Shown: piece by piece, positions 1-64,000 of the stretch | Layout of the letters: each line of letters starts with the position of its first letter | How positions within the stretch are numbered: the stretch's first letter is position 1 | Assembly (NCBI RefSeq): GCF_014197255.1 | Contig: NZ_JACIFE010000001.1 | Span: 186,001-250,000, forward strand | Length of the DNA stretch: 64,000 nt | Reading direction: 5' to 3' | DNA from: Bartonella fuyuanensis | Lineage (GTDB): Bacteria > Pseudomonadota > Alphaproteobacteria > Rhizobiales > Rhizobiaceae | Program-made: the position numbers and the translations under genes | Notes under the pieces: model-generated | Database searches by the model: none | Seen by the model: the letters and a program-made list of their open reading frames with translations, nothing else | Told to the model about the DNA's origin: nothing

Positions 1-515
1 AGTGTACGCCCTTCAAATCGACCAGCACTTGCAGAATAAAGAACAACGATAACGCGTCCAGAGTTATTATAAAAATATAATCTTTTTCCTTTAACAGCCC
101 ACGATCTCACTTGAGAAACAATTCCTGGACAGTGTAAAGGACCAGCACGGTATCCTTGTCCAAATTTTGTTTGTGGTGTTGCAATCCGACAAACTTTACC
201 CCCCATTGAAAGATTCCATACCCCAGCAACACTTGCAGGAAATAAATCAGTGGCATCGCTCGGTAATTCAAGACTAGCCATTCGTCCATCACTTTGAGAA
301 TCTCCTTTCTCATCCATCAAAGTGCTTGCATTTTCAGATATCGACGAAGAAGGAGATGACAGATCAGAAACTTCCAATGTTGTTATTTGTCGAGATGGAT
401 AAAAAACTTCTAATACGTTACTACTGTCATTGTTATCAAACCGCGTTGTGGAACATCCTTCTAAAAACATTACCGTTAATATTACAATGAAAAACGAAAT
501 TTTTGAAACCGACAT
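1..515 (-). CDS. omp19: Outer membrane lipoprotein Omp19 / Inh-type protease inhibitor (3' end off window)
   Basis: About 171 residues are visible; the last few are cut by the window edge. A lipoprotein signal opens the protein: a hydrophobic stretch and lipobox L18-E19-G20-C21, so Cys21 is the expected acylation site. A Ser/Asp-rich linker follows, then an AprI/Inh-like beta domain containing AGVWNLSMGG and TPQTKFGQGYRAGPL, nearly identical to Brucella Omp19 as I remember it. In Brucella this lipoprotein is surface-associated and inhibits proteases; the same role here is inference. The ATG at 513-515 follows a purine-rich stretch. It is divergent from dapF across a 212-bp A+T-rich spacer that should hold both promoters. 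Confidence 0.9.
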   Translation of the reverse strand, partial: MSVSKISFFIVILTVMFLEGCSTTRFDNNDSSNVLEVFYPSRQITTLEVSDLSSPSSSISENASTLMDEKGDSQSDGRMASLELPSDATDLFPASVAGVWNLSMGGKVCRIATPQTKFGQGYRAGPLHCPGIVSQVRSWAVKGKRLYFYNNSGRVIVVLYSASAGRFEGRT

Positions 516-727
516 ATCTATCCTCTCTCCCACAACAATAAACTCAAGCAAACATATGTTATAGTTACAAAAATAAATTAACAAATTAAAAAAAACAGGC
601 TTTAAATTACTTATTTTTAAACAAAATAATTTATATCCCTAGTTTTATATTTATTAAACACTAGAAATTTATAAGATTTTCAGTCATATATCTCTTAATA
701 ATTAATCATTAGAAATAGAGAACTTTC

Positions 728-1588
728 ATGAAAATGCCATTTAGCAAAATGGATGGTCTTGGAAATCAAATTATTGTTGTTGATATGCGTGAAAGCACAC
801 ATGCTCTTACACTACAAGCAATCCTTTCTTTATCGGCAAATCCCGAAATGCATTTTGATCAAATCATGGCTATCCACACACCAACCCAGAAAGAAGCTGA
901 CTTCCGCCTTGAAATATGGAATGCTGATGGTTCAAAAGCTAAAGCTTGTGGCAATGGTACCCGCTGTGTCATTGCATGGCTTACCGACTACAATTTTGGA
1001 GAAAATTTTCGTTTGGAAACTTCCGCTGGAATTATTGAAGGAAAACGTCAAAATGGCAATCTCATCTCTGTTGACATGGGATGTCCAAATTTTAATGCAA
1101 AAGATATGCCTGTTTCACGTGAAATATTTGATACCAATCACGTAGAAATTATCGCAGGTCCTTTAAAAGATGCTTGTCTTATATCTATTGGCAATCTTCA
1201 TGCTATCTTCTTTATTGAAAACGATATTCAATGTCTTCCATTAGAAAAATATGGACCAAAACTTGAACATGATCCCCTATTTCCAGACCGGTGTAATATT
1301 TCCATTGCTTGCATAACGTCAAAGAAAAGTCTAAATTTACGCACATGGGAACGAGGAGTGGGATTAACACAAGCATGTGGGAGTGCTGCTTGTGCAAGTG
1401 CGGTGGCTGCTTATCGACGTGGTCTTACGCAACGCCATATTGATGTAAACCTACCGAAGGGAGTACTTAATATTTTTTACCGAGAAGACGATCATATTAT
1501 CATGACAGGACCAATAAGATATCAATTTAGTGGTTTCTTAAACCCTTTAACAGGATGCTACAAAAAGGATCACTCTTTATGGCAATAG
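728..1588 (+). CDS. dapF: Diaminopimelate epimerase
   Basis: Cytosolic epimerase converting LL- to meso-diaminopimelate for lysine and peptidoglycan synthesis. The 286 residues are of normal family length. Both catalytic cysteines sit in their motifs: Cys74 in ACGNGTRC and Cys217 in ACGSAACASA. The N-terminus (FSKMDGLGNQ) matches the family and fixes the start. The final codons overlap the start of mtaB by 10 bases, so the genes are probably translationally coupled. It heads the run dapF-mtaB-ftsY-yciB, an order familiar from Rhizobiales. Confidence 0.97.
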   Translation: MKMPFSKMDGLGNQIIVVDMRESTHALTLQAILSLSANPEMHFDQIMAIHTPTQKEADFRLEIWNADGSKAKACGNGTRCVIAWLTDYNFGENFRLETSAGIIEGKRQNGNLISVDMGCPNFNAKDMPVSREIFDTNHVEIIAGPLKDACLISIGNLHAIFFIENDIQCLPLEKYGPKLEHDPLFPDRCNISIACITSKKSLNLRTWERGVGLTQACGSAACASAVAAYRRGLTQRHIDVNLPKGVLNIFYREDDHIIMTGPIRYQFSGFLNPLTGCYKKDHSLWQ

Positions 1589-2862
1589 AAATTGTAACTT
1601 TTGGTTGTCGACTTAATAGCTACGAATCGGAAATCATTCGCAAAGAAAGCGCCACTTCAGGGCTAGGACAGCTCAAAGGTGGTGCTATTATCTTTAATAC
1701 CTGTGCTGTCACTGCCGAAGCTGTACGACAAGCAAAACAAGCTATCAGAAAAGCGCGACGTAAAAATCCCCATGCGCGTATTATTGTAACAGGATGTGCA
1801 GCCCAAACAGAAGCACAGAATTTTTCCTCAATGACAGAAGTTGATCTTGTTTTAGGAAACGAAAATAAACTTCACGCCTATTCTTATCGTCAACTTCCTG
1901 ATTTTGGTATTAACCATTCCGAAAAGGTGCATATTAATGATATCATGGAAGTGCGAAAAATTGCTCCACATATGGTGAGTGCAATGCAAAAGCGCACCCG
2001 CGCTTTTGTACAGGTACAAAATGGATGCGATCATCGCTGTACATTTTGCATTATTCCTTATGGACGTGGACCATCTCGTTCTGTTCCTATGGGTGCTGTT
2101 ATAGAACAAATTAAAAAGCTGATAGATGAGGGTATTCAAGAAGTAGTCCTTACAGGTGTTGATCTTACAAGTTATGGTCACGATTTACCTGGAAAAACAA
2201 ACTTAGGAAAATTAACTTCAGCTATTTTGCATCATATTCCTGACTTAGCACGCTTACGCCTTTCATCGATTGACTCTATTGAAGCAGACGAAGAATTCAT
2301 AAATCTTTTAGCCTACGAAAAAAAGATCATGCCACATTTACATTTATCCTTGCAAGCAGGTGATAATATGATTTTAAAACGGATGAAACGGCGACATTCG
2401 CGTGAACATGCCATTCAATTTTGCCAAGAATTGCGTGCTAAACGTCCTGCAATAGTTTATGGTGCCGACTTAATTGCTGGTTTTCCTACAGAAACAGAAA
2501 AGATGTTTCAAAACAGTCTTGCTTTGATTAAAGACTGTAATTTAACCCATCTCCATGTTTTCCCATTTAGTCCAAGAGAAGGAACACCTGCAGCGCGAAT
2601 GCCACAAATCAACCGTAAAATAGTTAAGATACGTGCTGAAAAATTGCGTAAAGCAGGTGAGAAAGCTTACCAAAATCATCTTGCTAATTTACAAAACAGT
2701 CAACAAACAATTCTTGTCGAAAAAGATGGAATTGGACGAACAGAAGATTATACTCTTGTACAAGTTAAAGGCGCAAAAGCAGGAACAATTATTCAAGCCC
2801 TTATCATTGGCCATGATAGCAATAAATTAATTGCTGTCCTTCCAAAATTAAACGCTGCTTGA
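1579..2862 (+). CDS. mtaB: tRNA ms2t6A37 methylthiotransferase MtaB
   Basis: Radical-SAM enzyme that methylthiolates t6A37 of ANN-decoding tRNAs. From the ATG at 1579 (427 aa) it shows an N-terminal UPF0004 domain with cluster cysteines C10, C42 and C73, then the radical-SAM triad C150-x3-C154-x2-C157 (CDHRCTFC) and a C-terminal TRAM-like region. A start at 1555 is possible but would lie deep inside dapF; MAIEIVTFGC is the usual family N-terminus. The substrate t6A also needs TsaE, encoded at 48244-48714. Confidence 0.93.
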   Translation: MAIEIVTFGCRLNSYESEIIRKESATSGLGQLKGGAIIFNTCAVTAEAVRQAKQAIRKARRKNPHARIIVTGCAAQTEAQNFSSMTEVDLVLGNENKLHAYSYRQLPDFGINHSEKVHINDIMEVRKIAPHMVSAMQKRTRAFVQVQNGCDHRCTFCIIPYGRGPSRSVPMGAVIEQIKKLIDEGIQEVVLTGVDLTSYGHDLPGKTNLGKLTSAILHHIPDLARLRLSSIDSIEADEEFINLLAYEKKIMPHLHLSLQAGDNMILKRMKRRHSREHAIQFCQELRAKRPAIVYGADLIAGFPTETEKMFQNSLALIKDCNLTHLHVFPFSPREGTPAARMPQINRKIVKIRAEKLRKAGEKAYQNHLANLQNSQQTILVEKDGIGRTEDYTLVQVKGAKAGTIIQALIIGHDSNKLIAVLPKLNAA

Positions 2863-2876
2863 GCAGGAAAAATCTT

Positions 2877-4115
2877 ATGGCAAAATCTCTCATAAAAAAA
2901 ATATTCTCTTTTAATAAATCTAAAAAGCAGGAAATGGAACAAGTTTCTGTAGCTGATAAAGGTGATATAAAGGACAAAAATAAAGGAACAAAAAACAACC
3001 AAAGTTCTATATCTACAGAAAAAAAGCAACAAACAAAAAATCAAAATACAGTAGCCACAAAATGCAATGAAAAATTTCCTTCTTTAGAAGCCCATTCTGA
3101 TAAAATTCCCCTTTCTGGTAAAATTATTGTCACAAATACCATCCATGAAAAAAAGAATAAAGAAACTTTATCTGACCCCTCTGTTGAACAAAAAAAGATA
3201 GCGTGGCTTGGACGCCTTAAAAAAAGTTTATCCCTTTCTTCACAACGTCTAAGTGGATCTATTGGTAACCTCTTTGTTCAAAGAAAACTTAATGAAGATA
3301 CATTGCAAGAGCTCGAAGATATCCTTATCCAAGCTGACCTTGGTGTCGAAACGGCAATGCATATCACGAATACTTTGGCTTCCAATCGTTATAAAAGAGA
3401 TCTCTCCCCAGACGACATTCATGTTATTGTAGTTGATGAGATCAAAAAAATTCTAGAACCTGTTGCAAAACCACTCGAACTTGATCTCAACCATAAGCCT
3501 CATGTCATTTTACTGGTAGGTGTAAATGGCACTGGAAAAACGACAACTATTGGAAAACTTGCAGCTAAACTAAAAGAAAGAGGATTAAAAGTTATGCTTG
3601 CAGCTGGTGATACGTTCCGATCCGCAGCTATTGAACAGCTGCATATTTGGGGTGAACGTACTGTTTCTCCTGTTTTTTCAACAAAATTAGGTGCAGATGC
3701 CGCAAGTTTAGCTTTTGACGCTTATGAAAAAGCAAAAAAAGAAAACAGTGATGTATTAATTATTGATACAGCAGGACGTCTACAAAATAAATCTGAATTG
3801 ATGGATGAATTAGCAAAAATTATTCGCGTTTTAAGAAAACACACTTCTCAAGCACCCCATACAATCCTTCAAACGCTTGATGCAACCACTGGACAAAATG
3901 CACTCAACCAAGTGGATATTTTCCGTAATATTGCTGGTGTTAATGGTTTAGTTATGACAAAGCTAGATGGAACCGCACGAGGAGGAATTCTTGTTGCTAT
4001 CGCAGCAAAATATAAATTACCCATTTATTTTATCGGTATAGGAGAGAATGTTGAAGATCTTCAACCCTTTTCTGCTTCTGACTTTGCCGAAACTATAGCA
4101 GGAAAACATGCATGA
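2877..4115 (+). CDS. ftsY: Signal recognition particle receptor FtsY
   Basis: SRP-receptor GTPase that docks ribosome-nascent chains at the inner membrane. The first ~110 residues are charged, low-complexity and Lys/Gln/Asn-rich, corresponding to the variable A domain. The NG domain follows, with G1 GVNGTGKTTT (about residues 215-224), DTAGR, and TKLDGTARGG. I chose the ATG at 2877, preceded by AGG at 9-base spacing; an upstream TTG at 2859 overlaps the mtaB stop and is less likely. The stop overlaps yciB by 4 bases (ATGA). Confidence 0.96.
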   Translation: MAKSLIKKIFSFNKSKKQEMEQVSVADKGDIKDKNKGTKNNQSSISTEKKQQTKNQNTVATKCNEKFPSLEAHSDKIPLSGKIIVTNTIHEKKNKETLSDPSVEQKKIAWLGRLKKSLSLSSQRLSGSIGNLFVQRKLNEDTLQELEDILIQADLGVETAMHITNTLASNRYKRDLSPDDIHVIVVDEIKKILEPVAKPLELDLNHKPHVILLVGVNGTGKTTTIGKLAAKLKERGLKVMLAAGDTFRSAAIEQLHIWGERTVSPVFSTKLGADAASLAFDAYEKAKKENSDVLIIDTAGRLQNKSELMDELAKIIRVLRKHTSQAPHTILQTLDATTGQNALNQVDIFRNIAGVNGLVMTKLDGTARGGILVAIAAKYKLPIYFIGIGENVEDLQPFSASDFAETIAGKHA

Positions 4116-4798
4116 AATTGCCTTTATCTAATCCTAATTCACACAATAATTCTGAAAAAAATATGAATGATAATAAAAAAATCCCTATCTCTCCAACACT
4201 TAAGTTTCTCTTGGAAATGGGTCCATTGGTTACCTTCTTTTTTGCCAATTATAAAGGAGAATGGTTGATAAAAAACGTTGAATTTTTTCAAAACTTTGAC
4301 AAACCTATTTTCCCTGCAACAGCTATTTTTATGGTAGCGATTATTATTTCTCTAAGCTTATCATGGATTCTTGCAAGACAAATTCCTATTATGCCTCTTA
4401 TTTCAGGAATATTTGTTTTAGTTTTTGGTTTTCTAACTCTCTGGCTTCATAATGAAAATTTCATAAAAATGAAACCAACAATCATCAATAGCTTATTTGC
4501 TTTTATACTTTTTAGTGGAATGTTTTTTAAAAAATCACTTTTACGTTATGCTCTTGATTCTACCTTAAAACTTGATGATTTAGGCTGGAAAAAACTTACT
4601 TATCGTTGGGCATTTTTTTTCGTTTTTCTCGCTCTTTTGAATGAAATTATTTGGCGAAATTTCAGCGATAATTTTTGGACAAACTTCAAAGTATTTGGTG
4701 TTATGCCTATAACAATCCTTTTCATGCTTACCCAAATGCCTCTCATCATAAAACATTCAAAAGAACTTCTGACAGAAAAGGACAAATCTAATTCTTAA
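4112..4798 (+). CDS. yciB: Inner membrane septation protein A (YciB/IspZ family)
   Basis: The 228-residue polytopic membrane protein has several hydrophobic segments from about residue 35 onward. The family signature LEMGPLVTFFFANYKGEW lies near the N-terminus. YciB homologues act in cell-envelope and septum maintenance; the molecular function is unsettled. The ~20-residue hydrophilic start is Asn-rich; an internal ATG nearby is possible, but the 4-base ATGA overlap with ftsY supports this start. It is last in the dapF-mtaB-ftsY-yciB run. Confidence 0.9.
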   Translation: MKLPLSNPNSHNNSEKNMNDNKKIPISPTLKFLLEMGPLVTFFFANYKGEWLIKNVEFFQNFDKPIFPATAIFMVAIIISLSLSWILARQIPIMPLISGIFVLVFGFLTLWLHNENFIKMKPTIINSLFAFILFSGMFFKKSLLRYALDSTLKLDDLGWKKLTYRWAFFFVFLALLNEIIWRNFSDNFWTNFKVFGVMPITILFMLTQMPLIIKHSKELLTEKDKSNS

Positions 4799-4860
4799 AA
4801 AATTCACCACTATAGATTGTTTCTACAAATTTATCACCAAGCCCTGTTCAGGAGAAAAAT

Positions 4861-5622
4861 ATGTTGATTGAACAGTTTATTTGTCGAGAAGATAATTTTG
4901 CTGTACTTATTCATGACGAAAAAAGCGGGATAACAGCCGCAATAGATGCTCCTGAAAGCAAAGCAATTCACAATATTTTAAAGCATCATAATTGGACACT
5001 TAACACTATTTTTGTGACTCACCATCATCACGACCACGTAGAAGCTTTAGCAGAATTAAAACAAGTTTACAATTCTATAATTATCGGACCAGAAAAAGAA
5101 AAAGAAAAAATTCATCATCTTGATCAAACACTTCAACCTGATGAAAAGCTCTTTTTTGGTTCTCATGCAATTTTAGCTCTTTCAACACCTGGCCACACGC
5201 TAGGAGCTCTATCCTATTATTTTCCTGAAAAAAAATTACTGTTTGCAGGAGATACACTTTTTTCACTTGGTTGTGGACGTCTTTTCGAAGGAACAGCTGC
5301 ACAAATGCTAAATTCTCTAAAAAAACTTCGTAAACTTCCCGATGAAACACTCCTGTATTGTGGACATGAGTACACAAAAAACAATGCTCTCTTCGCATTA
5401 ACAATTGATCCGCATAATAAAAAACTCCACCAAAGAGTCGAAGATGTTTTTTTATTGTGTGCAGAAAACGCCATGACTTTACCTGTCACTCTAGGGAAAG
5501 AAAAAACAACAAATCCCTTTCTTCGTTGGGATAATCACGCAATAAGAAAAAAACTTTCAATGAACAATGCTACAGATGAAGAAGTTTTTGCTGAAATTCG
5601 AAAAAGAAAAGATAATTTTTAG
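4861..5622 (+). CDS. gloB: Hydroxyacylglutathione hydrolase (glyoxalase II)
   Basis: Metallo-beta-lactamase-fold enzyme hydrolysing S-D-lactoylglutathione to lactate and glutathione. The metal site THHHHDHVEA lies at about residues 53-62. Further ligands are in STPGHT, in FAGDTLFSLGCGRLFEG and in CGHEYT, followed by the glyoxalase II C-terminal domain. The length of 253 aa is standard. A clear GGAG precedes the ATG. It converges on parB across a 206-bp spacer in which I see no obvious terminator. Confidence 0.95.
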   Translation: MLIEQFICREDNFAVLIHDEKSGITAAIDAPESKAIHNILKHHNWTLNTIFVTHHHHDHVEALAELKQVYNSIIIGPEKEKEKIHHLDQTLQPDEKLFFGSHAILALSTPGHTLGALSYYFPEKKLLFAGDTLFSLGCGRLFEGTAAQMLNSLKKLRKLPDETLLYCGHEYTKNNALFALTIDPHNKKLHQRVEDVFLLCAENAMTLPVTLGKEKTTNPFLRWDNHAIRKKLSMNNATDEEVFAEIRKRKDNF

Positions 5623-5828
5623 TCATCCTTCTACATTTTTCGTAAACAAAAACTCGTAAATATTAAAAAAGAGAATAATCTCACACAAAAAGATTCTATT
5701 GTTTCTTACTTGGCACTTTAAGAAACATTAAACATTCTTGCAGATGAAGAAAATTCCACTTATTAAAAAAACATTTTACTTTTACATAATAAAGCTAATT
5801 GTTTAAAAATTCTTTTTAGAAAAACTGA

Positions 5829-6725
5829 TTAATTTTGTAAACGTCGACAAATTTCATCTAATTGTTCTAATGAAGAATAATGTATTTTTAAATCTCCACC
5901 TTTTTTATTATGCCGAATAATAACTTTCATTCCGATCACATCTGCAAGTAAATTTTCTAAAGATTTTGTTTCTGCATCTTTTTCTATAATAGTACGTTTT
6001 TTAGTTTTATGATCAGCTTGCTCATATGCAAGTATTTCTGTTTGACGTACTGAAAGCCCTTCACGGATAATTTTTTCAGCCAAATTTTGTGGATTATCAA
6101 CGGTTATAAGACAACGCGCATGACCTGCGGAAAGTTGCCCATCGGTTAAAAGTTGTTGTACTTTTTCTGGAAGTTTTAACAAACGAAGCGTATTTGCAAC
6201 ATGACTACGACTTTTTCCTATAACTTGTGCTAAATCTACCTGCGTATAACCATGTTCATTTAAAAGCATCTCATATCCTTTTGCCTCTTCGATAGGATTA
6301 AGATCAGCACGCTGAACATTTTCAATAATAGCCAATTCCAAAGCGGTTTTATCATCCACATCACGAATAATAACCGGCAATTGACTTAAATTTACACGTT
6401 GTGCAGCTCGCCAACGTCGTTCACCAGCGATCAATTCAAACCGATGAGGATGATCTTTTAAAGGTCTTACAATGACAGGTTGAACTACACCATGCTGACG
6501 AATTGACTGTGCTAAATTATCAAGCTCTGCTTCAGTGAAATAACGTCGCGGATTATGAGGATTACATGAAATAGATTCAAGAGGAACAAATTGTTCAGAA
6601 ATTTTACCTGATACAGTCAATTTATCAAAACTTGGTGAACGAGCAAGATCGTTTTTTAAATTTATATCTCCAATCAATGCTGCCAATCCACGTCCTAATC
6701 TTTTTTTTGATAGATCATCATTCAT
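5829..6725 (-). CDS. parB: Chromosome-partitioning protein ParB
   Basis: ParB loads on parS, spreads as a CTP-dependent clamp and is moved by ParA. The CTP-binding ParB/Srx domain includes GERRWRA (101-107) and ENVQRADLNPIEEA (135-148). A helix-turn-helix follows at about 161-182, then a C-terminal dimerisation segment. At 298 aa it is a typical chromosomal ParB. It is downstream of parA with a 38-base gap. Its likely targets, three near-perfect parS palindromes, are at 8147, 10112 and 10174 in the same block. Confidence 0.97.
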   Translation of the reverse strand: MNDDLSKKRLGRGLAALIGDINLKNDLARSPSFDKLTVSGKISEQFVPLESISCNPHNPRRYFTEAELDNLAQSIRQHGVVQPVIVRPLKDHPHRFELIAGERRWRAAQRVNLSQLPVIIRDVDDKTALELAIIENVQRADLNPIEEAKGYEMLLNEHGYTQVDLAQVIGKSRSHVANTLRLLKLPEKVQQLLTDGQLSAGHARCLITVDNPQNLAEKIIREGLSVRQTEILAYEQADHKTKKRTIIEKDAETKSLENLLADVIGMKVIIRHNKKGGDLKIHYSSLEQLDEICRRLQN

Positions 6726-6763
6726 AACTTTACTCTTTGAGTTTTTAGATTATTTTTATATTT

Positions 6764-7561
6764 CTAAGCAGCAGCGCGTGCTTGTTTTTCACGTTGAATC
6801 ATTTCAGATGCTAGACGCAAATAAGCTTGGCTACCAGCACATTTGAGATCATAAAGCAATACAGGTTTACCGAAAGAGGGAGCTTCTGATACTCTTACAT
6901 TTCGTGGAATAACAGTACGATAAACTTTATCTCCCATAAAAGAGCGTACATCTTCAACAACTTGATTTGAAAGATTATTACGTCCATCATACATTGTTAA
7001 AACAATGCCTTGTATTTCTAAAGATGGATTAAGTACGGATCGCACTTGTTTTACTGTTTCAAGTAATTGGCTCAAACCTTCAAGTGCTAAAAATTCGCAT
7101 TGCATGGGAACCAGAACGGAATCTGCAGCCCCCATAGCATTAAGTGTAAGAAGATTAAGAGATGGTGGACAATCAATTAAAATATAATTGAATTTTTTTT
7201 CCATTTCCAGATCATCATAGAGAGATTTGCGTAAGCGTTGTATGCGATCTTGCGACGAAGAAATTTCCATTTCCACACCTAAAAGATCAAGTGTAGAAGG
7301 AACTATATAAAGATTAGGGACTGCTGTCTTTAAAGCTGCTCGTGTAATTGAAACTCCCGAAACTAAAACATCATAAGAAGATAAAGGACGGCTATTACGA
7401 TCAATTCCTAAACCTGTACTCGCATTACCTTGTGGATCAACATCCATAATAAGAACATTTTCACCAATAGCTGCTAAAGCTGTTGCGAGATTAATTGCTG
7501 TGGTTGTTTTTCCGACTCCACCCTTTTGGTTTGCCATAGCGATAATTCGTGTTTCGCTCAT
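6764..7561 (-). CDS. parA: Chromosome-partitioning ATPase ParA
   Basis: Deviant Walker-A ATPase, MANQKGGVGKTTTAINLA with KGGVGKT at 13-19, which drives segregation of the ParB-parS origin complex. Walker B appears in YILIDCPPSLN. The 265-residue length and the place between rsmG and parB are those of the chromosomal Par system in alphaproteobacteria, not a plasmid type. The start ATG lies a few bases after the rsmG stop, so rsmG-parA-parB are likely co-transcribed. Confidence 0.97.
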   Translation of the reverse strand: MSETRIIAMANQKGGVGKTTTAINLATALAAIGENVLIMDVDPQGNASTGLGIDRNSRPLSSYDVLVSGVSITRAALKTAVPNLYIVPSTLDLLGVEMEISSSQDRIQRLRKSLYDDLEMEKKFNYILIDCPPSLNLLTLNAMGAADSVLVPMQCEFLALEGLSQLLETVKQVRSVLNPSLEIQGIVLTMYDGRNNLSNQVVEDVRSFMGDKVYRTVIPRNVRVSEAPSFGKPVLLYDLKCAGSQAYLRLASEMIQREKQARAAA

Positions 7562-7567
7562 TTTGCT

Positions 7568-8215
7568 TTACCCTCTATATGATCGAATATGAGAAATTTC
7601 TAAAATAACAGAATTTTCATCAACTTTACTTTTATGTTTTAGCAGATCAAATTGCCAATTGGCAGAGGCATTTTTTATTTCAGTAGCGTAATCCCGACCT
7701 TTTTGCAAAAGGGCTATTGTTTTTTCTGTTAATAAAGGAAAAATAATCTGAAAAAGAGTATTGAGTGGTGCTAATCCCCGTGCTGTGATAATATCAGATA
7801 TGGGAATTTTTTGATATAAATCTTCGATTCTAGCATGATAAACCGTTGCTGGAAGATTAAGCTGGGCAACGACTGTTCGCAAAAAAGCAGCTTTTTTCCC
7901 ATTACTTTCAACAAGATTAATATGACCTGTTTTTTTTTCTTTCAGAAAAATAGCAATCACAATTGCAGGAAAACCTCCTCCCGATCCTAAATCACACCAG
8001 TGTAAAGAATGATCATACAAAGGAAAAATTTGTGCTGAATCTAAAATATGTCGTTTCCATAAATCTTTTATTGTTGTAGCAGATATTAAATTAATATGCG
8101 CATTCCATTGAATAATTAAAGACTCAAACTGAATTAAATTTTCCATCGTTTCACGTGAAACAGAAGGAACAATACTTAACAATTGTTGATATTTTTTTTC
8201 TGTAGAAAAATCCAT
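7568..8215 (-). CDS. rsmG: 16S rRNA (guanine527-N7)-methyltransferase
   Basis: SAM-dependent methyltransferase modifying G527 of 16S rRNA. The SAM motif WCDLGSGGGFPAIV is at about residues 73-86, and 215 aa is normal. The ATG overlaps the mnmG stop by one base (TAATG). A parS palindrome lies inside the coding region at 8147-8162, near the 5' end, so the DNA has a second function there. Confidence 0.95.
   Translation of the reverse strand: MDFSTEKKYQQLLSIVPSVSRETMENLIQFESLIIQWNAHINLISATTIKDLWKRHILDSAQIFPLYDHSLHWCDLGSGGGFPAIVIAIFLKEKKTGHINLVESNGKKAAFLRTVVAQLNLPATVYHARIEDLYQKIPISDIITARGLAPLNTLFQIIFPLLTEKTIALLQKGRDYATEIKNASANWQFDLLKHKSKVDENSVILEISHIRSYRG
8147..8162. promoter_or_regulatory. parS: parS site 1 (inside rsmG)
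   Basis: The core GTTTCACGTGAAAC is a perfect palindrome. The 16-mer matches the widely conserved parS consensus TGTTTCACGTGAAACA at 15 of 16 positions; only the first base differs. It lies within rsmG, about 1.4 kb from parB. Confidence 0.9.
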
Positions 8216-10083
8216 TAAGCTGTTTTAGCCTTTTCACGTCGTTGACGTTGAATATATGTCATAATAAGCGATAATGCAGCAGGTGTCATGCCATCAATTT
8301 TTTGTGCCTCAGCAATTGAACGAGGTGATATTTCTTTAATTTTTGATTTAAGCTCATTTGAAAGACCTGAAATTGCCTGAATATTAAGAGAAGAAGGAAT
8401 TTCTAAACGTTCATCTCTCTGAAGAGAGGCTATATCTTGTGCTTGTTTATCTAAATAAACTGCATATTGTGCTTCAATTTCTAAAGATTCTACTGTTTTA
8501 GAGTCAATTTCTTTTAATTGTGGCCAAAAATGTGAAAGACGCTTTAAAGTCATATGAGGATAAGCAAGAAAATCATAAGCTGAACGCCGAATTCCATTAT
8601 GATTAACGTGTAATCCATGAGCAGAAGCTTCAGTAGGTGTAAAAAAGAGATTTTGACATATTGATCGTGCTTGATCAAGACGTTGTTGTTTTTTCTGATA
8701 ATACTCCCAACGTATTTTACTCACAATCCCCCACTCATGCGCCAAGGGTGTTAAACGCATATCAGCATTATCAGATCGTAAGGATAAACGAAATTCCGCA
8801 CGCGATGTAAACATTCTATAAGGCTCACAAACGCCACGTGAAACCAAATCATCAATCATAACACCAATATAAGCGATAGAACGACTTATAAATATTTCAT
8901 CTAATTTACCTACTTTACGTGCAGCATTCAATCCAGCCAAAAGACCTTGTGCTGCAGCTTCCTCATATCCTGTTGTGCCATTAATTTGGCCTGCTAAAAA
9001 CAAACCTGGTAAAGAGCGTAATTCTAAGCTTCTTGTTAATTGTTGTGGATTAACAAAGTCATATTCAATAGCATAACCAGGCTGCAAAACTGTAGCATTT
9101 TCTAATCCTTCAATGGTTTTCAATAGAGAAATTTGTACATTTTCAGGAAGAGAAGTAGAAAGACCATTCGGATAAATAGTATCATCATTTAATCCTTCTG
9201 GTTCCAGGAAAATCTGATGTCCATCACGTTCCCCAAATTTAATAATTTTGTCTTCAACTGAAGGACAATAACGTGGCCCTAATCCTTCAATATTTCCAGA
9301 ATATAAAGCAGAACTACAGATATTTTCGCGGATAATTTGATGTGTTCGTGCATTTGTACGTGTTATTGCACATTCAATTTGTGGCTGTTCAATTTTCTCT
9401 GTCAAAAGAGAAAAGGGAACAGGATTTTCATCTGCTAATTGTTTTGGAAGAGATTCCCAAGCAATTGTTTTTTTGCTTAAACGAGCAGGTGTTCCTGTTT
9501 TTAATCGCCCGAATTTTATATGATAATTTCTCAAACGTTGAGCAAGTTTCACACTAGACTGGTCTCCCATACGACCAGCAGCCCATTTTTTATCACCAAT
9601 ATGAATAAAACCATTTAAAAATGTACCTGTTGTTAAAACAACAGCACCAGAAAAAATTTCTCCTTGTTTTTTTAAAACAACACCCGATACATAATCATCT
9701 CTAACAATTAAATCAACAACTTCATCCTCAATGAGAGAAAGATTTTCCTGTTCTTTTAAGAATTTCTGGATTGCTTCTTTATAGAGTTTTCGATCCGCTT
9801 GTGTTCGTGGACCTCTCACTGCTGGTCCTTTACGTCTATTAAGTAATTTAAACTGAATTCCAGCAGCATCTGCCGCTTTTCCCATGAGACCATCCAACGC
9901 ATCTATTTCACGAACTAAATGTCCTTTTCCAAGACCACCAATAGCAGGATTACAAGACATAGTTCCCAGCGCTGATATTTTGTGTGTAACAAGCGCTGTT
10001 CGTGCTCCTACACGTGCTGAAGCCGAAGCTGCTTCACATCCAGCATGACCACCACCAACAATGACAACATCATATGATTGCAT
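8215..10083 (-). CDS. mnmG: tRNA uridine-34 5-carboxymethylaminomethyl modification enzyme MnmG
   Basis: FAD protein that with MnmE forms the cmnm5 modification of wobble uridine 34. The FAD-binding motif GGGHAGCEA is at 10-18; [22 protein letters not shown] follows, and the GidA C-terminal helical domain completes 622 residues. The ATG is at 10081-10083. Between it and mnmE lie 106 bases carrying two parS sites. The mnmE-mnmG-rsmG-parA-parB order is ancient and usually origin-proximal. Confidence 0.97.
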
Positions 10084-10111
10084 TTAATTCATTCCATAGA
10101 GAATACTCTAA

Positions 10112-10127
10112 AGTTTCACGTGAAACA
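10112..10127. promoter_or_regulatory. parS: parS site 2 (mnmG-mnmE spacer)
   Basis: AGTTTCACGTGAAACA: a perfect 14-bp palindromic core, differing from the parS consensus only in the first of 16 positions. It lies upstream of the mnmG start. Confidence 0.9.
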
Positions 10128-10173
10128 GAAGATAATTTACATATTTTTTATAATCTGTCTATGAAATAATCAA

Positions 10174-10189
10174 TGTTTCACGTGAATCA
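10174..10189. promoter_or_regulatory. parS: parS site 3 (abuts mnmE stop)
   Basis: TGTTTCACGTGAATCA: one mismatch to the 16-bp parS consensus, at position 14. It directly abuts the mnmE stop codon and is 62 bp from site 2 start to start. Confidence 0.85.
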
Positions 10190-11497
10190 TTATTTACCAA
10201 CACAAAACTCTGAAAAAATGATATCAAGCAAATCTTCAACATCAATATCTCCCGTAATTCTTCCAAGAAAATCACTTGCACGACGAAGATGTTCTGCACG
10301 TAAACTGAGATCAATCGAATGGAAATTAAGAGAAAATTCAAGTTCTTTAACAGTTTCCTTTAATAATTGAAGTTGCCTTTTACGGACAGGAACAAGATTA
10401 CCAATTTCAGAAAAGCGTTGATGGCAAAATGTTTCAAGTTCTTTAATAAAATAATCAAAATTTAGACCAGTTAATGCAGAAAATTGTATAGATAAAAACC
10501 GATTATTTTCTTCATAAAGATCAAGCTTATTACCAACGTGCCATATTTCAGCTGACGTTTCTGGTAAATCAACTTTCTTAGGATTTCCTATATCATAAAC
10601 CAAAATAACCAAATCAGCTTCCCTAATATGCTGCTTAGCAACTTCTATTCCCAATAGTTCTATTTTGTTTTCTGTCTTTCTAAGACCAGCAGTATCCGTT
10701 AAAAAAATAGGTAAACCACCAAGAATAAGTCTAATTTCTAAAGCATCGCGGGTTGTCCCTGCTTCTTCTGTCACAATAGCAACAGCTTTTCCTGAGAGAC
10801 GATTTATAATGCTTGATTTTCCAGAATTTGGAGCACCCGCAATGACGATTTTTAATCCGTCACGTAAAATACTTGCACGTTCTCCCTCAGCAATATGTTC
10901 CCGAAGAGAAGTGCAAAGTTCTTCCACATCTTTCCAAACCTTATCAGATATTGCATGGGGAATATCTGCTTCATCAACAAAATCAAGTTCTGCCTCAATA
11001 AAAGCACGAACCTTTATCAGCTTATGGCGCCAATCACGATAAAGCATTGTTAAGTGTCCACGTGCCCCCATAACTGCTAAACGACGCTGGCTTTCCGTTT
11101 CAGCCTCTATTAAATCAGCAAGACCTTCTGCTTGAACAAGATCTAGTTTTCCTTCCATAAATGCACGACGTGAAAATTCACCTGCCTCTGCAATACGGCA
11201 TCCAGAAAATGTTGATAATTCATCAAGAAAACGATTAACAACAGCTTTTCCTCCATGCAAATGAAATTCTGCACAATCTTCCCCCGTAAAACTATGAGGA
11301 GCAGGAAAAAAAACAGTTAAAGCAGAATCTAAAAAACTACCATCACGAGCAGTAAGATTCCCATAATGCATAAAACGAGCTTTAGGCAAACAACCACAAA
11401 GCGTTTTGATTATATCCACAACATGAGGACCAGAAAGACGAATCACTGCAACCCCTGAAGGTAACAATCCACTCGAAATAGCAAAGATTGTATCCAC
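10190..11497 (-). CDS. mnmE: tRNA uridine-5-carboxymethylaminomethyl synthesis GTPase MnmE
   Basis: Partner of MnmG in U34 modification. It has an N-terminal tetrahydrofolate-binding domain, a helical domain, an inserted G domain (P-loop GAPNSGKSS at 221-229, DTAGLRKT at about 268-275, NKLD) and the C-terminal CVGK, a variant of the essential C(I/L/V)GK. The start is GTG at 11495-11497; MDTIFAISSG is the expected family N-terminus. At 435 aa it is slightly short but complete. Confidence 0.96.
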   Translation of the reverse strand: MDTIFAISSGLLPSGVAVIRLSGPHVVDIIKTLCGCLPKARFMHYGNLTARDGSFLDSALTVFFPAPHSFTGEDCAEFHLHGGKAVVNRFLDELSTFSGCRIAEAGEFSRRAFMEGKLDLVQAEGLADLIEAETESQRRLAVMGARGHLTMLYRDWRHKLIKVRAFIEAELDFVDEADIPHAISDKVWKDVEELCTSLREHIAEGERASILRDGLKIVIAGAPNSGKSSIINRLSGKAVAIVTEEAGTTRDALEIRLILGGLPIFLTDTAGLRKTENKIELLGIEVAKQHIREADLVILVYDIGNPKKVDLPETSAEIWHVGNKLDLYEENNRFLSIQFSALTGLNFDYFIKELETFCHQRFSEIGNLVPVRKRQLQLLKETVKELEFSLNFHSIDLSLRAEHLRRASDFLGRITGDIDVEDLLDIIFSEFCVGK

Positions 11498-11527
11498 AGG
11501 TTTTTTCCTAATAAAAGTTTAATGATT

Positions 11528-12793
11528 CTACGTATTCATTGAATCAAAAAAATCAATATTATTTTTTGTTTGTTTTAATTTATCAATCAAAAATTCAATG
11601 GCATCTGTTACATTCATAGGAGCTAAAATACGACGAAGAACAAAAATTTTGTGTAAATCTTGTCGTGCTACCAAAAGCTCTTCCTTACGCGTTCCTGACT
11701 TTAAAATATCCATAGCAGGGAAAATACGCTTATCAGCAACCTTACGATCAAGCACAATTTCTGAGTTACCTGTTCCCTTAAATTCTTCAAAAATAACCTC
11801 ATCCATGCGGCTTCCTGTATCAATCAAAGCCGTCGCAATAATAGTTAAAGATCCACCTTCCTCAATATTACGCGCTGCACCAAAAAAACGTTTTGGACGC
11901 TGTAAAGCATTTGCATCCACCCCACCTGTCAAAACTTTACCTGAAGACGGAACAACCGTATTATATGCGCGCCCAAGACGTGTGATAGAATCGAGAAGAA
12001 TAACAACATCGCGTCCATATTCAACGAGACGTTTGGCTTTTTCAATGACCATTTCTGCTACTTGTACATGACGTATTGCAGGTTCATCAAAAGTAGAAGA
12101 AACTACTTCTCCTTTTACTGAACGCTGCATATCGGTAACCTCTTCTGGTCGTTCATCGATTAAAAGAACAATAAGATAACATTCAGGATGATTAGTAGTA
12201 ATAGAATGAGCAATATTTTGAAGTAAAACTGTTTTTCCTGTTCGAGGTGGCGCAACAATTAATCCTCTTTGTCCTTTTCCCAAAGGAGATATTAAATCAA
12301 TTACGCGTGATGACATATCCTTCTCTGTAGGATCTTGTATTTCCATTTGAAAACGTTCATTTGAATAAAGAGGCGTAAGATTATCAAAATGAATTTTATA
12401 ACGAATCTTTTCAGGTCTTTCAAAATTAATTGTATTAATTTTAAGGAGAGCAAAATAACGTTCTCCTTCTTTTGGACTACGTATAGGACCTTCAATAGTA
12501 TCACCTGTTTTCAAAGAAAATGACTGAATTTGTGCAGGTGAAAGATAAATATCATCAGGTCCAGGAAGATAATTAGCATCAGCAGAACGCAAAAATCCAA
12601 ACCCGTCTTGCAAAACTTCAACGACACCTTCACCTATAATTTCTACATCCTGTAGAGCAAGTTTTTTTAAAATTGCGAACATTAATTCTTGTTTGCGCAT
12701 AAGAGAAGCATTTTCAACTTCTAATGTTTCAGCAAAAGAAACAAGTTCAACTGGATTTTTACTTTTAAGTTCTTGTAGTTTCATTTTCTGCAT
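11528..12793 (-). CDS. rho: Transcription termination factor Rho
   Basis: Hexameric RNA helicase/ATPase. The N-terminal helical domain is followed by a cold-shock RNA-binding domain (about residues 50-125, DGFGFLRS), then the ATPase with [18 protein letters not shown] at 171-188, [10 protein letters not shown] and the Q/R-loop region. Length 421 aa is standard. It is the first gene left of the origin candidate, transcribed away from it. In many alphaproteobacteria heme genes lie between rho and the origin; none is present here. Confidence 0.97.
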
Positions 12794-12990
12794 GAAATAT
12801 GCTCTTTTAAATTAAGGAGAGGATCACCCTAAACAATTTATGGAGATTTTTGTGAATGGAATATTCTTTAAGAAAGGACCATTTTACACTCAATTTTGTT
12901 AATCTGCAAGTGCCATTTATATGAAATTTATTTGTGTAATATTAAATAATTATATGAAAAATTTGAAAAAACGTAAAATCTGAACAGTAT

Positions 12991-13005
12991 TTAACTATTT
13001 TTTAA
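12991..13005. promoter_or_regulatory. CtrA-type box 1 in oriC
   Basis: Exact TTAA-N7-TTAA (TTAACTATTTTTTAA), the full CtrA consensus known from Caulobacter. In such A+T-rich DNA single matches occur by chance; the case rests on three in one spacer. Confidence 0.5.
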
Positions 13006-13044
13006 ATTTATAGTATGAAAAAAGTATTTTTCACAAAATCCTTA

Positions 13045-13059
13045 TTAATATATTTTTAA
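13045..13059. promoter_or_regulatory. CtrA-type box 2 in oriC
   Basis: Exact TTAA-N7-TTAA (TTAATATATTTTTAA), 54 bp from box 1 and within the most A+T-rich part of the spacer. Confidence 0.5.
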
Positions 13060-13131
13060 AAAAAGAGGATTCTTTTTATTTAAAACTGTGTTTAATGTGA
13101 ATTATTATTCATACCTTATTTATCCTCAAGT

Positions 13132-13140
13132 TTATCCACA
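13132..13140 (+). promoter_or_regulatory. DnaA box TTATCCACA
   Basis: Perfect match to the strong R1-type DnaA box TTATNCACA, with a one-mismatch copy 12 bp upstream at 13120-13128 in the same orientation. Confidence 0.8.
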
Positions 13141-13234
13141 AAAGAGAAAAAAAAATAATAAAGATAACACTATCTTAAAGATATTATCCCCTCTTTTTTT
13201 ACAATAGGCATTTGATTATCAAAAGTGTTTAATT

Positions 13235-13243
13235 TGTGCATAA
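13235..13243 (-). promoter_or_regulatory. DnaA box TTATGCACA (minus strand)
   Basis: Perfect DnaA box on the minus strand. It overlaps a 7-of-8 CtrA-like site (TTAATTTGTGCATAA at 13229-13243), so DnaA and CtrA could compete here as in Caulobacter oriC; this is inference. Confidence 0.7.
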
Positions 13244-13305
13244 TAATAAAAGATTTTTCTTAAATTTTATTTTTATAAAAACCATCAAAAATATATACAC
13301 ATGTC

Positions 13306-13320
13306 TTAACAAGGAGTTAA
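13306..13320. promoter_or_regulatory. CtrA-type box 3, overlapping the ribosome binding site of the next gene
   Basis: Exact TTAA-N7-TTAA whose spacer is CAAGGAG, the Shine-Dalgarno sequence of the gene starting at 13328. The site could therefore be fortuitous in part. Confidence 0.4.
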
Positions 13321-13327
13321 AATTTTT

Positions 13328-14152
13328 GTGATAAAAGAAAAAAAATCCTTTCATTTACACATGCTTTCTGATGCAACGGGAGAAACCTTAATCTCTTTAG
13401 GAAGAGCTGTAGCATCCCAATATGCAATGAGTCAGGAAATAGAGCATATTTATCCTATGATTCGTAATAAAATCCAGTTACAAAAAGCTCTTGATGAGAT
13501 ACAACAAGAGCCAGGCATTGTTCTTTACACAATGATTGATGAAGAACTTAAACTTCTCCTTCAAAAAAGATGTAAAAAAATAAAGGTTCCCTGTATTGAT
13601 ATATTGTATCCTGTTTTAAATGCTTTTCAGTCTTACCTTGGAATGCCAACTCATTTACGTGTTAGTGCACAACATGATCTCAATGCAGATTACTTTCGTC
13701 GTATTAAGGCTTTGGATTTTACAATAGAGCATGATGATGGACAATCTTCCAGTAGCTTAACCGAAGCAGATGTGATTCTTGTAGGAATTTCGAGAACCTC
13801 TAAAACGCCAACAAGTATCTATTTAGCAAATCGAGGAATAAAAACGGCTAATGTTCCTCTTATTCCTAATATTGATTTACCAGAATCCCTTTTAAAGGCA
13901 AAAAAATCTTTAATTATTGGTTTAATTGCTTCAGCTGAAAGAATCTCACATATTCGCCAAAATAGGAATTTGGGAGAAGGTTTTTCTCTTGAAAGTTATA
14001 CTAATCGTATTAACATAGCCGAAGAATTAATTTACGCAAAACGCATTTGCGAACGTTTTGGTTGGCCTATTATTGATGTCACGAGACGTTCTATTGAAGA
14101 AACTGCCGCTGCAGTATTTGAACTTTTATCACGATTTCGTGAAGAAAAATGA
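13328..14152 (+). CDS. ppsR: Pyruvate, phosphate dikinase / PEP synthase regulatory protein (DUF299)
   Basis: Bifunctional ADP-dependent kinase/pyrophosphorylase family controlling PPDK or PEP synthase by reversible Thr phosphorylation. The N-terminal family motif SDATGET is at 14-20 and the P-loop GISRTSKTP is at 153-161. Length 274 aa is standard. The start is GTG at 13328, preceded by AAGGAG at 13311-13316. It is the first gene right of the origin and opens a run with 4-base overlaps into maf. Whether the target here is PPDK or PpsA cannot be told. Confidence 0.88.
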   Translation: MIKEKKSFHLHMLSDATGETLISLGRAVASQYAMSQEIEHIYPMIRNKIQLQKALDEIQQEPGIVLYTMIDEELKLLLQKRCKKIKVPCIDILYPVLNAFQSYLGMPTHLRVSAQHDLNADYFRRIKALDFTIEHDDGQSSSSLTEADVILVGISRTSKTPTSIYLANRGIKTANVPLIPNIDLPESLLKAKKSLIIGLIASAERISHIRQNRNLGEGFSLESYTNRINIAEELIYAKRICERFGWPIIDVTRRSIEETAAAVFELLSRFREEK

Positions 14153-14760
14153 AAGAAATCTTCATGGGCGAAAATACATTAATCTTAGCATCTCTTAGTT
14201 TTTATCGTGCACAATTATTGAAAAAGGCAGGTTTAAATTTCTTCATTGAAGGGGCTTCTTTTGATGAAAGAGTAGTAGAAAAAACAGGAAAAGAAAAAAC
14301 ACCTAAAGAACTCAGCTGTTTTCTCGCGAGTGCAAAAGCAAAAAATGTTTCAGATCGTTTTCCTGATGCTTTCGTTATTGGTTGTGATCAAGTGCTTGAT
14401 TTAGAAGGTAAAGTTTTTCATAAAGTAACAAATATTAATGAAGCACATCAACGTTTACATGAGTTGTCAGGAAAAAGACATTCTCTTCATAGCGCAGTAA
14501 CTTTATTTAGAAATGGGCAAAAAATTTGGCTTGAAGCTTTTAGTGCACATATGTCCGTACGTTTTCTCTCGTCAGAATTTATTGAACGTTATTTAGCACG
14601 TGTAGGAAAAGATGTTCTAAATAGTGTAGGAGTATATCAAATTGAAGGGGAAGGAATTCATCTCTTTGAAAAAATTGACGGAGATTTTTTTACTATTGTT
14701 GGTTTACCTTTGCTTCCTCTACTCGTAAAACTACGTCATTTGGGTATTATTGATGGTTGA
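14149..14760 (+). CDS. maf: Maf-like nucleoside triphosphate pyrophosphatase
   Basis: Maf-fold pyrophosphatase hydrolysing non-canonical or modified NTPs. The motif [18 protein letters not shown] replaces the textbook ASxSPRR; alphaproteobacterial Maf paralogues near oriC have similar forms. Downstream, VIGCDQVL carries the catalytic Asp region. The ATG overlaps the preceding stop by 4 bases; a second ATG at 14164 (MGENTLIL) is an alternative start. 203 aa. Confidence 0.88.
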
Positions 14761-15631
14761 CTTAATAACAAAAGAAAAAAAGATAAAGTATCCTCGTGCT
14801 TTTGTTGTTGGTTCTCCTATTCACCATTCGAAATCGCCAAGAATTCACAATTTTTGGCTTAAACAATATGGTTTACAAGGAGAATATCTTGCACAAGAAG
14901 TAACGTTTGAAGAATTTAGACATTTCATTGGCTCTTTAAAAGAAATGGGTTTTTGTGGAGGAAATGTTACTTTGCCTTATAAACAGGAAGCCCTTCGTTT
15001 AGCAGATTATAAAGATGAGATATCAACAATGATAGGTGCTGCTAATACGCTTTGGTATGAAGGAGATAAACTTTGTGCCACAAATACTGATGCCTATGGT
15101 TTTAATGCTAACCTTGATGATTTTTCACCGGATTGGGGAGGAGAAACAGCTCTTGTCTTTGGAGCAGGGGGCGCTGCACGAGCGATCTTATATGCCTTAA
15201 AAAAACGCGGATTTGAACATATTTATTTGCTTAACCGCACAAAAGAACGCGCTGAGAATTTAGCTCAGCATTTTGGCAAAAATATTAAAGTCTATGATTG
15301 GTGTAAGATTCACGAAATACTTTATCAAGCTGATTTGATTGTTAATACAACTTCTATAGGCATAAAAAATCTAGAAGAAAAAAGTGATTCTTTCTTTTGG
15401 GATTTCCATAAAGCAAAAATAACGGCATTGGTAACAGATATTGTTTATACACCATTGATAACTCCTTTTTTACAACAGGCAAAAGCTTGTGGCCTAAAGA
15501 CAGTTGATGGTCTTGGAATGCTTCTACATCAGGCTGTTTTAGGGTTTGAACGGTGGTTTGGAATAAGACCAGAGGTAACAGAAGCATTACGGACAGCCAT
15601 TTTAGAGGATATGAGTGAAGAAAGAGAATGA
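14753..15631 (+). CDS. aroE: Shikimate dehydrogenase (NADP+)
   Basis: Reduces 3-dehydroshikimate to shikimate in chorismate synthesis. The substrate-site motif [16 protein letters not shown], and the Rossmann motif GAGGAARAI are all present in 292 aa. The ATG at 14753 overlaps the maf stop by 8 bases; a TTG one codon earlier is unlikely. It continues the tightly overlapped ppsR-maf-aroE-coaE run. Confidence 0.95.
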
Positions 15632-16215
15632 AGATTGTAGGATTGACCGGATCAATTGCTATGGGAAAGTCAACAGTTGCTAATTTTTTCAAGCAAATGG
15701 GTATTTCAGTTTTTAGTGCTGATGAGATAGTACAACAACTTTACAAAAGCGAACCAGCTTTATCACTCATAGAAAATGTTTTTCCCGGTGTTGTTGAAGA
15801 CCATGAAGTTAACCGTTTAAAACTTTCTGAAATTTTGATTGATAATAATAAAAAGTTACAAACATTAGAAAAAATAATTCATCCTTTGGTACGAGAAAAA
15901 GAAAGAGAGTTTATTGATACGGCCCGCAAGCAAGGGAAAAAATTAATTATTCTTGATATTCCACTTCTTTTTGAAAAGAATGGTGAAAGCCGTGTAGATA
16001 GTGTTATTGTTGTTTCTGCACCACCAGAAATACAAAAAAAACGTGCAATGATTCGCCAAGGTATGAATGAGAAAAAATTTGCCTTTATCAATTTTCAACA
16101 AATACCTGATGAAAAAAAACGTGAACGCGCTGATTTTATTATTGATACAGGGAAAGATTTGGAGAATACACGTCAACAGGTTTTTGATGTAATAAAAAAA
16201 TTACTAAAGAATTGA
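15628..16215 (+). CDS. coaE: Dephospho-CoA kinase
   Basis: Last step of coenzyme A synthesis. The P-loop [12 protein letters not shown] is at about residues 5-16; DIPLLFE and the RADFIIDTG tail are family hallmarks. 195 aa, ATGA overlap with aroE. An earlier step of the pathway, coaBC, is also in this window at 60141. Confidence 0.95.
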
Positions 16216-16219
16216 AATC

Positions 16220-16930
16220 ATGCGGGAAATTATTTTTGATACAGAAACAACAGGTTTAGATAAAGAAAAAGATCGCATAATCGAAATTGGTTGTGTAGAG
16301 ATGGTTGATCGTTACCTTACGGGGCGTCAATTCCATGTTTATTTAAATCCACAAGGTGTTATTATTCCTGATGAAGTTGCGGCAATTCACGGATTAACTA
16401 ATGAACGCCTGAAAAACGAGAAAAGTTTTAGTGATATTGTCGATGAATTTTTGGAATTTATTAAGGGTGCAACAATGGTTGCACATAATGCGAGTTTTGA
16501 TATTGGTTTTATTAATGCAGAATTAAAGCGCGTTAATAGGCCGCTTATCAGTATTGATAATATTCTTGATACATTGGCTATAGCACGTCGTAAATTTCCT
16601 ATGGGTCCTAATTCTCTTGATATTTTATGTAAACGCTTTGGAATTGATAACAGCCATCGTGTTCTTCATGGTGCTTTACTTGATGCAGAGATTTTGGCCG
16701 ACGTTTATATTGAACTAATTGGTGGAAAGCAGGGCGTATTGGGTTTTGATAACAGAAAGAGTATTGATGAACAATATATACAAAGTAACAAAGATACGTC
16801 TTATGCAGTTAAATTTCGCCCCCAGGCTTTACCTTCAAGATTGAGTGTGCAAGAAAAAAGGTTGCATGCTGATTTTGTCAATAAAATTGGTAAAAAGGCT
16901 CTGTGGAATAACTACAAAGTTTATGAATAA
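16220..16930 (+). CDS. dnaQ: DNA polymerase III epsilon subunit (3'-5' proofreading exonuclease)
   Basis: DEDDh exonuclease. Exo I is IIFDTETTG (Asp7, Glu9), exo II is AHNASFDIGF, exo III is HGALLDAEILADVY with the catalytic His. A C-terminal tail of ~60 residues beyond the nuclease fits the alpha-subunit-binding segment. 236 aa. Four bases separate it from coaE. Many relatives have secB next; here the next element is the candidate sRNA and then polA. Confidence 0.96.
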   Translation: MREIIFDTETTGLDKEKDRIIEIGCVEMVDRYLTGRQFHVYLNPQGVIIPDEVAAIHGLTNERLKNEKSFSDIVDEFLEFIKGATMVAHNASFDIGFINAELKRVNRPLISIDNILDTLAIARRKFPMGPNSLDILCKRFGIDNSHRVLHGALLDAEILADVYIELIGGKQGVLGFDNRKSIDEQYIQSNKDTSYAVKFRPQALPSRLSVQEKRLHADFVNKIGKKALWNNYKVYE

Positions 16931-16987
16931 TATACCTTATCTTTTCGCTAAAAAAGTTACTTGAAGATTTAGATAAAAATATGGATG

Positions 16988-17030
16988 AAAAAAAAATGGC
17001 CGTTGTGGGGAGGGGAACACCACAACGACC
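16988..17030 (-). terminator. Rho-independent terminator of the candidate sRNA
   Basis: On the minus strand, GGTCGTTGTGG pairs with CCCACAACGGCC across a loop rich in U and C, followed by A and nine consecutive T. Stem, loop and T-tract are only in terminator order on the minus strand; on the plus strand the T-tract is missing. Confidence 0.85.
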
Positions 17031-17150
17031 CTGTCGCTACATTGTACCTCAGCTATCATAGGAGGAGCAAAATGAAAGCTATTAATCCTGTAACAGCAAA
17101 GAAAAGCTCTAGGTACTTAACATAAAGTGCAACGACACCGTGCTTTATGA
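16988..17150 (-). ncRNA. Candidate trans-acting small RNA with anti-Shine-Dalgarno loops (possible EcpR1 homologue)
   Basis: On the minus strand this spacer reads as a three-hairpin RNA. SL1 is CATAAAG...CTTTATG (17149-17143 with 17127-17121). SL2 is GTACCT-AG-AGCT pairing with AGCT-G-AGGTAC (17116-17105 with 17054-17044); its long loop contains GCTCCTCC. SL3 is a G+C-rich terminator hairpin (17030-16998), with CCCCTCC in the loop and 3' arm, followed by nine U residues. The gene sits beside polA, where, as I recall, the Rhizobiales cell-cycle sRNA EcpR1 is encoded in Sinorhizobium. Homology to EcpR1 is inference; the 5' end is approximate and I could not fix a promoter. Confidence 0.6.
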
Positions 17151-17257
17151 AAAGAAAAAATGGCTTTTTAGAGGCAAAATGAAAAAATTAAAATAAAAAT
17201 GAAAAAAATATATAAAAGTAATTTGTTTTTTAGCTGAAATGGAGAAATAAAATTGTC

Positions 17258-20164
17258 ATGAAAACAACAGATCATCTATTGTTGGTCGATGGATCAGGCT
17301 ACGTTTTTCGTGCTTACTATGCTTTGCCGCCTTTAAAACGCAAAAAAGATGGACTTCCTGTAGGGGCAGTAGCTGGTTTTTGTAATATGCTATGGAAATT
17401 ACTTTGTGATGCTCGTAATACAACGACAGGGATTGTTCCAACACATTTTGCTGTTATTTTTGATTATTCATCTGATACTTTTCGAAAACAAATTTATCCT
17501 CAATATAAATCGAATCGCGCTGAACCTCCAGAAGATCTAATTCCTCAATTTTCTTTGATACGTCAAGCAACCAAGGCTTTTAATTTGCCTTGTGTTGAAA
17601 AGGAAGGTTTTGAAGCAGATGATTTAATTGCTACCTATGCAAAATTAGCAACAAAGGTTGGAGTAAAAACGACTATTATCTCTTCTGATAAGGATCTTAT
17701 GCAACTCGTAAATACACGTGTATCCTTATATGACGGAATGAAAGATAAACATATAGGCATATCAGAAGTTATAGAAAAATGGGGTGTTACCCCTGAAAAA
17801 ATGATTGATTTACAAGCTTTGATTGGAGATTCAACAGATAATGTACCAGGTATTCCCGGCATTGGTCCAAAAACTGCAGCTCAGTTGTTAAATCAATTTG
17901 GTTCTCTTGATCTTTTGTTTCAACACGTAACGGAAATTAAACAAACCAAACGACGTGAAAACATTCAAACTTATAAAGAACAAGTTAAAATTTCTCGTGA
18001 ACTTGTTAGGCTTAGAACAGATGTTCCTATAGATAGTAATTTAGATGACTTTATTTTAGAACCACAAGATGGGCCACGCTTAATTGCTTTTTTGAAAGCA
18101 ATGGAGTTTTCAACATTAACACGTCGCGTGGCAGAGGCAACGAAATGTGATGCAGCTGTTATTGATGCTCTCGATATAGATGTTGAATGGAAAAAAACTA
18201 GTTATGGGCATGATTCTGATATCAAAAACACTGAAGGCGCATCTTGTAATAATTTTTCTGAAAATTCGCCACAATATTTTGCACAAAAACGTAAAAATCA
18301 AGCACTAACTCAAAAAATTACAAGAGATACTTACACAACAATTCTTGATACGGAAGTTTTAAAAGAGTGGTTATGGCAAGCACAAGAACAGGGTTTTTTC
18401 GCTTTTGATACTGAAACAACATCTCTTAATCCGATGCAAGCAAAGCTTGTTGGTTTCTCACTTGCATTACAGCCGGGAAAAGCAGCTTATATACCTCTTG
18501 AACATTTTGAAGAAAAAAATGACCTTTTAAGGGACGGACGCATTGCCTTGCAGATTGAGACAAAAAAAGCCGTAGAACTTTTAAAACCGATTCTAGAGGA
18601 TTCAGGGGTGTTAAAAATTGGTCAGAATATAAAATATGATTGGTTGGTGATGAAGCAATACGATATTGTTATACATCCTTTTGATGATACAATGCTTTTG
18701 TCCTATGCTCTGGACGCTGGAACTTTAACTCATAATATGGATGATTTGTCTGAACGTTGGCTTGGACATAAACCAATTGCCTATAAGGATTTAACGCATA
18801 AAGGAAAAAAAATTACTTCTTTTGCACAAGTAGATTTAAAACAAGCAACTCTTTATGCAGCAGAAGATGCTGATATAACACTCCGCCTTTGGCAAATTTT
18901 GAAACCGCAACTTGTCGCTCAAGGCATGGTGAAAATTTATGAACGCTTTGATCGACCACTCGTAGAAGTTCTTGCAAGAATGGAAGAGCGCGGGATTCTT
19001 GTTGATAGGCAAATTTTATTGCGCCTTTCAGGAGAATTGGCGCAAACTGCTTTGATTCTAGAACAGGAAATTTATCAACTTTCTGATAAAAAGTTTAATC
19101 TTGCTTCGCCAAAACAATTAGGTGATATCCTTTTTGGCAAAATGGGATTGCCTGGAGGTGCTAAAACTAAAGGGGGACAATGGTCAACTTCTGCACAGAC
19201 CTTGGAAGAGTTAGCTGCTGAAGGTCATATTTTACCGCGTAAAATTATTGCGTGGCGTCAACTTACAAAGCTAAAATCTACTTATACAGATACTTTGCCT
19301 TCTTATATTTTTCCAAAAACAGGGCGTGTTCATACGAATTATTCTTTAGCAATAACATCAACAGGGCGGTTATCATCATCAGAGCCAAATTTACAAAATA
19401 TTCCAGTAAGAACTGCTGAAGGACGTAAAATCCGAACAGCTTTTATTGCTCCCAAAGGATATGTATTGCTTTCTGCTGATTATAGCCAAATTGAATTGCG
19501 CATTCTTGCTCATATTGCAGATATAAAAGCATTAAAAGAAGCTTTTGCGAAAGGGCATGATATTCATGCTATAACGGCATCACAAATGTTTGGTGTTGCA
19601 GTAGAGGGAATGCATTCAGATATACGACGGCGTGCAAAAGCAATTAATTTTGGGATTATTTATGGTATTTCAGCTTTTGGGTTAGCTAATCAATTGGGAA
19701 TTTCACGTCAAGAAGCGGGTCGTTATATTCAGTTATATTTTGAAAGATTTCCAGGAATTAAAGATTATATGGAAAAAACAAAAATCTTTGCCCGTGAAAA
19801 TGGTTATGTAGAAACAATTTTTAGACGTCGTATTTATTATCCAGAAATAAACGCAAAGGATGTAAAAATTCGTTCTCTTAATGAACGAGCAGCTATCAAC
19901 GCTCCAATTCAAGGTTCTGCTGCAGATATTATTCGTCGTGCTATGATACAGATGGAAGATGCTTTAAAAGAGGAAAATCTATCGGCAAAAATGTTGCTAC
20001 AAGTGCATGATGAACTGATTTTTGAAGTACCCAAAGAAGAGAGTAAAGAAACCATGGTTGTTGTTAAAAATGTTATGGAAAATGCTACAATGCCAGTTTT
20101 ATCTTTGTCTGTACCACTTGAAGTAAAAGTCATGACGGCTCAAAATTGGGATGAGGCACATTAA
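17258..20164 (+). CDS. polA: DNA polymerase I
   Basis: Repair and Okazaki-fragment polymerase, 968 aa with all three domains. The 5'-3' nuclease occupies about 1-290 (DGSGYVFRAYYALP, EADDLIATYA, GDSTDNVPGIPGIGPKTA). The 3'-5' exonuclease has its metal residues intact: Asp384 and Glu386 in FDTETT, then GQNIKYDW and YAAEDAD. The polymerase shows DYSQIELRILAH, RRRAKAINFGIIYG and catalytic HDE at about 917-919. Some alphaproteobacterial Pol I enzymes lack proofreading residues; this one keeps them. Confidence 0.97.
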   Translation: MKTTDHLLLVDGSGYVFRAYYALPPLKRKKDGLPVGAVAGFCNMLWKLLCDARNTTTGIVPTHFAVIFDYSSDTFRKQIYPQYKSNRAEPPEDLIPQFSLIRQATKAFNLPCVEKEGFEADDLIATYAKLATKVGVKTTIISSDKDLMQLVNTRVSLYDGMKDKHIGISEVIEKWGVTPEKMIDLQALIGDSTDNVPGIPGIGPKTAAQLLNQFGSLDLLFQHVTEIKQTKRRENIQTYKEQVKISRELVRLRTDVPIDSNLDDFILEPQDGPRLIAFLKAMEFSTLTRRVAEATKCDAAVIDALDIDVEWKKTSYGHDSDIKNTEGASCNNFSENSPQYFAQKRKNQALTQKITRDTYTTILDTEVLKEWLWQAQEQGFFAFDTETTSLNPMQAKLVGFSLALQPGKAAYIPLEHFEEKNDLLRDGRIALQIETKKAVELLKPILEDSGVLKIGQNIKYDWLVMKQYDIVIHPFDDTMLLSYALDAGTLTHNMDDLSERWLGHKPIAYKDLTHKGKKITSFAQVDLKQATLYAAEDADITLRLWQILKPQLVAQGMVKIYERFDRPLVEVLARMEERGILVDRQILLRLSGELAQTALILEQEIYQLSDKKFNLASPKQLGDILFGKMGLPGGAKTKGGQWSTSAQTLEELAAEGHILPRKIIAWRQLTKLKSTYTDTLPSYIFPKTGRVHTNYSLAITSTGRLSSSEPNLQNIPVRTAEGRKIRTAFIAPKGYVLLSADYSQIELRILAHIADIKALKEAFAKGHDIHAITASQMFGVAVEGMHSDIRRRAKAINFGIIYGISAFGLANQLGISRQEAGRYIQLYFERFPGIKDYMEKTKIFARENGYVETIFRRRIYYPEINAKDVKIRSLNERAAINAPIQGSAADIIRRAMIQMEDALKEENLSAKMLLQVHDELIFEVPKEESKETMVVVKNVMENATMPVLSLSVPLEVKVMTAQNWDEAH

Positions 20165-20169
20165 TTTTT

Positions 20170-21033
20170 TCATTTATTTTTAAGGGCGCTCATTGCGTTT
20201 GCAAGATTAAGATAAGCTTTTATAGGCAAATGATCTGAGGCAATGCGCGCAAGCGGAGAATGATGGTTTTCAATCCTTGTTACCAATTGGTGGGGAAAAG
20301 CAAAAACTCTGTCAAGAGCTAAAAAGGGAAGACGAGAGGGAAAACTTGGTACAATTTCAAGTGTATTATCAAAATAGGGCGAAAAATGGTTTAAGGATGA
20401 GCTTTTTCCCATTCGCCATTCATTAAAATCTCCAATGAGGAGTGTAGGCATAAGGGAGCGTTTTTGTAAAATTGCAAGGAGCATTTTTGTTTGTTGTTTA
20501 CGAGAATAACGTAATAAGCCAAAATGAGCTGCAATAATACGAATAGGTCCTGTTGCCATTTCCAACTCTACAATTACAGCTCCACGTGGTTCAAGACCAG
20601 GAAGAGTGACTTGTAAAGTGTCGTATACATATCCCTTTCGCAAAAAAAGAGCATTACCATGCCAACCATGACCATGAGGTGACATGGTGTTGAGAGGAAC
20701 AGGAAACAAACCGGTTTCAGATTTTAACAGCTGCAGATTAATCAAACCAATGCGTTCCCCAAAACGTCTATCAGCTTCTTGAAGAGCAAGAATATCAACT
20801 TGTAATTCAGCAATAACACGTACAATACGTGTAGGATTAAAAATTTTATCAACACCTATACATTTATGCACATTATAGGAAGCAACGGTTAGGTCATAAT
20901 TATTATTTTGGTTAATGACATTCGGTTGATAATGATAATGGTTATAGATTGCATTTAAAAGAGAGTTATGAAGTTTTTGTTGGATAAAATCAGTAAACCA
21001 AGGAAACTTTTGCTTGTAAGGTATTTTTATCAT
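20170..21033 (-). CDS. Endonuclease/exonuclease/phosphatase (EEP) family protein
   Basis: Exo III/DNase I-like fold: DLTVASYNVHKC, ILALQEADRRFG, IRIIAAHFGLL, LLIGDFNEWRMG and a final SDHLPIKAYL supply the metal-binding Asn, Glu, Asp, Asn and Asp-His residues. The substrate cannot be told; relatives include phosphodiesterases and nucleases. I start it at the ATG at 21033 (287 aa), because a longer frame reaching 21123 would run through the terminator hairpin of the upstream gene. It converges on polA with 5 bases between the stops. Confidence 0.8.
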   Translation of the reverse strand: MIKIPYKQKFPWFTDFIQQKLHNSLLNAIYNHYHYQPNVINQNNNYDLTVASYNVHKCIGVDKIFNPTRIVRVIAELQVDILALQEADRRFGERIGLINLQLLKSETGLFPVPLNTMSPHGHGWHGNALFLRKGYVYDTLQVTLPGLEPRGAVIVELEMATGPIRIIAAHFGLLRYSRKQQTKMLLAILQKRSLMPTLLIGDFNEWRMGKSSSLNHFSPYFDNTLEIVPSFPSRLPFLALDRVFAFPHQLVTRIENHHSPLARIASDHLPIKAYLNLANAMSALKNK

Positions 21034-21079
21034 TTTGCAGAAAGAATAGTACCTAAGAGGTAAAGGGTAAAAACTCACA

Positions 21080-21120
21080 CTAAAAACAAAAAACCCTGTT
21101 TCTAAAAGAAACAAGGTTTT
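21080..21120 (-). terminator. Rho-independent terminator of the BI-1 gene
   Basis: On the minus strand, AAAACCTTGTTTC pairs with GAAACAGGGTTTT (one mismatch) over a short TTTTA loop, followed by a T-rich tract. It lies about 25-60 bases after the stop at 21143. Confidence 0.85.
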
Positions 21121-21142
21121 CAAATTAAGCTATTTTCTGCAC

Positions 21143-21916
21143 TCAATCACGATTTGAGCCAAGAAACTGTAGTAAAAAGACAAACATATTGATGAAATCA
21201 AGATAGAGATTCAACGCACCCATAATAACTTTACGCCCTCGAGTGTCACTTCCATCTCCTTCATAATACATCAATTTAATATTCTGGGTATCATAAGCTG
21301 TTAAACCAGCAAAGATAAAAACACCAATTACAGAAATAGCAAATTGCAAAGCACTTGATCCAAGAAAAATGTTTACAATTGTAGAAAGAAACAAGCCAAT
21401 CAATCCAATGAACAAGAATGAACCAATAGCTGTAAGATCACGTTTTGTTGTATATCCATAAAGTGAAAGAGCTCCAAAAGCTGCAGACGAAATAACAAAA
21501 GTTTGCACAACACTTTCTGTTGTATAACGCAAAAAGATTGAAGACAGCGAAAGTCCAACTAGAGCAGCATAACAAAAAAAGAGGCTACGAGCAGCATCAG
21601 TGCTCAATGTATTAATTTTAAAATTAAGGAATAAAACTGCTATAAGTGGTGCAAACATAACAACATAAGAAAATGGTGATGTATAAAATGTTACTCCAAA
21701 AGATGTTAAATAAACACTATTATTGATCTGACCTGCTGCCTGACTCATATCTGTTGTTGTTGCTAATGATACAATTGCGTAGGCGGCAGCAGCTGTAATG
21801 AGCAAACCTATAGCCATTGTATTGTAGACACCCAACATATAGTCGCGCAATCCTTGATCAATTGATGCGTCGGCATGAGAAGTAGGCGCCGAACGTAAAT
21901 TTTTAAAATTAGCCAT
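21143..21916 (-). CDS. Bax inhibitor-1 / YccA family membrane protein
   Basis: 257 aa, with seven hydrophobic segments after a ~25-residue hydrophilic N-terminus (DQGLRDYMLGVYNTMAIGLL). The C-terminal GLTAYDTQNIK and ALNLYLDFINMFVFLLQ are BI-1 signatures. Eukaryotic and YetJ-type relatives are pH-sensitive calcium leak channels; function here is unproven. A single gene with its own terminator. The 5' region at 21930-22080 contains AGGAGG followed by an 8-codon reading frame (ATG at about 21989 on the minus strand), perhaps a leader peptide. Confidence 0.9.
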   Translation of the reverse strand: MANFKNLRSAPTSHADASIDQGLRDYMLGVYNTMAIGLLITAAAAYAIVSLATTTDMSQAAGQINNSVYLTSFGVTFYTSPFSYVVMFAPLIAVLFLNFKINTLSTDAARSLFFCYAALVGLSLSSIFLRYTTESVVQTFVISSAAFGALSLYGYTTKRDLTAIGSFLFIGLIGLFLSTIVNIFLGSSALQFAISVIGVFIFAGLTAYDTQNIKLMYYEGDGSDTRGRKVIMGALNLYLDFINMFVFLLQFLGSNRD

Positions 21917-22915
21917 AATATAAAATCCTTTAGTATATGTTTCGTCAGATATTTGGTTTTCAAAGCATCTCTGTCATTACATACATAAACCTCCTCTAAG
22001 CCTTAAACTGACTAATACAACTCCCCTAAGAATCACTAGCAGAATTCCAACATATCTTCTCTTAATTATGGAGATTTATTTTAAAATTACAAGAGATTTA
22101 TCTGCCGAAGGAATCTTACAAATTGGTAAGAAAATAGTTTATTTTGATAAAAAATAGTTTTATGTTTATCATATAACAAAGGCTATATTAAAAAATCACA
22201 TAATCTAATCCCCTATATTTGTGTTGGTAAAGATAGAGGCAAACATCATCATACCATTTTCAACCGCCAATATTACACCTAGTTTTATAGGGGAAGAAGA
22301 TCTATTGAATTGAAATTTTTTATATATTGTATGTTAAATGGCACTCCGAATAGCGTAAGATTCTCTGTTTATAAATCTACTTATTATTAAATCAATAAAG
22401 AGTCTTCATTTGCTTGAATAATACAAAGAAGATTGGCGTGCAAGAGGAGACAAGGTTTGAATTGCTTCAATATGCAAGATAGTAAATTATAATTATAAAT
22501 CAATATGTTGTTTTACAAAAACAACATTGAAAATAGTTTTAAAATACTTTTTATTAAAAATTATATAAAAATAAAACAATTAAAGTGTTTAAAAACGAAG
22601 TACTTAAGAAAACTACTGTAAGAAATGATACTTGAAAAAACTAAAAAACATACGAAAAAAATTATTTTGAGCAAATGAAAAAAACTTTAAATGCTGTAAA
22701 ATACTTCTCTTCAGAATGTGATCTTCAGACATATGGGTGAAAAATATTAATTTTTATTTGAATTAATTTCTTTTACACTGACCAAGTGTAGAAAAGTAAA
22801 ATCTCATAAAGAGAAACATCTGAAATATCTCATAGCAAGAACAAATCAAGAAAAATCAATCTAGAATCAGACTTCTAGTGATCAAGAATCTCTGATTTTT
22901 AAGGTAATGAAAACA
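21917..22915. other. Gene-free spacer, ~1 kb
   Basis: A+T-rich, no convincing reading frame. It holds the upstream region of the BI-1 gene, one degenerate copy of the integrase-start repeat (22325-22477) and otherwise nothing I can identify. Confidence 0.7.
22325..22477 (+). repeat. Integrase-start repeat, copy 1 (most decayed coding part)
   Basis: Shares TTGTATGTT-AATGG, GTAAG-TTCTCT-GTTT, AATCT, AATCAAT-AA and TCATTTGC in the same order and spacing with the better-preserved copy at 30143-30380. The segment corresponding to the integrase start is barely recognisable (GGAG followed by TTCAATATGCAAG). Confidence 0.65.
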
Positions 22916-23419
22916 TCAATGAGAAGACGTACGGTTGGCAGGATGTTTTGCTTTCATCCAAGTACGCAATTCTTCACTAAGGATGGCAATAACACCGAGA
23001 GTGATAAAGCTATCTGCAAGGTTAAAAATAGCAAAATAAAATACATCATCAATATGAAAGAGTATATAATCAGTGACATGATGAAAGCGAATACGATCAA
23101 CAAGATTGCTGATTGCTCCTCCAATAATAAAGATCAGACCAAAGCGCATAAAAGATTTATTATATTCAGTATTTTTCCATAACCATAAAAGGAAGATAAT
23201 CACAAAGATTATGATAGTGCTGATTCCCCAATGAGAAAAGGAAGAAAAAAACGAAAATGCAATACCAGAATTGCGCACATGATAAAGTGAGAAGAAAGGA
23301 AGGAGTGAGATCTCTGTTCCTAAAGGCATATTGTGCATAATCCAGTACTTGACAGCTTGATCGAGCCCTACTGTAAAGGCCAATCCGAGGAGAAGAAAAG
23401 GGAAAGTTTTACGTATCAT
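22916..23419 (-). CDS. lspA: Lipoprotein signal peptidase (signal peptidase II)
   Basis: Inner-membrane aspartyl protease that cleaves prolipoproteins, such as Omp19 encoded at the start of this window. Four membrane segments in 167 aa; catalytic Asp117 in HVTDYI and Asp136 in FNLADSF. The ATG at 23419 lies inside the end of the upstream methyltransferase gene (11-base overlap), indicating coupled translation. Confidence 0.96.
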   Translation of the reverse strand: MIRKTFPFLLLGLAFTVGLDQAVKYWIMHNMPLGTEISLLPFFSLYHVRNSGIAFSFFSSFSHWGISTIIIFVIIFLLWLWKNTEYNKSFMRFGLIFIIGGAISNLVDRIRFHHVTDYILFHIDDVFYFAIFNLADSFITLGVIAILSEELRTWMKAKHPANRTSSH

Positions 23420-24263
23420 ATTTTTCCTTGTATGGTTGCAGTGTTAAATAAGGACGACGGATTTCATAAAGCATAACGGCTGTTGCTATTGCTAGATTAA
23501 GCGAGTCAGCGCGTCCATTTTGTGGAATACGTGCGAGTTTATCGCACCGATTTTTAAGAATATCTGATAATCCCTGTTTTTCATTTCCCATTAAAAGGAT
23601 GATAGGGCCATTTTTGAAATCAAGTGTCCGATAATCTAGAGATCCTTTGAGATGTGTGCCAATGATCATGCCTTTAAAATGAGAAGACCAGTTTAAAAAA
23701 GCGCTTTCATCAAAACGATAAAGTGGTATAGAAAAAATTGATCCCATGGTTGCTCGAACTGTTGCAGGCGAGAAGGGATCTGTTGTTTCGCCAATTAAAA
23801 TAACACCTTTAGCACCTACGGCATCAGCAGTTCGAATAATGGTACCAAGATTTCCAGGATCACGGACACGATCAAGCGCGATGTAAACATCTTTAACTTG
23901 TTCAGTTATCATTTCAAGAGGTTGCCATTTTTGTTTGAAAATACCAATAACTGTTTGTGGATTATCGCGTTGGGTAAGTGCTTCCATAATTTTTTGTGAG
24001 GCTTTAATAACAAAACCACCATTAGCTACAGCTCGTGCAGCAGTGTTTTCTATAGCAGCATTACCGATTTTGCTTTTAGAAAAAATAAGCGTCTGTATTG
24101 TCCAGCCGAGATTGAGAGCATCAATTACCAATTTTAATCCTTCCGCCATGAAAAGACCTTCTCTATTGCGGTTTTTCTTTTGGCTAAGTGCTTTAAGATC
24201 TTTTATGATCGGATTGCTAAGGGACGTAATTTCTTTTACTCTACCAGTTTTAGGTCTACACAT
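23409..24263 (-). CDS. SpoU/TrmH-family RNA 2'-O-methyltransferase
   Basis: SPOUT (knotted) methyltransferase with an N-terminal substrate-binding domain. The motifs are DRVRDPGNLGTIIRTADAVGA (motif 1), LLMGNEKQGLS (motif 2) and SLNLAIATAVMLYE (motif 3). The target RNA cannot be deduced; the layout resembles 23S rRNA methyltransferases of the RlmB/TsnR group. I use the ATG at 24263 (284 aa), two bases after the upstream stop; a TTG at 24278 would extend it by five residues. Confidence 0.9.
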   Translation of the reverse strand: MCRPKTGRVKEITSLSNPIIKDLKALSQKKNRNREGLFMAEGLKLVIDALNLGWTIQTLIFSKSKIGNAAIENTAARAVANGGFVIKASQKIMEALTQRDNPQTVIGIFKQKWQPLEMITEQVKDVYIALDRVRDPGNLGTIIRTADAVGAKGVILIGETTDPFSPATVRATMGSIFSIPLYRFDESAFLNWSSHFKGMIIGTHLKGSLDYRTLDFKNGPIILLMGNEKQGLSDILKNRCDKLARIPQNGRADSLNLAIATAVMLYEIRRPYLTLQPYKEKYDT

Positions 24264-24265
24264 AT

Positions 24266-25198
24266 TCAAGCAATCCAACGGCTAAAAAGAGAAGTAGAAA
24301 GAGCGCGTCCTGCAATTTCTTCACGCAAAATGAGTTCTCCTGATTCGATTGTACCGCCAAGACTTGCAAATGTATCACGCATTAAAGCATGAAGTGCAAA
24401 GAAGGAAGCACGAATAGAATAAGCTGTAAGAATAACAGAGAGTGGTTTATCAGAGAGAAGTTTACGACAATTTGTGATCATAGCTGGTAAATGATCAAAC
24501 AGCTGCCAAACTTCACCGTGAGGTCCACGCCCATAAGCAGGGGGATCAAGGAGAATCATATCATAGTTTTTCTTGCGACGCAGTTCACGCTCGACGAATT
24601 TCACAGCATCATCGCAAATCCAGCGAATAGAATGATCTGGTAACCCTGCTCTTTCCTGATTAGCTTTTGCCCACATAATAGCTTTTTTAGAGGCATCAAC
24701 ATGGGTAACGCTTGCACCCGCACGTACTCCAATCAAAGAGGCAACACCTGTATAGCCAAAAAGACTCAACAATTTTATAGGTCGCGCTGCTTTAACAATT
24801 TGTTCTTCCATAAAGCGCCAATGAGCATCTTGTTCAGGAAAAACTCCCACATGACGAAAGGAAGTAAAACGGCCTAGAAAAGACAGCCCATTCCAAGAAA
24901 GGGGCCACGTTTCATTCAGTGATTTTTTAGGAAAATGCCAACGACCAACCCCTTCTTCATCACGGTTTCCTGTGAAAATAGCATCTACATTAGCCCATTG
25001 TTTTTGCGATAAAGCGGGTTTCCATAGTGCTTGACTTTCTGGTCGAATAATTCGATAGGTCCCATAACGCTCTAACTTTTGTCCATAACCAGAATCAATG
25101 AGAGCATAATTTTCACTTATCGTTGTTTCTAAGATAAGAGGTAATTTTTCCTGTATATATCTATTGTTTTGAGAGGATTGAAAGTATTGTACAGGCAT
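24266..25198 (-). CDS. Class I SAM-dependent rRNA methyltransferase (RlmI-like, COG1092)
   Basis: 310 aa. Rossmann motif LLSLFGYTGVAS at 143-154, acidic loop THVDAS and catalytic-type DPPAYGRG at 218-225, as in m5C/RlmI-like enzymes. A degenerate N-terminal domain replaces the PUA domain of RlmI. First of a three-gene minus-strand run with the SpoU methyltransferase and lspA, with 2-base and overlapping junctions. Confidence 0.88.
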   Translation of the reverse strand: MPVQYFQSSQNNRYIQEKLPLILETTISENYALIDSGYGQKLERYGTYRIIRPESQALWKPALSQKQWANVDAIFTGNRDEEGVGRWHFPKKSLNETWPLSWNGLSFLGRFTSFRHVGVFPEQDAHWRFMEEQIVKAARPIKLLSLFGYTGVASLIGVRAGASVTHVDASKKAIMWAKANQERAGLPDHSIRWICDDAVKFVERELRRKKNYDMILLDPPAYGRGPHGEVWQLFDHLPAMITNCRKLLSDKPLSVILTAYSIRASFFALHALMRDTFASLGGTIESGELILREEIAGRALSTSLFSRWIA

Positions 25199-25361
25199 GT
25201 TTTTTATCGTGGTACATTATGTATAAAAATATTATAAAGCTCTTAATTGTTTCGTAAAAGCGCAAAAGAATTAAAATCAATTAAAACATGTATAAAAAAA
25301 GCATTTCTAATTCTGTATCGAATATAAAATATAGAGAGAAAGGAATTTCTTTAAAATATCA

Positions 25362-25658
25362 CTACACTATATTTGTGATTGATATTTTTAACTTTTCAAG
25401 TTCAGCATTGCTTTTTTTTAGGGCTTTTTTACATTTCAGATAGGACAACCACTTGATCAAACTTCCTAATAAAATACCAAAACCAAAAAAAATAAAGAGC
25501 CATATAAAGAGGGGAGCTTGGTAAGTAAAACTTTCAGAATTTTCTCGAAAAGGATCAAGCGTTAACGTGACCACTTGACGATTAGCTACAATAAAACCAA
25601 TTAAAAACACTGTGAGAATCACACAGATCATTGTTAAAAGGATACGTTTAATTATCAT
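25362..25658 (-). CDS. LapA-domain (DUF1049) inner membrane protein
   Basis: 98 aa from the ATG at 25658. Two membrane segments (about residues 5-25 and 42-65) enclose the family motif VANRQxVTLTLDPF; a short cytoplasmic coiled tail KCKKALKKSNAELEKLK follows. LapA/YciS proteins pair with LapB in controlling LPS synthesis in E. coli; a similar role here is inference. The start lies 7 bases after the ihfB stop, so the two are an operon. Confidence 0.8.
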   Translation of the reverse strand: MIIKRILLTMICVILTVFLIGFIVANRQVVTLTLDPFRENSESFTYQAPLFIWLFIFFGFGILLGSLIKWLSYLKCKKALKKSNAELEKLKISITNIV

Positions 25659-25665
25659 AAGTTTC

Positions 25666-25944
25666 TCACTGATTAAGACGATCGCGTAAATCTTTGCCAG
25701 TTTTAAAAAAGGGAATCCACTTTTCTTCAACAGCAACAGCTTCACCGGTTCGTGGATTACGTCCATTACGGGCTGAACGGCTTTTTACAGAAAAAGCTCC
25801 AAATCCACGAAGCTCAACGCGATTGCCATTTGCAAGTGCTGTTGAAATCTCTTCAAAAATAGCATTTACAATGTTTTCCACATCTCTTTGAAAAAGATGT
25901 GGGTTATGACGAGCAATAATTTGCACAAGCTCTGATTTAACCAC
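25666..25944 (-). CDS. ihfB: Integration host factor beta subunit
   Basis: HU/IHF-fold DNA-bending protein, 92 aa. Motifs are [17 protein letters not shown] at the N-terminus, [11 protein letters not shown] and the intercalating beta-arm [10 protein letters not shown]. The beta-subunit assignment rests on the N-terminus and on its place next to a LapA-domain gene. IHF bends origins and promoters, and may act at the oriC candidate here. Confidence 0.93.
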
Positions 25945-26131
25945 AATATCCTCACTTTATATACAAAAAACTTTATTATAATTATAAACTCCATGCATAT
26001 TACATTATATAGACGGATAAAAGTAAAATAAAACCAAGAAAAAACAAATTGCAAGAAACAAAATTTGAAAATACCTCTTATAAAGGTTATACAGATTAAA
26101 AATGTAGAACAGTATAAGAGATTAGGAGAGT

Positions 26132-26776
26132 ATGTCCGTACGCAAACATTCTGAAGTCTTTTCCATGCAATCATCTTTTGGAGATGTTTTTAAAAAAGCA
26201 TCCCGCCATTCGCGTCGCATTAGCATATTAAAAATTTTTTTACCATTTTTGGCGTTGGTTTCAGCGCTGGTTTTTTGCTGGTTTACGTTTTTCTTAGTTC
26301 CCGCTACTTCTGATTCTATGTCTTTGAATAATGAAGAGAATGAAGTGATGAATTTGACAATGCTCAATCCAAAATTGGAAGGATATGCACGTGCTCATGA
26401 ACCTTATTGGCTTAAAGCAGAGAAGGCATTTCAAGATCCTACGCATTCTGGGATAATTGGGTTGAAAAACATTACAGCTAAAGCGTTTATGGGCCAACAA
26501 AGGCAGGTTTTTCTCGCAGCGCAAAGGGGAGTTTACGATAACATTAATGGTTTTTTACAGCTGGATAAGCCATTTACCGTTACAACAAATGATGGAATAA
26601 TGGTACAATTTATGTCGGCTAGTATTGATTTATCCGAGGGACAGTTAAAAACAGATCAACGTGTTAATATTCAACGAGCCGGTTTACATCTTGCAGCAAA
26701 TGCCTTGCAAATTCGAGAAAAAGGAAAAAACATATATCTTCATGGTGGTGTGCATTTAGTGCTTAAAAAGAAATGA
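26132..26776 (+). CDS. lptC: LPS export protein LptC
   Basis: Bitopic inner-membrane component of the Lpt bridge. One membrane anchor (about residues 31-54) is followed by a periplasmic beta-jellyroll of the OstA/LptC type (MLNPKLEGYARAHEPYWLKAEKA, KNITAKAF). 214 aa. It precedes lptA and lptB in the order lptC-lptA-lptB, so all three membrane/periplasm/ATPase parts of the bridge are encoded together. Confidence 0.92.
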   Translation: MSVRKHSEVFSMQSSFGDVFKKASRHSRRISILKIFLPFLALVSALVFCWFTFFLVPATSDSMSLNNEENEVMNLTMLNPKLEGYARAHEPYWLKAEKAFQDPTHSGIIGLKNITAKAFMGQQRQVFLAAQRGVYDNINGFLQLDKPFTVTTNDGIMVQFMSASIDLSEGQLKTDQRVNIQRAGLHLAANALQIREKGKNIYLHGGVHLVLKKK

Positions 26777-26850
26777 CGGATATCAATACGAATCTTTAAA
26801 GTGGATCTAAAGAGAAATATGGTTATATATAAACAGAAGAATTATAAAGG

Positions 26851-27450
26851 ATGAGATCATACAAAAAATGGATAAGTATGACATTAGCTTTTAGCATGGG
26901 AATGTTAAAAGGCGGGGTGCTTTTAGGATATGCTGAAGTGGCTCATTTGGGAATAAATTTATCAAACAATAAAGAACCAGTAGAACTTTATGCAGATTCT
27001 TTAGAAATACGTGATAAAGAGGGGATAGCGCTATTTAAGGGTGATGTTTCCGTAGTGCAAGGTGAACGTCTTTTACGAACGGAAAAATTAGTTGTTTACT
27101 ACGATAAAGCATATAAAGAAACTGGTAGAAGCAAGGAATATACAAAAGCGTCACCTGTTGTTTTATTTGGTTCGTCAAGCATAGAAAAAATGGAAGCTTT
27201 AGGAAACGTCTATATAAAAATTGCTACGCAAGTTGCTACGGGTGATAAAGGTGTTTTTGATGGAAAGTCAAAAATGATGAGTTTGACAGGGAACCGTGTT
27301 GTGTTAATGGATGGTGACAATGTGGCAACGGGGTGCAAACTAACGGCAAATATAGAAAGCGGAAAGGCTTTTTTAGAAGGTTGTGAGACGCCTGAGAAAA
27401 AAGGCCGTGTTTCTATTATTTTAAAACAAAATCAAAAGAATGGTCATTAA
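26851..27450 (+). CDS. lptA: LPS transport periplasmic protein LptA
   Basis: 199 aa with a signal-peptide-like N-terminus and an OstA-like jellyroll: PVELYADSLEIRDKEGIALFKGDVSVVQG is the classic LptA opening. It bridges LptC and the outer-membrane LptD. It lies 74 bases after lptC and 6 bases before lptB. Conservation beyond the first 60 residues is modest, as usual for LptA. Confidence 0.9.
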   Translation: MRSYKKWISMTLAFSMGMLKGGVLLGYAEVAHLGINLSNNKEPVELYADSLEIRDKEGIALFKGDVSVVQGERLLRTEKLVVYYDKAYKETGRSKEYTKASPVVLFGSSSIEKMEALGNVYIKIATQVATGDKGVFDGKSKMMSLTGNRVVLMDGDNVATGCKLTANIESGKAFLEGCETPEKKGRVSIILKQNQKNGH

Positions 27451-27456
27451 GATTTC

Positions 27457-28251
27457 ATGTTTGGAATCAAAAGAGAAAAGCAGATTGATAAATATGATTT
27501 TATAAGTGAAGAGTCAAAAAAACGCTTAAAAGGGACCTTGATTGCCAGTCATTTGATTAAAGTTTATCAAGGAAGACGAACGGTTAATGGTGTTTCTTTT
27601 GGCATTCATACAGGAGAAGCTGTTGGCATTTTAGGTCCCAATGGAGCTGGTAAAACAACTTGTTTTTATATGGTTACGGGGCTCATAAAATCTGATGGAG
27701 GATCCATTAAAATTAATGGATTTGATATTACGCATTTTCCGATGTATCGCCGTGCACGTTTAGGTATTGGATATCTTCCGCAGGAAGCCTCAATTTTTCG
27801 TGGTCTTTCAGTAGAAAATAACATTAAAGCTGTTTTAGAAGTGGTTGAAAAAGATCGCCTTAAACAACGTGAAGAATTAGACAGCCTTTTATATGAATTT
27901 AAAATTGATCATTTACGTAAAATGCCTGCACTTTCGTTATCTGGAGGTGAACGTCGGCGGCTTGAAATTGCGCGTGCTTTAGCTTCTCGTCCCAATTTTA
28001 TGTTGCTTGATGAACCATTTGCAGGAATTGATCCTATCGCTATTTCCGATATTCAGCAACTTATTCGTCATTTAACACAACGTGGCATTGGTGTTTTAAT
28101 AACAGATCATAATGTCCGCGAAACATTAGAACTTGTTGATCGTGCGTATATTATTTACACAGGTCAAGTGTTAGTTCACGGTTGTCCTAATGATATTATC
28201 AACAACGTTGATGTCCGCAGGATTTATTTGGGAAATCAGTTTTCTCTTTGA
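27457..28251 (+). CDS. lptB: LPS export ABC transporter ATP-binding protein LptB
   Basis: ATPase powering LPS extraction. Walker A GPNGAGKTT at 60-68, Q-loop in GYLPQEASIF, signature LSGGE at 161-165, Walker B FMLLDEP at 181-187, and the switch His in ITDHNVRETL. At 264 aa it carries a ~25-residue N-terminal extension ahead of the usual LptB start. In relatives rpoN and hpf usually follow; here an 829-bp gene-free stretch does. Confidence 0.96.
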   Translation: MFGIKREKQIDKYDFISEESKKRLKGTLIASHLIKVYQGRRTVNGVSFGIHTGEAVGILGPNGAGKTTCFYMVTGLIKSDGGSIKINGFDITHFPMYRRARLGIGYLPQEASIFRGLSVENNIKAVLEVVEKDRLKQREELDSLLYEFKIDHLRKMPALSLSGGERRRLEIARALASRPNFMLLDEPFAGIDPIAISDIQQLIRHLTQRGIGVLITDHNVRETLELVDRAYIIYTGQVLVHGCPNDIINNVDVRRIYLGNQFSL

Positions 28252-29080
28252 TTTTACAGCTTTCATGAGTTTCCAGTAAGTTTAATCGAACATTATGACT
28301 GAAACTTTCCTTATTTATGCCAAAACTTTTTTTATCACTATAATCTTAAAGCTATTGAATAGTGAAAAATATTTAATCACTATAAGATGAGTTTGTTATT
28401 TTACTGGTTTGGCTTCCTCATGATTATATCATAGAAAAGATATCACTGGATTAACTTAATAATGAGTGATAAATGAAGCTGTAAATAAATGTGTGTGTTA
28501 TTGAAAGGTATGGCTATTCATCATATTTTCCTCTGTCGAATCAAATAACATATCGGTGATGCTATTTCAGGTATTTTGATAGGAACGCGGTTGTGGGTAT
28601 CAGGCTGAATTTATAAATCTTTTAAAGTAATCATTAAATTTCTAAAAGCCTTGATATTCTTGTTCTAAAGCGATGTTCAATTTATCCAATAATCGTCAAA
28701 GTAAAGATATCTTTTGTTCAGTATGCTTCTCATTCTATTAAGAGTCTGTTTTAAAAGAAAGAAAAATCTAATTGGGAACTATACATTAAATCTTGTGAAA
28801 AGTTTAATAAATTTATGAATAATGACCTTTTATAGAGATTTAAGGAAATTGATTTTATGAACAATTTCATTTCTTTCTTTTCTCATGCTGTTAATGAGGA
28901 GATAAATATGATTTATTGTTGTGTTAAAAGTGATTATGACATGTGTTAAGTCATCATCCATTATAAATTAAAAAATAAAAATACATGCGATGATGCACGA
29001 AAGTTAAAGAACTTTAAGTATCTATATCGTTTATAAGTTTTATTGGTGAGCATTTGAGCGTGTAAAAGGAAAATTAAAGG
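28252..29080. other. Gene-free spacer between lptB and ptsN
   Basis: 829 bp with no frame I can support. In Brucella and other Rhizobiales rpoN and a ribosome hibernation factor gene usually occupy this place. I could not recognise remains of either by eye on either strand. Confidence 0.6.
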
Positions 29081-29545
29081 ATGAATTTGAGTGAGTTAAT
29101 AGCACCGGAAGCAATTATTCCAGCTCTTAAGGCTAATTCGAAAAAACAAGTTCTACAAATTTTAGCTGAGAAGGCTTCTAAGCTAACAGGTCTTAGTGAG
29201 CATATAATTTTTGATGTTGTTTTGCAACGTGAGAAGCTCGGTTCAACGGGTTTAGGTGGTGGTATTGCGATTCCTCATGGGAAATTACCTGATATTAATA
29301 GGATTATTGGTATATTCGCACGGCTTGAAAGTCCTATAGATTTTGAAGCTCTTGATGACGAGCCTATAGATCTAGTTTTTCTCCTTTTAGCGCCTGAAAA
29401 TGCTGGTGCAGATCACTTAAAAGCTTTATCACAGATTGCACGTGTTTTGCGTCATGCTGAGGTTGTGCAAAAATTGCGCAATACGCACAATGCTAATGCG
29501 CTTTATGCTTTATTAATTCAAACTTCAGAAACAAATGCGGCTTAA
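29081..29545 (+). CDS. ptsN: PTS IIA-like nitrogen-regulatory protein PtsN (EIIA-Ntr)
   Basis: Phospho-acceptor of the regulatory nitrogen PTS. The phosphorylated His66 lies in GGGIAIPHGKLP; 154 aa with the complete EIIA fold (DLVFLLLAPENAGADHLKALSQIARVL). EIIA-Ntr proteins adjust potassium transport and stress responses through partner binding. The usual neighbour rpoN is absent here. Confidence 0.95.
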   Translation: MNLSELIAPEAIIPALKANSKKQVLQILAEKASKLTGLSEHIIFDVVLQREKLGSTGLGGGIAIPHGKLPDINRIIGIFARLESPIDFEALDDEPIDLVFLLLAPENAGADHLKALSQIARVLRHAEVVQKLRNTHNANALYALLIQTSETNAA

Positions 29546-30142
29546 AAAATATGTAGGTATATGGGTTATGAGGTATATGCCACGGAGCACAGAAGATAAT
29601 ATAATTTGTGTCTTAAAAAATTAATAATAAAAGGTTGTGTCATACGATTTTGAAAAATTGTTTCTAAACAAACCTTTTTAAAAAAGCAGGAAACAAAATG
29701 CAGTACTTATCTTTTCTTGTTTTCGTATATTAAAACATTCAGTTATTATGTTTGTGGATTTATTTATTCTGTTGTGCTGTAAAATATTATCATTTGAGGT
29801 GTGGTAAGGTAAGGGTTATCGTCTTCTTAAGATGTTAAATGCTTTTAGAATGTGGAGTAAATATTCTGAAGGAGAACTTTCTTGTGGAGTCTTTAATGAA
29901 GTGCACACATAACTTGGAGGGCAAGAAGAGCCTTCTTAACAAGGATCTGAATTGTTGACAGGTTAGGTTAAAAATCCTTATCTTTTGAGAGTGGGGAAAA
30001 AATCAACAGAAAAGTTTATTTGTGCATTGAATTTTTTAGTAAGTTGAGTTCGAGTATTTAAGGATAATACTATTAAGTTTCAAGAAAAAATAGTGTTCTA
30101 TGTATGTATTAAGATAATGATTTATAAAGATAATTAATTGTT
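29546..30142. other. Gene-free spacer after ptsN
   Basis: About 600 bp without a supportable gene. A GTG-started ~25-codon frame at about 29884 has a GGAG upstream but resembles nothing I know. Confidence 0.5.
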
Positions 30143-30380
30143 TTGTATGTTGAATGGGGGGGCATGAATATTGTAAGGTTCTCTCGTTTCAAATCTGTTT
30201 ATGTTGAATCAATTAAAACCACTCATTTGCACATAACAGGTGGAATGAGTGTGTGGATCAAATTTGTATAAGAAAGGAGTAAAAATGGCTCTTATGAACC
30301 GTCTTAATGCAAGGTCTGTTGCAACATTGGGGGCTGGCAAATATAATGATGGTACCAGCTTGCTTATTCATAAAGGATGA
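30143..30380 (+). repeat. Integrase-start repeat, copy 2 (best preserved)
   Basis: A ~140-bp conserved 5' block is followed by AAAGGAG and an open 31-codon frame at 30285-30380. Copies 1, 3 and 4 lie on the same strand at 22325, 39541 and 59786. The block ends where the reading frame stops; downstream sequence is not shared with the other copies. Confidence 0.75.
30285..30380 (+). pseudogene. Truncated tyrosine-integrase N-terminus
   Basis: The 31-residue peptide begins MALMNRLNARSVATLGAGKY and continues NDGTSLL. It resembles the arm-binding start (DUF4102 type, LTDxxVxxLxPGKYxDGGGL) of prophage and island integrases, which are normally ~400 aa. The ribosome binding site is intact. I call it a remnant; a functional short peptide is not excluded. 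Confidence 0.6.
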
Positions 30381-31411
30381 GATCAATTATTTTAATAGGT
30401 ATGGTTTAACTGTCTGCTGTTGTATAGAGTTCATGCTAAAAAATAATTTTTTACGGTAAGAATGAAAGTTATACCTTTAGGTTGGGTGAAGGATTTTTGT
30501 GTATGAGAAAATTTATAAGTGCGATTTAATTGATTAAAATGTTTTTGAAAACACGATAATGTTAGAACTGCTATAGAAAAAAGTTTTATCTTTTTTTTTA
30601 TAAATCACTTAAATAGGACGAAAAAACTTATCAAAAAATTCTTAAGAATTTTTTGATAACAGAAATAAAGGTCTTGTTTAATATAATTAAAATATTGTGT
30701 TTAATTTATTATAAGCTTTTAAAACCATTTTAGAAATTAACAATTGGAGAAGAAAGATAAAAGATATAGGAACAAAAGAAACACATTTGTATGTAGTTGT
30801 TGAAACAGAATCTAAATTTTCTATGTTCCATAGTTAATATATTGATAATATTTTATTATTTTTACAAGATATTTTGAAGATTATGAAAATGTAATTTCGG
30901 GATGATATTGAATACTAAATATGAATGTACTATAATGGATAAATGATCGAGTATTTTCCGATTTTACAAACATAAGCGTATGGGTGTGTGTAAAGTTGAG
31001 AAATGTTAGTCACAAAGCTGTGAGATTTCTTAGAGAGTATAGAGAGTGGTTTCAAAATTTTGCAGTAGATTTCTTGTGATAGAGAGAGTTTGATCTATTT
31101 CTTAACAGAGTGGTGGTGTATTTTTATCTTATTTTTGAGATTCTATTGTTTTAAAAATCATTTTTGTATGAAAATGAAATAAGTAGCGTAAAATGACAAT
31201 ATTATTTTTAAATGTGGTTATTGAATAAGAAGTTTATATTTTGGTAACGACTAAAGGGTTACAATGAAACATAAGAGTCTATTCTGATTGGTTTAAAAAT
31301 ATTTCCCTTAGGAATAAGGACAGAAATACGTATATGTATGGGGGAATTTTAATTAAACTTTTTCAATGAAGAGAATCTTGTTAAAGATTAAAAGAAGTGG
31401 GCTAAATTAAA
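30381..31411. other. Gene-free spacer, ~1 kb
   Basis: A+T-rich and without a supportable frame. Its one notable element is a perfect 32-bp palindrome at 30628-30659. The promoter of the IalB-like gene should be in the last 100 bases. Confidence 0.6.
30628..30659. repeat. Perfect 32-bp palindrome
   Basis: Sixteen-base arms meet with no spacer at TTAA: TTATCAAAAAATTCTT and its exact complement. No T-tract beyond the palindrome itself and no gene just upstream, so it is not an obvious terminator. A related half-site occurs at about 52867. Confidence 0.8.
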
Positions 31412-31915
31412 ATGTTTGAAAAGACTGTTATTACTGCATCTGTAATTGTTCTAGTTACAGCAGGGGCAGCGTGTGCACAAACACCAAATCGTTTAAACCA
31501 ATTTGAAGCATGGGGAGCCTATTCTTATAAATCACCAAAAAATACGATTTGCTATGTATTGTCAGTACCTTTGAAGGCTCTTCCAACGACCGTTAATCAT
31601 GGCGATAACTTTTTTTTAGTTACTAAGCGTTCTCATTCACCTGTTTCGTTTGAACCACAGTTCATGGCTGGTTATAGGCTTCAAGAAGGGTCAAGAGTGA
31701 CAGTGACCATTGGAGATAAGGACTTTGATTTTTTCACGAAAGATTCTTCAGCTTGGTTGGCGTCATCAGAACTAGAAAAGCAGCTTGTTTCTGCTATGCG
31801 TGCAGGATATAATATGACAGTGCAAGCGATATCAAAACGGGGAACGCATACCACTTATACCTATTCCTTAAAAGGGATCACTGCTGCATTAAACGCAGTG
31901 CAAAAGTGCCGTTAA
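31412..31915 (+). CDS. Secreted invasion-associated locus B (IalB) family protein
   Basis: 167 aa with a clear signal peptide ending at about ACAQ (residue 23). The mature part has the IalB-type layout: an aromatic start (FEAWGAYSY), a Cys in NTICYVLS, basic GDNFFLVTKRSH, and a terminal Cys three residues from the end that could form a disulfide. IalB in Bartonella bacilliformis is tied to erythrocyte invasion; this paralogue next to rlmN is common to Rhizobiales and probably has a general envelope role. Not ialB itself. Confidence 0.75.
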   Translation: MFEKTVITASVIVLVTAGAACAQTPNRLNQFEAWGAYSYKSPKNTICYVLSVPLKALPTTVNHGDNFFLVTKRSHSPVSFEPQFMAGYRLQEGSRVTVTIGDKDFDFFTKDSSAWLASSELEKQLVSAMRAGYNMTVQAISKRGTHTTYTYSLKGITAALNAVQKCR

Positions 31916-31957
31916 GGTTTTGATAACTTCTAAAATAGTGATATAAATTGGAAAAAA

Positions 31958-33184
31958 ATGGCCATTTCCTATGACCTTAGATCTGTTGACTCATGTTCAG
32001 CACGAAAAACCGATACTGTGTTCATTAAGGAGAGTTCTAAGCTTTCTCTAATTGGTTTATCGCAAGATGAAATGGTGCAAGCTTTAAGGGTAATTGGTGT
32101 ACCAGAACATCAGACGCGTATGCGTGTACGTCAGCTTTGGCATTGGCTTTATGTGCGTGGCGTTTCAAATTTTGATGAGATGCTGAATATTTCTAAAACA
32201 ATGCAGGAAATGCTTAAGTGTTATTTCTCTATTTCGCGCCCAGAAATTGTTGGAGAGCAAATATCAAAAGATGGTACGCGTAAATGGCTTTTACGTTTTC
32301 CTGCACGTGGAGCTGGAAGGCCTGTTGAAATTGAAACGGTTTATATTCCTGAAGAAGGACGCGGTACTTTATGTCTTTCATCGCAAGTAGGGTGTACGTT
32401 AACGTGCTCTTTTTGCCATACGGGAACGCAGATGCTTGTTCGCAATTTGACCGCGGAAGAAATTTTGGCACAATTATTGGTTGCACGTGATTGTTTGGGT
32501 GATTTTCCTGATAAGAATACCTCTAATGGCGCAATTATTCCTATTGAAGGGCGCAAAATTACCAATATTGTTATGATGGGAATGGGGGAACCTCTTTATA
32601 ATTTTGAAGCGGTAAAAAAAGCTTTATTGATTGCTTCTGATGGCGATGGACTTTCTTTATCAAAACGTCGAATTACGCTTTCAACCAGTGGGGTTGTTCC
32701 TGGAATTATCCGAACTGGAGAAGAAATTGGTGTTATGTTGGCGATTTCACTCCACGCAGTCTACGACAAACTAAGGGATATGCTTGTTCCTATTAATAAA
32801 AAATATCCGATTGCTTTATTAATGGATGCTTGCCGTAATTATCCAGGTCTTTCTAATGCAAAACGAATCACATTTGAATATGTTATGCTAAAAGATATTA
32901 ATGATAGCTTAGATGATGCTAAACGATTGATTCAGTTATTGAAAGGAATTCCTGCTAAGATCAATTTAATTCCTTTTAACCCGTGGCCAGGGAGTAATTA
33001 TCAGTGTTCTGATTGGGAGCAAATCGAGCGTTTTGCTGATGTTGTTAATCAGGCGGGTTATGCTTCTCCTATTCGGATACCACGTGGACGCGATATTTTG
33101 GCTGCATGTGGGCAACTTAAATCGGCTTCAGAACGCTTACGAAAATCTGAACGTTTACGACTTGAAGATGCTGTTGGTCATTAA
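31958..33184 (+). CDS. rlmN: Dual-specificity 23S rRNA/tRNA adenine-C2 methyltransferase RlmN
   Basis: Radical-SAM enzyme making m2A2503 in 23S rRNA and m2A37 in some tRNAs. The cluster cysteines C146, C150 and C153 are in [18 protein letters not shown], the GG-type motif [10 protein letters not shown] and a C-terminal Cys in ILAACGQL, which is expected to be the methyl-carrying Cys, are present. 408 aa with the family's usual N-terminal extension. Confidence 0.96.
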
Positions 33185-33836
33185 TTAACGTCATTTTCAG
33201 CTCTATAGAGACATAAAGCTTTATAAATTAATATATCAAACCCTTATGCGATAGCATGTATGAGATGGATATTAAGATGGATTAGTACTAGATGAACAGT
33301 TCCACCTTATTTATTGTATTATTTAATTCGATTTTGTGATTTTTTAAAGCATCTATGGCAATATCTTTAAAAGGGAGGAGCTTGTTCATTGCCTCATGCT
33401 TTTTTATTTATGTTCTTGATTAAGATCAGGCTTTACATACAAAACAGAGGATCTATATAAAGGCCATAATGTTGTCCATTAACATGCTTTTCAAAGTATC
33501 TTTTAACGTGCTCCCCATCTTACGACAATGTCTATGAGGAATATAATATAAAAGTTTCTATGAAATGTTTGATACTCCACCACCTTTACATTTAATAACG
33601 ATGTAAGCTGGTATCACCATTCTGTTTTTCAATTTTCGATGTTATCACAGCTTTTTGCATTTGAGATGATTCATAAAAGGTATTTTTACTTTTTTAGGGG
33701 TTTTTATCTACATGAAAACTTCAACTTTACTTGTGAGGTACAAGAGAAAAGTTTTGATTAAATCTAAACAGCTTTAAAATAAGGGAAACTTATAATATCT
33801 GGTTTTTTTATTTAAATTAAAAACAATACATTTCAT
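33185..33836. other. Gene-free spacer between rlmN and the LysE-type gene
   Basis: About 650 bp. It contains one copy of the second repeat family (33545-33705); otherwise nothing recognisable. Confidence 0.6.
33545..33705 (+). repeat. Second dispersed repeat, copy 1
   Basis: Shares TTTCTA-GAA, CACCATT/TACCATT, ATGT, CATTTGAGA-xx-ATTCAT-AAA-GTATTTT and TTTTT in order with 58105-58280. Orientation is the same in both copies. No reading frame is conserved. Confidence 0.55.
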
Positions 33837-34484
33837 TTATAAATCAATATCTTGAACTATGAGGAGATGGAGAGCAAAGCTGGTAAAAGCACCAGCAATA
33901 AGCCAATCGAGAAAACGAATATAAAGAGGGTTTTTTTTGAGAATTTTAGTAAGTTTATGCGCTGTAAAAACGATAGAAATTGTAATAGGAAAAGAAATAG
34001 GAATATAGGAAAGTCCTAAAAAAAATAACTTTTGTGTTGCCATAGAATCATTTGCATTGATAAATTGTGGTAAGAATGTTGCATTAAAAAGTATGACTTT
34101 AGGATTTAAAAGATTAATTCCAACACCAGCAAGATAGTTACGTTTAGAACTTTGAGATGCGGAAGTTTTAGATTCAAAGGAAAAAGTCTGGTTTCTACGT
34201 AATGCTTGAAAAGAAAACCATAAGAGATAAAAGGCGCCAACAATTTTCAGCAGAACAAACGTGTGTGGTGCAGCGAAAATAAGCGTTGATAAACCAAGTG
34301 CTACAGCGGTAACTTGAATGGCAAACCCTGTTGCACTTCCCAAGGCGCACATAATTCCAGCTTTTTTATTTTGTGTAATGGTCCGTCCTATAGAAAGCAT
34401 CATATCAGGTCCTGGAATAAGCGCTAAAATCAACGATGCTAAAGCAAATTGTAAAACAATAGACCACTCCGGTAGAAATGACAC
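33837..34484 (-). CDS. LysE/RhtB-family amino-acid exporter
   Basis: 215 aa with about six membrane segments. The family signature ALIPGPDMMLSIGRTITQNKKAGIMCALGSATG lies in the first 50 residues, and the LNPKVILFNATFLPQFI motif follows. Such proteins export amino acids or related compounds; the substrate cannot be inferred. It stands alone, divergent from argG. Confidence 0.88.
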   Translation of the reverse strand: MSFLPEWSIVLQFALASLILALIPGPDMMLSIGRTITQNKKAGIMCALGSATGFAIQVTAVALGLSTLIFAAPHTFVLLKIVGAFYLLWFSFQALRRNQTFSFESKTSASQSSKRNYLAGVGINLLNPKVILFNATFLPQFINANDSMATQKLFFLGLSYIPISFPITISIVFTAHKLTKILKKNPLYIRFLDWLIAGAFTSFALHLLIVQDIDL

Positions 34485-34664
34485 GTAAATCTCCTCTTAT
34501 TTTTAAAAACAGCATTATTCACTTTATATATTTTGGATCCACCTTTATCTACGTTTTTTGCGTCTTTTTAATGTTATGTAAAGAGAATTTATTTTTATAT
34601 TTCTTGCATCATTTTGATTTCTTGGGTAGAAAATAAAAAAAGCAACTTAATATAGAACTTTGAA

Positions 34665-35900
34665 ATGAAAAAGTGGCAAAACATTAGAAAAGTTGTTTTA
34701 GCTTATTCAGGGGGATTGGATACATCAATTATTCTCAAGTGGTTGCAAAGTACGCTAGGTGTTGAAGTTGTAACTTTTACAGCAGATTTAGGGCAGGGGG
34801 AAGAACTAGAATTTGCTCGTCATAAAGCTGAAATGCTAGGTGTTAAAGAAATCTATATTGAAGATTTGCGTGAAGAATTTGTGCGTGATTTTGTTTTTCC
34901 GATGTTTCGAGCCAATACTGTTTATGAGGGGAGTTATCTTTTAGGAACATCCATTGCCCGTCCACTTATTTCAAAGCGTTTGGTTGAAATTGCTAAAGAA
35001 ACAGGGGCCGATGCAATTGCTCATGGAGCAACAGGAAAAGGCAATGATCAGGTACGCTTTGAACTTTCTGCTTATGCGTTCAATCCTGATATAAAGATTA
35101 TTGCTCCGTGGCGTGATTGGGATTTTAAGAGTCGGGCAGATCTCTTTGAGTTTGCTCGTATACATCAAATTCCTGTAGAAAAAGATAAGCAAGGAGAAGC
35201 GCCTTTTTCAATAGATGCAAATTTATTGCATTCTTCATCAGAAGGAAAAATTTTAGAAGATCCGGCACTTCCTGCTCCTGAACATGTGCATATGCGTACT
35301 CTTTCGCCGGAAGATGCTCCAGATCAAGCAACAAGAATCACTCTTGGTTTTAAAGAAGGCGATGCTATTTCAATCAATGGAAAAAATTTATCTCCTGCAA
35401 CTTTACTTGCAGAATTAAATCATTATGGGCGCGCTAATGGTATTGGTCGGTTAGATTTGGTAGAAAATCGCTTTGTGGGTATGAAGTCTCGAGGTATTTA
35501 TGAAACACCAGGTGGAACCATTCTTTTAAAGGCTCACAGAGCTATAGAATCTTTAACATTAGATCGTGGTGCAGCTCATTTAAAAGATGAATTAATGCCA
35601 CGTTATGCAGAGCTCATTTATTATGGCTTTTGGTTTTCACCTGAACGTAATATGTTGCAGGCAGCTATTGATTTATCTCAAGAACATGTTGAAGGTGAAG
35701 TTATGTTAAAGCTCTATAAGGGGAATGTGATCATCGAAGGGCGTCAAAGTAAAAAGTCACTTTATTCTAGTGAATTGGTAACTTTCGAGGATGATCAAGG
35801 TGCTTATGATCAAAGTGATGCAACTGGTTTTATTAAATTAAATGCTCTACGTTTGCGTACATTAGCAATGCGTTATCAAGGTGATAAGGAAAAAAAATAG
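34665..35900 (+). CDS. argG: Argininosuccinate synthase
   Basis: Condenses citrulline and aspartate. ATP-pyrophosphatase loop [15 protein letters not shown] at about 12-26, [13 protein letters not shown] for citrulline/aspartate binding, and [14 protein letters not shown]. 411 aa, standard. Preceded by a 180-bp spacer shared with the divergent exporter. Whether other arginine genes survive cannot be judged from the window. Confidence 0.97.
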
Positions 35901-36233
35901 AAATTACTTTGATAAGCGGAATAGCGGTGCAGCGCTTTTGTATGAAACACTTTTTTCTGTTTGTTTTTACAGTTCTTTCGTTCAATATTAGCGACTTTGC
36001 TTTTGTTTAATAAATATCGTAAGCAATACCTATAATGATAAAAATGCAGGTTTCAATAAGCAAAATAATTTATAATGATTTCTATCAGAATAAAATATGT
36101 TTACAGCGAGGTGGGTTTTTATTTTGTAACTAAAAGTATAAAGAAATTATTATCTTTTTGATTACGATTATTGACGGATGAATTCAAGAATCATACACCT
36201 TATTTTGAAAGAATATAATTTTTAGGATAAATA
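35901..36233. other. Spacer between argG and lysS
   Basis: 333 bp, A+T-rich. I see neither a gene nor a convincing terminator or T-box-like leader for lysS. Confidence 0.5.
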
Positions 36234-37895
36234 ATGATGCATGATCAGTGTGATGCCCTTAGCTTTACGGTTGATTTAAAAGAGGTGGCTATTCAATCGA
36301 GAACTTGGCCATTTGAAGAAGCGCGTAAGATTATCAAACGGTATGAAAAGATCGGTTATCCAGATATTGTGATATTTGAAACAGGTTATGGGCCTTCTGG
36401 TTTACCGCATATTGGAACTTTTGGAGAAGTTGCACGTACAACTATGGTGCGTCATGCATTTCATATTCTCACAGAGAATAAAGTAAAAACAAAACTGCTC
36501 TGTTTTTCTGATGATATGGATGGTTTACGCAAGGTTCCTGAAAATATACCAGATCGCGAGCAGATGGAATATTATCTTGGTCAACCACTGAGCCGTATAC
36601 CTGATCCTTTTGGAGGTGATTATCCTTCTTTTGGAGCGGCGAATAATGCGCGTTTACGCGCTTTTCTTGATCGTTTTGGTTTTGATTATGAATTTGCAAG
36701 TGCTACAGATTATTACAGTTCTGGTCGTTTTGATGCAACGCTTTTAAAAATCCTTGCCTGTTATGACAAGGTGATGGAAATTATTTTACCAACATTGGGT
36801 GAAGAAAGACAGGCAACCTATTCTCTCTTTTTACCGATTTCTCCCTTTTCTGGGAAAGTATTACAGGTACCGATGATTGCGCGTAATGTTGAAAAAGGTA
36901 CAATTACTTATATTGAGCCAGAAACAGGAGAAGCTATAGAAATGGAAGTCACAGGGGGCAAAGTAAAGTGTCAGTGGAAAGTCGATTGGGCAATGCGCTG
37001 GACAGCGCTTGGCATTGATTATGAGATGGCAGGAAAAGATCTTATCGATTCCACAAATCTTTCTTCTAAAATTTGTAAAGTCTTGGGTGGAAAACCTCCA
37101 GAGGGATTTAACTATGAGCTTTTTTTAGATGAAAAGGGGCAGAAAATTTCCAAATCTAAGGGAAATGGCTTAACTATTGATGAATGGCTTACTTATGCTC
37201 CAACAGAGAGTTTAGGGCTTTATATGTTTTCAAAGCCCAAAACAGCAAAACGACTTTATTTTGATGTTATTCCCAAAGCTGTGGATGAATATTATGCACA
37301 TCTTTCAGCTTATGGTCGTCAAAAGTGGCAAGAACGGCTTAATAATCCTGTATGGCATATACATAGTGGTTGTCCACCACGAGTTGATTTGCCTGTATCC
37401 TTTGCGATGCTTTTAAATTTGGTAAGTGCTTCAAATGCAGAGAATGCAGAGGTTCTTTGGGGTTTTATTTCTCGTTATGCTAAAGGAGTAAACGCACAAA
37501 CTTATCCAGAACTTGATCAGCTGGTGAAGTATGCCATTAAATATTTTGATGTTTTTGTTAAACCAAACAAGAAATTTCGTATACCAGATGATAGCGAACG
37601 AGCAACATTAGCAGAAATTTACGAAAAATTAGCCAATTTACCTGAGACTGTTGATGGAGATACGCTACAAAATATGCTTCTTGATGTTGCGCGATTAACA
37701 GAACGTTATCAGGATCATAGCAAACAAAGCCCTAAAGGTGGTCCTGGTGTTTCCAATGGTTTTTTTCAAATGTTGTATGAAATTCTTCTGGGACAAGAGC
37801 GAGGTCCACGGTGGGGATCATTTATAGCGCTTTATGGGATTAAAGAAATGCGTACACTGATTGCTGAAGTGCTTGCCCGACCTATGGAGAAATAA
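36234..37895 (+). CDS. lysS: Lysyl-tRNA synthetase, class I
   Basis: Archaeal-type (class I) LysRS, the form used by many alphaproteobacteria instead of class II. The HIGH-like motif is HIGT at 59-62 ([13 protein letters not shown]) and the KMSKS-like motif is KISKS at 304-308, followed by the class I C-terminal anticodon domain. 553 aa. Two ATGs at 36234 and 36237 are possible starts. The stop and the prfC start share one base. Confidence 0.95.
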
Positions 37896-39469
37896 TGGAA
37901 CGAAGAGGGCAAGAAGTAAAGCGACGTCGCACATTTGCGATTATTGCTCACCCAGATGCTGGGAAAACAACATTAACAGAAAAACTTTTATTATTGGGTG
38001 GGGCTATTCAACTTGCTGGAGAAGTAAAAGCCAAAGAAGGTCGTGTTCTAACCCATTCTGATTGGATGAATATTGAGCGTGATCGTGGTATTTCGGTTGT
38101 GACTTCGGTGATGACGTTTGAATATGAAAATCATATTTTTAATCTCTTAGATACTCCAGGCCATGAAGATTTTGCAGATGATACTTATCGCACCCTCACA
38201 GCTGTTGATAGCGTTGTCATGGTGTTGGATGGAGCCCGCGGAATTGAACCTAGAACACTGAAATTATTTGAAGTGTGTCGAATGCGAAATATTCCTATTG
38301 TCACTTTTATCAATAAAATGGATCGTGAGGTACGTGATCCTATAGAGCTTTTAGATGAAATTGAAGAAAAACTTACGCTTGATACTGCGCCGATAACATG
38401 GCCGATTGGTCTGGGGAAAGATTTTATTGGTACCTATGACCTTGATCATAATTGTTTTCGACAAAAAGATGATGAAATAATACAGCGTATAGTTTCAAAT
38501 CCCAGTGAGGTTGCCCATTTACTTCCTGAATATCAACGTTCAACTTTTATTGAAGGAGTAGAACTCGCTCAAAGTGTTTGCAAAGATTTTGATCTTCAAG
38601 CTTTCCGTGAAGGTCATATGACTCCGGTTTATTTTGGTTCAGCTCTGAGAAATTTTGGTGTGCGTGATTTGATCAATGCGCTTATTGATTTTGGTCAAAG
38701 TCCTCGTGATCAAAGTGCAGATCAACGCAATATCCTAGCAACTGAATCTAAAATGACAGGGTTTGTTTTTAAAATTCAAGCGAATATGGATCCTAATCAT
38801 CGTGATCGTATTGCATTTTTTCGGGTATGTTCAGGAACACTTAAACGTGGTATGAAAACAAAGTTAGTCCGAACAGGAAAATCGATAACACTTTCGACTC
38901 CACAATTTTTCTTTGCGCGTTCACGCCAAATTGCTGATCAAGCTTATGCTGGTGATATTGTAGGGATTCCTAATCATGGAACATTGCGTATTGGTGATAC
39001 TTTGACTGAAGGAGAAGATATCCTCTTTCAGGGAGTTCCAAATTTTGCACCAGAAATTTTGCGTCGTGTTTGTTTGAGGGATCCAATGAAAGCTAAAAAG
39101 CTCAAAGAAGCTTTGCAACAAATGGCTGAAGAAGGGGTTGTTCAATTGTTTATTCCTGATGATGGAGGACCTTCTTTCATTGGTGTTATTGGTGCTTTGC
39201 AAATTGATGTTTTAAAAGAACGATTGAAAATAGAATATTCTTTACCAGTTAATTTTGAGTCTGCACGCTTTAATTTATGCCGTTGGATTTCAGCGCAGAG
39301 TAAAGATGAGTTGCAAAAGTTTCTCAGTAATCACCGCTCTTCTATTGCGTATGATTTAGAAGGTGATCCAGTTTTTTTAGCGGAGAACCATTTTTCGCTG
39401 AATTATGAAGCAGAAAGGGCACCTAAAATAAAATTTTCTACTTTTAAAAATTATCAAATACGCTCTTAA
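37895..39469 (+). CDS. prfC: Peptide chain release factor 3
   Basis: GTPase that recycles RF1/RF2 from terminated ribosomes. P-loop AHPDAGKTT at 18-26, switch-region RGISVVTSVMTFEY, DTPGHEDF at 86-93, and NKMD. 524 aa with the RF3-type C-terminal domain. It overlaps lysS by one base (TAATG), so the two should be translationally coupled. Confidence 0.95.
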   Translation: MERRGQEVKRRRTFAIIAHPDAGKTTLTEKLLLLGGAIQLAGEVKAKEGRVLTHSDWMNIERDRGISVVTSVMTFEYENHIFNLLDTPGHEDFADDTYRTLTAVDSVVMVLDGARGIEPRTLKLFEVCRMRNIPIVTFINKMDREVRDPIELLDEIEEKLTLDTAPITWPIGLGKDFIGTYDLDHNCFRQKDDEIIQRIVSNPSEVAHLLPEYQRSTFIEGVELAQSVCKDFDLQAFREGHMTPVYFGSALRNFGVRDLINALIDFGQSPRDQSADQRNILATESKMTGFVFKIQANMDPNHRDRIAFFRVCSGTLKRGMKTKLVRTGKSITLSTPQFFFARSRQIADQAYAGDIVGIPNHGTLRIGDTLTEGEDILFQGVPNFAPEILRRVCLRDPMKAKKLKEALQQMAEEGVVQLFIPDDGGPSFIGVIGALQIDVLKERLKIEYSLPVNFESARFNLCRWISAQSKDELQKFLSNHRSSIAYDLEGDPVFLAENHFSLNYEAERAPKIKFSTFKNYQIRS

Positions 39470-40006
39470 AAATAAAGAAAAGTTTTTTCTGCAATAATTT
39501 GATTTGTAATGATAATTTATTACTTTTTACATAATTAAGAGATTTGAATACTAGAAGCTTCTCATCTTAAAGCAATCAAAATCATTTATTTGCACATCAT
39601 AAATATAATTACTGGAATGTGTAAAAACACTTAAATAAAAAAACTTATAAAGCTTCTACATAGCCAAGTCTCACCAAAAAACGAGCAATTGTAAAGAAAA
39701 TGATAGAGTATGTAAAAGGTATTTTCAGATTGCACTATATAAAGAATACGATAAATTTATTATATTACCTATTTAAATTAGATAATAAACTATAATCAAT
39801 TCTTCGTTAAAAAGTATCAGGAAAAATTTATCTATGTTTTCGCGGTTATTTAAGACATGTAGTGTATTTCAGGATTTTTTAATCTAAGCTAAAAATCTTC
39901 TGTATAAATATAGCTTTTCAGTTTTTCCTTTTGTAAATATTGTATACATTTATAGTTATGCACATAATTAATAAGCTGAAATTTGTTATCCCAAATACGA
40001 GATCAT
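39470..40006. other. Spacer between prfC and addB
   Basis: 537 bp, A+T-rich, holding integrase-start repeat copy 3 (39541-39690). No gene seen. Confidence 0.6.
39541..39690 (+). repeat. Integrase-start repeat, copy 3
   Basis: GAATA-AAG-TTCTC, then CAATCAAAATCATTTATTTG, CACAT, TGGAATG-GTGT and a decayed GCTTCTACATAGCC segment that aligns with the integrase start of copy 2. About 20 bp of the 5' block are missing. Confidence 0.6.
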
Positions 40007-43000
40007 ATGGCCTATAAACCGCGTGTCTTTTCTATTTCTTCAGGAACTGCTTTTTTGCCTCATTTTGTTGATGCACTGCTTTCTGGTATGCTTATTGATA
40101 ATTTTGCTCCCAATGGAGACATTCAGACTGCCCTTGCTGATAGCCTTATTTATGTGCCGACACGTCGTGCTGCTCGTACTTTGCGTTTAGCTTTTGTTGA
40201 AAGAAGCGATACACAATCAACTTTCTTGCCAACCATTCGTGCTTTGGGAGATGTAGATGAAGACAGTTTTCTTTTTATCGAAAATCAGATTAATGCTTTA
40301 GATTCACCCATTGGAGAAAGTGAACGTCTTTTTCTTTTAGCGCGCCTTATTCGTCCATGGCGTGAAAATTTGCCTGCGCATCTACGTGCTATGTTTGATA
40401 CAGAAGATGTGCTTATTCCAGCTCATAGTGCTGATGCGATTTGGCTTGCTCAAGATTTAGCACATTTGATGGATGAAATCGAAACGGAAGGAGCAGATTG
40501 GTCAAAACTTAAAGATATTGCTCCTGATATGGTCGCTGAATGGTGGCAAATAACGCTCGATTTCTTAACTATTGTTACGCAAAATTGGCCACAAATCCTA
40601 CAAGAAAGGAAACGAAGTAATCCCGCAGAATGGCGTAATCAAGTACTCACCATGCATGCAGAAACTTTACGACGAACACAACCTGATAAGCCTATCATTG
40701 CAGCTGGTGTGTCAGGTTCTATTCCTGCAGTTTCTCATCTTTTAAAGGTTATATCCTCTCTGCCAAAAGGGGCTGTTGTTCTTCCTGGACTTGATTTTCA
40801 TATGGATGAAGAGCAGTGGGATGCACTAAGTAGTAGCAATAAAGAAAAAACAGCTTGTAATTTTTTTGATCATGCAGAAAATGTCTTTAGCCATCCTCAA
40901 TATCATTTAAAAAAGCTCCTTACTCTTATGGAGTGTCAACGTCATCATGTTTGCGAAATTGGCCAACAAAGTGCAACAAAGAAAAGGCGGATGGCTCTTT
41001 TATCAGAAGCACTCCGACCGGCTTCTACGACAGATAAATGGATACAAATTGTCCGTGATGATTATGAGAGTCTTTGTGCAGATTGGTCATTTATTGAAGC
41101 TATAAACGAACATGAAGAGGCTCTGGCTATTGCTGTTGCTTTACGCAAAGCTATTGAAGAACCAAAAAAGACTGCAGCTCTTATTACAAATGATCGTAAT
41201 TTAGCACGCCGTGTTTCTGCAGAATTACAGCGGTTTGGAATTGAAGCAAATGATTCGGGTGGAATACCGCTTGCACAAACATTGCCTGTAACTCTCTTAC
41301 GACTTATCTTAGAAAATGTGTTGCAGCCTAATGATCCTATAGCTTTTCTTTCTCTTCTCAAACATCCACTTACAGCACTCCAACAAAACCGTTATCGTTT
41401 ACGGGAAATGGCAGAAAATTTTGAACTTTTTGTTCTTCGAGGGAATACGGGGCGTATCAGTCTTTGCGAATGTGATCAATTTCTTGAAAAATGGATTGAG
41501 ACATATACTCATCATGATTCTGAAATCAACCCCCTTGATCAGCAAAAATATGAAGAAGCACGTTTCCTTTGTCATCTTTTAAAGAAAGCTGTTGAACCTT
41601 TAACGTTTCTTATAAAACAAGAGAAAGAATGTACTATCAATGAGGCTGCAATAGCAACTGTTGAGGTTTTTGAAAATTTTGGTCGCAATGAGGATAATTC
41701 TCTTGCACATCTTTATCAACACGAAGCAGGGCAAGCCTTATCAAATTTTTTGCGTGAATTGGTCAGTGATCAATCAGGATTAACATTTCATCTTTACGAA
41801 TGGCCTGCTATGTTTTCTGCCATAATAGCTACCCGTTCTGTCACACCTTCTCCTGGAGGACATCCGCGTTTATTCATCTGGGGTACTTTGGAATCACGTT
41901 TGCAAACGGTTGATACAGTGGTTATCGGCGGTCTTAATGAAGAATCCTGGCCGATGTCAACCCGAAATGATGCCTTTTTATCGCGATCAATGAAAATGAT
42001 GTTAACTTTGGAACCAGCAGAGCAGCGCGTTGGTCTTTCCGCACATGATTTTCAATGGGCGATGGGAATGGATAAAGTGGTTATGAGTCGCGCATTGCGC
42101 GTTAATCATACGCCTTCCATTCCTTCACGTTGGCTACAACGCATAGAAACAGTTGTAGGAAAACAAATTTGGAAACAAATTCGTGCGCGAGGTGAAATAC
42201 TACTCCATTGGGCAAAACTGCTTGATCATACGAGCTTGATTTCAGGGGTTGAGCGTCCTTGCCCTGTACCACCCCTTGAGATGCGCCCACGTCATTTTTC
42301 AGTCACTGAAATAGAAACATTGCGGTATGATCCTTATGCTATTTATGCAAAAAAAATCTTAAGGCTCAAACCACTTAAAGCACTTATTCATGATCCTGGT
42401 GCTACTGAACGTGGAATACTTTATCACGCTATTCTTGCAGATTTTTGCACACAAATAAAAAATCCAAATGCTGCAAATGCATTAAATATGCTTCTCGCTA
42501 TTGGCCGTAAGGAATTTGATAAATGCAATTTTCCGTCCGATATTGAAGTAATTTGGTGGACTAGTTTTGAAGATCTTGCTCCACGCCTGATTCAATGGGA
42601 ACAAAGTTTAGGACCGCGAGAGCGATATGCTGAAATTGTATCACAAAAAATTCCTATAGGTACAACAGGAGTAACCCTTTCAGGGCGTGCTGATCGATTT
42701 GATATTTTGCCAGATAAAACAGTTGAAATTTTAGATTTTAAAACCAGTACACTTCCTTCATCAAAACAGATTCGTAAATTATTGTTTCCACAGTTGGCTT
42801 TAGAAACAGCTTTGCTTATAAAAGGGGCTTTTCCAGATTTTCAAGATCTTATTCCCTCAAATTTATTTTATATTCCTCTTAACGAAAAAGGTGAAATTAA
42901 ATCCCAATCCATTCTTTTAAAGAAAAAGGAAGTAAAAACTCACTTAAATGCTGTTAATTTTGGTAAAATTGCGTGGGAAAAACTTATCGCACTCATAACT

Positions 43001-43132
43001 TATTATCAAAATCCACAACAAGGCTATCTTTCACATGCTGTCCCAATGTTAAAACGATCTGAAGGTGATTACGACCATTTGGCACGGTTATGGGAATGGT
43101 CAAGTGATCTTCATAAAGCAGAGAAATCATGA
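40007..43132 (+). CDS. addB: Double-strand break repair protein AddB (alphaproteobacterial type)
   Basis: Subunit of the AddAB helicase-nuclease that resects DNA ends for RecA. 1041 aa from the ATG at 40007; a TTG at 39983 is possible. The N-terminal helicase-like domain is degenerate, as typical of AddB. The C-terminal RecB-type nuclease motif GRADRFDILPDKTVEILDFK lies at about 892-912 with its catalytic Asp and Lys. The stop overlaps addA by 4 bases. Confidence 0.92.
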   Translation: MAYKPRVFSISSGTAFLPHFVDALLSGMLIDNFAPNGDIQTALADSLIYVPTRRAARTLRLAFVERSDTQSTFLPTIRALGDVDEDSFLFIENQINALDSPIGESERLFLLARLIRPWRENLPAHLRAMFDTEDVLIPAHSADAIWLAQDLAHLMDEIETEGADWSKLKDIAPDMVAEWWQITLDFLTIVTQNWPQILQERKRSNPAEWRNQVLTMHAETLRRTQPDKPIIAAGVSGSIPAVSHLLKVISSLPKGAVVLPGLDFHMDEEQWDALSSSNKEKTACNFFDHAENVFSHPQYHLKKLLTLMECQRHHVCEIGQQSATKKRRMALLSEALRPASTTDKWIQIVRDDYESLCADWSFIEAINEHEEALAIAVALRKAIEEPKKTAALITNDRNLARRVSAELQRFGIEANDSGGIPLAQTLPVTLLRLILENVLQPNDPIAFLSLLKHPLTALQQNRYRLREMAENFELFVLRGNTGRISLCECDQFLEKWIETYTHHDSEINPLDQQKYEEARFLCHLLKKAVEPLTFLIKQEKECTINEAAIATVEVFENFGRNEDNSLAHLYQHEAGQALSNFLRELVSDQSGLTFHLYEWPAMFSAIIATRSVTPSPGGHPRLFIWGTLESRLQTVDTVVIGGLNEESWPMSTRNDAFLSRSMKMMLTLEPAEQRVGLSAHDFQWAMGMDKVVMSRALRVNHTPSIPSRWLQRIETVVGKQIWKQIRARGEILLHWAKLLDHTSLISGVERPCPVPPLEMRPRHFSVTEIETLRYDPYAIYAKKILRLKPLKALIHDPGATERGILYHAILADFCTQIKNPNAANALNMLLAIGRKEFDKCNFPSDIEVIWWTSFEDLAPRLIQWEQSLGPRERYAEIVSQKIPIGTTGVTLSGRADRFDILPDKTVEILDFKTSTLPSSKQIRKLLFPQLALETALLIKGAFPDFQDLIPSNLFYIPLNEKGEIKSQSILLKKKEVKTHLNAVNFGKIAWEKLIALITYYQNPQQGYLSHAVPMLKRSEGDYDHLARLWEWSSDLHKAEKS

Positions 43133-46100
43133 CTTTTTTTTCTATTCCTAAAGCAGCTCTTGATGCACAAGCAACGGCAACACATCCTCAAAAAAACGTG
43201 TGGGTTTCTGCGAATGCTGGATCTGGAAAAACGCATGTTTTAAGTGAACGTGTTATACGTTTGCTTTTAAACGGGACGCCTCCAGCACGTATTTTATGCC
43301 TTACTTATACAAGGGCTGCCGCTGCTGTTATGCAATCACGAATTGTTCATACGCTTTCCAGTTGGAATGAACTCAATGATGCCCAGCTTCAAAAAACCTT
43401 AGCACGGTTTGAAAATAAGCCCGTCAATGCGCAAAAATTAACTTATGCAAGACAACTCTTCGCTCGTGCTCTTGAAACGCCTGGTGGCTTAAAAATCCAA
43501 ACGATACATGCTTTTTGTGAATCTCTTTTGCATCAATTTATGTTAGAAGCCAATATTGCAGGGCATTTCGAAATTCCTGATGATATCAGTCGAAAAAAAT
43601 TACTACAAGAATCTCGCCGCCAACTTTTAGCTCGTCATGATGTAAAACCTGTTTTACAACAGTTATTTAAAGTTATCGGGGAACATACGTTTAATCAATT
43701 ACTCTATGAAGCAACGGAAAAGCAACATAAACTGTCTGATTTTTTATCTTTTCTTTTATGTGACAATGGAGAAGGAAAATTACGCGCGTTTTTTAACTTA
43801 ACGCCTGATGAAACAAACCAAAGCCTTTTGGAACAAATTCAACAGACAGCGCGCCTTCCTCTTTATATTCTTACACATTGTAAAACAGAAGGCAGTCAAA
43901 GCTTCAAGGATATGGTGGCAAAACTTTCCCAATTAGAAAAAATGCGTGATGAGACAAAAATTCTCAATATTATTTCTGATGTTTATTTTACAACCAAAGG
44001 TGAGCCGCGGAATTTTTCACATTTATCTCGTAAAAAATCAGACGAAATTTGGCCTTTTATTCAACAAACGTTTGAAGATAAACAAAGAAAGCTTTCTATT
44101 CTTTTAGAGAAATATCAGTGCGCAAAAGTCGCCACTCTCAATATGGCTGCTTTTCAGCTATGTGCTATTTATCTTAAAATCTATACAAATTTAAAAAAGG
44201 CCAATGGTTTCTTAGACTTTGACGACCTTATTGAACGTACGCTTCATTTGTTACAGCGCAAAGGTGCAAGCCAATGGGTGCATTATAAACTTGATCATGG
44301 GCTTGATCACATTCTACTTGATGAAGCACAAGATACCAACCCTGAGCAATGGCAAATTATTCAACTGTTGGTACAAGAGTTTTTTTCAGGCTATAGCCAG
44401 CGAACAAATATACGTACTCTTTTTGCTGTAGGAGATGAGAAGCAATCGATTTATTCTTTTCAAGGCGCTGCTCCAGAAAATTTTGCTGCAAATGGACGAA
44501 TCATTCAAAAAAAAGTGCAGCAAACAAATCAGCAGTTTGAAAAAATACAATTGCATTACTCTTTTCGCTCTACAGCGGATGTTCTTAAAAGCGTTGATCT
44601 TGTTTTTGAATCACCAGAAAACTATAAAGGGGTTTCGGCAGAAAATACAAAAACAGTGCATGAAGCTATTCGTGTTCATAGTCCTGGTGAAGTTGTTATA
44701 TGGGATGCCATTTCCAAAGAGAAGCGTGAATTACCTCAAGATTGGTGTACAACTGTTGATCATTTAGATACACCTGAAGTCCGATTAGCAGAAAAAATTG
44801 CTGAGACTATTGCTAATTGGTTACAAAAAGGTGAAATACTTTCAGCAAAAGGACGTTTAATACGGGCAAGTGATATTATGATCTTAGTTCGTAAACGTGA
44901 TCAATTTGTCTCAGCTCTTTCCCGTGCTTTTAAACACCGTAATATTCCGGTAGCAGGTGCTGATCGTTTACGACTTACCAAACATATTAGTATTCGTGAT
45001 TTAATGGCACTTGCGCGTTTTGTTTTACAGCCACAAGATGATCTTTCTCTTGCTTGTGTTTTAAAAAGTCCTCTTTTTGCTCTGAGTGAAGAGGAACTCT
45101 ATCAGATTTCTGCACATCGCACGGGCTCTCTTTGGCAAAGTCTGCGTACACATACATCATCGCAGGTATCTTTTAAATATGCTTTTGAAAAGCTAAACTG
45201 TTATCGTAATTTGGTGGATCAGATACCGGTTTTCGAATTCTATAGCCATATTCTGAACAACGATAAGGGACGACAAAAAATTCTAGCTCGTTTAGGATCT
45301 GAAGCAAGTGATGTGCTTGATGCTTTTATGGATTATACGCTCACTATTCAAAAGGCAGGATTACCTGGATTACAAGCTTTTTTAGAAACATTAAGTGCGA
45401 GCGAGCCAGAAATTAAACGTGAATTTGAACAAAATAATGAAGAAATTCGTGTCATGACAGTTCATGCTGCAAAAGGACTAGAGGCTGCTGTTGTGTTTTT
45501 AGTTGATCCTGGCAGTGCGATTTGGCACCCTCAGCATGCACCTCACTTACTTAAAGTTCCTTTAAACGATACACAATGGAATGGACAACAAGCTTTTATT
45601 TGGCGCCCCAATGAAAAGTTAGATACAAAACTTTCTAATCAAGCAATTTCGCATTTAAAAAAGCGTGCAGAAGAAGAATATAGACGTCTTCTTTATGTAG
45701 GAATGACACGCGCTGAGGATCGCTTGTTTATTTGTGGATATAAAAGCCAGAAAACATCATCTCAGACATGGTTACAACTGGTAAAAAGAGCCCTAGAACC
45801 GCATGTTGTTGCTGTGAAAGGGCCTGCGGAAGATATTACAGCTTGGCGTTATTGCATTACAGCACCTTCTTCTGGTTCTATAAATCAAAAAACATCTAGT
45901 GCTGAATACCAAACATTACCACCTTTGCCTGCTTTTTTCTTTCATAAAATACCAGCAGAACCAGTATTACCAAAACCGTTAAAACCCTCAGTTGCTAGTC
46001 TTTCCATTGAAGTTGATACAGAGTTTTCCTCAGATTCAAAACAACTTACTACCTCACCTGTTTTAGGAGAAACGAACATCAATAGAACTTTTTCTATTGA

Positions 46101-46605
46101 ATATGGTAATTTCATTCATCGATTATTACAATATTTACCTGATTTTCCCCCAAAACAACGTCGAGATTATGCTCGAAGCTATCTCAATATCAAAGCGTCT
46201 CATTGGTATGAGAACCAAAAAGAAGATGCTCTTCACCATATTTGGAAAATATTAGATCATGTTGACCTCAAACCCCTCTTCTCTGAACATTCACGCGCTG
46301 AAGTTTCCTTAATGGGTATTATAAAAATTCATGGAAAAGAACAAGCAATCTCTGGTCAAATTGACCGTCTCTCCATTACGCAAAATAGCATTATCTTTGC
46401 TGATTTTAAAACGGGAATCCCACCAGAAAACGAAGCTGCTATTGCCTCCCATCATTGGTTGCAAATGGCTCTTTACCGAAAATTGTTGCAAGCTATTCAT
46501 CCTGGTAAAGATGTTCAAGCTCTGCTAATCTACAGTAAAGAAGCTAAAGTTTTTAAACTTCCTCCAGAAAAATTGGAGGCATGTCTTAATGAAATTGCCT
46601 TATGA
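43129..46605 (+). CDS. addA: Double-strand break repair helicase AddA (alphaproteobacterial type)
   Basis: UvrD/Rep-like helicase plus nuclease. Walker A ANAGSGKTH at 28-36, LDEAQDTNPEQW (Walker B), GDEKQSIYSFQGA, VMTVHAAKGLEA and LLYVGMTRAEDRLF are helicase motifs Ia-VI. The C-terminal nuclease has GQIDRLSITQNSIIFADFKT at about 1077-1096. 1158 aa. With addB it makes the complete recombinational repair nuclease. Confidence 0.95.
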   Translation: MTFFSIPKAALDAQATATHPQKNVWVSANAGSGKTHVLSERVIRLLLNGTPPARILCLTYTRAAAAVMQSRIVHTLSSWNELNDAQLQKTLARFENKPVNAQKLTYARQLFARALETPGGLKIQTIHAFCESLLHQFMLEANIAGHFEIPDDISRKKLLQESRRQLLARHDVKPVLQQLFKVIGEHTFNQLLYEATEKQHKLSDFLSFLLCDNGEGKLRAFFNLTPDETNQSLLEQIQQTARLPLYILTHCKTEGSQSFKDMVAKLSQLEKMRDETKILNIISDVYFTTKGEPRNFSHLSRKKSDEIWPFIQQTFEDKQRKLSILLEKYQCAKVATLNMAAFQLCAIYLKIYTNLKKANGFLDFDDLIERTLHLLQRKGASQWVHYKLDHGLDHILLDEAQDTNPEQWQIIQLLVQEFFSGYSQRTNIRTLFAVGDEKQSIYSFQGAAPENFAANGRIIQKKVQQTNQQFEKIQLHYSFRSTADVLKSVDLVFESPENYKGVSAENTKTVHEAIRVHSPGEVVIWDAISKEKRELPQDWCTTVDHLDTPEVRLAEKIAETIANWLQKGEILSAKGRLIRASDIMILVRKRDQFVSALSRAFKHRNIPVAGADRLRLTKHISIRDLMALARFVLQPQDDLSLACVLKSPLFALSEEELYQISAHRTGSLWQSLRTHTSSQVSFKYAFEKLNCYRNLVDQIPVFEFYSHILNNDKGRQKILARLGSEASDVLDAFMDYTLTIQKAGLPGLQAFLETLSASEPEIKREFEQNNEEIRVMTVHAAKGLEAAVVFLVDPGSAIWHPQHAPHLLKVPLNDTQWNGQQAFIWRPNEKLDTKLSNQAISHLKKRAEEEYRRLLYVGMTRAEDRLFICGYKSQKTSSQTWLQLVKRALEPHVVAVKGPAEDITAWRYCITAPSSGSINQKTSSAEYQTLPPLPAFFFHKIPAEPVLPKPLKPSVASLSIEVDTEFSSDSKQLTTSPVLGETNINRTFSIEYGNFIHRLLQYLPDFPPKQRRDYARSYLNIKASHWYENQKEDALHHIWKILDHVDLKPLFSEHSRAEVSLMGIIKIHGKEQAISGQIDRLSITQNSIIFADFKTGIPPENEAAIASHHWLQMALYRKLLQAIHPGKDVQALLIYSKEAKVFKLPPEKLEACLNEIAL

Positions 46606-46771
46606 GTTACTCTTTCTCTTCAAAGCATCTTTTTATTTTCATAAAATCATACAAATAAATACAATTCACAATATCTAATGTAAAAAGGTCCTTTAATAAT
46701 TTATCTTTGCAATAACTTGATATGAATTGCTATCATCCCAATGTATAGAAATGAATCTAAAGGATAAATCA

Positions 46772-47095
46772 ATGACGTGTATAAAAGTTGATAAAGACAA
46801 TTTCGAAAGTGAAGTTTTAACCTCTTCCACACCTGTTGTAGTTGATTTTTGGGCAGAATGGTGTGGGCCTTGCAAAATGATTGCTCCAATTTTGGATGAA
46901 ATTTCAAAAGAAATGCAAAATCAAGTTAAAATTGCTAAAGTGAATATTGATGAGAATCCGGAATTGGCTATTCAATATGGAGTACGTTCTATCCCTACAT
47001 TACTAATGTTTAAAAATGGAAATGTTTCATCGAATATAGTTGGCGCTTCCCCTAAAGGACACCTTTATGAATGGATAAAAGATGGGCTTAGTTAA
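46772..47095 (+). CDS. trxA: Thioredoxin
   Basis: 107 aa from the ATG at 46772, which has AAGGAT upstream; longer starts at 46727 are not needed. Active site [10 protein letters not shown] with Cys31 and Cys34, and the conserved cis-Pro in RSIPTLLMF. Follows addA by 166 bases in the addB-addA-trxA order known from Rhizobiales, where folC and accD usually lie close by; here they are 8 kb away on the other strand. Confidence 0.96.
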
Positions 47096-47115
47096 TGCCG
47101 CCACATAACAACCAC

Positions 47116-47152
47116 AAAGGGGAGAAATTTTATCTCTCCTTTTGTCTTTTTA
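47116..47152 (+). terminator. Rho-independent terminator of trxA
   Basis: AAAGGGGAGA pairs with TCTCTCCTTT (one G-U pair) over a 7-base loop, followed by TGTCTTTTT, 20 bases after the trxA stop. Confidence 0.9.
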
Positions 47153-48243
47153 AACATTATTTTTTGCAGTCTATTATAATTAAAAAATTCCCATATATAA
47201 ACAAAAGTATACACAGTCAATAATGATGCAAAGATTATAATGCATTAAGCTAGTTTAAATGAAACGCAAATACGTTATTCTGATGACAGTTCATAAATTT
47301 TACGATACGTTTTTTATAATATAAAAAGTTTTGTCGTATAGAAAAGAAAAACCTTAAAACATTTAGTAATTTGAAATTGATTGATAACATCATATATTTA
47401 AAGGTTACATCTTGTTTTAATGAGTTGGACATCACATTAAAAAATAAAATTTGCAATTTCCAAAGTTTGGAACTGTAAAATGTATATCTGCTGTCACAAT
47501 AAATAATGAAAATTATAAAATCATAATGTTATGTCTTATGAAATTGGAAGCCCTTACTAACGTATTATCTGGTTAAGTATCAAAGATATTTTGAAAATTA
47601 TAGTTTAAAAATAGTGAAATCGAGTTTTGGTTGAGAAATTTTAGTCATACAAAACTTGTAGATTTGAGAAGACTTATTCAAAATAAGGCGGTAGAATTTA
47701 AACTTACTATAGCTTTACTAAATACAAATATTTGAATAAACTCTTAAAAATCTCACTAAAAATTTAAATTAACTTCTTTAGTAAGATAAGAGCTAAAATT
47801 ATTCTAAAAACATATTCCTAGAATTAGAATATTTAATTTTTTGAATTTAAAGATGCATCGGCTTTTTTTAAGAATTTATATTTTTTAATCGATTTTATAA
47901 AGGTGCAAGATTCGAATATGAAAAATTATAAATAAAATAATCCTTTAGGTGTGATATATATTTAAAATAAGTTAGCTTTTCATCAAGCTGGTGGCGAGGT
48001 CTCAAAATTCTAGATATTAGATTCTCTAAAATAAACCGATTACTTTCTACAAATTGACGGATGTGCTTTGCAAGTTGTTCCACTATTATATAAATAAAAG
48101 AATCAGTGTTTTGTTGTATCGTCATAGTTGGTGCAGCCAAAAGGGGATTTTTATGTTTTCATCATCTTAAATTTCATAGGTATAGATTAAGAAGGGTATC
48201 ATCAATTAAAAAATGATGATGTCCATGATCACGGTTATGTTTT
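47153..48243. other. Gene-free spacer, ~1.1 kb
   Basis: Strongly A+T-rich. An 81-codon minus-strand frame at 47895-48140 (containing LISRILRPRHQLDEK) is not recognisable and may be the tail of a lost gene; in relatives a phosphotransferase and a nucleotidyltransferase (amgK/murU type) often follow tsaE. Confidence 0.5.
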
Positions 48244-48714
48244 TTAAAGTGTATGAATTGCAAAAGATAGTTGTAAACGTTTAATGGAATGTTGTGATGA
48301 TTTAAGTGTCACATGACGCCCATGAGCTTCATATTGTAAGGTAAGTGCAAAAGTAGCCAGTTCTAAAAAAGCTGAACTTTTTTCTGGCCACTCAACAAGT
48401 AAGATATTTTTTTCACGTGCTTCATGCAATCCTAATTCATCAATTTCTTCTGCCATAGAAAGGCGATAAAAATCAGCGTGAATAATTTCAAACTTTGGAA
48501 GTTGATAATTTTGCACAAGAGTAAAAGTAGGGCTTGGAACATCCATTGTGTTATCGTTTACAAGTGTTTGAATGATTGTACGTGCAATGGTTGATTTTCC
48601 AGTTCCAAGATCCCCTTGCAGAGTTACAAGATCTCCAGGCTTTAAAGAAAGAGCTAAATTTTGTGCAAAAAGCTTTGTTGCTTCTTCATTTTCAAGAAAA
48701 AAGTTAAGATTCAT
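48244..48714 (-). CDS. tsaE: tRNA threonylcarbamoyladenosine biosynthesis ATPase TsaE
   Basis: 156 aa. P-loop GDLGTGKST at 34-42, PSPTFTLVQNY and DFYRL motifs. Works with TsaB, TsaC and TsaD to make t6A37, the substrate later used by MtaB (encoded at 1579). Start ATG at 48714, a TTG one codon earlier. It follows divL on the same strand, an arrangement I recall from several alphaproteobacteria. Confidence 0.94.
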   Translation of the reverse strand: MNLNFFLENEEATKLFAQNLALSLKPGDLVTLQGDLGTGKSTIARTIIQTLVNDNTMDVPSPTFTLVQNYQLPKFEIIHADFYRLSMAEEIDELGLHEAREKNILLVEWPEKSSAFLELATFALTLQYEAHGRHVTLKSSQHSIKRLQLSFAIHTL

Positions 48715-48765
48715 CAAGTGTTCCCTGAAATGGATGAAAAATTTTTATTATAGTAAGAATTGAAA

Positions 48766-51186
48766 TTAAAAAATCTTCTCTCCTTTGGGGAATGGGAAAA
48801 AACATTTAACTGTTGTTCCTTGTCCTGAACCTGTCAGAATTTCAACATGTCCACCATGTAATTCAACAAAACTTTTCACAAGGGAAAGACCAAGACCTGC
48901 TCCTGCACGCCCACCATGGTGTGAATGAGAAGAAAAACGTTTAAAAACACGATCAAGAATGTCTTTAGGGATGTCAGAGCCCTGATTGTGAACGCTAAAT
49001 ACAATGTTATTATCTTGTTCATCGACGCAAAACTCAATAGTACTTGCTTCTGTTGCAAAATTAATAGCATTACTCAATACATTCACAAAAATTTGATGCA
49101 AACGTTTTTCATCAGCAGAAATAGAGTTTAAGGAAGGAGAAATTTGTTGTAAAAGCGTAATATGGCGCCCATTAAGTCGATCTTCTACCCGTGCTACTGC
49201 TTGTATCATAGCATCGGCAATGTTAACCGGTTTTATATCTAGCTTCATAATGCCTGCATCAAGAGTGGCAAGATCAAGAATATCATTAACAATATTTAAA
49301 AGGGCTCCTGATTCTGAATGAATATACCCAAGATATTCTTGTTGGCGTTCATTGATAAAACCAAAAATTTGATCACGTAAAATGTCAGAAAATCCAATGA
49401 TATTGGTGAGAGGTGTACGCAATTCATAGGAAATATGTTGGACAAATTCATTACGCAAACGATCAGCACTTTCTAATGCTTCATTTTTTTCTTGAAGAGC
49501 ACGTGCAACATGGACAGTGTCTGTAACATTTGCAAAAGTAAGCATTGTTTGTCCATCGGGAAGAGGGACCAAAGTATAATCAATAATCATATTATTTTTA
49601 AGATCTATACGACCTGAATATGTTTCACGTTTTTCAGCAAAACCGGTAATAAATTTGGTAAACTGATCCCATTCTTTCCCCAAGGTTAAGGTTGAACAAT
49701 AGCTTTGTAACTGAGTAATATGGGTTCCTTCTACCAGTAAATTATAAGGAAGTGACCACAATTTTGATAAGGCGGGATTTGATAAACGAAGCCGTCCATC
49801 AGCACCAAAAACGACCACGCCTTCGGAAAGCTTATCAAGTGTTTCACCCTGTATTTTAATAAGTGTATTATAACGGCGTTCAAGATCAATTTTTTCTGTA
49901 AGGTTTTCATAAAGCCAGATAACACCTCCTTGTGGGTGAGGGTTAGAAATAACACGTACGGTACGCCCATCTGGAAGATTCCAAATTTGTTGATTTGATT
50001 CTGTTTGTTGATAGGCTTTAAAAAGTTCTTCTTTCCATGCGCGCCAGTCTGGGTGTTCAGCAATGAGCCCTTTTTCACGCAAGCGTTCAAGAAACAATGT
50101 ATGGCTTGGCTTACTTTCTAAAAATGAATTCTCCAACGGCCATAAAACTTTAAAAGCATGATTGCAGAATTTTAATTTTTGGTTTGTATCAAAAATGGCT
50201 ACAGCTGTTGAGATTTGGTCAAGTGTTTCACAATGGCTTTGAAGAATATATTTTAATTCATGAACAAGATTATCATAGGCACTGTCATCGCGTGCAAAAG
50301 CGGCCATCCCTTCAGCTGTTGTAATACGTGTGAGATAAAAACGGTGCCGTTCTCCATCAATAACGGTATGAACATGTTCTTGAAAAATTGTTTCTGTCTC
50401 ATCTGTTTTACGTTGTGTGTTTTCATTGAAAAGATCCGCCACTTCACCGTTGTTTTCACGAAAATTTGTCATCTCTCTAAAAGCGCGATTGATAAAACAA
50501 ACATTTCCCTCAGGATCTTTTATCCATACGGGCTCTTGAATAAGATCAAGAAGATTGCGCTGCATTCTGAGTTCAGTAAGAAGGCGTGCAGTTTCTTTCT
50601 GTAAACGAGCATTTTCACTCTGTTGTTTTGAGATATCTTGAAAACGAGCAATAGCGACAGTTCCTGCGATGATTCCTGTAACTTGTAGAAGCACATTATT
50701 TTTGGTGATGATAGAAAGTTCAAAAGGGTGATATTTACAACGTAGTTGAATCAATGCATCATTAAGTTCTCGCAGGGAATTTTCTTCAACCCAGAGCTCA
50801 AAGTGTTGAAAATCTTGTTGCTCGATTTCTATTTTTTGCAATATGGCAAGAGCACCAACGACACGGGGAAAGGCTATTGGATTTTCCCAAATAAGAAGGA
50901 ATTGCTCGGTTTCTTCTAGAAGCCATTCATAATATTTAAGTTTTTCAGAAAAATCTACCTGAATTATCTTCAGAGATTGCTGTGCAGATTTTTTTGCACA
51001 CATGATAACAGCCACGCATATGAGAAGTGAAGCGCAAGAAATTCCTCCACACAGTGCTAAAAACAACCATGGACCATTTGACACAGTGAAAGAAAATGGT
51101 AAATAATTCTCCGATGTTTGAGCAACGGTGCATGTTGGAGAAAAAAAGACAAAAAGACAAAATATATACCTATAAATTCGAATCAT
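48766..51186 (-). CDS. divL: DivL-type PAS sensor pseudo-histidine kinase (Tyr in place of phospho-His)
   Basis: About 806 aa. An N-terminal hydrophobic segment and a second membrane helix (about residues 40-65) are followed by several PAS-like domains, a DHp domain and an intact HATPase (VNVLSNAINFA, GAGLGLSLVKSFVELHGG). The expected SHELRTPL reads SYELRTPL: Tyr587 (codon 49426-49428) replaces the histidine. This substitution is the hallmark of DivL, which in Caulobacter modulates CckA and so CtrA. The start is uncertain: ATG 51186 gives a clean signal-like N-terminus, whereas GTG 51231 has a better ribosome binding site (AGGA). Confidence 0.85.
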   Translation of the reverse strand: MIRIYRYIFCLFVFFSPTCTVAQTSENYLPFSFTVSNGPWLFLALCGGISCASLLICVAVIMCAKKSAQQSLKIIQVDFSEKLKYYEWLLEETEQFLLIWENPIAFPRVVGALAILQKIEIEQQDFQHFELWVEENSLRELNDALIQLRCKYHPFELSIITKNNVLLQVTGIIAGTVAIARFQDISKQQSENARLQKETARLLTELRMQRNLLDLIQEPVWIKDPEGNVCFINRAFREMTNFRENNGEVADLFNENTQRKTDETETIFQEHVHTVIDGERHRFYLTRITTAEGMAAFARDDSAYDNLVHELKYILQSHCETLDQISTAVAIFDTNQKLKFCNHAFKVLWPLENSFLESKPSHTLFLERLREKGLIAEHPDWRAWKEELFKAYQQTESNQQIWNLPDGRTVRVISNPHPQGGVIWLYENLTEKIDLERRYNTLIKIQGETLDKLSEGVVVFGADGRLRLSNPALSKLWSLPYNLLVEGTHITQLQSYCSTLTLGKEWDQFTKFITGFAEKRETYSGRIDLKNNMIIDYTLVPLPDGQTMLTFANVTDTVHVARALQEKNEALESADRLRNEFVQHISYELRTPLTNIIGFSDILRDQIFGFINERQQEYLGYIHSESGALLNIVNDILDLATLDAGIMKLDIKPVNIADAMIQAVARVEDRLNGRHITLLQQISPSLNSISADEKRLHQIFVNVLSNAINFATEASTIEFCVDEQDNNIVFSVHNQGSDIPKDILDRVFKRFSSHSHHGGRAGAGLGLSLVKSFVELHGGHVEILTGSGQGTTVKCFFPFPKGEKIF

Positions 51187-51266
51187 TTTTTGAGCTTTTT
51201 CTTTGGGGTTACAGTCACCAAAGCTGAGCACGATATTTTTCCTTTTTTTAAACCCAAGGAAACATT

Positions 51267-52664
51267 TTAGTAGCGGTAATGGCTTGGTTTGTAAGGTCCT
51301 TGTGGTGTGACTCCAATATAAGCGGCTTGTTCTTCTGATAAAGCACTTAATTTTATTCCTAACTGATCAAGATGGAGACGTGCAACTTTTTCATCAAGGT
51401 GTTTAGGCAAAACAGTAATTTCATTTGTATAGTGTTCTGCACGAGTAAAAAGTTCAATTTGCGCTAAAACTTGATTAGTAAATGAGGCTGACATAATAAA
51501 AGAAGGGTGTCCCGTTGCATTACCGAGGTTTAACAAACGTCCTTCAGAGAGCAAAATAATGCGTTTTCCATCGGGAAAGGTGATCATATCAACTTGTGGT
51601 TTAATATTTGTCCACGGCAAATTTCTGAGGGTTGCGACTTGGATTTCATTATCAAAATGACCAATATTCCCAAGAATACACATATCTTTTACTTGTCGCA
51701 TATGATCTAAACGAACAACATCTTTATTACCTGTTGTTGTGATAATAATATCAGCACTGGAAGCCTCATCATCCAAATTAACAACTTCATAACCATCCAT
51801 AGCAGCTTGAAGAGCGCAAATAGGATCAATTTCTGTCACTTTAACACGAGCTCCCGCACCGGAAAGAGATGCTGCTGAACCTTTTCCTACATTCCCATAA
51901 CCGCAGACAATGGCAGTTCTACCAGCGATCATCATATCTGTTCCACGTCGAATACCATCAACCAATGATTCTCTGCACCCGTATTTATTATCAAACTTTG
52001 ATTTAGTGACGCTATCATTGACATTAATAACAGGAAAAGGAAGAAGTCCTTCTTTCTGTAATTGATAAAGGCGGTTTACACCTGTTGTAGTTTCTTCGCT
52101 TACACCTTTGATTGCTGCACGCTGTCGTGTAAAAAAACTTGGTGTTGCATCCATCCGCTTTTGGATTTGTTTGAAAAAAATTGCTTCTTCTTCTGTTTTA
52201 GGATGCGATAGGATATCTTTATTTTGTTCTGCAAAACTTCCCATTAAAATATAATTTGTGGCATCAGCTCCATCATCTAAAATAAGATTGGAAGGATTAC
52301 CATCAGGCCATTGGAAAATTGCATCTATATAAGCCCAATATTCTTCTAATGTTTCACCTTTAACTGCGAATACAGGAATACCAGTTGCGGCGATAGCTGC
52401 TGCTGCATGGTCTTGCGTAGAAAAAATATTGCTAGAGCTCCATCGTATATCAGCGCCAATAGCTTTTAATGTTTCAATTAAAACAGCTGTTTGAATTGTC
52501 ATGTGCAATGAACCAGAAATACGCGCTCCGCACAAGGGCTGACTGGAGGAAAACTCTTTGCGACAAGCCATCAAACCAGGCATTTCAGTTTCGGCAATGT
52601 CAAGTTCTTTACGACCGAAAGGGGCAAGTGCAATATCTCTGACAACAAAATCTTGAGCTGCCAT
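51267..52664 (-). CDS. ahcY: Adenosylhomocysteinase
   Basis: NAD-dependent hydrolase of S-adenosylhomocysteine, the by-product of the many methyltransferases. NAD site [10 protein letters not shown] at about 254-263, DDGADATNY for substrate, and the C-terminal KPSHYRY. 465 aa includes the ~40-residue insert typical of bacterial forms. AAAGGAAT precedes the ATG. No SAH riboswitch was recognised upstream. Confidence 0.96.
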
Positions 52665-54199
52665 TCTTTATTCCTTTAAAATCAATTCTTCCAGGAGGAC
52701 GGTAGGAGAAATTAAAAAAAAATGCAAGATAAGAAGAAGACTTCTTTATGTGAAAAAAAATTAAAATTTTCATAAATTTGTGCAACAAATGCGCATTTAT
52801 AGATCTGAGTAATGATTTTTCTGACAGGCTAAACAATTTCAGGATAAGTTATGATTACATAAACAAAACTTATCAAAAAATTTTCATTTTTCAAAACGTC
52901 AAAAATTCTAATCAATCGTGTCAATGAGAGTAAAATTTAAGAAATATGTTTCAAATCTAATTGGAATTTTCTTTAAAGAGTGTCTTCTTGATAAGAAAAA
53001 ATATAATTATTTTGTAAAAAGCTAAAAACTTTGTTTAATAATTTTTTGTGTTTTTTATAATAAAGTTACACAAAAATCTATAATGGCATCATATCTTCTT
53101 TCGATATTCTCTCACCAAAAAGTATTTATATATTATCCTCAATTTGAGCTTTATGAATATGATGCAATGGATGCATAAAACACCTATAAAAAGTGAGAAA
53201 TGTTCCTAATATTATTTTTCTCAGTAATTGATAAAAAAGCCATGCTAATTCATACCAAGGATATGGTTGCTTTTATACAGTTATTTATTTCATAAGATCT
53301 ACCCTTTTAGTGTTGTCGTAAATTTCTTTCAGCTTTATATTTTTAAAAATATGATGCAAAAAAGCTATGCGATAACCTGTAAGGATGAGAAAATATAAAT
53401 CTAAATGTATTATGTCATTATTCTGCAAAGTGTCTGAAAAATCCAGAACTTTTTTCAATTTATAAGAGTTGGTATATTTTATGTGATGTCGTTTTCCTCA
53501 TAAAACTTTTGCTTTAATTGTTATTTGTAAACTAACATCTAACTGTAATGCAATTACATAGATAAAACAAATATTGAAACGATTGAAAGTGTTCTATAAG
53601 CACCCCCCACTTTCTATATAGCAGAGTAAGGCAGATAAGCATTACTTAATATATTTCAAGTAATCTATGAAATAAAACACAAGCTTTTAAAAAATACGAA
53701 GGCATAAAGGTGAAAACAAAGCTCTATCCGTTTCATCTAGTTTTACAATTTTTCAAAATCTCTAAGGAAATACCTTTTAAATAATAAAAATTGTACATGG
53801 CACCACAGTTTTTATATCGATTATTTTACTCACTCATATAGTTGTTGAAAAAGGCATTATTTCCTTTTTTAATCTCATTATTAAGCTTTTTAGCAAAATA
53901 ATATAATGCAAAGCTATCGGTTACCATTTTTATATTCAAAGAACCGTAATCCAGAAAAGGTTCTTCTGGGTTCTAATGTTGCATCTTCGCGTATATAAAG
54001 GTAGTTTATAAGATGCGTTTTTCTTTTATTTTCAAAGATCTTTCTCCAAATCCTATAGATGTGCGAGGAATCTTTTTTGTGAGACTGAATGAAGCATTTA
54101 AAATGCAAAAACATCATTCTATTTAAATTTAATACTCTAATTTTAAAACAGCTAATAATCAAAAATCAAATAACTAACTAATTTCTAAAAGCATTTATT
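52665..54199. other. Long spacer, ~1.5 kb
   Basis: Mostly A+T-rich and gene-free. It holds a half-site resembling the 30628 palindrome near 52867, and an unassigned 82-codon frame at 53914-54162 described separately. Confidence 0.5.
53914..54162 (-). CDS. Unrecognised small frame, doubtful
   Basis: 82 codons, Arg/Lys/Phe-rich, no domain recognised. Its last 25 residues (EDATLEPRRTFSGLRFF and on) are of more coding-like composition than the surrounding spacer, which hints at a gene remnant. There is no clear ribosome binding site. It precedes the NDUFA9-like gene's stop by under 40 bases on the same strand, so it could also be transcribed 3' tail. Confidence 0.2.
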   Translation of the reverse strand: MIISCFKIRVLNLNRMMFLHFKCFIQSHKKDSSHIYRIWRKIFENKRKTHLINYLYIREDATLEPRRTFSGLRFFEYKNGNR

Positions 54200-55198
54200 C
54201 TAGACTGATAAGTTTTGGGAAAATTGACCATGCCGACGAAATCGCCAGAGATAACTTGGCAAAACTGCAGTCATTGCTTTAGGAGTAATTCCTCCTCCTT
54301 CTAAAGTATATCCATTTTCAATAGCTTCTTGAGAAACAATATTGTCCATTTGCAAAAAGCGTATCTGATTGGTTGTTACAAGTGTTGGTACAAAAGGTAC
54401 TTTACCGATTGTTTCAAAAATTGCTCCAATCAATAGACTGATAGAAATAGGCATGGATAGCATTGTTTTTTTACGATGAATAATTTTAAGTATATTTTTA
54501 AGAACATTTTGGAAGGTGATAATCTGGGGTCCACCAAGATCATAGTTTTTTCCCCAAGCAACCTGTCCCTCTAAAGCACGCACAATAAATTCGGCAATGT
54601 CCCCAACATATACAGGTTGCAGTTTATTTTTCCCACCTCCAAAAAGAGGTATAATTGGTAGAAAACGTGATAAATCTGCTAAAGTATTAAAGAAACAATC
54701 TTCTGGTCCAAAAATAACAGATGGACGCAGTATAATTGCTTGAGGATACTTGTTATGAATGATTTGTTCACCCATAAACTTAATACGTGCATAAAGACAT
54801 GAAGTATTCTCGTTTGACACAAGTGTTGACATATAGATGAGTGGAATATCAGCTTTTGCTGTTAATTCAGCAACGTTATAAGTACCATCAATTTGTGTAT
54901 TTTTAAAATTTGATTGATTTGCTTGCTTCAAGCTACCAGGTAAAAACACTGCAGCATCAGCTCCAAGCAATGCGCGTGCAACAGAGGCACGATGCTTGAT
55001 ATCCGTTTTAAGCATTTGGGTTTGACCTACTTCTCCTATTTGGAGCATGTAATAAGCTTTTTGTGGACACCGAATAGCAATACGAACGCGATACCCCCGC
55101 TTAGTCAAAGTTTCAACGACATGTCGCCCTACAAAACCAGATCCGCCAAAAACAGTAATGATTTTAGGATGTTGATAAAGCGCACAATCAAGTTGCAT
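54200..55198 (-). CDS. NDUFA9-like NAD(P)-binding epimerase-family protein
   Basis: 332 aa of the atypical short-chain dehydrogenase type. Rossmann motif ITVFGGSGFVGRHVVETL at 14-31 binds NAD(P)H; the catalytic Tyr-x3-Lys is modified (YARIKFMGEQ), and YVGDIAEFIVRAL is present. In alphaproteobacteria and mitochondria such proteins are accessory complex I subunits. No nuo genes are in the window to test this. Confidence 0.82.
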   Translation of the reverse strand: MQLDCALYQHPKIITVFGGSGFVGRHVVETLTKRGYRVRIAIRCPQKAYYMLQIGEVGQTQMLKTDIKHRASVARALLGADAAVFLPGSLKQANQSNFKNTQIDGTYNVAELTAKADIPLIYMSTLVSNENTSCLYARIKFMGEQIIHNKYPQAIILRPSVIFGPEDCFFNTLADLSRFLPIIPLFGGGKNKLQPVYVGDIAEFIVRALEGQVAWGKNYDLGGPQIITFQNVLKNILKIIHRKKTMLSMPISISLLIGAIFETIGKVPFVPTLVTTNQIRFLQMDNIVSQEAIENGYTLEGGGITPKAMTAVLPSYLWRFRRHGQFSQNLSV

Positions 55199-55241
55199 GA
55201 TTAAAAAGTCTATCTTTCAAATAGTTAAAAACAACTAACTT

Positions 55242-56561
55242 CTAACACGGTGGTGTTTTATTGTCACGCAAAATATCTCCGGCAAGATAAAGGGAACCTC
55301 CAATAAGGACAATAGCCTCTTTATATTCCACCTTAATTTTATGCAAGGCATCTTGTAAGTGCGCTTGTGGAGTAGCCAAGATTCCTGCTTTTTGGGCTGA
55401 TTCAGCTAAGTTTGTTGGAGAGAGACAAGCATTGTTGTCAATCAGCGGTATCGTATATATTTTATCGACAAGGTTAGCTAAAGGATGAAAATAACCAACA
55501 GCATCTTTAGTCTTAAGCATGCCAGCAATCATAATAATGGGACGATCTGTTTTTTGTCTCCATTGTCTAAGCTCTGCCGCAATAACTTTTCCAGCAGCAG
55601 GATTGTGACCACCATCTAACCATAAATCAATATTAGGAAACAGTTGCTCAACCAACTGTCCTTGGGTAAGATGTTGCATACGTGCAGGCCAATAAATATT
55701 TTTTAAAGCGTCATTTATGGTTTGTTCTGAAAGTTGAAAACCTGCTTGATAGATTGCTTCAAGAGATGCACCAGCATTAGCAATTTGATGATCTCCAATA
55801 AGGTTAGGAAGTGAAAGATCCATGAGTCCTTGCTTGTTTTGAAAAACCATCCGTCCATGTTCTTTATAGCTTTGATAATCTTTATCAAATAGAGAATAAG
55901 ATGTTTTATTTTTATCGACAAGGGGTATTAAAGTATCAAGAGTTTCTTGATAATTTTGCTTTCCAATGACTACGGGAACGTTTGGTTTGATAATCCCCCC
56001 TTTTTGAAAAGCGATTTGAGCAATTGTGTTTCCAAGAAAAATCTCATGATCATAATCAATGGGCATAATAAGAGATACAGCTGGTTTGTTAATTACATTA
56101 GTAGCATCAAAACGTCCGCCTAATCCAACTTCTAAAATGATAACGTCAGCGGGATGTACACTAAACAGCATAAAGACAGCGGCTGTAAAAATTTCAAAAA
56201 TAGTAATTGGCTCTTGACGATTTATTTTTACAATTTCATGGATTGTTTCAGCCAATTGGCTTTCTGTAACAAGTTGACCACTTCCTTTTTGACCTAACCG
56301 ACAGCGTTCATTCCAGTTCACTAGATGAGGTGAGCTATAGACATGAACGCGGTAGCCTGCACTTTCCAAAAGAGCTCGGCAAATTGCTGAGGCAGATCCT
56401 TTGCCGTTTGTTCCAGCAATGTGAATAATAGGTGCAAGTTTTAAATGCGGATTACCAAGACGCTTTAAAAGGTGAACAACACGCTTTAAAGAAAGATCAA
56501 ATTTTTTCGGGTAGTTTTTTAGTAAATTATCTACAACCTTTTGTACTTGGCTTTGTTGCAT
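55242..56561 (-). CDS. folC: Bifunctional folylpolyglutamate synthase/dihydrofolate synthase
   Basis: Mur-ligase-like ATPase adding glutamate to dihydropteroate and folates. P-loop HIAGTNGKGSASAICRALL at 47-65, SPHLVNWNER, EVGLGGRFDATNV and LDGGHNP. 439 aa from the ATG at 56561, four bases after the accD stop; an upstream frame to 56633 would overlap accD and is rejected. Confidence 0.94.
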   Translation of the reverse strand: MQQSQVQKVVDNLLKNYPKKFDLSLKRVVHLLKRLGNPHLKLAPIIHIAGTNGKGSASAICRALLESAGYRVHVYSSPHLVNWNERCRLGQKGSGQLVTESQLAETIHEIVKINRQEPITIFEIFTAAVFMLFSVHPADVIILEVGLGGRFDATNVINKPAVSLIMPIDYDHEIFLGNTIAQIAFQKGGIIKPNVPVVIGKQNYQETLDTLIPLVDKNKTSYSLFDKDYQSYKEHGRMVFQNKQGLMDLSLPNLIGDHQIANAGASLEAIYQAGFQLSEQTINDALKNIYWPARMQHLTQGQLVEQLFPNIDLWLDGGHNPAAGKVIAAELRQWRQKTDRPIIMIAGMLKTKDAVGYFHPLANLVDKIYTIPLIDNNACLSPTNLAESAQKAGILATPQAHLQDALHKIKVEYKEAIVLIGGSLYLAGDILRDNKTPPC

Positions 56562-56565
56562 GAAT

Positions 56566-57486
56566 CTAAGCTGCTTTTGTTGTAGAAAGCGATGTTTGAG
56601 AATCTGTAGGGTATGGATCGGAAGGAGGAACAACGGCAGGGCATTTCATCATCAAGCGTAAAAGACGTGCAATAGTTGTTTTCATTTCTAAACGCGATAC
56701 AACCATATCAATCATACCATGTTCAAGCAGATACTCGCTGCTTTGAAAACCTTCTGGTAGGGTTTCGCGAATAGTTTGTTGAATTACACGTGGACCGGCA
56801 AAACCAATCATAGCACCGGGTTCGGCAATGTGAATATCGCCGAGCATGGCATAAGAAGCAGTAACACCACCGGTGGTTGGATTGGTTAGCACTACAATAT
56901 AAGGAAGTTTTACTTCTTTCAACATTTCAATCGCGACTGTTGTGCGGGGCATTTGCATTAATGAGAGTATTCCTTCTTGCATGCGCGCACCACCAGAAGC
57001 AGTAAAAAGAACCAAGGGGCATTTTTCGGCAATGGCAGTATCAAAAGCTTTTATAATAGCTTCTCCTGAAGCCATACCCAGTGATCCACCCATAAAGGCA
57101 AAATCTTGAACGGTTGCAATAATTGGTAATCCTTCAATTGTGCCACGTGCACTTAAAATATTGTCTTCAACACCTAGTTTAGAACGATATTCTTTTAATC
57201 GGTCAATGTAGCGTTTTTCGTCGCGAAACTTTAAAGGATCTGTTACAACTTTTGGATTTTCAAGAAGTGTATAAAGGCCATCATCAAAAAAATGCATGAG
57301 ACGATTTTTAGCACTGATACGCATATGATAACCGGAATTAGGAGCCACAAATTGATTGGCTTCCAAATCTTTATGAAAAATCATTTCACCACTAGTAGGA
57401 TCTTTAATCCATAAATTTTCTGGAATTTCACGGCGTCCTAATATAGAGTTAATCTTAGGACGAACATAATTTGTAATCCAGTTCAT
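56566..57486 (-). CDS. accD: Acetyl-CoA carboxylase carboxyltransferase beta subunit, zinc-ribbon cysteines lost
   Basis: 306 aa. The carboxyltransferase core ([64 protein letters not shown]) is complete. The N-terminal zinc ribbon aligns with E. coli AccD, but the four Cys are Asp29, Ser32, Ala48 and Ser51, so no zinc can bind. In Rhizobiales trpFBA commonly precede accD; no trp gene is next to it here. Confidence 0.95.
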
Positions 57487-58306
57487 CTTCCTAGCCTCCC
57501 TTTAAAAATATTATACATTTTTTGCACGATTTGAAAGAATATAAAACTTAAATAATTACATTTACTTTACTGGCTGAACAAACGAATCCGTTTAATGTTT
57601 TTATCAACCCACGTATAGCCCTAACTCCATCGTTTTTTATTTTTAATTATTCAAATGCCATAAAATCATATGCATGAAAAATATTTCTATAACAAATTTC
57701 TCTGGATTTTTAAGAACTAACATGTTTTTATTCTTTGACTTTGATGTTAAAGCTCACTTCTCGCGCTAGCTAACAACCGCCTTATTTTTTTAATAAAAAT
57801 GAACGTCTAATTAATCATTAATATCAACAGTTTTTAAGCAGAGAAATCTTATAATATAAAATGTTAACAAAACCACACTCATCCACTAAAGTTAATGGAT
57901 ATGATAACGTTATGTTACTGAAGCACCAATACCAGCACAATATTTTTTTAAAGGTTTTGTCAAAAGAGCTTTTCTTGATGTTTTGATAATGTCTTTTCAT
58001 GTAAAACAGCACATACTTAACGTTGCATATTCACCCGCTTGTTTAACAAAGAGCTTTCTCAAAGTATTCAAGCTCATTTTGTGTGGCGTCCGTGAATAGT
58101 ATTATATTCCCTTTTCTACGAATGGTATAAAATTCATTATGTCTGCATGTCCTCCATTTTTTCTGAAATAGAAGGTACAAACCAATACCATTTTATTTTT
58201 TCCAGTTTCCAATGTGACAACAATTCTTACATTTGAGAGAATTCATGAAAAGTATTTTACGCTTTTTCTGACTAGTAAGTTTTGTTAGGTTTAAAGCTAA
58301 GGAGCA
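57487..58306. other. Gene-free spacer upstream of accD
   Basis: 820 bp holding the accD promoter region and second-repeat copy 2 (58105-58280). No gene seen. Confidence 0.5.
58105..58280 (+). repeat. Second dispersed repeat, copy 2
   Basis: Matches 33545-33705 most strongly over ACATTTGAGAGAATTCATGA and the following AAAGTATTTT (58229-58258). No shared reading frame. Confidence 0.55.
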
Positions 58307-59015
58307 TTATTTTTGTGGGATGCTTGCTATGGTTTTGGGGAAAAGCATTTTATGTAAATGTGTCATAAAGGCGTTTGCAAAAAGTGGTGTTGCTAAATTA
58401 ATGATAGGAATAGAAACAAAAAGCGCGATCAATAATCCTGCTATGTGATGAGTTTGTAAGAAAGCATGTGCGTCTTGCTCTTTATCGAAAACGGTGAGAA
58501 GCAAACAGGGAATATCTATAATCAAGAAAATAACCATTGATAGTGTGAAAAGCGATCAAATTAATACTTGGTATGCAGAATAAAATAAAAGCAATTCCAT
58601 TGCCAATAAGGCTTAAAATAACAAATTAAAAAGAAATAATAAGCAAACGTTTAAATGACAGAGCTTGTCCAATCTGCCAGTTTGGATAATTTTCCTTTTC
58701 AATAATTTCAACGGCAGAGTCAATAAGAAAACTACCAATCATAGCTGTGATTGGTGCAATTAAAAAAGCCAACAAAAGAGCTACACCAATATTAAGGATG
58801 ATGAGCATGCTAAAACCCAACCACCCTGTCCAATTAGGGAATTCAGGAATAAATTGAGCAATCCAGGGTCCTAAATAAGACACAAAAAGTTAGTGTACGC
58901 ATGACCATAAAATAGCGAACATGAAGAAAGTAACGTCTAACGCTTTTAATATCATAATTCTGTATTGCAAGGCTAGAAGGTATTGTAAAGCACGATCGGC
59001 AGCAGTAAAAATCAT
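58307..59015 (-). pseudogene. Broken EI24/CysZ-like membrane protein gene
   Basis: The frame opens at ATG 59015 with MIFTAADRALQYLL, the typical EI24-family start, and continues through LGPWIAQFIPEFPNWTGWL, LLLAFLIAPITAMIGSFLID, NGYFLDYRYSLFA and LLIALFVSIPIINLATPLFA, giving several membrane helices over ~236 codons. It is broken by a stop codon at about 58893 (before LFVSYLGPW), a second TAA at about 58628 and a frameshift between about 58430 and 58510. EI24 relatives include the sulfate permease CysZ. All three lesions are visible directly. Confidence 0.8.
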
Positions 59016-60140
59016 AGATTAAGAAAAGAAGCAAAAAACAGGAAATATATTTCAAAGAATTTATTGTATGATTTTTTCTTTTTTGAATTACAAAATTTAT
59101 TTTCACATTATAAAAAACAGCTAAGGATTCTTCGTTTAAAATAAAGTTTGAATAAATAGAAAATTTGATTTTTAAAAAGTAAGAAGAATTTAAAAGACAG
59201 CTATTGTAGAAGAACTTTTAAATATTCTTATACAGAATTTAGATTATTGCGTTTATATGATATAGGTAAAAAATTAAGTTAGTAGGAGCTATTCGGGAGG
59301 TAATTATTTATTTCCATTTATCCATTAGAGTTGCATAATTTCACCTATCTATATCCTTCCTTAATTTTGCAAAAGACTTGGTGTTCAGAGATTTTTTTCA
59401 TTTGATGGTATAGCTTTGACTCTTGCTTTTATTCGAGACATTATTGAGGTTAATGGTTTAAGGGCAGCGTAGTAGCTACGTAGATATTTTTGTTTTGGGC
59501 AACAGAATGATTCATATGCTACAGCAATAAAGGAAAGAAAGAGGCTTTTTACTGTCCATATTCCATGGAAGAACTGTTTCTTGAGAAAAAAAAGGGAAAT
59601 ATTACTGATGATTAAAAATGATGAGATTTTGAATTTTACAAGCTATAAATTTAATAAAGTGATTCATTAAAGCATTTTTCATGAAAATAATACAATGATT
59701 CATTATACTAAAATAATTTTTAGATAATAACATCATATAATTTATGAAGAGAATTTATCATCTTTACCTTGAATAAGAATCTCAAATATAGAAATATTCT
59801 CTCAAAGTTTCGTCGTTAAAATTAAAACAATCATTTATTTACACACCACAAATAGAACCAATCTGAGGATAAAAAACGGTTTAAACAAGGAAATGCTTTT
59901 TATAAATCTCTCCCTAGTGCAAAAGCTTTCGCAAAATTAAGGGCTAGCAAATAGAATGGTGATTCTTATTTGTCTTCTTATAAGTTTGAGAAACTACAGT
60001 ATAATAGATCTTACGCTTTATGAAAGCTATAATAAGATGAGATTTTAATCTAGTCGAGATGGATAGATACCTATTCTTAGTTCTATTTTATGAGGTGTTT
60101 TCCTATCTATGCATTTGAAGATTTATTATTTAAAAAGGGA
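59016..60140. other. Gene-free spacer, ~1.1 kb
   Basis: A+T-rich, holding integrase-start repeat copy 4 (59786-59990) and no supportable gene. Confidence 0.6.
59786..59990 (+). repeat. Integrase-start repeat, copy 4
   Basis: Shares TTCTCTC, ATTAAAAC, TCATTTATTT, ACACA-CA and then a full-length but frame-broken version of the 31-codon integrase start: the stretch beginning at 59892 aligns base for base with 30285 onward (GGGCTAGCAAATA against GGGCTGGCAAATA), with early stops. Confidence 0.7.
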
Positions 60141-61547
60141 CTACTTTTCTTCATGAAGAATAGATGTTTGTTTGGTAAAAAATGAAACAATCATATTGGC
60201 TAATTTTTGTGCTACGTGTTGTTTACTCATATGTGGCCATTGTTCTATTTTTTCTCTACTCACGAGATAAACTTGATTTGTATCAGCACCCATGACATTT
60301 CTCCCATCAGGATTAAGAGAAACATTATTAGCAAGAATGAAATCAGCTCCTTTTTCAACACATTTTTTTTGTGCATTGGCAATGATATCATATGTTTCAG
60401 CAGCAAAACCAATGACCAATGAGGGGCGGTTTGGAGCGTGTCCAATCGTTGCTAAAATGTCAGGATTTTCGACCATATGAAAGGATGGCGGTATTTTATG
60501 AGCATTTTTTTTAATTTTGTGTAAAGACTGAGTTTGACTGCGCCAGTCACAAACAGCAGCAACAAAGATAGCACCATCAGCAGGCAATGCAGTTTGAACA
60601 CCTTGTAGCATCTGTTGTGCTGTTTCAACATGGATAGTTTTTACTTCTTGTGGATCTGCAAGATTAACAGGCCCACAAATAAGTGTTACTTTTGCACCTA
60701 AATGTGCAAGAGCGGTTGCAATGGCATGACCTTGTTTACCTGAAGATCGATTAGCAAGATAACGCACAGGATCAATTGGTTCATGAGTAGGACCAGAGGT
60801 AACAATAAAATGGCGGCCAGAAAGAGGTTTTTCATGTACATTCAAAAGGATTTCTATAGCAGCGACAATGGTTAAAGGTTCGCTCATGCGCCCATATCCT
60901 GTCTCATCATGTTCTGCCATATTTCCGATTTCTGGTCCGATAATATGAACGCTATCTGCGCGCAATTGCGCAACATTACGAATAGTTGTCGGATGTGCCC
61001 ACATGGCTGGATTCATAGCGGGTGCAATCAAAAGTGGGCAACGTGCTGCTAAAAGAATACAATCAGCCAGATCATCTCCTATACCATTGGCTATTTTTGC
61101 AATGCGATTGGCTGTCGCAGGGGCTAAAATAATGAGATCAGCATCACGTGCTAATCGGATATGTCCGATATCATGTTCTTCCTCACGTGAAAATAAATCA
61201 GTATATACAGTACCACCGCTTAAAGCTTCAGCGGCTAGTGGCGTAATAAATTTTTGCGCTGCTTTTGTCATAACAACTTTTAAATGTGCTCCACGTTCTT
61301 GTAAACGACGAATCAAATCAAGCGCTTTATAGGCTGCAATACTTCCACCAATAATAAGCAGGAGAGATTTTGATTTCAATGATTGCACTTCAGCAGCACT
61401 GGCATGAGAGGGTTGTGGAGTTAGAGTGGTAGGATTACTTAAAAGGCGGCGGGCTTCTTCTTCCATAGAAATACCATTTTGTGCGGCGCGTATTCGTAAA
61501 GCCTCTTTGATTTCAGGAGACAGGTTACGAATGGTAATACTGGCCAT
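60141..61547 (-). CDS. coaBC: Phosphopantothenoylcysteine decarboxylase/synthase CoaBC with N-terminal ribbon-helix-helix domain
   Basis: 468 aa. Residues 1 to ~40 (MASITIRNLSPEIKEALRIR, then SMEEEARRLL) are a FitA/Arc-type ribbon-helix-helix DNA-binding unit, joined by a ~20-residue linker to a complete CoaBC. CoaC (FMN decarboxylase) starts at about 61 (LLLIIGGSIAAYKALDLIRRL) with LAPATANRIAKIANGIGDD and PAMNPAMW; CoaB has VTSGPTHEPIDPVRYLANRSSGKQG and KIKK. It makes 4'-phosphopantetheine from phosphopantothenate. The fusion is in frame with no internal start between domains that looks better. Confidence 0.92.
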   Translation of the reverse strand: MASITIRNLSPEIKEALRIRAAQNGISMEEEARRLLSNPTTLTPQPSHASAAEVQSLKSKSLLLIIGGSIAAYKALDLIRRLQERGAHLKVVMTKAAQKFITPLAAEALSGGTVYTDLFSREEEHDIGHIRLARDADLIILAPATANRIAKIANGIGDDLADCILLAARCPLLIAPAMNPAMWAHPTTIRNVAQLRADSVHIIGPEIGNMAEHDETGYGRMSEPLTIVAAIEILLNVHEKPLSGRHFIVTSGPTHEPIDPVRYLANRSSGKQGHAIATALAHLGAKVTLICGPVNLADPQEVKTIHVETAQQMLQGVQTALPADGAIFVAAVCDWRSQTQSLHKIKKNAHKIPPSFHMVENPDILATIGHAPNRPSLVIGFAAETYDIIANAQKKCVEKGADFILANNVSLNPDGRNVMGADTNQVYLVSREKIEQWPHMSKQHVAQKLANMIVSFFTKQTSILHEEK

Positions 61548-61615
61548 AAAATACCTCTAAGAAATAAAAAGATTTCAATGATTTCATTATTGATATTTTT
61601 AGCATATTAAGAAGA

Positions 61616-63202
61616 TTAAAAAAGATGAAAAAAGTAAAAAGTGAGCCAAACGCAACATAACGCAATGATGAAGAGACTATAACGACCATAACGATTTCTA
61701 CGACTTTGTTCGATAGCAAGTTGTTTGAGAGTAGTAGGAGAAAGATTAAAACCTGTATTTTTCATTTGGTTGAAATTTTCTTCTATACTTTGGAAATTTT
61801 GCACCAGTTGTGGTATTTTATGTGCCAGCGAAAGGAGAGCTTGTGCCCCTTCACTCAAGTCTTTTGCAAGGCCTATGGGTCCTAAGTTTTTACCAATCCA
61901 TTCTGTGACAACGGGTTCAGAAGCTTTCCACATATTAAAATTGGGGTCTAATGTGCGGGCAACACCTTCCACAACAATCATAGTTTTTTGGAGCAATAAA
62001 AGTTCAGGCCGCGTTTGCATGTCAAACAATTCAGTGACTTCAAACAATAGTGTGAGCAGCTTAGCCATGGAAATGCTTTGTGCTGATTGTCCATGAATTG
62101 GTTCACCAATAGCGCGATTAGCTTGTGCAAAGCTTTCAATATTATGGTGTGAAGGGACATAACCTGCTTCGAAGTGAGCGCGTGCTACCCGATAGTAATC
62201 ACGGGTAATAAAACCATAAAGGATTTCAGCGAGGAAATGCTTTTCTTTTTTTCCCAGTCTTCCTGTAATGCCAAGATCAACAGCAACAATACATCCTTTT
62301 GAGTCTACAAATAAATTGCCAGGATGCATATCAGCATGAAAAAAACCATCACGTAATGTATGGCGTAGAAAAGATTGAACAAGCGTTATGGCGAGTGCCT
62401 GCAAATTAAAACCTGCTTCTTTAAGTTTTGAAGTCTCAGATATTCTTATACCATCAATCCATTCCATTGTAAGGACATTACGTCCTGTCCGTTCCCAATC
62501 AATCCGTGGAACTCGAAAACCTGGATCATGTTGAATATTTTCAGCCATTTCAGATATAGCTGCTGCTTCTAAGCGTAAATCCATTTCGAGGCGTGTTGTT
62601 TGTGCTAAAGTATCCACCACACGAACAGGACGCAGTCTTCGAGAGGCAGGGATATAACGCTCTTGTAAATGAGCAATGAGATAGAATCCTCTAAGATCTT
62701 TAGAAAAACGTGCTCTGATATTGGGACGAATGACTTTTACAGCACATTTCTTTGTCTGACCGGTTTCATCGTTGTATTCAGCTGGATGGACTTGAGCAAT
62801 AGAAGCAGCGGCGATAGGGGGATAAAAATTTACGAATAAATCATCAATGGAGCGACCAAGAGAATTCTCAATTTGAGCAATAGCAGCGGTGCAAGAAAAT
62901 GTTTGGACACGATCTTGTAGTTGTGCCAAATCTTCTGCAATATTACGTCCAACAATATCAGGTCTTGTGGCAAGGAATTGACCAAGTTTTATGTAAGAAG
63001 GGCCAAGCTTATTGATGGCATATGAAATATTTTCAGATCGCTGTTTTTTTTTCGTTTTGTGTCGTGCTAGTGCTCGTGCTAGACGATGACATAATGCCGG
63101 AAATCCTTGAAGGTCGTCATGAGGAAGAGTACTTAAAACACCTTCACGTGTTAAAATCCATCCTGCACGCATTAATTGAAAATAAGGAGAAATTTGTACC
63201 AT
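61616..63202 (-). CDS. ubiB: UbiB ABC1/ADCK-type kinase for ubiquinone synthesis
   Basis: 528 aa from the ATG at 63202, with GGAA about 10 bases upstream. The signature KLGPSYIKLGQFLATRPD (66-83) holds the KxGQ motif; AVKVI is the ATP-binding lysine region, HADMHPGN the catalytic loop and VDLG the metal motif. Two hydrophobic segments at the C-terminus anchor it in the membrane. It is required for coenzyme Q synthesis; the direct chemical step is unsettled. Confidence 0.94.
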   Translation of the reverse strand: MVQISPYFQLMRAGWILTREGVLSTLPHDDLQGFPALCHRLARALARHKTKKKQRSENISYAINKLGPSYIKLGQFLATRPDIVGRNIAEDLAQLQDRVQTFSCTAAIAQIENSLGRSIDDLFVNFYPPIAAASIAQVHPAEYNDETGQTKKCAVKVIRPNIRARFSKDLRGFYLIAHLQERYIPASRRLRPVRVVDTLAQTTRLEMDLRLEAAAISEMAENIQHDPGFRVPRIDWERTGRNVLTMEWIDGIRISETSKLKEAGFNLQALAITLVQSFLRHTLRDGFFHADMHPGNLFVDSKGCIVAVDLGITGRLGKKEKHFLAEILYGFITRDYYRVARAHFEAGYVPSHHNIESFAQANRAIGEPIHGQSAQSISMAKLLTLLFEVTELFDMQTRPELLLLQKTMIVVEGVARTLDPNFNMWKASEPVVTEWIGKNLGPIGLAKDLSEGAQALLSLAHKIPQLVQNFQSIEENFNQMKNTGFNLSPTTLKQLAIEQSRRNRYGRYSLFIIALCCVWLTFYFFHLF

Positions 63203-63204
63203 TT

Positions 63205-63987
63205 TTAAATTTTCCAACCTGAATGCTGTGCTGCAATCGCCCCGGTAAGATTGCGGTATGATACCCGCGAAAACCCCGCATGTTTGATCATATGGGCAAA
63301 ATCATCTTGCTTAGGAAATTTGCGAATAGATTCAACCAAATAACGATAAGAATCACCATCATTTGCAATAAATTCACCCAACCTAGGGATAGCATGGAAA
63401 GACCAAAGATCATAAATTTTATCTAGCAGGGGCATCTCGACATTTGAAAATTCTAAACATAAGAAACGCCCTCCAGGTTTTAAAACACGAAAAGCTTCTT
63501 TAAGGGCCTGATTAATATGAGGAACATTGCGAATTCCAAAAGCAATAGTGTAAGCGTCAAAGCTTTGATCTTCAAAGGGGAGATGTTCTGCATTGGCTTC
63601 AACAAAATCAATTAGAGGAGCAAGGCCATTTTTTTGCGCGCGTTTTTTTCCAACGCTGAGCATTGAGCCATTAATATCAAGAATTGTAACATGGGCTTTT
63701 TGGCGTGAAGCATTAAGAATACGAAAAGCAATATCACCTGTCCCGCCGGCTACATCAAGAACTTTCCAATGAGAAAGTGCTGGTGGGGAAAGCCATGCAA
63801 TCATAGAATTTTTCCACACACGATGTAGCCCTAATGATAAGACATCATTCATTTTGTCATAATTTTCAGCAACAGAATGAAATACATCATCAACCATGGA
63901 TTGTTTTTGTGTTTCATCAACCCTTGTAAAACCAAAAAAGTATTCCATGCCACCTTTAATTCCTATACGTTCTGTTTCAGCTGCCAT
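63205..63987 (-). CDS. ubiE: Ubiquinone/menaquinone biosynthesis C-methyltransferase
   Basis: SAM-dependent C-methyltransferase of quinone synthesis. SAM motif [14 protein letters not shown] at 76-89, [32 protein letters not shown], and [14 protein letters not shown] at the N-terminus are family signatures. 260 aa, complete in the window. Two bases separate its stop from the ubiB ATG. Confidence 0.96.
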
Positions 63988-64000
63988 ATGTATGACCTTC

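What the first reader, a model, noticed from the sequence alone, without database searches (positions are those of the whole stretch)
16988..17150. Three-hairpin minus-strand sRNA with two anti-Shine-Dalgarno loops beside polA
Reading the minus strand gives three ordered hairpins, the last a G+C-rich terminator stem followed by nine U. Two exposed segments (CUCCUCC and CCCCUCC) are complementary to ribosome binding sites, so the RNA could repress translation of many mRNAs. The stretch looks like a gene-free leader on the plus strand and would be missed by gene finders. Position next to polA recalls the EcpR1 cell-cycle sRNA of Rhizobiales, whose targets there include dnaA and gcrA; that link is from memory.
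Basis: partly seen in the sequence, partly recalled or inferred. Interest (0 to 1): 0.75.

Follow-up and report, generated by a model that had tools for sequence, protein, structure and literature searches.

The report
Remodelled polA-side small RNA in Bartonella
Next to its DNA polymerase I gene, this Bartonella appears to carry a small regulatory RNA gene that kept the start signal and C-rich end hairpin of a known rhizobial RNA family while its middle was rebuilt; it is a variant of a known kind, not a new kind.

Summary
The minus strand between dnaQ and polA very probably encodes a ~148-nt sRNA (about 17138 to 16991). The best model hit is at this spot in 71 of 71 Bartonella genomes. In 14 of them (a Bartonella apis genome included) it is a full ar7 RNA above Rfam's cut-off. 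In the other 57, window included, promoter box and C-rich terminator hairpin resemble those of ar7, but the ~105-nt 5' part is lineage-specific and folds into a long hairpin with compensatory changes. Most likely mechanism (inferred): this loop pairs with G-rich ribosome-binding regions. Repression of many mRNAs was not supported by small target tests. Expression in Bartonella is inferred.

The parts
17167..17172 (-). predicted -35 box, TCTAAA; aligns with CTTGAA of ar7 genes
   Evidence: TCTAAA or TCTGAA in 53 of 56 eubartonella spacers; CCCTTGAAA in 14 of 14 ar7-type Bartonella and CTTGAA in 15 of 16 loci of other genera
17144..17149 (-). predicted -10 box, CATAAA, 17 nt from the -35 box
   Evidence: sequence and position relative to the aligned -35 box; inferred, no transcript data
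16991..17138 (-). predicted sRNA, about 148 nt
   Evidence: z -5.11; R1 model hit at this place in 71 of 71 Bartonella genomes; 220 G-U cells on this strand against 2 for the other strand in P1-P3 and terminator
17129..17136 (-). P1, 5' arm
   Evidence: 98.4% of cells paired, 4 of 8 pairs changed on both sides
17033..17040 (-). P1, 3' arm
17112..17116 (-). P2, 5' arm
   Evidence: 99.6% paired, 1 of 5 pairs changed on both sides
17044..17048 (-). P2, 3' arm
17086..17097 (-). P3, 5' arm (one mismatch inside)
   Evidence: 100% paired in both of its segments, 2 of 11 pairs changed on both sides
17052..17063 (-). P3, 3' arm; contains part of the CUCCUCC motif
   Evidence: 99.1% paired, 2 of 8 pairs changed on both sides
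17061..17067 (-). CUCCUCC, anti-Shine-Dalgarno-like, mostly masked in the favoured fold
16998..17030 (-). terminator hairpin, homologous to the ar7 3' hairpin
   Evidence: 99.8% paired; R3 model of it has its best genome-wide hit at the ar7 3' hairpin in 14 of 14 ar7-type Bartonella genomes
17009..17015 (-). CCCCUCC in the terminator loop, the likely pairing seed
   Evidence: invariant columns in 54 sequences; 88% unpaired in 14 of 14 folded relatives
16988..16996 (-). run of nine U after the terminator stem
   Evidence: sequence
16220..16930 (+). dnaQ (name recalled from the protein), upstream neighbour
   Evidence: ORF; found by tblastn in reach of polA in 65 of the 70 polA loci examined, the other 5 stretches being too short
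17258..20164 (+). polA, divergent from the sRNA
   Evidence: ORF; N-terminal part found in 71 of 71 genomes

Best explanation
It is the Bartonella form of the ar7 sRNA gene. Shown by computation: same locus, direction away from polA, related -35 region, homologous C-rich terminator hairpin, and a single clear place per genome in 71 Bartonella genomes. In 57 of these (called eubartonella here, window included) the 5' two thirds is a long hairpin with no detectable ar7 similarity, most simply a rebuilding in their common ancestor. Inferred: a primary transcript of about 148 nt ends at its own terminator; the exposed, nearly invariant CCCCUCC loop pairs with G-rich stretches at or near ribosome-binding sites of a limited set of mRNAs and blocks their translation; the 5' hairpin stabilises the RNA and holds a second anti-SD motif that is free only when the alternative hairpin forms. 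Hfq may not be needed, by analogy with SmrC7 and sX13.
For: 71 of 71 best hits of R1 at the spacer, next-best place anywhere E 0.05; full ar7 above cut-off in 14 of 14 of the other Bartonella at the same spot; terminator model R3: best hit at the ar7 3' hairpin in 14 of 14 genomes, E 4.2e-8 to 1.5e-5, and in 11 of 18 named loci outside Bartonella at E <= 0.01 on the ar7 strand (16 of the 18 have ar7); -35 region; ar7 divergent from polA in 27 of 30 loci, no polA in reach in 3, and opposite polA in 18 of 20 named loci, no ar7 in 2; compensatory changes; strand bias of wobble pairs. SmrC7: 148-150 nt, about 13-fold up in nodules (PMC2780559), no Hfq pull-down signal (PMC2848018). sX13: C-rich loops repress G-rich mRNAs without Hfq (PMC3771888).
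Against: No transcript data from Bartonella seen. The 5' domain model R2 finds none of the 14 ar7-type Bartonella and nothing credible in 32 ar7-side loci, so homology of that part is not shown. The window scores only 13.6 bits with ar7 (cut-off 60). Sliding the 3' partners by +3 columns also gives 9 pairs changed on both sides, though only 63.1% of cells pair then. Target test: 44 window ORFs, energies of -8 kcal/mol or better at 8 starts against 8 controls (CCCCUCC loop) and 14 against 13 (CUCCUCC loop); means are 0.8-0.9 kcal/mol lower at starts.
Confidence: 0.68

Rival explanations
1. A plus-strand polA leader: a structured 5' UTR or leader peptide (17072-17125, 17 codons behind AGGAGGAG) that controls polA, with the minus-strand pattern as its mirror image.
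For: An SD-like sequence and ATG lie on the plus strand in 49 of 56 spacers; the plus strand also folds somewhat better than shuffles (z -2.29).
Against: No ATG in 7 of 56; the reading frame differs between lineages (13 codons in 20, 17 codons in 18); wobble pairs fit the minus strand, 220 against 2 cells; promoter box and U-run are on the minus strand; the ar7 transcript of S. meliloti is divergent from polA (PMC2573895).
Confidence: 0.05
2. An ar14 / cuckoo-type sRNA with anti-SD loops.
For: Best weak Rfam hit of the stretch, 20.8 bits, E 0.063; both motifs are anti-SD-like.
Against: Cut-off is 58.8 bits; no CCUCCUCCC with up to one mismatch lies in 16988-17150; the best-supported structure is not three aSD hairpins; locus, promoter and terminator point to ar7.
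Confidence: 0.03
3. A new sRNA that arose at the polA locus and took over only the old terminator and promoter by chance of position, so it is unrelated to ar7 in function.
For: R2 shows a 5' domain with no ar7 similarity.
Against: The C-rich terminator loop, the part most likely to pair with targets, is among the most conserved parts on both sides.
Confidence: 0.2
4. EcpR1 homologue.
Against: Different locus and loop; the only exact copy of the loop motif in the genome lies inside a long ORF (integrase-like, name recalled) and gives no Rfam match.
Confidence: 0.01

Closest known systems
ar7 family (RF02342; SmrC7 / sra03 / SmelC023 of Sinorhizobium meliloti)
   Same: Locus beside polA and direction away from it, related -35 region, C-rich terminator hairpin, about 148 nt
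   Different: 5' domain unrelated by model R2; the two middle hairpins with GUCCCCCGCC and CCCCUCUCC loops are missing; 13.6 bits against a cut-off of 60
ar14 / cuckoo-type RNAs (NfeR1)
   Same: Anti-Shine-Dalgarno-like C-rich loops (PMC7143759, passages)
   Different: No CCUCCUCCC, one place per genome, other locus, below cut-off
sX13 of Xanthomonas
   Same: Beside polA, C-rich loops (PMC3771888, passages)
   Different: Downstream of polA, three stem-loops; its authors state no sequence similarity to ar7; no sequence comparison with the window was made here
BbsR14 of Bartonella bacilliformis
   Same: A Bartonella sRNA with two anti-SD loops (PMC7717549, passages)
   Different: Its loop sequence twice in tandem lies at G007:C1:1360593, whereas the polA-side RNA of that genome (L032) lacks it
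EcpR1 (SmelC291)
   Same: A Rhizobiales sRNA
   Different: Locus divK-pleD/rpmG (PMC4414408); loop motif not at this locus

Membership tests
ar7 (RF02342) | Beside polA and divergent from it | tested here: met
   window; R1 hit in the polA spacer in 71 of 71 genomes; ar7 itself
ar7 (RF02342) | CTTGAA-type -35 box about 35 nt upstream of the start | tested here: inconclusive
   window has TCTAAA; 8 of 56 eubartonella have TCTGAA; flanking letters are conserved
ar7 (RF02342) | G+C-rich terminator hairpin with C-rich loop | tested here: met
   R3: 14 of 14 ar7-type Bartonella genomes, 11 of 18 named loci outside Bartonella at E <= 0.01
ar7 (RF02342) | Two middle hairpins with conserved C-rich loops | tested here: not met
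   R2 finds no ar7 locus; alignment A1 shows another structure
ar7 (RF02342) | Covariance-model score at or above 60 bits | tested here: not met
   13.6 bits in the window; none of 6 eubartonella loci at E <= 1, while 14 of 14 ar7-type Bartonella loci pass
ar7 (RF02342) | Expressed as a ~150-nt RNA | not testable with these tools
   predicted 148 nt; SmrC7 is 148-150 nt
ar14 (RF02344) | CCUCCUCCC loops and score at or above 58.8 bits | tested here: not met
   20.8 bits; no such motif in 16988-17150 with up to 1 mismatch
EcpR1 (SmelC291) | Loop motif UCCGCCGCAUCU | tested here: not met
   not at the locus with up to 2 mismatches
EcpR1 (SmelC291) | Locus between divK-pleD and rpmG | tested here: not met
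   locus is dnaQ-polA; EcpR1 locus from PMC4414408

The most novel reading that the evidence does not exclude
A modular sRNA gene: promoter and C-rich terminator hairpin were kept across Rhizobiales while the 5' body was swapped in the ancestor of the 57 eubartonella, and the new body is a two-state gate (P3 against the alternative hairpin, sharing one strand) that hides or exposes a second anti-Shine-Dalgarno motif.
Probability: 0.22. Interest if true: 0.6.

Novelty: new variant of a known kind. Interest (0 to 1): 0.4.

Why it matters
It gives a concrete sRNA candidate in each of the 71 Bartonella genomes searched, at the place where the rhizobial ar7 RNA sits, and shows an sRNA gene whose ends look old and whose body looks new. 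That makes it testable which part carries the regulation and whether targets were kept when the body changed. It also shows that the current Rfam ar7 model passes over this lineage.

Tried and rejected
EcpR1 as relative: rejected on locus and loop. ar14/cuckoo: weak hit only. Other weak Rfam hits (MIR4208, FinP, PK-BYV) were taken as chance. BbsR14 as the same RNA: its loop sequence lies elsewhere. Plus-strand leader peptide: rejected on start and frame changes. Hairpin 1: rejected. Targets: no clear enrichment at 44 window ORFs (ORFs and starts chosen by a simple script); in the own genome 33 GGAGGGG-N-ATG sites against 18 for the reversed pattern and 16 AGGAGGAG-N-ATG sites against 6; of the 31 of 49 sites looked at, 18 open no ORF of 40 codons at that ATG, and whether the other 13 are true gene starts was not tested. 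A P1-like long-range pairing in the ar7-type Bartonella was looked at by eye only and is not consistent. R1 hits outside eubartonella could come mainly from the terminator, so R2 and R3 were built to separate the modules.

Rows dropped: L010 and L029 repeat other rows and are not in A1; G069 was not fetched; A2 uses 32 and A3 25 of the 54 rows of A1. The promoter check used 16 of the 18 ar7 loci (the two Bartonella loci left out). The genome search used stricter filters, which can lose weak matches.

Literature: searches; in their listings and in the passages I read no paper places an sRNA at polA in Bartonella. This covers open-licence PMC papers only. Against a clean absence: PMC3927594 says of seven families taken together, SmelC023 among them, that they comprise members in Bartonellaceae too, though for SmelC023 itself it names only Rhizobiaceae, Brucellaceae and Phyllobacteriaceae. 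The supplement of PMC7717549, which lists 160 B. bacilliformis sRNAs, could not be read, so this RNA may be in that list. del Val 2012 (PMC3346310) is not held.

Full report
What is there. The window is from a Bartonella near B. queenslandensis and B. tribocorum (92-93% identity over 300 residues of PolA). Gene names dnaQ and polA are recalled from the proteins. Between dnaQ (16220-16930) and polA (17258-20164) lies a 327-bp spacer. The minus strand of 16988-17150 folds with z -4.09. Rfam lists nothing in the window at curated cut-offs; with a free threshold the stretch gives ar14 20.8 bits and ar7 13.6 bits, both far below cut-off.

Which known RNA sits at polA. EcpR1 lies between divK-pleD and rpmG (PMC4414408, passages). 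The polA-side RNA of Rhizobiales is sra03 = SmrC7 = SmelC023 = ar7: PMC2245857 puts sra03 between polA and Y02851 (passages); PMC2573895 gives polA<, sRNA>, SMc02851> and Northern bands of about 140 and 90 nt (passages); PMC3927594 says that all RNAs of the SmelC023 family but one are adjacent to a DNA polymerase I gene, and reports 29 relatives in Rhizobiaceae, Brucellaceae and Phyllobacteriaceae (passages). PMC3771888 compares polA-side sRNAs (Spot42, ar7, sX13) and notes apical C-rich motifs in ar7 (passages).

The locus in Bartonella. The spacer was sought in 71 genomes of the genus: 60 match by DNA, 57 of them at the spacer and three (G004, G058, G063) only by short matches elsewhere. polA was found in 71 of 71. 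In the GTDB family, 166 of 199 genomes have ar7 at E <= 0.01 and 133 above the cut-off; the window's genome and two other Bartonella seen in the listing have none; 13 genomes without a match were not listed. Of the 30 best ar7 loci 27 show polA, always divergent; 3 show none in the fetched stretch. Of 20 named loci 18 have ar7 opposite polA; Oricola indica and Aminobacter carboxidus do not.

Structure. 54 distinct eubartonella sequences were aligned. P1, P2, P3 and the terminator pair in 99.5% of cells; 10 of 35 pairs are changed on both sides against 2.9 in shuffles, and 0 of 500 shuffles reach this; sliding partners by +3 columns gives 9 such pairs but only 63.1% paired cells. RNAalifold on its own gives the same helices plus a small one. 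Its hairpin 2 is as well conserved as P3, but the two share a strand. In 14 folded relatives CCCCUCC is 88% unpaired and the stretch around CUCCUCC 23-58%. Wobble pairs: 220 G-U cells on the minus strand against 2 cells that would be G-U on the plus strand, which points to the minus strand as the functional RNA. The plus-strand mini-ORF lacks a start in 7 of 56 and changes frame between lineages.

Homology by module. R1 (whole RNA) has its best hit in the polA spacer in 71 of 71 genomes, 29.8-50 bits in the 14 ar7-type ones; the next-best place in any genome has E 0.05. On 18 loci outside Bartonella, 8 match R1 at E <= 0.01, Brucella pituitosa best (37.6 bits). R2 (5' domain only) finds 57 of 71 genomes and none of the 14, and nothing credible in 32 ar7-side loci (one match, E 0.71). 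R3 (terminator only) has its best genome-wide hit at the ar7 3' hairpin in 14 of 14 genomes, E 4.2e-8 to 1.5e-5, and the next-best place other than the same hairpin on the other strand has E 0.039 or more; on 18 loci outside Bartonella, 16 of which have ar7, 11 match on the ar7 strand at E <= 0.01. The -35 region agrees: CCCTTGAAA in 14 of 14 ar7-type Bartonella, CTTGAA in 15 of 16 loci of other genera, TCTAAA or TCTGAA in 53 of 56 eubartonella, followed by AAGCCAT in most. A review lists RpoD and RpoH1/2 for SmelC023 (PMC7143759, table passage). So the ends are ar7-like and the body is not. By the membership rule I do not file it as an ar7 member; I call it a remodelled descendant of that gene.

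How it works. SmrC7 has mapped 5' ends, a length of 148-150 nt and a 106-nt processed form, and is about 13-fold up in nodules (PMC2780559, passages and section 8); it gave no signal in an Hfq pull-down, which its authors read as absence or weak binding (PMC2848018, passages). sX13 shows that C-rich loops can repress mRNAs with G-rich motifs without Hfq. By analogy the nearly invariant CCCCUCC terminator loop is the likely seed. This step is inference. The target tests give little support for broad repression: at 44 window ORFs strong pairing is as frequent as in controls (8 against 8; 14 against 13), though mean energies are 0.8-0.9 kcal/mol lower at starts; perfect complements before an ATG are about twice as frequent as the reversed control in the genome (33 against 18; 16 against 6), but 18 of 31 sites looked at open no ORF of 40 codons.

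Verdict. The two-state gate is suggestive only: in L034 one change in the shared strand goes with matching changes in both partner arms (read), a single event.

Noticed in passing
L219 (G007:C1:1360593-1360636, minus strand): Two TTCCTCCTAA-type motifs in tandem, in hairpins before a GC-rich hairpin with a T-run, in G007 and G008 (G008 has the contig length of the B. bacilliformis Ver097 record); probably the published BbsR14, though the paper's main text gives no place.
   Followed up: partly
L134: A record titled Bacillus subtilis SK6B4 carries a polA 74% identical to the Bartonella one and an ar7 RNA beside it; it looks like a Rhizobiales contig under a wrong name.
   Followed up: no
L141, L153: Oricola indica and Aminobacter carboxidus loci show no ar7 at the gathering score beside polA, unlike 18 other named loci.
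   Followed up: no
spacers of L052-L065: The dnaQ-polA spacer is longer in the ar7-type Bartonella (394-719 bp in the 9 of 14 loci where dnaQ was in reach) than in eubartonella (270-344 bp in 56 loci).
   Followed up: no
17072-17125 (+): A 17-codon plus-strand ORF behind AGGAGGAG, the mirror image of the anti-SD motif; start or frame not conserved.
   Followed up: yes
L221 (G000:C21:11953-11964): The only exact EcpR1 loop motif in the genome lies inside a 356-codon ORF that looks like an integrase (name recalled); taken as chance.
   Followed up: yes
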